From: a bacterium
Lineage (GTDB): Bacteria > UBP6 > JAFGXH01
Direction: 5' to 3'
DNA: 35,536 nt
NCBI GenBank assembly: GCA_027064085.1
Contig: JAMOQH010000135.1
Span: forward strand, 1 to 35,536
This document shows positions 1 to 35,536 of this stretch, in pieces (position 1 is the stretch's first letter; each line of letters begins with the position of its first letter). The notes under the pieces are model-generated. The model was not told where the DNA came from and searched no databases. It saw nothing but the letters and a program-made list of their open reading frames with translations. The position numbers were made by a program, and so were the translations under genes.

Positions 1-151
1 TTTTCTTTCATCTATATTAATCATAGTAAGTCCATCTGAATAAACTGATTTTACTATTTTTCATTAAAAATATCAAATTTATTTATGATTTCATCTTGAA
101 AGATTACAAAAAGTAATTATATTAAGTCAACTTAGTTTTTAGGAGTTAAAT
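1..151. other. Left-edge intergenic region
   Basis: No supportable gene lies here. On the minus strand an ATG at 22-24 opens a frame that runs off the left edge for eight codons (MINIDERK), too short to call. The right part carries the pepF promoter and ribosome binding site, listed separately. Confidence 0.5.
96..123 (+). promoter_or_regulatory. Predicted sigma70-type promoter for pepF
   Basis: TTGAAA at 96-101 and TATATT at 118-123 are separated by 16 bp. An AGGAG ribosome binding site at 141-145 follows, six bases before the ATG at 152. This is consensus matching only, in AT-rich DNA. Confidence 0.5.
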
Positions 152-1930
152 ATGATTAAACGAAGTGAAGTAAAAAAAACAGATATGTGGAATGTATCAT
201 TAATTTATAAATCAGATGATGATTTTTTAGCTGAATATGAAAATATAAAAAGTCAAATATCTAAATTAGCTGATTTCAAAGGAAGTTTAAATAATTCGGA
301 GAATATTAAAAAATTTATAGAAGAAGACATAAGAATATCAAGAATTGTGTCAAAACTAGCAATTTATGCTCATATGAACCATGATACTGATACTAAAAAT
401 GCGACTTATGCTGATTTTAATGCTAAAATAGAGAGTTTAGCCAATAAAATGGGAGAAATAACATCATTTTACAGACCTGAATTACTTTCAAAAAGTGAAA
501 ATTTTTTAAATGAGCTTAAAAATGACCCCGAAATGTCTTTTTATAAACAATATTTAGATAATATTACTAGATATAAGCCTCATACCCTAAGTGATGCCGA
601 GGAAAATTTACTTGCAATGAGCAATGAAGCCCTTGAAGGGCCAGCAAATGCGTTTTCATACTTAAATTCGGCTGATTTAAAGTTTGAAGATGCTATAACA
701 AAAGATGGAGAAAAAAGGCCTTTATCTCATGGAAGTTTTGGTATGTATTTAATTGATGATGACAGGGAATTAAGAAAAGATGCTTTTGTAAAAATGCATC
801 AATCATATAAGAATCTTGAAAATACTATTGCTGCAATATTTAGTGCTAATATTAAAGGTGAAATTTTTGCATCGAGAGCTAGAAAGTTTAATTCAGTGAT
901 AGAAGCAAGTTTATTTAGTGATATGGCTCCGTTAAGTGTTTATAATTCTTTAATTGAAGCAGTAAATAAAAATTTACCAATTTTACATAAATATTTTGAT
1001 TTAAGAAAAAAGGTAATGAAATTAGATGAGATACATTTATATGATATGTATAAGCCTATGGCAGAAGGTTTTAACAAGAAATATACCTATGATGAAGCTC
1101 TAGAAATGGTTTTTGAGGCCTTAAAGCCTCTTGGGGAGCAATATATTTCTGATTTAAAGGCAGGTATAGAAAGAGGTTGGGTTGATAAATATGAAAATGA
1201 GGGGAAAAGAAGTGGTGCATATTCAACTGGTTGTCATGATACTGAACCTTTTGTTTTAATGAATTTTAATGGAACTTTAAATGATGTTTTTACATTAGCT
1301 CATGAGTTAGGACATTCAATGCACAGTTTTTATTCTAGAAAGCATCAAGAACCTTTATACAGTGGATATAAGATTTTTGTAGCAGAGGTGGCAAGTATAT
1401 TTAATGAAACTTTGTTAACTAAGTATTTACTCCAAAAAGCAGAGTCTAGAAATGAAAAATTTGGTTTATTAAATAAATATTTAGAAAGTTTTAGAACAAC
1501 TATGTTTAGGCAGGTTATGTTTGCTGAATATGAGCAGTTAGTTCATCAAAAAGCAGAAGAAGGGATTCCTTTAACTGTTGATAAATTAAATTCATGGTAT
1601 TATGACTTAAATAAAAAGTACTTTGGAGATGAAGTAGTTGTAGATAAGGAAATTGAAATAGAATGGGCAAGAATACCTCATTTTTATTATAATTTTTATG
1701 TTTATAAATATGCAATTGGTTTTGCAACAAGTTCTGCATTGGCTAAAAAAGTTCTTGAAGGTGGAAAACAGGAACTTAATGAATACCTTGGATTTTTAAA
1801 AGCAGGTAGTAGTGATTATCCTATTAATATTCTTAAAAAAGCAGGTGTTGATTTAACAACTCCAAAGCCCGTTGATGATGCAATGTCATTATTTGCTGAT
1901 ACTTTAAAGGAGTTTGAAAAATTAATCTGA
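152..1930 (+). CDS. pepF: Oligoendopeptidase F (M3B zinc metallopeptidase)
   Basis: Cytoplasmic zinc oligopeptidase that cleaves short peptides. The protein is 592 aa, typical of the PepF/M3B family (about 600 aa). The zinc site HELGH is at about residues 384-388 in 'LAHELGHSMHS', and the downstream metal-ligand Glu is in 'VAEVASIFNE' (about residue 412). The C-terminal 'IPHFYYNFYVYKYAIGFATS' segment is also typical of the family. There is no signal peptide. The start is supported by AGGAG six bases upstream. It is a single-gene transcription unit, convergent with the minus-strand thioredoxin-TPR gene. Nothing appears broken. Family assignment is secure; the physiological peptide substrate cannot be read from sequence. 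Confidence 0.95.
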   Translation: MIKRSEVKKTDMWNVSLIYKSDDDFLAEYENIKSQISKLADFKGSLNNSENIKKFIEEDIRISRIVSKLAIYAHMNHDTDTKNATYADFNAKIESLANKMGEITSFYRPELLSKSENFLNELKNDPEMSFYKQYLDNITRYKPHTLSDAEENLLAMSNEALEGPANAFSYLNSADLKFEDAITKDGEKRPLSHGSFGMYLIDDDRELRKDAFVKMHQSYKNLENTIAAIFSANIKGEIFASRARKFNSVIEASLFSDMAPLSVYNSLIEAVNKNLPILHKYFDLRKKVMKLDEIHLYDMYKPMAEGFNKKYTYDEALEMVFEALKPLGEQYISDLKAGIERGWVDKYENEGKRSGAYSTGCHDTEPFVLMNFNGTLNDVFTLAHELGHSMHSFYSRKHQEPLYSGYKIFVAEVASIFNETLLTKYLLQKAESRNEKFGLLNKYLESFRTTMFRQVMFAEYEQLVHQKAEEGIPLTVDKLNSWYYDLNKKYFGDEVVVDKEIEIEWARIPHFYYNFYVYKYAIGFATSSALAKKVLEGGKQELNEYLGFLKAGSSDYPINILKKAGVDLTTPKPVDDAMSLFADTLKEFEKLI

Positions 1931-1960
1931 TTTAGATATTCATACCCTTGCTGAATAATT

Positions 1961-2875
1961 TTACTTTATAACTTTATATTTCTTATTTTCTTTTTTTATT
2001 GCCTTTTCTATTTGCTTTTTAATAGCTTTAGTATCTTGTAAATATATGCCAGAATACCCTATTGCTACATCAGAATAAAACTTAGCTTTTTTTAAGAATT
2101 TTAGCTTTCTAAAACCATCTTTTTGTTTTCTCGATAAAACATAATAAATTCTCGCTAAATTATAGTAAGACCTCTGATTTTTTTTGTTATATTTTAAAGA
2201 TTCAAAATATTCGTTTTTAGCTTTTCTATACTGACCTTTATTAAAATAAATATCACCAGTATTATTATAAAATTTAGCCTGAGGGTCTTCTGTAATTACT
2301 TTGTAGGCTCTCATTTGTGTATGTTCGCCTTCTTCATCTGAAATTTCTATAATTTTAGGTTTAGTACCGTTGTTGTTATATAATTCAGCAATCTCTTTTT
2401 TATTTAGTTTAGAGATTTTATTTCCTTTTTTACTCATTCTATATGCTTTTTTTCCTATTTTTCTTTTTAATGCTTTTAAAAACTTTGAATCGGAATATTC
2501 TACTTTTATATAGAATTTTTTGTATTTACCATTTGGGTATATTAACACTAAAGTTGGAAATCCAGTAATTTTATATTGTTGCATTATTTTTTTTACAATA
2601 TTTGATTTTGATTTACTGCCAATATTTATTGCTATTTTGGTAAATCCTTTTAAATACTCTTGAACTTTAGGACTAGCCAATTTTTTATCCATTTTTTTAC
2701 AATAAGGACACCAAGTTGCATAAACATATAAAAGAATTGGAACTTTGTCTTTTTTAATTGTTTGTATCTTGGTTTTATAGGCAAAAGAACTATTTAACCA
2801 ATTAACAGGAGGGGTCGCTTTTATTAAAAAGGGGAGTGAAATAAAAAATATGATTACAATTAACATTCTTTTCAT
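1961..2875 (-). CDS. Secreted thioredoxin-like protein with TPR region
   Basis: 304 aa with an N-terminal signal sequence (MKRMLIVIIFFISLPFLIKA). A thioredoxin-fold domain follows with redox motif WCPYC (Cys56, Cys59) in 'YATWCPYCKKMDKKL', and the fold's cis-Pro region is 'ITGFPTLVLIYPNGK'. The C-terminal half has TPR-like helices ('AKFYNNTGDIYFNKGQYRKAKNEYFESLKY'). It is probably a periplasmic thiol-disulfide protein (DsbD-gamma/'thioredoxin_7' type); the TPR part may bind a partner. An AGGA site precedes the start. It lies 63 bp downstream of the barrel gene on the same strand, so it may be the last gene of that unit. The redox fold is clear; partner and direction (oxidase or reductase) are unknown. 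Confidence 0.8.
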   Translation of the reverse strand: MKRMLIVIIFFISLPFLIKATPPVNWLNSSFAYKTKIQTIKKDKVPILLYVYATWCPYCKKMDKKLASPKVQEYLKGFTKIAINIGSKSKSNIVKKIMQQYKITGFPTLVLIYPNGKYKKFYIKVEYSDSKFLKALKRKIGKKAYRMSKKGNKISKLNKKEIAELYNNNGTKPKIIEISDEEGEHTQMRAYKVITEDPQAKFYNNTGDIYFNKGQYRKAKNEYFESLKYNKKNQRSYYNLARIYYVLSRKQKDGFRKLKFLKKAKFYSDVAIGYSGIYLQDTKAIKKQIEKAIKKENKKYKVIK

Positions 2876-2938
2876 ATCTAAATCCTAAAAATTATATAAT
2901 TTAAGATAGCTTATTTAGTAAAAAAATTCAATTTTTAT

Positions 2939-4285
2939 TTAGAACTTATAATTTATTGAGCATTTTAAGTGAAAACCTTCTAAATTTTTTATATTAATTT
3001 TTCCTTCTTCCTGAGTATTTTGAGTATAAGTAATAGATATTGGAATAACTTGAGATAATAATAAATTTAATTTTAAGTTATTGATTTTAAAAGATATCTT
3101 TGCTGACAGATGTATTAAATGAATTGATATATCATTGTTATACATAATTTGATTCTGTTTCGCCATACCCAAAAAACCTGCTTCATAAGTTTTAGAGTTA
3201 GGGTGTATTATTGTTAAATCATAAAAAATTTCAGGAATAAAATTTAATTTGTTATTAAAAAAACTTAGTTTATTTTTTATTCTTGAGATATATCTTTTAT
3301 ATTCAGGTTTAGATGAAAAATTAAATCTTCCTCCTACCCAAGAACTTTCATCATCTGTAAATGGCCATGATTCAATATTACCATAAAAATAAGAACTTAT
3401 TTTTTGATAAAAAATATCTATGCTTAATGTAGTGAATCTTTTAAATATAAAGCCTAAATTATAACTATAATTATTATAATCTTTAACTATAAATTTTGAG
3501 AATTTTACATTATCGAGTTCGTTTTTTATATCTGCAGAAATAAATTTCTCTAAATAATTAAAGTATATTGAATAATTTTTAAAATTAACTTGTGTTTTTA
3601 GTAGAAATTCATTTATTTTGCTTGTTTCTTCAATTGTAAAGTCTTTTTTGGGTAAATTTAATGTTTTAATGTTTGTAATTGTATTTGTGAAATTTAATTT
3701 AAGTTTATTATATAGATTTAGGTTAAATCCAAGTAGTTGGAATTTTTTATTATAATTATATGGAAATATAAAATCTTTATTTTGGGTAATTAAGTTACTC
3801 AAAGAAGAGTCTTGCTTTTCATATTTTGAAAAATAGATTTTATATTTTATATTTTTAACATCAAAAGTATAATTTAAATAAACTCCGTATTTAAGTTTGT
3901 CCTTTGAATGAAAATTAATATTTAATATTCCTTTTAATGAAATATTATATTTTAATATTCCTGATTTTAGTTCTAAATCATCTTTTTTTGTATTTTGTTT
4001 TAAGTTAAACTCGTTTGTATTGTAGTTAAAATAGTTATATTTTCTTTTATAATCAAAAGAAAATAAAATAAATTTATATTTGTAATTTCCTAAAAACTGG
4101 TTTTCATAGTTGTATATTTTGATATTATTTCTATCTAAATTTTTGTTAATGTTTAATTTATAAGAAATATTATTTATCTCTTGTGATTCTAGTGGAGTGT
4201 CAATTTTTATATATGGATTAATAAAATTATTTGTAGATTCATTTATAGGAAAGAAAGAGTATATCAAGAACAGAATGTTGAGCAT
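2939..4285 (-). CDS. Putative outer-membrane beta-barrel protein
   Basis: I do not recognise a family. The 448-aa product begins with a short hydrophobic stretch (MLNILFLIYSFF) that could be a signal sequence, though it lacks the usual basic N-region. It then shows alternating polar/hydrophobic, Tyr/Asn/Phe-rich strands throughout and ends in Phe ('LKCSINYKF'), the terminal residue common in outer-membrane barrels. An in-frame stop four codons upstream makes this ATG the first possible one. The Shine-Dalgarno is weak, so translation may be coupled to the lipoprotein gene, whose stop is 24 bp upstream. Outer-membrane location is an inference from composition, strand pattern and the C-terminus; a substrate cannot be proposed. 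Confidence 0.6.
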   Translation of the reverse strand: MLNILFLIYSFFPINESTNNFINPYIKIDTPLESQEINNISYKLNINKNLDRNNIKIYNYENQFLGNYKYKFILFSFDYKRKYNYFNYNTNEFNLKQNTKKDDLELKSGILKYNISLKGILNINFHSKDKLKYGVYLNYTFDVKNIKYKIYFSKYEKQDSSLSNLITQNKDFIFPYNYNKKFQLLGFNLNLYNKLKLNFTNTITNIKTLNLPKKDFTIEETSKINEFLLKTQVNFKNYSIYFNYLEKFISADIKNELDNVKFSKFIVKDYNNYSYNLGFIFKRFTTLSIDIFYQKISSYFYGNIESWPFTDDESSWVGGRFNFSSKPEYKRYISRIKNKLSFFNNKLNFIPEIFYDLTIIHPNSKTYEAGFLGMAKQNQIMYNNDISIHLIHLSAKISFKINNLKLNLLLSQVIPISITYTQNTQEEGKINIKNLEGFHLKCSINYKF

Positions 4286-4309
4286 TTTACTAAATTTCTA
4301 ATTGAAGAC

Positions 4310-4600
4310 TTATTTATCACCTGCCCATTCACAATAACTATCTGTATTGCAAGTTTCGTTACTGTCACAATCGGTATCATTTGAACATCTTTTACCGTAT
4401 TCACAAATATTTTCTGTTGAACAATGTTCTCCTGAGCTACAATTTGAATCTTCACTACATCTAGTACCATTTGCACAATAGTTGTCTGTTCCGCAATGTT
4501 CGTAAGTTTCACATTCGGTATCTGTTGAACATGCTTTTCCATATTTGCATGTAAAATCTTTTGTACAGTGATAATATGGGTCTCCGTCATAACATGAAAC
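4310..4600 (-). repeat. 72-bp tandem repeats encoding 24-aa Cys-rich units
   Basis: The 3' end of the lipoprotein gene encodes successive units CSTDTEC..., CSEDSNC... and CSNDTDC..., each about 24 aa (72 bp) with Cys at fixed spacing, preceded by a shortened unit (CTKDFTC). Unit number could vary between strains. Confidence 0.65.
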
Positions 4601-5782
4601 ATTTGCTGAACATTCGTAAATCTCTGTAAATAATTTGATATCTTCTTGAGAAGGATTTCCTGCTAATAATCCACCAAATGTTGTATCAGGAAAGATTAAA
4701 CTTACTCTATTTTCTGCAACAAGTTTTACTTTTAATTCATTATTTTCAATTGAAACAGTGTAATCAGGAAGGAGTGCTTTTAGGTCAGTAGGAGCATTAT
4801 TAAAGAAATTTGATATTGTAAGACTTAAGGCAATTCCATTGTTTTTTAATTCATAAGGATTGTTTAAAGCGTCTTTAATCTTTAGTAAATTATCCTTAAA
4901 TTTATATATATTATCAACTGTTTTAGCTGTATTTTTTATTAAATCATTATCTTGGTCATCTGTTTCTGCTAATAAAAATTCTATAGCATCAAGAGCTTTG
5001 TTAACTGCTTCATTTGCTTTATTGTGTGCTGACACCATTTTTCCTGCATTAAGAAGTGTAAGGAAGTTAGAACCTTTGGTTAAAGCATTTTTAATTCCTT
5101 CTAGTGAGTAATCGTTAAGGTCTATTTTATATGCTTGTGTTAAATTAGTTCCTGCTTTTACTGACAGTAGAATTGCATGAAAAGCTTTTATTTCAGTCAT
5201 ATCAAGCTCAAAAGTATCTCCTTCTGTTTCATCATAAAATTCAGGTGTTATTAGATATACATAGTTTTTGTTTTCAGGTTTATCAAGAATGGCCATTCTA
5301 TCTAATGAATAGTCTATTGCTGGAATAAATGCATTATTTATAAAATTAGAGAATTTTAATCTTGCTTCTGTTAATGATGCACTATCAAGATCAAAATTAT
5401 TATTTACATTCCACCACGCATTTCTTAGTTTAATAAATTCAGGGTCTTTTAATAAAGCTAAAATTCTTGAAATTGCTGCACCTAATTGAGCATCTAAATT
5501 ACCTGGGTCTGCTTCAATTGCTTCATTATAAAGATTATAGGCGTTTGTAAAGTCAAAACTATCCATATCCTCAGGGTTTTCAATACCTGAATTACAGTCA
5601 TCTCCACTGCATTCAGTTGTTTCTGTTTTTTCTTTTACTATCTTTAAGGCTTTTGTAAAAGCATGATTTGCAAGCTCTGTTTTCATTTTTGATTTTTCTG
5701 GATCTACTTTATCAGAAGTTGAGTCAGTACAGCTTGTAATGATAAACAATGTAGTTAGTACTAAAACGATTATTTTTTTCAT
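4310..5782 (-). CDS. Cys-rich repeat lipoprotein
   Basis: 490 aa with a lipoprotein signal ending in lipobox ITSC (MKKIIVLVLTTLFIITSC). The central roughly 370 residues are helical; 'NAYNLYNEAIEADPGNLDAQLGAA' looks TPR-like. The last roughly 100 residues form a Cys-rich module with three 24-residue units of pattern C-S-x-D-x-x-C-x(5)-C-x(5)-C-x(4,5), plus a partial one. Such modules occur in surface proteins of myxobacteria-like bacteria and probably form disulfides outside the inner membrane. It is first in a minus-strand group with the barrel and thioredoxin-TPR genes; a nearby periplasmic thioredoxin-fold protein suits disulfide-rich clients, but that link is inferred. AGGAG precedes the ATG. 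The ORF-track entry 4264-4602 is a frame shadow of the Cys repeats. Confidence 0.85.
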   Translation of the reverse strand: MKKIIVLVLTTLFIITSCTDSTSDKVDPEKSKMKTELANHAFTKALKIVKEKTETTECSGDDCNSGIENPEDMDSFDFTNAYNLYNEAIEADPGNLDAQLGAAISRILALLKDPEFIKLRNAWWNVNNNFDLDSASLTEARLKFSNFINNAFIPAIDYSLDRMAILDKPENKNYVYLITPEFYDETEGDTFELDMTEIKAFHAILLSVKAGTNLTQAYKIDLNDYSLEGIKNALTKGSNFLTLLNAGKMVSAHNKANEAVNKALDAIEFLLAETDDQDNDLIKNTAKTVDNIYKFKDNLLKIKDALNNPYELKNNGIALSLTISNFFNNAPTDLKALLPDYTVSIENNELKVKLVAENRVSLIFPDTTFGGLLAGNPSQEDIKLFTEIYECSANVSCYDGDPYYHCTKDFTCKYGKACSTDTECETYEHCGTDNYCANGTRCSEDSNCSSGEHCSTENICEYGKRCSNDTDCDSNETCNTDSYCEWAGDK

Positions 5783-5971
5783 GTTAAACTCCTGTAAATA
5801 AAAAATAATAACACAAGGTAGTTAAGCAAATGTTTTTCCTATTATTATTTATTTAATTTTATCTTGTTGTAATATGTTGATAATACTTGTTTATTTTTTT
5901 TATTTCCGTGTTTAGTGGTTTCATTATTTTTTTGTTAAAAAAAATAATGAATATAAATGAGGAGTAATGAT

Positions 5972-5983
5972 GACATTTGTGTC
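5972..5983. promoter_or_regulatory. Dyad GACA-N4-TGTC, copy 1
   Basis: GACATTTGTGTC: 4-bp perfect half-sites spaced by 4. With copy 2 it lies 33 bp apart start to start, both upstream of the feo -35 box. Possible binding site for an unidentified regulator. Confidence 0.35.
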
Positions 5984-6004
5984 TTAAAAACTGACTTGAT
6001 TCAC

Positions 6005-6016
6005 GACATTTTTGTC
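6005..6016. promoter_or_regulatory. Dyad GACA-N4-TGTC, copy 2
   Basis: GACATTTTTGTC, same half-sites as copy 1. Its centre lies about 72 bp upstream of the predicted feo transcription start (about 6083), a plausible activator distance. Confidence 0.35.
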
Positions 6017-6048
6017 ATTTTTGTTTTTTATCAATTTTATAAAAGCAC

Positions 6049-6076
6049 TTGACATTCTTTAAAAAATTAATATACT
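6049..6076 (+). promoter_or_regulatory. Strong sigma70-type promoter for feoAB
   Basis: Perfect -35 TTGACA at 6049-6054, 16-bp spacer, and -10 TATACT at 6071-6076. The ORF-track start for feoA (a TTG at 6049) is the -35 box itself, so that start is wrong. Confidence 0.75.
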
Positions 6077-6083
6077 TAATCTT

Positions 6084-6102
6084 GAAAATGGTTTTCATTT
6101 TC
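6084..6102. promoter_or_regulatory. Fur-like iron box
   Basis: GAAAATGGTTTTCATTTTC matches 14 of 19 positions of the classical Fur consensus (GATAATGATAATCATTATC). It has perfect 7-bp inverted ends (GAAAATG/CATTTTC). It lies just downstream of the -10 box, over the predicted transcription start, where a bound repressor would block initiation. Position and target (ferrous iron uptake) both fit Fur. Confidence 0.7.
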
Positions 6103-6114
6103 TTTGGAGGGTAT

Positions 6115-6348
6115 ATGACTGTATATGATTTAAAAATTGGAGATAATGCAAAAATTATTAATTTTTTAGCTGGTAGAGAATTTAGAAGAAGATTGGTTTC
6201 TCTTGGAGTAACAAAAGAAAGTAAATTTACTATTAAACATGTTACCATGATGCGTAATGTTTTTGAACTCGAAATGGAAAGTGGAACATTGGTTGCTTTA
6301 AGAAAAGGTGAAGCTAGAAAAGTAGAGGTGAAGTTATGCAAGAAATAA
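6115..6348 (+). CDS. feoA: Ferrous iron transport protein A
   Basis: A 77-aa SH3-like FeoA domain protein (MTVYDLKIGDNAKI...VKLCKK), the small cytoplasmic partner of FeoB. The pattern 'LKIGDNAKIINF..GREFRRRLVSLGVTKESKFTI' is typical. The ATG at 6115 is chosen because GGAGG lies at 6106-6110. The longer ORF-track form (start 6049) would begin in the -35 box and include the -10 and Fur box. It overlaps feoB by 13 bp, implying translational coupling. Regulation is probably by Fur at the overlapping operator. Confidence 0.9.
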   Translation: MTVYDLKIGDNAKIINFLAGREFRRRLVSLGVTKESKFTIKHVTMMRNVFELEMESGTLVALRKGEARKVEVKLCKK

Positions 6349-8378
6349 AAATAGCATTTGTTGGGCAACCTAATGTTGGGAAATCAATGCTAATTAACGC
6401 AATCAGTAAATCCAATTTGAAAGTGGGCAATTTTAGTGGTGTAACAGTTGATAGTACTAATATTAATTTTGAATACAAAGAATACAAAATTCAAATAACG
6501 GATTTACCCGGAGCCTATTCTTTAAGCGATTTTACACAAGAGGAGAAAGTAACAAAAGACTTTTTAGAAAATGAAGAATATGATTTAATTGTAAATGTAT
6601 TAGATTCCACAAATTTAGAAAGAAATTTATATCTAACATCTGAACTTTTAATGCTTAATAAAAGGATAATAATTGTCTTAAATATGATAGATGAAGCGAA
6701 TAAAGAAGGGATAGATATAAACTCAAAACAATTATCTAAAATATTAGGAAGAAAGGTATTAAAAACAAGTGCTTCAAAGGAAATAGGAATACAAGAATTA
6801 ATAGATGCTATTATTGAGACATATAACTCTGATTTAAAGCTTGCTAAGATAAGATTTAGTGATGTTATAGAGGAAGAAATTATAAATATTGTTGATATTT
6901 TATCAAAAAGAAAGTTTAAATCTAAGCTTGATTATCATGTTTTGGCTATTAATTTACTAAAAAAAGACAAAAAAACAATACATATGTTTCATGAAGAGCC
7001 AATTTGGATAGAATTACATGAAGTTGTTAAATCTGCCTATGAACATATTTACATACACTATAATAACTATGATATTGATGAAATTTTTGAAGAAAATAGA
7101 GTTGCATTTTCAAAGGGAGCATATTCAGAAACCGTAAAACTAACTAAATCTAAAAAAAGTAATCTAACAGATAAGCTAGATTCTATTTTAATTCATCCTT
7201 TATTTGGTTTGCCTGTATTTTTGTTTTTGATTTGGGGATTATTTCAGCTTACATTCAAACTAGGGCAAATACCAATGGATTATATTGATTCTGCATTTAA
7301 TCTTCTTATTGAAATGGTCAAAAACTCACTAGGTAATGGTGAAATTGGTAGTATGCTGGGAGATGGAGCTCTTGCTGGAGTGGGGGCTGTTGTAATGTTT
7401 TTACCTAATATAATTATCTTATTTTTAGGAATAACACTATTGGAAACAACAGGCTATATGGCAAGGGCGGCTTTTTTACTAGATGGTTTTTTTCATAAAT
7501 TTGGCTTACATGGTAAAAGTTTTATTCCACTTGTTACTGGATTTGGTTGTACTGTTCCTGCTTACATGGCAACAAGAACATTAAAAAATAGAAAAGATAA
7601 ATTAATTACTTTATTTGTGTTGGGGTTTATTTCATGTTCGGCAAGATTACCAATTTATGTATTATTTATAGGTACTTTTTTTAAAGGCTATGATGCAGGA
7701 AATATACTGTTTTTAATTTATCTTTCAGGAGCTATGTTTTCTCTTGTTGCTGCCAAAATATTGAGAAAAACAGCTTTTAAGGGTGAAGACGAACCTTTTG
7801 TTATGGAAATGCCTAAATATAGATTACCATCATTTAGGTTGGTATGGCATTCTGTATATGGACAGGCAATTAGTTATTTAAAAAAAGCAGGTACTTTTAT
7901 TTTATTGGCTTCTGCTTTGGTTTGGTATGCAAGTAATTATCCTAAAATTGATAATAAATCTGTTGAAATTGAGCAAAGTTATTTAGGTAGCATAGGCAAA
8001 ACAATAGAGCCTTTTTTTGAACCTATTGGTTTTAATTGGAAGATGAGTGTTGCTATTTTAACAGGATTATCTGCCAAGGAAGTTGTTGTTTCTACTTTGA
8101 AAGTTTTATATGTTGATAAAGATAGTAGTAACGGAGATGTTCCTGATGAAGAAAATCAAGGACTAATTAAAGCTCTTAAAAAGAATATTTCTATACCTTC
8201 TGCAATAGCATTTTTAATTTTTATAATGTTGTATATCCCATGTTTTGCTGCAGCTGCTGTTTTTACAAGAGAAGCGGGAGGGATTAAATATTTAGGATAC
8301 TTATTTGTATTTACAACAACAACTGCATGGATATTTTCTCTTATAGCTTATCATTTATCTAAATTTTTAATTACTTAG
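6336..8378 (+). CDS. feoB: Ferrous iron transporter B (GTPase permease)
   Basis: 680-aa inner-membrane Fe(II) transporter with an N-terminal G domain: G1 GQPNVGKS (residues 10-17), G3 DLPG and G4 NMID. A helical GDI-like region follows, then the polytopic membrane domain with Gate-type segments ('GFGCTVPAYMATRTLKNRKDK', 'FISCSARLPIYVLF', 'LTGLSAKEVVVSTL'). The length is slightly short but normal for the family. Its start lies inside feoA (13-bp overlap) with GAGG upstream. No feoC follows. The 3' end overlaps the convergent kinase gene by 4 bp. Confidence 0.95.
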   Translation: MQEIKIAFVGQPNVGKSMLINAISKSNLKVGNFSGVTVDSTNINFEYKEYKIQITDLPGAYSLSDFTQEEKVTKDFLENEEYDLIVNVLDSTNLERNLYLTSELLMLNKRIIIVLNMIDEANKEGIDINSKQLSKILGRKVLKTSASKEIGIQELIDAIIETYNSDLKLAKIRFSDVIEEEIINIVDILSKRKFKSKLDYHVLAINLLKKDKKTIHMFHEEPIWIELHEVVKSAYEHIYIHYNNYDIDEIFEENRVAFSKGAYSETVKLTKSKKSNLTDKLDSILIHPLFGLPVFLFLIWGLFQLTFKLGQIPMDYIDSAFNLLIEMVKNSLGNGEIGSMLGDGALAGVGAVVMFLPNIIILFLGITLLETTGYMARAAFLLDGFFHKFGLHGKSFIPLVTGFGCTVPAYMATRTLKNRKDKLITLFVLGFISCSARLPIYVLFIGTFFKGYDAGNILFLIYLSGAMFSLVAAKILRKTAFKGEDEPFVMEMPKYRLPSFRLVWHSVYGQAISYLKKAGTFILLASALVWYASNYPKIDNKSVEIEQSYLGSIGKTIEPFFEPIGFNWKMSVAILTGLSAKEVVVSTLKVLYVDKDSSNGDVPDEENQGLIKALKKNISIPSAIAFLIFIMLYIPCFAAAAVFTREAGGIKYLGYLFVFTTTTAWIFSLIAYHLSKFLIT

Positions 8379-10252
8379 GTTTTTTTGATAACTGTCTGGC
8401 CTGCTTTTAAAGTAATGTCTTTTATAAAAATGATTTTTCCATTTTTTATTATCTTTAAATTGAGCCTTTCATTACCATTAGATAAAGGATTAGGTTTAAT
8501 TTCATAATTATATTCTTTATAACTTCCTTTATAGTTATTATTTATAAAGATATCTCCAGCTTTAGTGTTTATTACTTTTAATTTCGCAGATTTCCATTTA
8601 AGCCTAATTGTTAAAGGTTTTACTTTTTTATTTTTATAAAATAAAGTTTGGGTATGTTTATAGCAACCAATAGAGCTTATTTTTAGTTTATATTTTTGAT
8701 TAGTTTTTAGCTTTATTTTATTTAAACTTCCATAGCCATATAATTTGTCGTTAATATAGATAGTTGCGGCTTTAGGGCTAATTCTAATTGGGATTTCAAT
8801 AGGAATACTTGTTATTTTCTTTTTTTTCTTTATTTTTTTATTATCTCCTTTTTTACTAGGATAAGCTGTCAGCCTATCCTTACTATGGTGGATATCATTA
8901 TATTTATTTATTTGATTTATTATTATTTTTTCAATGTTTTCATTTGGTAATATTATATTCTTAGGATAAGGTGCTTTTTTGACAGGATAAGCCATTGGCT
9001 TATCCTTGCTGTTAGCCTTATCCGGAGAAGCTTGTTTTTTGGTAGGATGTGTCACCTCTGTAGTAGGATGTGTCTCCTCTATAGTAGGATGAGTCACCTC
9101 TGTAGTAGGATGAGTCACCGACTCATCCTTACTAGGGTATTGTATTACTGAGTATATTACAGTTAATATTATTATCGCTATAGCTATAGGTATATATTTT
9201 TTTACTATATTTCCTCTTTCTATTTTTTTTATTATTTCTTTTGCTTTGGTATTTTCTGGTTCGTATTCTAGAGCGAGATATGCATAAGGTATGGATTTTG
9301 AAAATAACTTTTTTTTATATAGTTTTTCTGCATATTGTATATATTTTTCAGGGATATTATTTATAAATCTTTTGTGGTATGCATTTGGAGTTTTGAAATA
9401 TATTTCTAATTCTGTTTTATAGTCAAAATTTAAATTTTTAAAATAAGTTTCTATTTCCTCTATGATAGTATCACTTTCTTTATACCTTGTTAGTTTTGAT
9501 TTTTGAAGGATTTTTTTTATTATTGTTCTTATTTCATTTGAAATCAAAGGATTCAGTTTTTGAGGATTTTCAAATTGACATTTTAATATGTTATTTAGTA
9601 GCTGTGCTGTGTTTTTACCATCAAAAGGATAGGTTTTTGTTAGCATCCAATATAAAATTATTCCCAGTGAAAATATATCACTCTGTTTATCTATTTTTTC
9701 ATCTGTTAAGTGTTCAGGAGACATGAACATTGGAGAACCCATAATCGAGCCTGTTGTTGTAAGATTGTGAACTTCACCAATAATTGAGGCTATTCCAAAA
9801 TCCATAATTTTTATTTTACCATCTCTAGATATCATGATGTTTTCAGGTTTTATGTCTCTGTGGATAATGTTTTTTTGGTGTGTGTAATTTATTCCCTTTA
9901 GTATTTTTAAAAATATTGCAAGTATTAATTCAGGATTGTTTATTGGATTTTTATCTATAAAGTCGGATAGAGTATCTCCATCTATATATTCCATAACAAT
10001 ATAGTTGTTTTCATTTTTATTTACAAAATTATAGACATTAACAATGTTTTCATGGTTTATTCTTGCAATTGCTAGTGCCTCTCGTTTTAATCTTTCTCTG
10101 TTTTTTTCATCACTAGACATTGCAGGATGCAATAATTTAATGGCAACAAGTCTATCAAGATTTTTATCTTTTGCAAGATATACTGTTGACATACCTCCCT
10201 TTCCAATAGGTTTAATTATTTTGTAATTGTCATCATCTAAGTGAAAAGCCAT
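8375..10252 (-). CDS. Membrane Ser/Thr protein kinase with PEGA modules
   Basis: 625-aa Hanks-type kinase. The kinase domain spans about residues 10-270 with Gly loop GKGGMSTV, Lys39, HRD (131-133, 'IIHRDIKPENIM'), DFG (151-153) and SPE in place of APE (178-180); all catalytic residues are present. A TPR-like segment ('YLALEYEPENTKA') precedes one transmembrane helix (about 353-371). The outer part starts with a Pro/Thr-rich linker (374-468) built of SKDxxx(A/T)(Y/H)P and VTHPTTx repeats, then one or two PEGA-like units ('IRISPKAATIYINDKLYGYG', 'AGDIFINNNYKGS'). It probably senses the envelope and phosphorylates cytoplasmic proteins. A good AAGGAGG lies about 16 bases upstream of the ATG, inside the end of the preceding lipoprotein gene (2-bp gap), so translation is probably coupled. 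Confidence 0.9.
   Translation of the reverse strand: MAFHLDDDNYKIIKPIGKGGMSTVYLAKDKNLDRLVAIKLLHPAMSSDEKNRERLKREALAIARINHENIVNVYNFVNKNENNYIVMEYIDGDTLSDFIDKNPINNPELILAIFLKILKGINYTHQKNIIHRDIKPENIMISRDGKIKIMDFGIASIIGEVHNLTTTGSIMGSPMFMSPEHLTDEKIDKQSDIFSLGIILYWMLTKTYPFDGKNTAQLLNNILKCQFENPQKLNPLISNEIRTIIKKILQKSKLTRYKESDTIIEEIETYFKNLNFDYKTELEIYFKTPNAYHKRFINNIPEKYIQYAEKLYKKKLFSKSIPYAYLALEYEPENTKAKEIIKKIERGNIVKKYIPIAIAIIILTVIYSVIQYPSKDESVTHPTTEVTHPTIEETHPTTEVTHPTKKQASPDKANSKDKPMAYPVKKAPYPKNIILPNENIEKIIINQINKYNDIHHSKDRLTAYPSKKGDNKKIKKKKKITSIPIEIPIRISPKAATIYINDKLYGYGSLNKIKLKTNQKYKLKISSIGCYKHTQTLFYKNKKVKPLTIRLKWKSAKLKVINTKAGDIFINNNYKGSYKEYNYEIKPNPLSNGNERLNLKIIKNGKIIFIKDITLKAGQTVIKKT
8858..8880. repeat. 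23-bp coding palindrome, copy 1 (kinase gene)
   Basis: Plus-strand arms AGGATAAGCT and AGCCTATCCT around loop GTC: 10-3-10 architecture with one mismatch. In the coding (minus) direction it encodes SKDRLTAYP (kinase residues about 457-465). Confidence 0.75.
8984..9006. repeat. 23-bp coding palindrome, copy 2 (kinase gene)
   Basis: Plus-strand arms AGGATAAGCC and GGCTTATCCT around loop ATT; the 10-bp arms pair perfectly. It encodes SKDKPMAYP (residues about 415-423). A half copy (PDKANSKDK) adjoins it. Confidence 0.8.
9041..9129 (-). repeat. 21-bp tandem repeats encoding VTHPTTE in the kinase linker
   Basis: Four near-identical 21-bp units encode VTHPTTE, VTHPTIE, ETHPTTE and VTHPTKK just outside the membrane helix. 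The first unit grows out of the 23-bp palindrome at 9107-9129. Confidence 0.85.
9107..9129. repeat. 23-bp coding palindrome, copy 3 (kinase gene)
   Basis: Arms AGGATGAGTC and GACTCATCCT, loop ACC on the plus strand; pairing is perfect. It encodes SKDESVTHP (residues about 374-382). In coding orientation the 23-mer and its flanks (32 bp in all) are identical to copy 4 in the TPR gene 2.5 kb away. Confidence 0.85.
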
Positions 10253-10254
10253 AA

Positions 10255-10902
10255 TTAATTCTGATTATCCTCCTTTTTAGCTTGTTCTTCAAAATATTTT
10301 TGGTCTCTTTCACTGATTAGTTCTCTTATCATGCTATATTTTTTCTTTTTGTTACATCTTAACTCTGAATAATTGATATTTTTTAATTTACAATCACCGC
10401 TTGAAAGTTCTGAGTCCTCGTAAGAATAAAATTTTGTTTTTATTTCTAATTTTTCATCTCTAAAACTACTTTCTTTCACTACATTTCTTGTAAAAATACA
10501 AGTTTTTCTAATATAATCATATTTTGCAGTTATAGGGGCTTCAAATGTCCAGTTTTCATTAGCTCCTTTTGCAAAAAGGTATTCATGTTCTTTGTCACAA
10601 GTGCTAAATCTTCTATCTTCACAATAATATAATAATAAGTCATTAATGCCCTCATCTAAACCTTTTCTTCCTTCAAATATAAAATAAGGCTGAATTTTTT
10701 CATCACTAATATCATCACCATAAAAATCATCAGCTTCGTCACAAGTTTTGGTTGCATATAGTGATTTATATCTGTACAAACCATTTAATACTGTTGTAAC
10801 ATAAGTGTCTTCTTCAACTGAATCACATGAATATACAAATAAACTTAATAAAATTAAGAATATTATCTGTGATTTATTTATGATGTTTTTTAGCTGTTCC
10901 AT
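10255..10902 (-). CDS. Small lipoprotein of unknown function
   Basis: 215 aa with signal 'IIFLILLSLFVYSC' giving a clear lipobox (VYSC). The mature part is charged, has several Cys (CDEADD, YYCEDRR, STCDKEHE, KTCIF, GDCKLK, ELRCNKKK) and no recognised domain; the C-terminus is Lys/Glu-rich. An AGGAGG site precedes the ATG. The kinase gene begins 2 bp after its stop, so the pair is an operon. An envelope lipoprotein made with a membrane kinase could be its sensor partner or target, but that is inference from position only. Confidence 0.75.
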   Translation of the reverse strand: MEQLKNIINKSQIIFLILLSLFVYSCDSVEEDTYVTTVLNGLYRYKSLYATKTCDEADDFYGDDISDEKIQPYFIFEGRKGLDEGINDLLLYYCEDRRFSTCDKEHEYLFAKGANENWTFEAPITAKYDYIRKTCIFTRNVVKESSFRDEKLEIKTKFYSYEDSELSSGDCKLKNINYSELRCNKKKKYSMIRELISERDQKYFEEQAKKEDNQN

Positions 10903-10926
10903 TTTAGCCTCCTAATAATGATATAT

Positions 10927-10955
10927 AGATTAGCTTATTCTACTAAAGTTTTCAA
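10927..10955 (-). promoter_or_regulatory. Promoter for lipoprotein-kinase operon
   Basis: Minus-strand TTGAAA (plus 10950-10955), 17-bp spacer, TAATCT (plus 10927-10932), upstream of the lipoprotein ATG at 10902. Confidence 0.5.
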
Positions 10956-11013
10956 ATAAATTTAATAAAAAAATAAATAATATGATTTTTTATTTTATGG
11001 TAACAATCCTTTC

Positions 11014-11042
11014 TTGAATTAAAATAATTCTTTTGTTATAGT
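11014..11042 (+). promoter_or_regulatory. Promoter for TPR/propeller gene group
   Basis: TTGAAT (11014-11019), 17-bp spacer, TATAGT (11037-11042). The GTG at 11043 used by the ORF track directly abuts the -10 box and would be untranscribed, which supports the downstream TTG start. Confidence 0.65.
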
Positions 11043-11081
11043 GTGAATGTTAGTGTTTTTGATTCTTTTGGAGGAATTATT

Positions 11082-12491
11082 TTGAAAAATATTATTTTAA
11101 TATCAGTTTATATACTTTCTTTTAATGTATTTGCTGTTCATCCTGCAGTTGTTACTGGCAATGAATATCTTAAAGTTAAAGACTATGAAAATGCTTATAA
11201 AAGCTATTCTTCTGTTTTAGTTGAAGATGCTAAAGATAAAAGTGCATTGTATGGTAAATCTTACACTTTATTTAAAATGAAAAAATATAAAGAAGCATTA
11301 AATTCTTTTGAGCAACTACTAAAAATAGATAGAAATTTTAGAGATTCTTTATATAGAACAGCCTTTTTATACAGAAAAGTTAAAAATTATGATAAAGCTA
11401 TAGAATACTACAAAGAATACTTAAAGCAAGTGAAAGATGACCCCGATAGTTATTATGGTTTAGCTAGAACGCATGAGCAAAAAAATGATACTGTTGGAGC
11501 AACTTACTATTTTTATCTTTATACAATAAAAGAAACTCGCTCTTCTGAAGATAAATGGGTTAAAAAAGCTCAAAAGAAAATAGAAAAATACAGAGCTAAA
11601 TTTACTCCAGAACAACAAAAACAATATGAATCTCTTATAAACAATAGTAGTAAGGATGAGTCGGTGACTCATCCTACTACAACGGTGACTCCTTCTGCTA
11701 CAACAGTGACTCATCCTACTACAACGGTGACTCCTTCTGTTACAACGGTGACTCCTTCTACTAAGAAAGTTACTCCTAAAGATGCTTTAAATATTCCTAA
11801 ATTAGATAAAAATGCTAAAAAAGTAGAAACATCAACAGATAAAAACTTAAATTATATTTTTATGAAAGGTGTTAAGTCTGATGATTTTTATTTAAATAAA
11901 AAATATAATGATGCTATTATTGAATATAGAAAATACTTAAAAGACCCATTGAAAAGAAGAGAAGGTTTATATAAAATGGCAATTTGTAATGCTTTACTTA
12001 AAAAATATTCAACATCAGTAAAACTTCTTTCTCAAATTATACTTGAAGAAGAGGGAAATAATAAAGTAAGAGAGTTATTAAAATTGTTACTTGTTAATAA
12101 ATCTGTTGTAAGTTCTTTAAAAGATGCTGATTCTTCTATTAAAAATAAAATAGGAATGGGAAAAGTTAATGAATTAATTACAAGAGGAGATTATTATGAG
12201 GCAATTAAAATTCTTGATATATTAAGTGCTAACATTAAAAATAATAGTGGAGCATTATTCTATAAAATCGATTTATTAAGGATTTTATCTAAAAATAAAG
12301 AAATTGAAGAAAATCTAAAGTCTTTTTTATCCATTTATCCTGATAATGTACTTGTTAATGAAAAATATGGAGATTTCTTAGCTTCTCAACATAAAAAAGC
12401 TGAAGCACTTAAATATTATAAAATTGCTATTTCTAAAACTACTGATAAAGAAATAAAATCAAGATTAGAAACTAAAACATCATCTAAATGA
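11082..12491 (+). CDS. Secreted TPR protein with Pro/Thr repeat linker
   Basis: 469 aa from the TTG at 11082. This start follows GGAGGA at a good distance and gives a clean signal peptide (MKNIILISVYILSFNVFA); the ORF-track GTG start lies next to the promoter's -10 box. The first half has about four TPRs ('YEKVKDYENAYKSYSSVLVEDAKDK'-like, 'YKEALNSFEQLLKIDRNF', 'YDKAIEYYKEYLKQVKDDPD'). A Thr/Pro-rich linker (about residues 190-230) is made of one SKDESVTHP palindrome product and 7-aa repeats. The second half has more TPR-like helices. It probably acts as a periplasmic scaffold. The linker is shared with the divergent kinase, so the two may have exchanged DNA or be partners. It overlaps the next gene by 4 bp (ATGA). 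Confidence 0.8.
   Translation: MKNIILISVYILSFNVFAVHPAVVTGNEYLKVKDYENAYKSYSSVLVEDAKDKSALYGKSYTLFKMKKYKEALNSFEQLLKIDRNFRDSLYRTAFLYRKVKNYDKAIEYYKEYLKQVKDDPDSYYGLARTHEQKNDTVGATYYFYLYTIKETRSSEDKWVKKAQKKIEKYRAKFTPEQQKQYESLINNSSKDESVTHPTTTVTPSATTVTHPTTTVTPSVTTVTPSTKKVTPKDALNIPKLDKNAKKVETSTDKNLNYIFMKGVKSDDFYLNKKYNDAIIEYRKYLKDPLKRREGLYKMAICNALLKKYSTSVKLLSQIILEEEGNNKVRELLKLLLVNKSVVSSLKDADSSIKNKIGMGKVNELITRGDYYEAIKILDILSANIKNNSGALFYKIDLLRILSKNKEIEENLKSFLSIYPDNVLVNEKYGDFLASQHKKAEALKYYKIAISKTTDKEIKSRLETKTSSK
11653..11675. repeat. 23-bp coding palindrome, copy 4 (TPR gene)
   Basis: Arms AGGATGAGTC and GACTCATCCT around loop GGT; perfect 10-bp pairing. It encodes SKDESVTHP in the same frame as the kinase copies and is identical to kinase copy 3 in coding orientation. 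Confidence 0.85.
11664..11768 (+). repeat. 21-bp tandem repeats encoding VTHPTTT/VTPSxTT
   Basis: Five 21-bp units beginning GTGACTC encode VTHPTTT, VTPSATT, VTHPTTT, VTPSVTT and VTPSTKK, with 'HPTT' and 'PSxT' types alternating. The first overlaps the palindrome's right arm. Confidence 0.85.
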
Positions 12492-14254
12492 AAAAATTAA
12501 TTTTCCTTCTTATTTCTTTTTTTGTTATACTAATTTTAGTATTTATGCAAAAAAGTCAAAATGAAAAAGTTGAAGATATTATAAAAAAAACATCATTAGC
12601 TAAAGCGGTAAATTATACAGTAAAAACAACTTTATTTACTAAAAAACGAGATGTTGATTTTCATTTTACTAATTTAGATGATATTATTTTTTATAATAAA
12701 AAATTTACTGTAACAAGAGGTGGAATAATACAAAATGATTTTATTAATAAATATTATAATGCTACCGAGTTTAAAAGTATTACTGCTAAGGATGATAAAT
12801 TAGTTATAGGTTATAGAGATGGTTTTTTATTACTCAATAATAATTATATAAATCACTTCATATTTGATGAAGAAGTTAAGAAGTGTGTATTTAATAAAGA
12901 TAATTTATTTTGCATTAAGAATAATTTAATTATAAAAAAAGAAAAGGAAAGCTTTATAGAGTACCTTAAATTAAAAAACAGAGTAATTGATTTAGTATCA
13001 TATAAAAATAAACTACATATTTTAACAGATAAAAATTTAATAATAAAAGATGATTTTTCACAAAAGGCTATAGGAATTTTAGGAGCAAATAAACTAATTA
13101 TTTTAGAGAAAGAGCTATTCATTCTTCTAGATAGAGAGATCTTTAAGTTGAAAAATAACAGTTTAGCTAGTTTTAAAAAAGTTTCTTCAATTAGCAATTT
13201 GATTTTAAGAAACGAAAAAATTTATTATGTTTCAATGGCTGGAGTGATTTATGATGATAATCTTAAAAAAGTATATTCTTTAAATTCATTGATTAATGAT
13301 ATTGCTTATATTAACGGAAATATATATATATTAACTCCTAATGGAGCATATATTTGGAAAAATAAGATAGAAAAATTTAATATAAAAAATTTGGAAAGCT
13401 CTATTTCTGAAAACTATATTACAAATATTAAAAAATATAAAACTAATATTCTTATATCATATTTCAATAAAGGTATTGATCTTTTAGATAAAAATAATAA
13501 TATCAAAGCTTTTATAAAAGAATTAAATGGAGTAAATGATTTACTGCTTTATGATGATTTATTATATGTAGCAACAACAAATGGTTTATATGTTTATGAA
13601 GATAAAAGTTTAGGTAATTCTAAAGATATAAAAAAAATAAAATATTATAATAAAAAAAATGGAATTTTAGGTAGTAATATTTCAAAAATAGAATTATATA
13701 AAAATAATATTTTTATTGCTAGTGAAGGTGGTGTTTCTCAAAAAAGAGGAGATTTGTTTTATTCTATAAATGGATTACATGGATTGATAAATAATAGAGT
13801 TAATTATTTAAAAAAGGTTAATAATTATTTATATGCAGGTACCTTGGGTGGAATATCTATTTTAAAGGGATTGAAAGTTATAAAAAGCTTAAATAATAAA
13901 AATTTAAAATCACGGTGGATAACTGGAATTACAAATGCTAATGACAGGGTTTATATTTCAACTTATGGTGGTGGAATATATGAATACTATAATAATGAAA
14001 TTACTTATATTCTCAAAAATAAAAAACGATTATTTGTAAATTTAAATACTTTATTGAATTATAAAAATAAATATTTATTAGCAGGAACATTAAAAAATGG
14101 TTTATTTATATATAATTTTGAAAAAAAAGAGTATTTTTTCTTAAAAGATTTACCTTCTTTAAATATAACTGCTATAAATGTAATAGATGATAAGATTTTT
14201 GTTGGGAGCGATTTTGGTTTTTGGAATAGTTCTGTTGATAATATTTTGGAGTGA
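12488..14254 (+). CDS. Membrane-anchored beta-propeller protein
   Basis: 588 aa. The N-terminal hydrophobic helix (LIFLLISFFVILILVFM) anchors or exports the protein. The rest is a run of short beta repeats resembling two-component-regulator propeller (Reg_prop) blades, for example 'VNDLLLYDDLLYVATTNGLYVYED', 'VNYLKKVNNYLYAGTLGGISIL' and 'ITGITNANDRVYISTYGGGIYEY'. Reg_prop blades usually form the periplasmic sensor of hybrid histidine kinases. Here no kinase, transmitter or DNA-binding domain follows; the gene ends after the propeller. It overlaps the TPR gene by 4 bp, and the next gene starts 3 bp after its stop. It could be a stand-alone sensor or a scaffold working with the TPR protein. Confidence 0.7.
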   Translation: MKKLIFLLISFFVILILVFMQKSQNEKVEDIIKKTSLAKAVNYTVKTTLFTKKRDVDFHFTNLDDIIFYNKKFTVTRGGIIQNDFINKYYNATEFKSITAKDDKLVIGYRDGFLLLNNNYINHFIFDEEVKKCVFNKDNLFCIKNNLIIKKEKESFIEYLKLKNRVIDLVSYKNKLHILTDKNLIIKDDFSQKAIGILGANKLIILEKELFILLDREIFKLKNNSLASFKKVSSISNLILRNEKIYYVSMAGVIYDDNLKKVYSLNSLINDIAYINGNIYILTPNGAYIWKNKIEKFNIKNLESSISENYITNIKKYKTNILISYFNKGIDLLDKNNNIKAFIKELNGVNDLLLYDDLLYVATTNGLYVYEDKSLGNSKDIKKIKYYNKKNGILGSNISKIELYKNNIFIASEGGVSQKRGDLFYSINGLHGLINNRVNYLKKVNNYLYAGTLGGISILKGLKVIKSLNNKNLKSRWITGITNANDRVYISTYGGGIYEYYNNEITYILKNKKRLFVNLNTLLNYKNKYLLAGTLKNGLFIYNFEKKEYFFLKDLPSLNITAINVIDDKIFVGSDFGFWNSSVDNILE

Positions 14255-14257
14255 TAC

Positions 14258-15031
14258 ATGGAATTAGTTGAAGTGTATAAACAAATAATTTTGGAGATAA
14301 AAAATAATCTAAAATACTATCAAAATGATGATATTAATTTTATATTTAATGAAAATGATAATAGTAAATTTAAATTTTTAAGTTCAGATAAAGAAACTCA
14401 AGATAAAAATACTTTTAAATCTAATGACAATAATCTTTCTAAAGAAAGTAAAATGGATAAAATCAATGCTCAAGTTATGCGTTGTAAAAAGTGTTCTCTT
14501 TATAAAATTAGAAATAATACTGTATTGGGAGAAGGAAGTTTAAATTCTGAAATTATGTTTATTGGAGAAGGACCAGGAGAAAATGAAGATTTAACAGGAA
14601 GGCCATTTGTTGGAAAAGCAGGAGAGTTATTGGTTAAAATTATTGAAAATGTTTTAAAGCTTAAAAGAGAAGATGTTTATATGGCAAATATTGTTAAATG
14701 TAGGCCACCTGGAAATAGAAATCCTAATGATCTGGAGGTTTCAGCTTGCATAAATTATTTACATGAGCAAATCAAAATAATTAATCCTAAAATAATTGTT
14801 CCATTAGGTAGTGTTGCTTTATCAAGATTACTTCCAAGATATAACGGTATAACTAAAAACCGAGGGCGTGAAATGAAGTTAATTCTTTCTAGAGAAGATA
14901 TTTACGATGTGATACCAACTTATCATCCATCTTATTTATTGAGGGGAAGCCAATCTGAAATTAATAAAAAAAAGAGAGAGGTATGGGAAGATATAAAAAA
15001 AATTATGAAAAAATTAAATATGCTTATATAA
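14258..15031 (+). CDS. Uracil-DNA glycosylase, family 4 (Fe-S)
   Basis: 257 aa; removes uracil from DNA as the first step of base excision repair. The core starts near residue 75. Iron-sulfur Cys are Cys76 and Cys79 (RCKKCSLYK), Cys148 (VKCRPPGNRNP) and Cys164. The active-site motif is 'GEGPGENEDLTGRPFVGKAG', and the C-terminal motif is 'HPSYLLRG' (His223). The first roughly 70 residues are a poorly conserved, Asn/Lys-rich extension, as in many bacterial family 4 enzymes annotated as phage SPO1 DNA polymerase-related. GGAG precedes the ATG. It is embedded in an otherwise envelope-related gene string and overlaps the NfeD-like gene by 49 bp. Confidence 0.93.
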   Translation: MELVEVYKQIILEIKNNLKYYQNDDINFIFNENDNSKFKFLSSDKETQDKNTFKSNDNNLSKESKMDKINAQVMRCKKCSLYKIRNNTVLGEGSLNSEIMFIGEGPGENEDLTGRPFVGKAGELLVKIIENVLKLKREDVYMANIVKCRPPGNRNPNDLEVSACINYLHEQIKIINPKIIVPLGSVALSRLLPRYNGITKNRGREMKLILSREDIYDVIPTYHPSYLLRGSQSEINKKKREVWEDIKKIMKKLNMLI

Positions 15032-16206
15032 TAGCTTTTTTTATTATTTTCATTCCTGTTAATATTTATTCTTCATCAGTTATAAATATAGATGGATATT
15101 TAAAAAAATATGATATACCTAAATTTACTAATATTTTAGAAAAAGAAAATAAAGATCTTTTTATTATGCTTAATTCTAGTGGAGGAAAGCTAGATACCTT
15201 GTTTACAATTGTTGATAGCTTAATAAGTATGAAGGCTAAGGGAATTAAAATTTATACCATAATAAATAAGGACAGTATTAGTTATGCAGGAGCTTTTTTT
15301 ATAGTTTTACTTTCTGATATAGTTTTTTATACAGAACCCTTAAACTTAGGTGTTTTCACTCCTTTATCTGAAAAAACATATTCTTTACATAAGAAAAGAT
15401 TTGATGAAGTTTTTAAAGCCATAAATAAGAGTAAAAATATAAATAATAGTACTGTTAAAAAAATATTTTTGAATGGAGATATGTTTAGGCCAGAACTCTT
15501 TAGTAAATTAAATATAACATTTATTCAAATTGAGGATTTATCTGATATTGAATATTCTGTAGTTTCTTATAAAAATATTAATTTACAAAATAGAATGAGT
15601 TTAACTTCTTATTTATATACTCCAAATTTTATATTTTTAATATTTAATTTAACTATAATATTAATATTTGTATCTGTTTATTTTACTAAAAATATACTGT
15701 TTTCTATTTTATCCATTATATTTATTTCTGTATTTATTTTCTTGTCATTTGAAATAACAATAAGTTTAAAGGCTGTTTTTGCTATATTTTTTACTCATTT
15801 CATGCTTATCTTTAAAGAATATGTGAAGTCTAAATACATTATTACGGTATTGTCATTTTCTATATTTATACTAAGCTCAATTTATTTAATAAATCCATTA
15901 AATAGTAATTATTATATTGATACAGGCTTTAGGGTGGATATTGTTATGATTTTCACAATGGTGTTTATTGTTATACTAATGTATAAGTTATTAATTCTAT
16001 TTTTTAATAGAAGATTTAAAAAGTTTAATAATAAAAAAAATGAATTAAAATATCAAAATGCAACAGTAATATCTGTTTATCCACTTAAAGTAAATATTTT
16101 AGGAGATGAGTTTCCTGCTCTATCTATAAATAAACTTTATATTAATAGTAAAGTTAAAATTATAGGTTTCAGAGGGATTAAAATTATTGTAGAAAGAGTA
16201 GAATAG
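14983..16206 (+). CDS. NfeD/ClpP-class membrane protein (possible pseudoprotease)
   Basis: 407 aa. After an N-terminal hydrophobic segment comes a ClpP/SppA-like domain: 'IMLNSSGGKLDTLFTIVDSL' matches the PGG oxyanion strand and 'ISYAGAFFIVLLSDIVFY' the nucleophile helix. Several membrane helices follow (about 210-335), then an NfeD-type OB-fold tail ('ATVISVYPLKVNILGDEFPAL...VKIIGFRGIKIIVERVE'). This is the NfeD1b layout (membrane serine protease regulating stomatin-like proteins). In those proteins the catalytic Ser sits in 'SAG'; here the aligned triplet is 'YAG' (Tyr101), with a Ser one residue earlier (Ser100), so activity is doubtful. No stomatin/SPFH gene is adjacent. The start overlaps the glycosylase by 49 bp, with GAGAGG almost touching the ATG, so the start is less certain. 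Confidence 0.7.
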   Translation: MGRYKKNYEKIKYAYIIAFFIIFIPVNIYSSSVINIDGYLKKYDIPKFTNILEKENKDLFIMLNSSGGKLDTLFTIVDSLISMKAKGIKIYTIINKDSISYAGAFFIVLLSDIVFYTEPLNLGVFTPLSEKTYSLHKKRFDEVFKAINKSKNINNSTVKKIFLNGDMFRPELFSKLNITFIQIEDLSDIEYSVVSYKNINLQNRMSLTSYLYTPNFIFLIFNLTIILIFVSVYFTKNILFSILSIIFISVFIFLSFEITISLKAVFAIFFTHFMLIFKEYVKSKYIITVLSFSIFILSSIYLINPLNSNYYIDTGFRVDIVMIFTMVFIVILMYKLLILFFNRRFKKFNNKKNELKYQNATVISVYPLKVNILGDEFPALSINKLYINSKVKIIGFRGIKIIVERVE

Positions 16207-16254
16207 TATTGTTTTAACCTAAATTGTAAGTTATAAAAAATACTTATTCAAAAG

Positions 16255-16280
16255 ATAAGGAATGTTTTATAAAACCTTAT
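16255..16280. other. Hairpin after the NfeD-like gene
   Basis: ATAAGG and CCTTAT can pair around an inner palindromic TTTTATAAAA. No T-tract follows on the plus strand, so a terminator role is only possible. Confidence 0.3.
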
Positions 16281-16325
16281 GAAAATAGAAAAAAGGAAAA
16301 ATATCACAAAAAAATCAATAACTAC

Positions 16326-16353
16326 TTGACAAATCAAAAAAAGCAAATAATAA
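16326..16353 (+). promoter_or_regulatory. Predicted promoter for DUF465 gene
   Basis: Perfect TTGACA at 16326-16331, 16-bp spacer, TAATAA at 16348-16353, about 30 bp before the ATG at 16384. Confidence 0.5.
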
Positions 16354-16383
16354 TAGAATATGGTATTTATTATAGGAGGACCT

Positions 16384-16593
16384 ATGGGTTTAATTCCACA
16401 GAACGAAATTATGAGTAGAATAGGGAACTTGAAAGACGAACATTTTAGCCTTGAGCTTAAAATTGAAGAAATTAGAAGGAAGCCTATTCTATCCACAGAA
16501 GACCACTTTAAAATTAAAAATTTAAAAAAATTAAAACTTGTTACCAAAGATAAAATAGAAGAATTGAGTCATAGTCTAAAAAGAAAACAATAA
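16384..16593 (+). CDS. DUF465 (YdcH-like) small protein
   Basis: 69 aa from ATG 16384, preceded by AGGAGG. The ORF track's earlier start (16360) overlaps the -10 region and lies upstream of this ribosome binding site. The sequence 'RIGNLKDEHFSLELKIEEIRRKPILSTEDHFKIKNLKKLKLVTKDKIEEL' matches the short two-helix coiled-coil DUF465 family (E. coli YdcH). Function is unknown; members are small cytoplasmic proteins. It has its own promoter and is followed by about 160 bp before the aminotransferase. Confidence 0.75.
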   Translation: MGLIPQNEIMSRIGNLKDEHFSLELKIEEIRRKPILSTEDHFKIKNLKKLKLVTKDKIEELSHSLKRKQ

Positions 16594-16757
16594 AAATAAT
16601 ACAAATCTAACGATTCAAAACATATAGAATAGCGACATTTTTTTCATGGATTACTCTTATTCTTGTTTAATCTATTGAAATGGCTTGTCTTTTTTTTATG
16701 TAAAATATTGGAAAATACTTTGTTGTGTAATTGATTGTATTGTTTTAGGAGTTAGAC

Positions 16758-17921
16758 ATGATGAAGCTAGATAAAATGATTTTTAAAAGAAACAAGAATT
16801 TAAAAAAAGAGAGAATATTAGAGCCCATAGAGGCTATTAAAAATTTATCACCATATTCACCAACATCAAGTATGGATACAATTAATGAAAGAATTGAACA
16901 AAAACCTTATAAATTAGATTGGAATGAAGCAACTATTCTTCCTTCCCCTAAGGTCCTTGCAGCTATGAATAAATATCTTTCTGGTATGAATCATTTAAAT
17001 TGGTATCCAGAGATTTTAAGTAAAAGTTTAAAAACTAAATTAAGTTCTTATGTCGATTTACCTGAAAAAAATATTATTGTTACTAATGGTTCTGATGATG
17101 CACTTGAGCTTGTAAATAAAGTATTTGTTAATGAAGGAGATAGAGTAATAGTTCCTATTCCAACTTATACTCACTTTTATGTTCACTCTGGTCAAAGAAA
17201 TGCAGAAATAGTTAAAATTGCTTCACCTGATGTTTTTAAAACTAATTTAGAGGGGGTATTAAAAGCGATTACAGATAATACTAAAATTATTTATATAGTC
17301 AATCCTAATAATCCAACTGGAGTTATGTATAATGAACATCAAATCAGAACTATTTTAACTAGGGCACCTCATGCTATTGTTATTGTTGATGAGGCATATT
17401 ATGAATTTGCAGGAATTTCAATGTCTCACTTAATAAAAGAATATGATAATATTGTTGTAACAAGAACATTTTCAAAATCATTTGGTTTAGCGGCTCAAAG
17501 AATTGGTTATATGGTGGCATCTGATATGATAGTTGAGAACTGTATGAAAATTTTCAATCCTAAGTCTGTTAATAGGTTAGGGCAAATAGCTGCAGAAGCT
17601 GCTTTAGATGATATAGACCATTTAAATTCTTATGTTAAATCTGTAACAGAGGCTAAATATATACTTAAAAGATATTTTCTTTCAAGAGGTATTGAATTTA
17701 GAACAACACCAGCGAATTATGTTTTAATTCAGCATACTATGGCAAAAACATTAGTGCAATTACTTCAAGATGAAGGAGTTTATGTGCGTGACAGAACTAG
17801 TCAAATGGATGGTTATATTAGGATGAGTGTTGGCACTATTGAACAAACAGAAGAAGTTATGGAAATTTTTGATAGAGTTTTAGATAAGTTAGAAAAAATA
17901 GAGAGAAATTCTTTTAATTAA
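16758..17921 (+). CDS. HisC-like class I/II PLP aminotransferase
   Basis: 387 aa, histidinol-phosphate aminotransferase family. PLP-site residues: Lys240 in 'TRTFSKSFGLAAQRIGY', 'NPNNPTG' (182-188) and 'VDEAYYEF' (Asp211). The N-terminal 30 residues are an extra basic extension before 'LSPYSPTSSMDTINERI'. AGGAG precedes tandem ATGs (16758/16761), either of which could be used. No other histidine biosynthesis gene is nearby, so the substrate is open: histidinol-phosphate, an aromatic amino acid, or another HisC-family substrate. The solitary gene is followed by 265 bp of non-coding DNA. Confidence 0.85.
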   Translation: MMKLDKMIFKRNKNLKKERILEPIEAIKNLSPYSPTSSMDTINERIEQKPYKLDWNEATILPSPKVLAAMNKYLSGMNHLNWYPEILSKSLKTKLSSYVDLPEKNIIVTNGSDDALELVNKVFVNEGDRVIVPIPTYTHFYVHSGQRNAEIVKIASPDVFKTNLEGVLKAITDNTKIIYIVNPNNPTGVMYNEHQIRTILTRAPHAIVIVDEAYYEFAGISMSHLIKEYDNIVVTRTFSKSFGLAAQRIGYMVASDMIVENCMKIFNPKSVNRLGQIAAEAALDDIDHLNSYVKSVTEAKYILKRYFLSRGIEFRTTPANYVLIQHTMAKTLVQLLQDEGVYVRDRTSQMDGYIRMSVGTIEQTEEVMEIFDRVLDKLEKIERNSFN

Positions 17922-18121
17922 TTTCATATCGGTAAAATCACATACAGAGTTAGTTTTTAAATATTACTATATTTTTATACAACTGCAAATTGAGTTCCTC
18001 ATAAGATAAAATAAAATATATTTATTTAACATACACTATAAGCTTCTTGTTCATTAAAACAAGAATAACTAATTTCTATATAATAAAAATTAAAGAAAAC
18101 TTATAGTTTTTATTTATTTTA

Positions 18122-18150
18122 TTGAAAAAATTTGAAATAATTATTATTAA
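18122..18150 (+). promoter_or_regulatory. Predicted promoter for class I fumarase
   Basis: TTGAAA (18122-18127), 17-bp spacer, TATTAA (18145-18150), 36 bp before the ATG. The rest of the 265-bp gap (17922-18186) holds only a small hairpin (CTTGTT/AACAAG, 18046-18063) and AT-rich DNA. Confidence 0.4.
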
Positions 18151-18186
18151 GTGGTAGATTTCCTATGAACTTTTGATGGAGAAAGT

Positions 18187-19071
18187 ATGAATTACGATTT
18201 TGAACAACTTAAGGGGTTCTTTTTAGAACAAATTCGTTTAGCCGCAACATCTTTACCTGCCCAAACAAGAAAGGGTCTTGAATTGGCAATGGAAAGAGAA
18301 GAAAATGGAAGTGTAGCCGAAAATGTTTTTAAACAACTTATTGAAAATGTAAAAATTGCAGAAGAGAATTCCGTTCCTATTTGCCAAGATACTGGCACTC
18401 ATATACATTATATATATTATCCTGTAGGGATGAGAGAGGCAGATATAGAAAAAGCTGTTTTAGAGGCAACAAAAGAAGCAACGGCCCTTAGTTATTTAAG
18501 GCCTAATGCTGTTGATCCTATTACAGATAAAAATAGTGGAAACAATATTGGTAAGAAGAATCCTCAAATTCATTTTCACCAATGGGATAATGATTATATA
18601 CATGGTAAATTAATGCTTAAAGGTGGTGGAAGTGAAAATGTATCTACTCAATATAAACTTCCTGATACTAAATTACATGCAGGAAGAGATTTGGAAGGTG
18701 TTAGAAAAGTAATTATTGATGCTGTTAGAAATGCTCAAGGAATGGGTTGTGCTCCTGGAGTTCTTGGAGTTGGAATAGGTGGAGATAGAGGAAGTTCATT
18801 TATTACTGCTAAAGAGCAATTATTCCGAAATTTATTTGATGAAAATGAAAATAAAGAATTAGCTGAATTAGAAAAGAAATTATTTGACCAAATTAATACT
18901 TTAGGTATTGGACCAATGGGATTTGGAGGGAATACCACTGTTATGGGAGTAAAGTTAGGTACAGCACATAGATTACCTGCTTCATTTTTTGTTTCAATTG
19001 CTTATATGTGTTGGGCTTACAGAAAAGCTGAAGTTATTATTAAAGCTGATGGTATTGAATATAAAAATTAG
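18187..19071 (+). CDS. Class I fumarate hydratase, alpha (N-terminal) subunit
   Basis: 294 aa, the iron-sulfur subunit of the two-subunit class I fumarase/tartrate dehydratase family, interconverting fumarate and malate. The three cluster Cys are visible: Cys66 (PICQDTGTH), Cys188 (GMGCAPG) and Cys275 (YMCWAYRK), with spacing close to that in known class I enzymes. Other conserved stretches are 'NSGNNIGKKNPQIHFHQW' and 'GVGIGGDRGSSF'. GGAG lies upstream of the ATG. The beta subunit starts 8 bp after its stop. L-tartrate dehydratase is an alternative specificity, but with no tartrate genes nearby a citric-acid-cycle fumarase is the better guess. Confidence 0.92.
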   Translation: MNYDFEQLKGFFLEQIRLAATSLPAQTRKGLELAMEREENGSVAENVFKQLIENVKIAEENSVPICQDTGTHIHYIYYPVGMREADIEKAVLEATKEATALSYLRPNAVDPITDKNSGNNIGKKNPQIHFHQWDNDYIHGKLMLKGGGSENVSTQYKLPDTKLHAGRDLEGVRKVIIDAVRNAQGMGCAPGVLGVGIGGDRGSSFITAKEQLFRNLFDENENKELAELEKKLFDQINTLGIGPMGFGGNTTVMGVKLGTAHRLPASFFVSIAYMCWAYRKAEVIIKADGIEYKN

Positions 19072-19079
19072 GAGGAAAT

Positions 19080-19667
19080 ATGGCTGAATATAAAATAAAT
19101 TTACCTGTTACTGAGGAAGAAATTAGAAAATTAAAAGTTGGTGATCAAGTTTTATTAAGTGGTGTAATGAGTACAGGAAGAGATGGCGCTCATAAATATA
19201 TTATGAATCATCACCCTGATTTTATAAGACCTTACTTTGAAAATTCTGTTTTATATCATTGTGGACCAGTTGTGGGTAAAAATGAAGACGGCTCTTGGAA
19301 ATTTGTTGCTGCTGGGCCAACAACTTCAATCAGAGAAGAACCTTATGAAGCTCATGTTATTGAGGAGTATAAGCTAAGAGGAGTTATAGGTAAAGGTGGA
19401 ATGCGTGAAAAAACACTTGAAGCATTAAAGAAAAATGGAGCTGTTTATCTTCATGCTGTTGGTGGGGCAGCTGCTGCTCAAGCAAGTGCCGTTAAAGAAG
19501 TTCTTGATGTGTTTCTATTAGAAGAATTAGGTGTTCCTGAAGCATTCTGGATTATCAGAGTAGAAGATTTTCCTGTTGTTGTTACAATGGACAGTCATGG
19601 TAACTCTCTTCATGATGTTATAAGGGAAAAATCAAGTAAAATTGCAGATGAACTGATTGGTGAGTAG
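19080..19667 (+). CDS. Class I fumarate hydratase, beta (C-terminal) subunit
   Basis: 195 aa, the Fumerase_C partner of the preceding gene. Typical motifs are 'LLSGVMSTGRDGAHKYIM', 'LYHCGPVV', 'GPTTSIREEPYE', 'GVIGKGGM' and 'AVYLHAVGGAAA'. It has a strong AGGAGG site. The two subunits, which are fused in E. coli FumA, are encoded separately here, as in archaea and many anaerobes. Confidence 0.92.
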   Translation: MAEYKINLPVTEEEIRKLKVGDQVLLSGVMSTGRDGAHKYIMNHHPDFIRPYFENSVLYHCGPVVGKNEDGSWKFVAAGPTTSIREEPYEAHVIEEYKLRGVIGKGGMREKTLEALKKNGAVYLHAVGGAAAAQASAVKEVLDVFLLEELGVPEAFWIIRVEDFPVVVTMDSHGNSLHDVIREKSSKIADELIGE

Positions 19668-19713
19668 TAGAATATCCAATTCATAAATTTACTTTTAAGA
19701 AAAAAGAATAAAA

Positions 19714-20178
19714 ATGGAGAAAATTAATAATAAAAGTTATCTAATATATGGGGTTAAAGCATCTGGAAAAACTACTTATGCAGAAAAATTATCAGAAAAA
19801 TTATCTTTAGAATTTATAGATTTAGACAAGAAACTTCTTGAAATTTATAACAAAAACACTGTTTTTGAGCTTTATAATTATCTCCAAAATGAATTTAGAG
19901 TTACTGAATATAAACAATTTTATAACTTAGTAAACAATATCACAAAAAACACCGTTCTGTCTGTTGGTGGCTCAACTTTGCTTTATAAAGAGATTAAAAT
20001 AAAAGATATTAAGAAAAAGTTTAAATTTATTTTGATTGATACAGATTTTGAAGAAATTTATAAAAGGATTCAAAAACAGAACACCGTTTATAAAAGATAT
20101 AGCTATAAAGAATTAAAGGAACTTTATGGTAAAAGAATTAAGTTGTTCAGAAGTTGGGCGGATAAAATTATTAAGTAA
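19714..20178 (+). CDS. Shikimate kinase-like protein
   Basis: 154 aa P-loop kinase. Walker A is GVKASGKT, 'IDLDKKL' fits the Asp pair, 'FRVTEYK' fits the substrate-binding F-R-x-x-E and 'VGGSTL' stands in for the usual GGG motif. These are shikimate kinase features; the protein is slightly short, and the altered Gly motif plus Lys-rich sequence leave substrate uncertain. The Shine-Dalgarno is weak (AAGAAAAAAG). No other aromatic-pathway gene is adjacent. Its 3' end overlaps the convergent permease gene by 8 bp. Confidence 0.75.
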   Translation: MEKINNKSYLIYGVKASGKTTYAEKLSEKLSLEFIDLDKKLLEIYNKNTVFELYNYLQNEFRVTEYKQFYNLVNNITKNTVLSVGGSTLLYKEIKIKDIKKKFKFILIDTDFEEIYKRIQKQNTVYKRYSYKELKELYGKRIKLFRSWADKIIK

Positions 20179-20965
20179 ATATAAATATTGCACCGCCAAC
20201 AACTAAATCAATTACTCCTACGGCACTGAGCCCCATAACAACGGCTCTAGTTGTTGAATCTCCAACCGATTTACTACCTTCATTGCTCATTAATCCAGAA
20301 TAAACTCCAATAATAGGAATAAATGCTCCTATTGCAAATGCTTTTAAAACCCCCTGAACAATATCTGACTTTTCAACAAACTGAAAATTTATAAAAACTT
20401 CGTAAGGAACATTAAAAACAAATTTTGCTGTTAAAGCACCAGATATTTCAGCTACTAAAACAGCATAAATCATTAAAATAAATATCATGAAAAATCCAGC
20501 AATAAACCTCGGAACAATTAAATACTGTGTAATATTTGCTCCATTCATTTTTAAGGCATCTATTTGGTCAGTTATTTTCATCGCAGAAACTTCTGCTGAA
20601 ATTGAAGTTGAAACTCGATTTGCAAGCATCATTCCTGTTATAAAAGGGCCAAATTGTCTTACTATTAATTGTAAGTAAGGTCCGCCTACTTCGGTTGCAG
20701 TTCCTGTTATTTTAACACCTTGACTTCCAAATTCTGTTACTAAAATCATGCCTAGTATTCCCATAATAATTGAAATAAAAGGAATAGTTTTGTAACCTAT
20801 AATATACGCTTGCTTTATTGTTTCTTTAAGGCGTATTTTTGATGTAAAAGCAGTTATTATCGTTTTTAACAAAAGTCTTATTATTCCATCGCTATGTTTT
20901 TGAGAATAAACTAATAATCCTCCTAAATATAGTGCAAAATCTTTTAATAATTTAAAAATAAACAT
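20171..20965 (-). CDS. MlaE-type ABC permease (second of a pair)
   Basis: 264-aa polytopic inner-membrane protein of the MlaE (DUF140) family, permeases for phospholipid traffic between the inner and outer membranes. The signature 'ISAEVSAMKITDQIDALKMNGANITQYLIVPRF' is complete. It lies 7 bp downstream of a paralogous permease, with AAGG before the ATG. No MlaD or ATPase gene is beside it; the MlaF-like ATPase is at 28.5 kb. The pair may form a heterodimer. Confidence 0.87.
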   Translation of the reverse strand: MFIFKLLKDFALYLGGLLVYSQKHSDGIIRLLLKTIITAFTSKIRLKETIKQAYIIGYKTIPFISIIMGILGMILVTEFGSQGVKITGTATEVGGPYLQLIVRQFGPFITGMMLANRVSTSISAEVSAMKITDQIDALKMNGANITQYLIVPRFIAGFFMIFILMIYAVLVAEISGALTAKFVFNVPYEVFINFQFVEKSDIVQGVLKAFAIGAFIPIIGVYSGLMSNEGSKSVGDSTTRAVVMGLSAVGVIDLVVGGAIFIFT

Positions 20966-20972
20966 CTAAGCC

Positions 20973-21749
20973 TTATAAATCAAAAATTGATGTTAGAATA
21001 TAGTCAATTAAAAATATTGCAGTTGCTGTAAAAACCACTGATTTATTAACTAAAAAACCTATATCTTTACTGCTTCTTTTTGCATTTAGTCCATAGTAAG
21101 AGCTTACTAATGATATCATAATGCCAAATACAAATGACTTCATTAAACCTGTTGTAAAATCAGATATTTTAATATATGAAAAAAATGAATCCAGAAAAAT
21201 ATGATAATCCATTCCAAGGAGTAATTTTGCTGTAAAAACTCCTGAAAGTATAGTCATAAAATCTGCAATAACCGTTAAAAGTGTAATCATTACAACAATT
21301 GCAATAAATCTTGGAATAATTAAATATGTAATGGGATCAATTGTAAGGATTTTCATGGCATCAAGCTGTTCTGTTACCTTCATAGAGGCAAGTTCGGCTG
21401 TATTGTTTGCTCCGATTCTTCCCGAAAACATTAGTCCTACCATTAAAGGAGCAATTTCTCTGAATCCTGTAAAACCAGCTCCCCAGCCTAGCACTTCTGT
21501 TATATTATATGCTCTTACGTAAAATCCTGTTTGAATTACCATTATTGTTCCAACGAAAACCCCTGTCATAAAAATAATAGGTAAAGATTGAACACCAACA
21601 GAATATAATTCATATATTATTTCTTTGTAACTTGCTTTAAAGAAGTTTTTTATAATATTAAAAAATAATAAAAAAATTCCTCCAACTATAATTGTATATC
21701 GTATAAAAATATTACCGACAAATATAATTGGATTATAAATTATATTCAT
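20973..21749 (-). CDS. MlaE-type ABC permease (first of a pair)
   Basis: 258-aa MlaE/DUF140 family permease. Its signature, 'NNTAELASMKVTEQLDAMKILTIDPITYLIIPRF', is clearly homologous to but divergent from the downstream paralog. It has several hydrophobic helices (for example 'SLPIIFMTGVFVGTIMVI'). The start overlaps the cupin gene's stop by 4 bp, so the three genes form one operon. Most Mla operons carry one permease; two adjacent ones suggest heterodimerisation or two separate transporters. Confidence 0.87.
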   Translation of the reverse strand: MNIIYNPIIFVGNIFIRYTIIVGGIFLLFFNIIKNFFKASYKEIIYELYSVGVQSLPIIFMTGVFVGTIMVIQTGFYVRAYNITEVLGWGAGFTGFREIAPLMVGLMFSGRIGANNTAELASMKVTEQLDAMKILTIDPITYLIIPRFIAIVVMITLLTVIADFMTILSGVFTAKLLLGMDYHIFLDSFFSYIKISDFTTGLMKSFVFGIMISLVSSYYGLNAKRSSKDIGFLVNKSVVFTATAIFLIDYILTSIFDL

Positions 21750-22108
21750 ATTCTACCATAATCATCTTCTAATCTGATAATATCATCTTCACCAAAATAT
21801 TCACCTGTTTGTATTTCTTTTATAATTAAATCATTTTTACCTATGTTTTTAACTCTATGAATACTTTCTTTTTGAATAAATAATTCATCATTTTTAGATA
21901 GTTTAAGTTTTTTACTATTTAATATAACTTCAGCAATCCCTTGTTCTATTTTCCAAAATTCATCTCTTTTTTCATGTTTTTGTAAAGATATTCTTTTATT
22001 CTGATATATGGTTATGATTTTTTCTTTGTATCTGTCTGTTTCTTTTATAACATCATAATGCCCCCAAGGTTTTTTTATTCTTTTATTGTTATTATGTAAA
22101 TTTTTCAA
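21746..22108 (-). CDS. Stand-alone phosphomannose isomerase type II cupin
   Basis: 120 aa, matching the C-terminal cupin of ManC/GMP bifunctional enzymes: 'KPWGHYDVI', 'ISLQKHEKRDEFWKIEQGIAEV' (metal site) and 'IHRVKN'. The nucleotidyltransferase half is absent. It begins with TTG, the only plausible start since no other Met exists in the protein; GAGA lies upstream. Proposed role is mannose-6-P/fructose-6-P isomerisation or sugar binding for surface polysaccharide. It is first in an operon with the two MlaE permeases, an unusual pairing. Confidence 0.8.
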   Translation of the reverse strand: MKNLHNNNKRIKKPWGHYDVIKETDRYKEKIITIYQNKRISLQKHEKRDEFWKIEQGIAEVILNSKKLKLSKNDELFIQKESIHRVKNIGKNDLIIKEIQTGEYFGEDDIIRLEDDYGRI

Positions 22109-22127
22109 TTTTATCTCAAAAAAAATG

Positions 22128-22157
22128 ATTATAGTATGAGTTAAAGCTTAAAATCAA
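22128..22157 (-). promoter_or_regulatory. Promoter for cupin-MlaE operon
   Basis: Minus-strand TTGATT (plus 22152-22157), 18-bp spacer, perfect TATAAT (plus 22128-22133), 20 bp before the TTG start codon. Confidence 0.6.
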
Positions 22158-22175
22158 GATTAAATTAGTTTGGTC

Positions 22176-22204
22176 TTGTTTTTTTTTTATATTCAGCTTA
22201 TAAT
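22176..22204 (+). promoter_or_regulatory. Promoter for kelch lipoprotein-aspartate kinase unit
   Basis: TTGTTT (22176-22181), 17-bp spacer, perfect TATAAT (22199-22204); divergent from the cupin promoter. Confidence 0.55.
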
Positions 22205-22272
22205 ATGTAGTTGGTGTCGTTTTGGAGTTTTTAAATGTTATTTATTTTTAGAAGCTTAATTAAAGAGGCTTT

Positions 22273-23802
22273 ATGAAACAAATATATATGAAAATAAATA
22301 TTTTGGTATTACTGATATTCAGTATATCGTTTTATTCTTGTTCTGCTGATGGAGCAAGTCTTGCTGATAAAAGCTGTAAAGCTTCGTGTGAGTACTGGGA
22401 ATATTGTAATTTGGATACAGCTAAATGTGAACTAAATACAGAGGCGGAGTTTTGTAACAGAAACGATGATTGTTCTGATGATAACATTTGTAATACTGGA
22501 AATCATACCTGTGAAGTAAAGTTAAGTAACTGTAAAGATGGATGCTATGAATGGGAAAATTGTGTTGAAGGAATTTGTCAGTTAAAACCTGGTGCATGCT
22601 ATTGGGATGCAGATTGCGGTGATGGTAAATATTGTGATATTGATACAAATAAATGTTTAATGAGAGATACTTTGTGTGATTTGAAGTGTGAAACATGGGA
22701 AAGCTGTACTATTAATGACTTAAGTCAAGAGGAATGTGTTCCTTATTTTGGATTTAAATGGAATAAATTAAATTTAACAGATAATGATTCTATAAAGGCT
22801 ATTTACGGAATAGATACTTTGGCTTATGATTCCGAAAATAATACTATGGTTAATTATTTATCCTTACAGGAAGATTTGATTCCAGAAAGACAACTTGTTC
22901 TTGGAACGTTGAATCTTGATTCGGGCACACAGGAAGAAGTAGCATTATTTGATGAAGGTGGAATAACCGTTGAGCCATTTTGCAATGAGTTTAGTAAAAA
23001 TTGTGAATTTATATTCTATGATAAAGAAAATAAAAATTTTGTACTACTATCTTTGAATTCATCATCTGTAATTTATTTTAATTATCATAATGTATTTAAG
23101 AGCTCATTTGTTTTTACAGATATTCCGGTATTTTTAGAAAATGTATCAACTGTATTTTCTAAAAACAGTAAAAAGTTTTTTGTTTATAGCAATGAAAACG
23201 AAAGAGAGAGTGATAAGAGCCAATTATATGAATTTTCAATAACTGATATGAGCTGGAGAGAAGTTGCTGATGATTTACCAAATGTTTCTGACAACTGTCT
23301 TGTAGAACACAATAATGTTGTTTACAGTTTTGGAGGTATTATAAGTTATAATAGTAATAAAATACATAATCATATTTCCAAATACTATGAAATTTCAACA
23401 GAAACTGAAGATTTTACTTCTTTTGATATGCCTTCTGAATTTAATGAGCGAGCCAATATCAGTTGTGCTTATGATTCTAAAAGAAATTTAATATTTTTAT
23501 ATGGTGGAAGTAATATAATTAATGAATACAATGAATTGGATAATAAATACTATAGTGATTTATGGAGTTTCAATCCTTTAACAAAAGAGTGGAAAATGAT
23601 TTCTGAAATTACCAATCAGGGTACTTTTCTTCCTCCTGATGAAATGGGTAACAGAGTTTTTAACGGTAATATTGAATATCCTAACTTTGGTAAAAATAAA
23701 TCAAGAATGATTTATGATGAAGTTAATGATAGATTACTTTTATTAGGAGAAATACCGCCCTCAAAAGGTGTTCAGTTGTATACGATTAATCTATCTAAAT
23801 AG
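22273..23802 (+). CDS. Cys-rich lipoprotein with kelch-like domain
   Basis: 509 aa with lipobox FYSC after a hydrophobic signal. ATG 22273 follows AGAGG; the Met at codon 6 would also give a valid signal. The N-terminal roughly 140 residues contain Cys-rich units ('CKASCEYWEYCNLDTAKCE', 'CNRNDDCSDDNICNTGNHTC', 'CYWDADCGDGKYCDIDTNKC') of the same style as the lipoprotein at 4.3 kb. The C-terminal part has kelch-like blades ('NNVVYSFGGIISYNSNKIH', 'LIFLYGGSNI', 'YYSDLWSFNPLTKEWKMI'), suggesting a surface propeller for binding. Aspartate kinase starts 6 bp after its stop. The ORF 22421-22696 (minus) is a shadow of the Cys repeats. Confidence 0.8.
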   Translation: MKQIYMKINILVLLIFSISFYSCSADGASLADKSCKASCEYWEYCNLDTAKCELNTEAEFCNRNDDCSDDNICNTGNHTCEVKLSNCKDGCYEWENCVEGICQLKPGACYWDADCGDGKYCDIDTNKCLMRDTLCDLKCETWESCTINDLSQEECVPYFGFKWNKLNLTDNDSIKAIYGIDTLAYDSENNTMVNYLSLQEDLIPERQLVLGTLNLDSGTQEEVALFDEGGITVEPFCNEFSKNCEFIFYDKENKNFVLLSLNSSSVIYFNYHNVFKSSFVFTDIPVFLENVSTVFSKNSKKFFVYSNENERESDKSQLYEFSITDMSWREVADDLPNVSDNCLVEHNNVVYSFGGIISYNSNKIHNHISKYYEISTETEDFTSFDMPSEFNERANISCAYDSKRNLIFLYGGSNIINEYNELDNKYYSDLWSFNPLTKEWKMISEITNQGTFLPPDEMGNRVFNGNIEYPNFGKNKSRMIYDEVNDRLLLLGEIPPSKGVQLYTINLSK

Positions 23803-23808
23803 GAAAAT

Positions 23809-24969
23809 ATGGGGATAATAGTTCAAAAGTATGGTGGAACTTCTGTTTCTAGCATAGATAAAATAAGAAAAATTGCAGAAAATATTTATAAAACAAAAAA
23901 GAAGGGGCATGAAGTAGTGGTAGTAGTGTCAGCAATGGGAAATACAACAAATGAGCTTTTGGATATGGCATCAAGAATTACTGATACTCCTGATAGAAGA
24001 GAACTTGATATGTTGCTTACAACAGGTGAAAGGCAAACTATTTCATTATTGAGTATTGCTTTAAAGAATTTAGGTCAAGATGCAATTTCTTTAACGGGGT
24101 CACAAAGTGGTATAATTACAAATACTGTTCATAATAAGGCAAAAATACTTGAAGTAAGGCCCTACAGGATAGAAGATGCAATAAACGAAAGTAAAGTTGT
24201 AATTGTTGCGGGTTTTCAAGGTGTTTCTTACTTAAAAGAAATAACTACTTTAGGGCGTGGGGGTAGTGATACTACAGCACTTGCCTTAACTGCTGCTTTA
24301 AATGCACTTTACTGTGAAATATATTCTGATGTTGATGGAGTATTTTCAGCAAATCCCAAAGTGGTAAAATTACCCCAAAAATTAGATGAAATTTCTTATA
24401 ATCAAATGCTTGCAATGAGTGAAAATGGAGCAAAAGTTTTAGCAGCTGATGCAGTTAGGTTTGCAAAACATTATAAAATTAAACTTTATTCAAAAAATGC
24501 CTTTAAATCAGGAGAAGGTACTTTTATAACAGACGAGGCAATAATGAAAACAATAGTAGCAGTAACTTCAGAAGATAATTTAATTATCTTAACCATGAAA
24601 AAAACTAATTTAGAGAGGCTTTTGATATGGCTTATGGAAGCAGATATTTTTTATAAAGAAGTTTGGCAAAACAATGATGAAATTACTTTTATTTTCGATA
24701 AAACTGATATACAAGATGAAAATTACTTTTTAGGATGGCTTGATAGGTGTGAAGTTGAATATTTTTCAGATAGAGGAAAGGTTTCGTTAATTGGTAATAA
24801 ACTTTACGAAGACCCAATGCTTCTTATTGAGGCAAATAATATACTTGATAAATATAAAATAAAGACTTATGGTTTTAACTTAAGAGATTTAACCGCTAGT
24901 TTTATTGTTGATAAAGATAAGGTTAAAGAACTAGTTAATTTATTTCATAAAGAATTTATTGATAAATAA
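23809..24969 (+). CDS. lysC: Aspartate kinase
   Basis: 386 aa; phosphorylates aspartate at the entry to lysine, threonine and methionine synthesis. The kinase domain has '[11 protein letters not shown]' near the start, '[15 protein letters not shown]', '[16 protein letters not shown]' and '[15 protein letters not shown]'. The C-terminal roughly 130 residues are an ACT-type regulatory region, divergent and slightly shorter than usual (typical LysC about 400-410 aa), so feedback control may differ. AGGA precedes the ATG. It follows the kelch lipoprotein by 6 bp, probably co-transcribed without an obvious functional tie. Confidence 0.92.
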
Positions 24970-25006
24970 TATGGCCACTTCAACCACATAAATGTGTTTT
25001 CCGTGG

Positions 25007-25032
25007 ATTTTTGAGCTTGTAATCTCAAAAAT
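25007..25032. terminator. Hairpin downstream of lysC
   Basis: ATTTTTGAG and CTCAAAAAT form a perfect 9-bp stem with an 8-nt loop, followed by AATTTTA. A second small palindrome (CACATAAATGTG) lies just upstream. It is a candidate weak terminator or RNA element; there is no long T-tract. Confidence 0.35.
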
Positions 25033-25143
25033 AATTTTAAATATTGAAAAATAAAAGATCGTGTATATATTAATAATTGTAGGAATATTATTTTATATCC
25101 ATGAATACAGGTTTAAAACTTGTTTTATTGTAACGGAGGGAAA

Positions 25144-25578
25144 ATGGAAAAAATAAAAGTGGCTTGTCCAGCTTGTGGTGCGTTGAATATGGTTGCAAAT
25201 ACTAGTAATTTAGCTAAAGCTAATTGTGGAAAATGTCAACATGACTTGCTTGATAATAGTCCTGTAATTTTAAATGCAAAAAATTATGATAAATTTACAG
25301 TAAAGAGTGATTTGCCTATAGTTGTTGATTTTTGGGCAGAATGGTGTGCTCCATGTAGAATGATGGCTCCTAATTTTAAAGAAGCAAGTAAATCTTTTGT
25401 AATGAAAGCGAAATTTGGCAAACTAGATACAGAGGCAAATCCTAATATTGCAGGGCGTTATGGTATTAGGGGAATACCAACTATGATAGTTTTTAAGCAT
25501 GGTAAAGAATTAGGAAGAATTTCAGGTGCTTTACCTACTAATCAGATAATTTCATGGCTTAATGATGTTATTAAATAA
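25144..25578 (+). CDS. trxC: Thioredoxin 2 (TrxC-type) with zinc ribbon
   Basis: 144 aa from ATG 25144, chosen because GGAGG immediately precedes it; the ORF-track start (25120) includes the ribosome binding site. An N-terminal zinc-finger CPAC (Cys8, Cys11) and CGKC (Cys28, Cys31) is followed by a thioredoxin fold with active site WCAPC (Cys68, Cys71) and 'RGIPTMIVF' cis-Pro. It is a cytoplasmic disulfide reductase often linked to oxidative stress. It is flanked by non-coding gaps on both sides, so it appears monocistronic. Confidence 0.92.
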   Translation: MEKIKVACPACGALNMVANTSNLAKANCGKCQHDLLDNSPVILNAKNYDKFTVKSDLPIVVDFWAEWCAPCRMMAPNFKEASKSFVMKAKFGKLDTEANPNIAGRYGIRGIPTMIVFKHGKELGRISGALPTNQIISWLNDVIK

Positions 25579-25651
25579 AAAAGTTAATGTTAAATAAATA
25601 ATTTACATATTTACATAAAGTTTTCTTAAGGATATAATTAAAAAATCTAAT

Positions 25652-25680
25652 TTGCAAAAAACATACAAATAAATTATAAT
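25652..25680 (+). promoter_or_regulatory. Strong promoter for lipoprotein amidohydrolase
   Basis: TTGCAA (25652-25657), 17-bp spacer, perfect TATAAT (25675-25680). GAGGGG at 25728-25733 is the ribosome binding site. Confidence 0.65.
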
Positions 25681-25685
25681 ACAAA

Positions 25686-25707
25686 ACATTGTGTCAATAA
25701 ACAATGT
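25686..25707. promoter_or_regulatory. Inverted repeat at the transcription start
   Basis: ACATTGT and ACAATGT, 7-bp perfect arms with an 8-nt loop, begin about 6 bp after the -10 box. It may be an operator or a 5'-end mRNA hairpin. Confidence 0.45.
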
Positions 25708-25738
25708 ATTAAAGATTTTTAACTTTTGAGGGGTTTAT

Positions 25739-28486
25739 ATGAAAAAACTTGTTTTATGGCTAATTTTATCACTTTCTTTTAGTTTGTTTGTATCTTGTGG
25801 TGGTGATGACTCTAATGTAGATTATTGTAAAGCTAATCCTTGTAAAGATAGTCCTATTGCACATAAAACTAAATGTGTAGTTACAGATAGTGATTATAAT
25901 TGTGTTTGTGAAGATGGATATATGGCAGATGGAGCAGGTTGTAAACTAGAAGAAGTAACACCTTGTAATCCAAATCCGTGTACGGAAACTAACAAAACTG
26001 TTTGTAAAGAAACTGGAACAAGTGCAAATGATTACATTTGTGAATGTGATAGTGAATATTATGATAATAATGGTACTTGTACACTTGAAGCTAAATGTGA
26101 AGCTGATTCTTGTACAGAAACCAATAAAACTAAATGTTCTATTGTAAATCATGAAGTAAAATGCTCATGTGATAATGGTTTTATTGATAATAATGGAACT
26201 TGCGAAGAAGCTCAAACGGCTTGTGTTGTTACTAAAGGAACAAATAATAATACATTAGTAGTTGGAACTATTTTAATGGAAGATAAAGATTTAGCTTCAG
26301 GAGAATTAGTTTATGACAACAATGGTAAAATAATTTGTGTAGGGGCCGATTGTTCTAGTAAATCTAATGGTGCAACTATTATAAATTGTGGAACTAATGT
26401 TGTATCTCCTTCTTTGATTAATGCCCATGACCATATTTCATATACACAAAATGACCCTTCAAATTGGGGTACTGAAAGATATGAACATAGACATCAATGG
26501 AGAAAAGGCTTAAATGGACATACAAAAATTCCAGCAAGTGGTGGAGCAAGTGAAGACCAACAAGCTTGGGGGGAATTAAGAAACTTAATGGCTGGTGCAA
26601 CCGTTATGGCAGGAAGTGGAGGAGCCAATGGTTTCTTAAGAAATGTTGATAGAGGTAAAAATGATGGTATTAAGCTAAATGGTGTTAAATATAATACTTT
26701 CCCATTAGGTGATAGTAGTGGAACAATGATTACTAGTGGTTGTGGTTATAGTTTTAGAGATACAGAAAGCGTTTTAAGTAATCATTGTTATTTACCTCAT
26801 GTTGCAGAAGGAATAAATAAGGCCGCAAGAAATGAGTTTTTATGTGTAAGCTCCACAAATAACGGAGGGCATGATTTAACAGAAGCAAACTCAGCTTTTG
26901 TTCATATGGTTGGAACAAACGCAACTGATGGAAAAGTTATGGCAGATGAACATGCTGCTGTAATTTGGTCTCCAAGGTCCAATATTTCATTATATGGAAA
27001 TACGGCTCAAATACCTATGTATTATAACCAAGGTGTATTAGTAGGCTTAGGTACTGATTGGACTCCATCAGGTTCTATTAACATGCTAAGAGAATTACAG
27101 TGTGTTGATTATTTAAATAAAAATCATTACAACAATTATTTAACAGATAAACAAATATGGGAATTAGCTACAAGAAATAATGCAGAAGCATTATTAATTT
27201 CTGATACTATTGGTATTTTGAAAGAGGGTAGAGTTGCTGATATCGCTGTTTATGCTTTAAATGATGCTCCAAATCCTTATAGAGCAGTAATAGACGCTAA
27301 AATGAACGATGTTTTACTTGTTATTAAAGGTGGTAAACCTGTATATGGTGATAGTGATATTATGAGTCAATTTTCTTCAACTAGTGACTGTGATAATATT
27401 GGTAATGTTTGTGGAGTGGTTAAAACCCTATGTACTAAACATGAAATAGGCAAGAGTTTTTCAGCTTTAAAGAGTGCAAATTCTTCTTCTTATGATTTAT
27501 TTTTCTGTGGAGTACCAGCAGGTGAGCCAAGTTGTAAGCCTATGAGACCACAAGAATATAATGGCGATTTAGCAGGAAGTGATAGAGATGGTGACGGAGT
27601 AGAAGATAATAACGATAATTGTATTGATATTTTTAATCCAATTAGGCCTATGGATAATGGACACCAAGCTGATGTTGACAATGATGGAATTGGTGATGCT
27701 TGTGATAAATGTCCTACAATAGAAGGTGAGGTATCATGCTCTCCTAAATCCCCTTATGATAAAGATGATGATGGTATAGGAAGTGATGATAATTGCCCAA
27801 CTGTTTCAAATTCAGACCAGGTTGATAGTGATGATGATGGAAAAGGTGATGTATGTGATGCGTGTCCAAATATTGCAAACCCAGGTGATATGGGGTGTCC
27901 TGCAAGTATTCAAGATGTAAAACAAAAAACATTGCCACTTGGCTCAACCGTTACAATTAAAGGATATGTAACAGGAATAGATAGTGCTCATAGTGATAAT
28001 TTATTTGTTCAGTTGTCAAAAGAAGACCAAAATAGCAGTTTAAAAGAGAAGTTTAGTGGTATTTATGTCTATAAAAGTGGAAACAGTAGTTTAGCAATAG
28101 GTGATTTTGTAACTGTAACAGGAACAAGTAAAGAATTTTATGGTCAAATAGAGCTTGCTAATGTTACGGAAGCTAAAAAATTAACAGCAGAAGGAACTAT
28201 GCCTAATCCTATTGTTGTAAATCCAGGTGATATTAAAACAGGTGCTGGTTTGGCTAGTGCCTATGAAGGTGTTTTGGTAAAAGTTGAAAATGTATCAGTA
28301 TTAACCGTTGACCCTGACCAATATAGTAAATTAGAAGTAACTGGTGACTTATATATAGGTAAGATGATGTATACTATAACTGCAAGTGTTGGAGATAGCT
28401 TTTCTTCAATTACAGGGATTCTAAGATATCAAAGAGAAAACAGTAAACTTGAGCCAAGAAGTGCTTCTGATGTTGTTGCTCAATAA
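25739..28486 (+). CDS. Surface lipoprotein amidohydrolase with EGF-like and TSP3 repeats
   Basis: 915 aa with lipobox FVSC (Cys20) after a signal peptide. Residues about 30-160 hold three EGF-like Cys modules ('CNPNPCTETNKTVC' type). Residues about 165-560 are an amidohydrolase of the TRZ/ATZ chlorohydrolase type: metal-site HxH in 'INAHDHIS' (about 229-231), 'HVAEG' (about 354), 'FVHMVGT' (about 389) and 'GLGTDWTPSGS' (Asp about 440). All expected ligands are present, so it is probably active on an amide, ester or deaminated substrate outside the inner membrane. Thrombospondin type 3 calcium repeats follow ('DRDGDGVEDNNDNC', 'DNDGIGDACDKCP', 'DSDDDGKGDVCDACP'), then an OB-fold-like tail ('GSTVTIKGYVTGI...GDFVTVTGTSKEFYGQIEL'). 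The substrate is unknown. Confidence 0.85.
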   Translation: MKKLVLWLILSLSFSLFVSCGGDDSNVDYCKANPCKDSPIAHKTKCVVTDSDYNCVCEDGYMADGAGCKLEEVTPCNPNPCTETNKTVCKETGTSANDYICECDSEYYDNNGTCTLEAKCEADSCTETNKTKCSIVNHEVKCSCDNGFIDNNGTCEEAQTACVVTKGTNNNTLVVGTILMEDKDLASGELVYDNNGKIICVGADCSSKSNGATIINCGTNVVSPSLINAHDHISYTQNDPSNWGTERYEHRHQWRKGLNGHTKIPASGGASEDQQAWGELRNLMAGATVMAGSGGANGFLRNVDRGKNDGIKLNGVKYNTFPLGDSSGTMITSGCGYSFRDTESVLSNHCYLPHVAEGINKAARNEFLCVSSTNNGGHDLTEANSAFVHMVGTNATDGKVMADEHAAVIWSPRSNISLYGNTAQIPMYYNQGVLVGLGTDWTPSGSINMLRELQCVDYLNKNHYNNYLTDKQIWELATRNNAEALLISDTIGILKEGRVADIAVYALNDAPNPYRAVIDAKMNDVLLVIKGGKPVYGDSDIMSQFSSTSDCDNIGNVCGVVKTLCTKHEIGKSFSALKSANSSSYDLFFCGVPAGEPSCKPMRPQEYNGDLAGSDRDGDGVEDNNDNCIDIFNPIRPMDNGHQADVDNDGIGDACDKCPTIEGEVSCSPKSPYDKDDDGIGSDDNCPTVSNSDQVDSDDDGKGDVCDACPNIANPGDMGCPASIQDVKQKTLPLGSTVTIKGYVTGIDSAHSDNLFVQLSKEDQNSSLKEKFSGIYVYKSGNSSLAIGDFVTVTGTSKEFYGQIELANVTEAKKLTAEGTMPNPIVVNPGDIKTGAGLASAYEGVLVKVENVSVLTVDPDQYSKLEVTGDLYIGKMMYTITASVGDSFSSITGILRYQRENSKLEPRSASDVVAQ

Positions 28487-28550
28487 TATTGTTATTCAAA
28501 ACTCCTAAATAAGTTTCTATTTTTACAAAATAATTTAATTGAAAAATATA

Positions 28551-29273
28551 TTAAATTCTCAGAAAATTTATAATTTCTTTATTTTTAATTTTATGAAATT
28601 CTTTTTGAGTTCCATCAAAGCCTATTTTACTTTTATTTATTATAATAATTCTATTTGTTAAATTAAAGATATTATCCAAATCTTGTGAAATTATTATTGA
28701 AGTGTTTTCTGAATTTTGTGCATTTTTAATTATATTGTATATTTTTGCAGAAGTAATTGGGTCTAGTCCCGCTGTTGGGTCGTCAAGAAGGAGCAATCGA
28801 GGGTTAAATATTAGCATTCTTGCTATTGCAACCCGTTTTTTCATACCTCCTGATAATTCATCGGGGTATAAGTTTTCAACATTATCAAGTTTTAATTCTT
28901 TTAGTAGTATTTTGGCTTTATTTTCTGATTCTGATTTATTAAAATCTCTTCTTAAAAGAGGAAATGTTATGTTTTTTAAGCAGGTCATATCATCGAAGAG
29001 GGCATTGTTTTGAAATAATAAGCCTATTTCTTTTTGTATTTTAAAAAGCTTATTTTCTTTTACTTCTGTGATGTTTTCATTTAAAACATATATTTTACCT
29101 TTTGTTGGTTTAATTAGGCCGGAAATAAGTTTAAATATTAATGTTTTTCCTGTATTACTATCTCCAATTAAAGAAATATTTTCCCCCTGTTTTATTTCAA
29201 ATGAAATATCATCTAGTATTAATGTGTTATTATCTTTAAATGAAACATTTTTAAATTTAATTATTGAGTTCAT
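28551..29273 (-). CDS. MlaF-like ABC ATPase with altered catalytic residues
   Basis: 240 aa from the ATG at 29273 (AAGG six bases upstream); the ORF-track GTG adds six residues. MlaF-type features are 'EIGLLFQNNALFDDMTCLKNITFPL' and signature 'LSGGMKKRVAIAR'. Walker A is GDSNTGKT. Walker B reads 'LLLLDDPTAGLDP', with Asp where the catalytic Glu normally is, and the H-loop is 'IISQD' rather than 'SHD'. Both substitutions were checked in the nucleotide sequence. Hydrolysis may be slow, or the protein may pair with another ATPase. The likely role is energising an MlaE-type lipid transporter, perhaps the pair at 20-21.7 kb. It overlaps the upstream gene by 17 bp. Confidence 0.85.
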   Translation of the reverse strand: MNSIIKFKNVSFKDNNTLILDDISFEIKQGENISLIGDSNTGKTLIFKLISGLIKPTKGKIYVLNENITEVKENKLFKIQKEIGLLFQNNALFDDMTCLKNITFPLLRRDFNKSESENKAKILLKELKLDNVENLYPDELSGGMKKRVAIARMLIFNPRLLLLDDPTAGLDPITSAKIYNIIKNAQNSENTSIIISQDLDNIFNLTNRIIIINKSKIGFDGTQKEFHKIKNKEIINFLRI

Positions 29274-30030
29274 CACATACCTTTTTTGCACTATTAAAAT
29301 ATGAAGAGAATTTTCTTTTTTTTATTAATTCACAACAGTATTTCTTATTGTCGATTTGACATAATTTGTAATAAGCATCATCTATTTTGTTATTTTCATG
29401 AAAGTTATTTATAAAGTTTTTTAATGTTTCTATTGCTTTGTTTTTTTTATTTTGTTTGATTAACAAATTTGCTTTCTCAATATAGGCATCATATAGATGG
29501 GATTGATTGTAAGTTCCTACATAAATTGAATATTCGTGGGTTGAAATTATTTTATTGAGATATTTGATAGCTTGATTATATGCTTTTATTTTTTTATAAA
29601 TCAGAAAAGAGTTCCATAGGGCATCATCATAAACTAGTGATTTGACATTATGATTTCTTTCTATCCATCTGTAAAATCTGATTGCAGAATAATATTTTTC
29701 TTTTTTTAAGAAAAAATTAGCAATAGCAAGTACTATTCGTTCTTTTGTTATATAATCTTTTTTGGTATTTGCAATTTTTACCAAGAATTCTATAGGTTTA
29801 ATATCTACAAAAGGATGTTTTTCATAAGTTCTGAGATAAAGAGCAGCTAAATCACCTAAATTTGGATTGTCATCAACTATTTTTAAGTAGTTTTCGGCTA
29901 CTTTAAGTGCTTTTTTGTATTCTTTATTATAGTAAAATTTATTAAATTCAGTATATAGGTTTACATTGTTAAATTCTGCCTTTAAATGGAGAGAAAATAT
30001 AGTAATAAAAAAAATAAAAAAATATTTCAT
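29257..30030 (-). CDS. Secreted helical-repeat (TPR-like) protein
   Basis: 257 aa from the ATG at 30030, preceded by AAGGAG; the ORF-track start 11 codons earlier lacks a site. A signal peptide (MKYFFIFFITIFSLHLKA) is followed by helical pairs resembling TPRs ('FNKFYYNKEYKKALKVAENYLK', 'YYSAIRFYRWIERNHNV', 'YNQAIKYLNKIISTHEY', 'NKKNKAIETLKNFINNFHEN'). It is probably a periplasmic scaffold. It is the first gene of an operon with the MlaF-like ATPase, so a part in envelope lipid transport is possible. Confidence 0.75.
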   Translation of the reverse strand: MKYFFIFFITIFSLHLKAEFNNVNLYTEFNKFYYNKEYKKALKVAENYLKIVDDNPNLGDLAALYLRTYEKHPFVDIKPIEFLVKIANTKKDYITKERIVLAIANFFLKKEKYYSAIRFYRWIERNHNVKSLVYDDALWNSFLIYKKIKAYNQAIKYLNKIISTHEYSIYVGTYNQSHLYDAYIEKANLLIKQNKKNKAIETLKNFINNFHENNKIDDAYYKLCQIDNKKYCCELIKKRKFSSYFNSAKKVCDELNN

Positions 30031-30072
30031 AAACTCCTTGCATATATTTTTATATAAGCTCAAAAACAGTTT

Positions 30073-30101
30073 ATTATAAATGAAAAAATCACAGTATTCA
30101 A
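30073..30101 (-). promoter_or_regulatory. Promoter for TPR-MlaF operon
   Basis: Minus-strand TTGAAT (plus 30096-30101), 17-bp spacer, perfect TATAAT (plus 30073-30078), 42 bp before the ATG. Confidence 0.6.
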
Positions 30102-30116
30102 TAAAATCTTACATAT

Positions 30117-30145
30117 TTGAAAAAATAAGCTAATTATGTTAAACT
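30117..30145 (+). promoter_or_regulatory. Possible promoter for the 514-aa gene
   Basis: TTGAAA (30117-30122), 17-bp spacer, TAAACT (30140-30145), divergent from the TPR-MlaF promoter. The -10 match is moderate (4 of 6). Confidence 0.4.
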
Positions 30146-30171
30146 CGTTCTCTAATTTTTTGTGAGGATTA

Positions 30172-31716
30172 ATGAGTATTATTGATAGATTAAATGATAT
30201 TGAAAATCAATATTATAAGCATAATTTAAATTTTGAATTTACTAACTCAATGTTTTTCTTTAAAGAATATGATGATACTTTACTTGCATATCTAAAATCT
30301 TATTTTGAAAATGAAGACTTAGAATTAAAAAAGATTGCTTTATATATAGTTTTTTCATCATCTATCTTTGAAAAATCATTATTATATGATATTTTTGAAA
30401 CAGTATTTTTATTTAATACTGCAGATATAACAAAAGAATTTTTTGTATTTACTGAAAATTTTGATGAAAAAGAATTAGATAATTTTTTGTATATCTTGTC
30501 AACTAAATTAAAAGAAGAAGAATTATCATTTTTTATTAAATTTTTATCCCAAAAACATAGCAAAGAAAGAATTACTTTAATGTTTTTTTTACTAGAAACT
30601 TACAAGTTAAAAGAAGAAGATACTATAAATATTTATAAGTACTTACTTAAAAAAGAAGATAGTTCAATATTAACGGTTGAGGATTTTTATAATAATTCTA
30701 AATTAATAAAAGAATTTACTGATTCTATAGATGGTAAAGAAATATTAAAGCTATCATATAATGACATAGATAAAAAAGATTCTTTACTAAAAAAACGATT
30801 AAATAAAACAGGAAGTATAGCATATTTTTTTAACGAAGAAGTAAATGAGTATCAAATATGGGTAAGGCTTTCTTTAGTTCAAGTTAGAGCTTTTGAAGCT
30901 GTTGTTGGAATAGATTTTAATTCAACTATAGATTTCCCAAAAAATTTATTATTACATTTTTTATTTCATACAGAATATGGTGATAATCCTTTTAATATAG
31001 ATTTATTTTTTGGAAATATTTCAGATGCTTCTTTTATTAAGCACATTCTAATGAATAAAAAAATAAATTTTATATTTGTAGGTGATGATTTTATTCCAAT
31101 TAAAAGTTTTGACTTTGTGTTTTCTGGCCCTGTTTTATATAAATTAGTAAATAAAGCATGGTTGTCTTATTATTTTAAAGATTTTGAGTGGTTAAGGCTT
31201 AGAGATGCCTTATTTGAAATTGAAAAGGGGGATTTTTTACAAATTGATATTCCTATTTCTATTTTTAGAAGAATACACTTAGACTTATCCCTTTTTATCA
31301 ATGCTTTTACTTTTATAAATAAGAGCAAAAATGTTGAAAATTACATAAGGTCATTAAATCCTATTTTTTATACTGAAGAAGATATAGAAAATATTCCCAA
31401 AAAAGACTTAGAAAAAATAATAAAAGACTATATTATTGAATTAGACAAAGTTATTCCTTATTTAATATTATTTTTAAGTAATAATAACGAGGCAATGATA
31501 AAGTATATGAGTTATTTGTTAAATGAAGACTTTAGTGATGAAAATATTAAATCAGAAGTGGTAAAAAGGGTAGTCTTTATTGCAGGATATTTAAATTCAA
31601 GAAATATTATTTATTATGACCATATTAAGAAAATCGCAAAAATGTTTAAAATAGAATTAACAGAACAGTTTATGAATAAATTAGCTGATTCTTTTCAAAA
31701 GGAGGAGGATAAATGA
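30172..31716 (+). CDS. Unrecognised 514-aa cytoplasmic protein
   Basis: I do not recognise a family. The protein has no signal peptide or membrane segment. It is Lys/Glu/Phe-rich and mostly helical by composition, with a middle section ('YFFNEEVNEYQIWVRLSLVQVRAFEAVVG...FLFHTEYGDNPFNIDLFFGN') that looks beta-containing. GAGG precedes the ATG at a good distance. It overlaps the next gene (signal-peptide FN3/CFI-box protein) by 4 bp (ATGA), so it is co-translated with a surface protein and may have a chaperone or regulatory role for it; this is positional inference only. Confidence 0.7.
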   Translation: MSIIDRLNDIENQYYKHNLNFEFTNSMFFFKEYDDTLLAYLKSYFENEDLELKKIALYIVFSSSIFEKSLLYDIFETVFLFNTADITKEFFVFTENFDEKELDNFLYILSTKLKEEELSFFIKFLSQKHSKERITLMFFLLETYKLKEEDTINIYKYLLKKEDSSILTVEDFYNNSKLIKEFTDSIDGKEILKLSYNDIDKKDSLLKKRLNKTGSIAYFFNEEVNEYQIWVRLSLVQVRAFEAVVGIDFNSTIDFPKNLLLHFLFHTEYGDNPFNIDLFFGNISDASFIKHILMNKKINFIFVGDDFIPIKSFDFVFSGPVLYKLVNKAWLSYYFKDFEWLRLRDALFEIEKGDFLQIDIPISIFRRIHLDLSLFINAFTFINKSKNVENYIRSLNPIFYTEEDIENIPKKDLEKIIKDYIIELDKVIPYLILFLSNNNEAMIKYMSYLLNEDFSDENIKSEVVKRVVFIAGYLNSRNIIYYDHIKKIAKMFKIELTEQFMNKLADSFQKEEDK

Positions 31717-32807
31717 AAACAACGATATTCTTTTTAGTTATATTGTTTCAGATTTCTTTATTTGCTGAATATAGAGGTGAATTTATTAGTATCAATAATG
31801 TAAAGCTTGATGACAGTGAATTTTTAATTGATACCACTGCTGAAAAACCTCTTGATTTTGAAAATGCTCCTATAGGCAAGGAATCGTTTGACAAGGATTT
31901 AAAAATTTCAGTAAATTATTCACTTAATGTAGGTACAGATGTTTTAAATCCAACATTTGAATTGAAATATAATGGAAATAGAATAGATTATTCAGAAGAA
32001 ACCTCTACTACACTTTCTTTTGTCTTAAGTGAAATTTTTACAACAGTTCCAATAGAAAATTCAGGAGAATTTAAAATTGATTTAGTTATGTCTTATGATA
32101 CTTCTTTATCTCAAGACCAAAGTAAAACAACTAGTTTTACTTTTCATTATGATACTGTTGCTCCAAGTAAAGCCAGTAATTTAAGATTGATTGCAGGAGA
32201 TAAAAGTATTAATATTTCTTGGGAATATGCAAATGTAGATGAAAGTGAAATTGATAAAGTTGTAATTTACTATAAAGATAGTGAATCAGATAGTTATACT
32301 CAAAAAGAGGCCACCAGTTTATCTACCGAGTATAAGCTCGTAGACTTAATAAATGAGCATGAGTATTCTGTATATATAAAGCTTTATGATTTGGCAGGTA
32401 ATGAAAGTGAAAACAGTGAAGAATTAACAGCAATTCCTGTTCCTGTAGATGATTTTTATAAATATTATAGAAAATCAGGTGGCAAGGAAGATGGTGGTTA
32501 TTGTTTTATTGCAACCGCTGCTTATGGTTCTTATGATGATGGTATGGTAAAAATACTAAGAAATTTTAGGGATGCTTATTTACCTCAAGTTTTTATTGAC
32601 ACATACTACAAATATTCTCCGCCTATTGCAAATATTATTGCAAAGTCTAAAGTGCTAAGTTTTCTTACAAGAATTTTATTAGAGCCATTGGTTCTTTATG
32701 CAAACTTCTTTTTATATGCAAGTATATTATTTAAATTCTTATTACTTTTTATGCTTATGTTGCTCCTATTTGTAAAAACTAAAGTAAGGAGGATTTACTA
32801 TGTATAA
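31713..32807 (+). CDS. FN3 / CFI-box C-terminal membrane protein
   Basis: 364 aa. A signal peptide (MKTTIFFLVILFQISLFA) leads into a beta-rich region and a fibronectin type III domain (about 148-245, 'APSKASNLRLIAGDKSINISW...YSVYIKLYDLAGNES'). A CFI box follows, 'GGYCFIATAAYGS', with Cys264. This box is a known C-terminal motif of surface proteins, mostly in delta-type proteobacteria, thought to mark a processing or anchoring region. Behind it come 'MVKILRNFRDAYLPQ', a helical linker, a hydrophobic membrane tail and basic KTKVRR. AAAGGAGGA lies before the start, overlapping the preceding gene. The downstream barrel gene overlaps by 8 bp. Confidence 0.8.
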   Translation: MKTTIFFLVILFQISLFAEYRGEFISINNVKLDDSEFLIDTTAEKPLDFENAPIGKESFDKDLKISVNYSLNVGTDVLNPTFELKYNGNRIDYSEETSTTLSFVLSEIFTTVPIENSGEFKIDLVMSYDTSLSQDQSKTTSFTFHYDTVAPSKASNLRLIAGDKSINISWEYANVDESEIDKVVIYYKDSESDSYTQKEATSLSTEYKLVDLINEHEYSVYIKLYDLAGNESENSEELTAIPVPVDDFYKYYRKSGGKEDGGYCFIATAAYGSYDDGMVKILRNFRDAYLPQVFIDTYYKYSPPIANIIAKSKVLSFLTRILLEPLVLYANFFLYASILFKFLLLFMLMLLLFVKTKVRRIYYV

Positions 32808-33498
32808 ATTTATTATTATATTATTTTTATTCACAACTCCTTTTTTATTTGCTGAGAGTGAGCATAATAGCTTAATTGAAACACATTTTGGATTTTTTAC
32901 CCCTAGCATAGACCAAGAAAGTAGTTTAACAACTAAGCCATATAAAGATATTTTTGATAAAGATGGTCTTAGGTTTGGTACAAGTTATTCTTTTGAAGTT
33001 TTTAGTCAAGATTATTTAGGTAGTTTTTTTATTCTTTCTGGAGTTGAATATTTTATGGTTTCAGGGTATGGAAGATATGAAAATACTCCTACAGAAGAAA
33101 GCCAAGATGAAACCAAATTAACAATGATACCCATAGAAATTGCTCTTGTTTATAATTTAGATCAACTACAAAATTTATTGAATATTCCCTTTGTTTTTTA
33201 TGCAAAAATTGGATTAAATTATAATTTTTGGTGGATAACTAATGGATTGGGTTCTACTGTTGATTATGATAATGGAAATTCCCATGGTGGTAAAAAAGGC
33301 TGGCATTATGGCCTAGGAATAAGGTTTCTTTTAGATGTTTTAGATTCTGATGCTGCAATTAATCTTGATAATCAGTATGGAATTAATGGTAGTTATATCT
33401 TTATTGAATATAATTCTTCTAAAATAGATGATTTTGGGAAAGATGGCTTTAAATTAGGTGGAAGTTATCTAAGATTTGGTTTAGCATTACTCTTTTAA
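32800..33498 (+). CDS. Small outer-membrane beta-barrel protein
   Basis: 232 aa with a signal peptide (MYKFIIILFLFTTPFLFA), alternating amphipathic strands rich in Gly/Tyr/Phe ('FFILSGVEYFMVSGYGRYEN', 'FVFYAKIGLNYNFWW', 'GWHYGLGIRFLLDVL') and a terminal Phe ('YLRFGLALLF'). This resembles 8-stranded OmpA/OmpW-size barrels, but no family is certain. AGGAGG precedes the ATG. It is the third gene of the operon starting at 30.2 kb. Confidence 0.7.
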   Translation: MYKFIIILFLFTTPFLFAESEHNSLIETHFGFFTPSIDQESSLTTKPYKDIFDKDGLRFGTSYSFEVFSQDYLGSFFILSGVEYFMVSGYGRYENTPTEESQDETKLTMIPIEIALVYNLDQLQNLLNIPFVFYAKIGLNYNFWWITNGLGSTVDYDNGNSHGGKKGWHYGLGIRFLLDVLDSDAAINLDNQYGINGSYIFIEYNSSKIDDFGKDGFKLGGSYLRFGLALLF

Positions 33499-33666
33499 GC
33501 ATTTTATAGGCATGATTCTTTTACACTATGTAATTAATTACACAATATTTATTTGTTTTTATCTTTTTTAATATACTCAAATTAAATAAATAATATTTTT
33601 ATTGCTAATATTAGGAAAATTTATTGCTTTATAACTGTTGTTAAGTTGATTTTTTAAGGAGTTACT
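33499..33666. other. Gap before the PilY1-like gene
   Basis: 168 bp, AT-rich. It holds one 14-bp perfect palindrome (TGTAATTAATTACA, 33529-33542) and the AAGGAG site for the next gene. No convincing promoter or terminator was seen. Confidence 0.45.
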
Positions 33667-35536
33667 ATGAAATCTTTATTTTTGTCTTTGTTTTTATTCG
33701 GATTTACGATATTTGCCTACAAGCCATTACCTCCTGGAGCAGGTGCATCTGTAAAACCTAATGTTTTATTTATCATTGATGATTCTGGTTCTATGGGGGC
33801 ATCTTGTACAGGTGAAGGTGATTTAGATAATACTAATAAAACCTCTAAAATGTGCCAAACTAAAAGGGCTTTGAGGCTTTTGTTTCAAGATGACAGCATT
33901 ACTCAAAATATAAGGTATGGTTTAACCGAGTTTCCGCGTTATTGGTGTAAAAGTAAAAAAATGCTTTTAGTTCCTATTAGAAATAGAGATGACATGGATA
34001 TTTATAAAAATAATGGTGATACTAAATTACATAAAACTTATATAGAAGAACAAATGAAAACTATCCCAACAAATAACTGGACTCCTTTAGGTAAAGCTGC
34101 ATATTTTGCAAGAAGATATTTTCAAGGTCATGCTTCTTCAGATGGAAGTATTATTAATAATTTTGACTCTAGCATAGGTGAATCACCAATTATTGATAAA
34201 TGTCAAAAAAATTATATAGTTTTATTTACTGATGGAGGAGAAAGTAGAAATAACTGTAGTCATGGAGATTGGAAAAGTATTATTAAAGAATCTACTAAAA
34301 TGCAACAAAGTCCATTACAAGGTTTTGTCACTAAAGATGGTGAGGCTATAGCTAGTGGAAACGAAAACATTGATTTATATGCAGTTGGTTTAGGTAGTGG
34401 TGTAAATACAAATACTATGAATACTATTGCAGAACATGGTGGAACAGAGCAAGGATATTTTGCAGAAAATGATCCTAGTAAAATCCTTGAAATATTTCAA
34501 CAAATTATAGCTGATATTGGAGCTAAAAATATTACTTCTACTACTCCAACTTTAATACCTAGTTTTGCCGGTCCAGAAAATGATGTTCTTTATTTAACTA
34601 ATTTTCAACCAAGGGACAACAAGCAATGGAGTGGGCATTTATTTAAATATAAACTAGCTACAACAGGAAATAATGTTTTAGATGGTACTCCTAAATGGGA
34701 TTTAGCTCAAAAACTTTCTAATCAATTAGATTCAAGAAAAGTATATACTGTTTGTAAAGATATGAGTGGTCACTTAGTCAAAGATGCTTTTACTGATGAT
34801 GATAATAATCTTGCTCTTTTTGATTTAAATAATGCTCAAGAAATTGCTTTCTGTATGCTTCAAGGAGCAAATAATGGTGCAGGTAATCCAATGATTGCAG
34901 GAATTAGACAAACATTTCCGTGGAATGCAGCAGTTATTGGATGTTCTGGTGCTGGCTGGGAAGAACACTATGATTCTAATACTGGAAATGTAGATGGTTG
35001 TATGCCCACAAGAGAATGGATAGATCCTGTTTGTAAGAGTAGTGAAAATATTGTAGATATGATTAATGACCAATTTGAAATCTATAGGTCTTATTGTGGT
35101 GCAGGTGATTTTGAAGATTATGCAGTAGGTTTTCCTATACCTCTTCCAGACCCTGCTCATCCTGATGAGAGTATTCTTGAGGATGATGCAAGTGGAAGTA
35201 AGCGTTGTAAATTAGGTAGTCAAACAATTACTCTTCCAGATGGAACAACAAAAACTCTTACTCAAAAAGACAAAGCAAGATTTATTCAAAGATATTTATG
35301 TCAAGGTGCATCACATGCATTTTGTGGATGCTTTGAGCCATGGGAAGGAAGTCCTGCTCCTAATGTTAACAAAGCTCAAATGTGTATAAATGCAATTGGT
35401 GAAGAAGATAATACTATGTGTGGTGGAACTAATGCTACTCCAAGAGATCCAAGTAAGCCTAGTTGTTATGAAGGATATTGTGTTGGTAAACCTCTTGAAT
35501 ATGATAAAAATGCAATTTGGGAAAAGCAAGACATGG
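33667..35536 (+). CDS. PilY1-like vWA protein, N-terminal part (runs off window)
   Basis: An open frame from ATG 33667 (AAGGAG upstream) continues to the window edge without a stop: 623 residues visible. The ORF track omits it. A signal peptide (MKSLFLSLFLFGFTIFA) is followed by a von Willebrand A domain with a complete MIDAS metal site: DDSGSM (Asp38, Ser40, Ser42), Thr139 in 'NNWTPLGKAA' and Asp189 in 'LFTDGGES'. Next comes 'PSFAGPENDVLYLTNFQPRDNKQWSGHLFKYKL', the motif that links vWA to the C-terminal domain in PilY1/PilC type IV pilus tip adhesins. The part after that is unusually Cys-rich. The C-terminal beta-propeller expected for PilY1 would lie outside the window. Confidence 0.85.
   Translation, partial: MKSLFLSLFLFGFTIFAYKPLPPGAGASVKPNVLFIIDDSGSMGASCTGEGDLDNTNKTSKMCQTKRALRLLFQDDSITQNIRYGLTEFPRYWCKSKKMLLVPIRNRDDMDIYKNNGDTKLHKTYIEEQMKTIPTNNWTPLGKAAYFARRYFQGHASSDGSIINNFDSSIGESPIIDKCQKNYIVLFTDGGESRNNCSHGDWKSIIKESTKMQQSPLQGFVTKDGEAIASGNENIDLYAVGLGSGVNTNTMNTIAEHGGTEQGYFAENDPSKILEIFQQIIADIGAKNITSTTPTLIPSFAGPENDVLYLTNFQPRDNKQWSGHLFKYKLATTGNNVLDGTPKWDLAQKLSNQLDSRKVYTVCKDMSGHLVKDAFTDDDNNLALFDLNNAQEIAFCMLQGANNGAGNPMIAGIRQTFPWNAAVIGCSGAGWEEHYDSNTGNVDGCMPTREWIDPVCKSSENIVDMINDQFEIYRSYCGAGDFEDYAVGFPIPLPDPAHPDESILEDDASGSKRCKLGSQTITLPDGTTKTLTQKDKARFIQRYLCQGASHAFCGCFEPWEGSPAPNVNKAQMCINAIGEEDNTMCGGTNATPRDPSKPSCYEGYCVGKPLEYDKNAIWEKQDM

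Follow-up and report, generated by a model that had tools for sequence, protein, structure and literature searches.

The gene at positions 25739-28486 of the window (the whole stretch of 35,536 nucleotides that was analysed) appears to encode a lipid-anchored metal-dependent hydrolase, which is probably located outside the cell. It belongs to a widespread but apparently uncharacterised, conserved subfamily of the known amidohydrolase superfamily that occurs among myxobacteria and in an uncultured phylum related to them. Alignments of this family indicate that the enzyme core and a C-terminal tail of thrombospondin type 3 (TSP3) repeats and OB barrels are nearly constant, while the stalk between lipid and enzyme changes by lineage and is EGF-like here. 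The open reading frame is complete, with 915 codons for amino acids, an ATG start at 25739 and no internal stop. All of the following features lie on the forward strand.

25728-25733, forward strand: probable ribosome-binding site GAGGGG (Shine-Dalgarno-like), read directly from the sequence
25739-28486, forward strand: complete open reading frame of the lipoprotein amidohydrolase, to which a Myxococcus homologue aligns co-linearly over residues 20-912 with 39% identity
25739-25798, forward strand: signal peptide (residues 1-19) and lipobox cysteine C20, LFVSC
25826-25942, forward strand: EGF-like module 1, residues 30-68, six-Cys pattern
25964-26080, forward strand: EGF-like module 2, residues 76-114, six-Cys pattern
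26096-26203, forward strand: EGF-like module 3, residues 120-155, six-Cys pattern
26219-27373, forward strand: amidohydrolase core, about residues 161-545 (Pfam Amidohydro_1/3, AlphaFold2, Foldseek)
26426-26434, forward strand: predicted metal ligands H230-D-H232 in strand 1, both His invariant in 82/82 cores
26798-26809, forward strand: H354-x-x-E357 in strand 5, predicted metal ligand and catalytic Glu, both invariant in 82/82 cores
26903-26905, forward strand: metal-site H389 in strand 6, present in 81/82 cores, with one Gln
27056-27058, forward strand: predicted metal ligand D440 in GTDW..SGS, strand 8, invariant in 82/82 cores
27374-27553, forward strand: family-specific Cys-rich cap, residues 546-605 (C551, C558, C565, C590 and C599, each in 80-81 of 82 cores)
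27563-27871, forward strand: TSP3 calcium-binding repeats with FNPIRP motif, about residues 609-711 (Pfam TSP_3, alignment)
27947-28180, forward strand: OB-fold barrel 1, about residues 737-814 (model strands, fold search, 9sf8/9sf9 profile match)
28274-28453, forward strand: OB-like barrel 2, about residues 846-905 (model strands, tandem-OB HIN-200 among the top folds)

Conservation was evaluated in 82 aligned cores, in 34 full-length proteins and, for the tail, in about 80 relatives. A preliminary description had read from the window a lipobox, three Cys-rich EGF-like modules, a complete metal site, TSP3 repeats and an OB-fold-like tail, and each of these elements was recovered. The lipobox is present as LFVSC20, and its cysteine is invariant in all 34 aligned full-length relatives. 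The window protein matched Pfam Amidohydro_1 with an E-value of 8.9e-14 (51.9 bits against a gathering score of 25) and Amidohydro_3 above the cut-off (4.7e-08), and Amidohydro_1 was matched by all 34 family members. H230, H232, H354, E357, H389 and D440 are all in place. The loss of ligands in relatives, named beforehand as an observation that would refute the proposal, was not seen across the aligned cores, in which a single H389Q exchange occurs, and this invariance rules out a degenerate active site. The full-length AlphaFold2 model showed a pLDDT of >90 over most of residues 161-915, and Foldseek searches with the core model retrieved triazine hydrolase and MTA/adenosine, guanine and isocytosine deaminases with E-values down to 2e-17. 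The structure prediction of the pocket that had been suggested recovered the amidohydrolase barrel, and the metal ligands are predicted to converge on the barrel site, as judged from the model fold together with the alignment. In addition, 12 core cysteines are invariant or nearly so, which is consistent with folding in an oxidising compartment. No Pfam domain was found in the Cys-rich cap (residues 546-605).

The assignment to the TRZ/ATZ type in the preliminary description stood as far as the nearest named neighbourhood is concerned, but the NCBIfam cut-offs were missed by a wide margin. The TRZ/ATZ, MTA/SAH, guanine and 8-oxoguanine deaminase equivalogs were all rejected on this ground, the best score being 71.6 against 522 bits (PRK07228). 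Guanine deaminases carry an HxHxPQ motif after strand 1, whereas the window protein reads HDHISYTQ and PQ is absent at that site in the family alignment; substrate-binding signatures of named deaminases could not be recognised in the protein. The family has instead a stretch of its own after HxH, ERYEHRHxWR, and a GTDW motif. COG0402-type amidohydrolases (MTA/SAH deaminases such as 4gbd/4dyk, guanine and 8-oxoguanine/isocytosine deaminases, the atrazine chlorohydrolase AtzA, and TrzN) share with it the barrel fold, the HxH / H-xx-E / H / D site and the SN and GTD motifs. However, identity to them is only 13-20%, and the window family adds the ERYEHRHxWR loop, GTDW, the 12 conserved cysteines, the Cys-rich cap, the lipid anchor, the TSP3 repeats and the OB tail.

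The three EGF-like modules were recognised by their six-Cys spacing. When residues 21-160 were shuffled 20,000 times, no shuffle reached three non-overlapping patterns of this kind, and 9 reached two. The Pfam search listed no EGF model for the window protein, while similar modules elsewhere in the same genome scored near or above the Pfam cut-off. Residues 17-157, which contain the EGF part, showed low pLDDT in the full-length AlphaFold2 model because few homologues cover this region. It had been proposed that the enzyme is held away from the membrane on a stalk stabilised by both disulfides and calcium. The EGF modules do lie between lipid and enzyme, but the TSP3 calcium repeats follow the enzyme on its C-terminal side. 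This leaves the EGF modules as the only part that can keep the enzyme off the membrane, and the domain order rules out the TSP3 repeats as part of the stalk. Nor does the EGF stalk, although present here, define the family. In most relatives the spacer consists of Asp/Thr-, Glu/Pro-, Gly/Pro- or Asn-rich sequence or of DUF4215 repeats, and its length ranges from tens to about 400 residues. The phylogenetic tree placed the three EGF proteins from the window's family in one supported group, and an EGF pattern recurs once elsewhere.

A search of the same genome for EGF-like modules showed that they recur on at least 14 other proteins, joined to various other domains. These further proteins with EGF-like six-Cys modules (L146-L159 of genome G000, on contigs C172, C101, C122, C187, C141, C106, C108, C170, C95, C75, C61 and C14) are mostly lipoproteins, with a recognisable signal sequence and cysteine in most of them and with the EGF modules close to the N-terminus. 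Their partner domains include EEP nuclease, Endonuclease I, EEP with GH19 chitinase, M64 peptidase, lamin tail domain and beta-propeller. The EGF modules thus look like a general lipoprotein display device in the window genome, resembling a genome-wide surface display kit.

At the other end of the protein, the TSP3 block of the window protein scored below the Pfam cut-off (21 against 25 bits), whereas 33 of the 34 family members matched TSP_3, several of them well above the cut-off (up to 52.6 bits), and the signature positions of the block are invariant among the 34 full-length proteins. Where ordinary TSP3 repeats carry NPxQ, this block (27563-27871) has the variant FNPIRP, which is near-constant across the family. 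The DxDxDG calcium repeats with CP/NPxQ motifs are like those of the TSP3 wire of thrombospondins and COMP; unlike them, the window protein has two short repeat blocks and the FNPIRP motif, joined to an enzyme. The tail gave only weak matches to Pfam, and clearly matched secreted nucleases of the ExeM/NucH type in their N-terminal region; its profile matched the solved chains 9sf8/9sf9, which are secreted EEP nucleases, with an E-value of 2.2e-7. Modelled alone, it formed two five-stranded barrels (pLDDT 96.6), for which the best Foldseek matches were OB folds (tandem-OB HIN-200, YgiW, Ten1 and RPA). The OB tail is present in 69 of about 80 relatives and is acidic (net charge -4 in the window protein, family median -11), which speaks against simple, direct binding of nucleic acid. 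In three relatives (L072, L073 and L080), the best OB-pair match lies N-terminal to the enzyme (about residues 142-362), as an extra or moved copy. A lamin tail domain was found in 24 of the 34 full-length relatives. In ExeM, the two-OB region is required for nuclease activity (PMC6085458). The ExeM/NucH/Xds secreted nucleases resemble the window family in carrying a two-OB region and a lamin tail domain as accessories of an exported enzyme; they differ in having an EEP nuclease as the catalytic domain where the window family has an amidohydrolase, and the OB tail of the latter is C-terminal and acidic. The alignments mark the TSP3 repeats and the OB pair as a distal module common to the whole family and part of its constant unit.

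To describe the distribution of the family, the core was searched in 61 genomes, comprising 28 of the window's own phylum (UBP6 relatives, the window genome included), one 9-Mb myxobacterium and 32 others. It was found in 27 of the 28 genomes of the phylum, usually in one copy, with relatives showing 51-61% identity, and in two copies in the myxobacterium (45-48% identity). The remaining 32 genomes yielded a single, distant match (28% identity). A scan of GTDB recovered at least 317 loci, of which the best 80 were mostly labelled Myxococcota/'Deltaproteobacteria' or UBP6-like MAGs, and a strict profile found a family member in 98 of 156 Myxococcota genomes. In one myxobacterial genome (G128, C1 2946557-2947911, L168), the gene is split over two frames, as a probable pseudogene or sequencing error. 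In the literature searched, no paper was found that describes an amidohydrolase carrying a TSP3 or a lamin tail domain.

The neighbours of the gene in the window encode ordinary proteins (thioredoxin, AA_kinase, kelch-like, ABC/MlaE). The thioredoxin gene immediately upstream (25120-25578) encodes an N-terminal CxxC...CxxC stretch and does not recur as a neighbour at the other loci examined. Beyond close relatives, no conserved gene neighbourhood that would name a pathway was found, and operon or pathway inference was dropped since neighbours recur among close relatives only. A plasmid-borne origin was rejected because the plasmid matches were ordinary amidohydrolases only, with 23-31% identity. 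No RNA family or tRNA was found in the 35,536-nt window. Two 21-base tandem repeats that would encode heptapeptide repeats lie inside other open reading frames, one in a Ser/Thr kinase on the reverse strand (9042-9119) and one in a TPR protein on the forward strand (11662-11763).

A complete Myxococcus-type genome (G162) carries a family member at 1.064 Mb; the genes after it encode a TetR protein, a phosphoesterase of the calcineurin-like type and a protein with RCC1 repeats. In this family member, which is the homologue that aligns co-linearly with the window protein at 39% identity, DUF4215 repeats replace the EGF modules of the window protein, and a lamin tail domain is added at the C terminus. 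Vesicle proteomics published in 2014 described MXAN_0886 of M. xanthus as a 'metal dependent amidohydrolase' and MXAN_0889 as an RCC1-repeat protein, and reported an enrichment of MXAN_0886 of >65-fold in outer-membrane vesicles relative to membrane (PMC4158809). Because the three-gene spacing and the map position fit the order in G162, MXAN_0886 is very probably the orthologue of the window family, a match made by gene order and not by comparison of its own sequence. Its enrichment in vesicles supports export to the outer membrane but does not by itself fix leaflet or topology; the protein is presumably exposed at the surface and its substrate extracellular. Another 'amidohydrolase', MXAN_0075, has been reported from the extracellular matrix of M. 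xanthus (PMC3222651) but could not be connected with the window family.

On these grounds, we consider it rather probable that the protein is a lipid-anchored, disulfide-stabilised surface metalloenzyme with chemistry of the aminohydrolase/deaminase type on a small cyclic amide or amidine. The fold matches to nucleobase and nucleoside deaminases and triazine hydrolases argue for this reading, as does the swapping of spacer types between lineages while the core stays. We infer the surface location, the metal number, the reaction and the substrate as follows. The enzyme would work beyond the inner membrane; its most likely sites are shed vesicles and the outer membrane, where it would sit on the outer face. 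The EGF modules would form a rigid spacer from lipid to enzyme. The barrel would hold one divalent metal through H230, H232, H354 and D440; H389 would also lie at the site, and E357 and the metal would activate water for hydrolysis of a C-N bond. Since the ligand set and the HxxE pair are as in mononuclear amidohydrolases, a small cyclic amide or amidine would be the best-supported target of this hydrolysis. The Cys-rich cap and a calcium-loaded TSP3 block may stabilise the enzyme and fix the distal pair of OB barrels, which may in turn place the enzyme on a partner or a matrix outside the cell.

The amidohydrolase superfamily also includes enzymes of the peptidase/acylase type. The window protein might accordingly hydrolyse extracellular amides (acyl-amino acids, dipeptides, lactams or acyl-homoserine-type compounds) for predation or nutrient capture and deaminate no heterocycle, and the many invariant Arg and His residues in the loop after HxH could bind a carboxylate, while the other surface hydrolases of the same genome include an M64 peptidase and a chitinase. 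However, its sequence and fold neighbours are all deaminases, chlorohydrolases or imidazolonepropionase, and the HxxE pair of strand 5 is the deaminase arrangement, so that amide hydrolysis of this kind seems unlikely to us. A location facing the periplasm, where the enzyme would act on an imported or periplasmic metabolite and the spacer would merely clear the membrane or peptidoglycan, appears comparably doubtful. The leaflet cannot be read from the lipobox by itself, and the periplasm is likewise oxidising; against this, the spacers vary widely in type and in length, EGF, TSP3, DUF4215 and lamin tail domains are typical of exported proteins, nucleases and chitinase are displayed in the same way, and the probable orthologue is enriched in vesicles, although this does not fix its topology (PMC4158809). 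A large, matrix-like multidomain architecture and the absence of a pathway context would also fit a catalytically inert surface adhesin or matrix scaffold that reuses an old barrel, but the retention of ligands and catalytic Glu over wide divergence in 82/82 cores, with the single H389Q, makes this highly improbable.

For the surface metalloenzyme that we favour, the ExeM-type OB pair, the lamin tail domain and the presence of nucleases on the same EGF stalks point to substrates of the nucleobase type. A nucleobase-like heterocycle freed by the digestion of nucleic acid at the surface is therefore a possible substrate, which we propose tentatively because the acidic tail speaks against direct nucleic-acid binding. 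More speculative still is that an ancient and hitherto undescribed surface family of Myxococcota and relatives combined nuclease accessories with a deaminase-type core, and that, both on the cell surface and on vesicles, it might process extracellular nucleobases or modify the bases of nucleic acid outside the cell.

Predatory myxobacteria and an uncultured phylum share this conserved exported enzyme, which is usually encoded once per genome and whose probable orthologue in M. xanthus is strongly enriched in vesicles. It illustrates a modular principle in which a constant enzyme-TSP3-OB unit is carried on interchangeable lipoprotein stalks, and EGF-like modules appear to serve as a display device across one bacterial genome.
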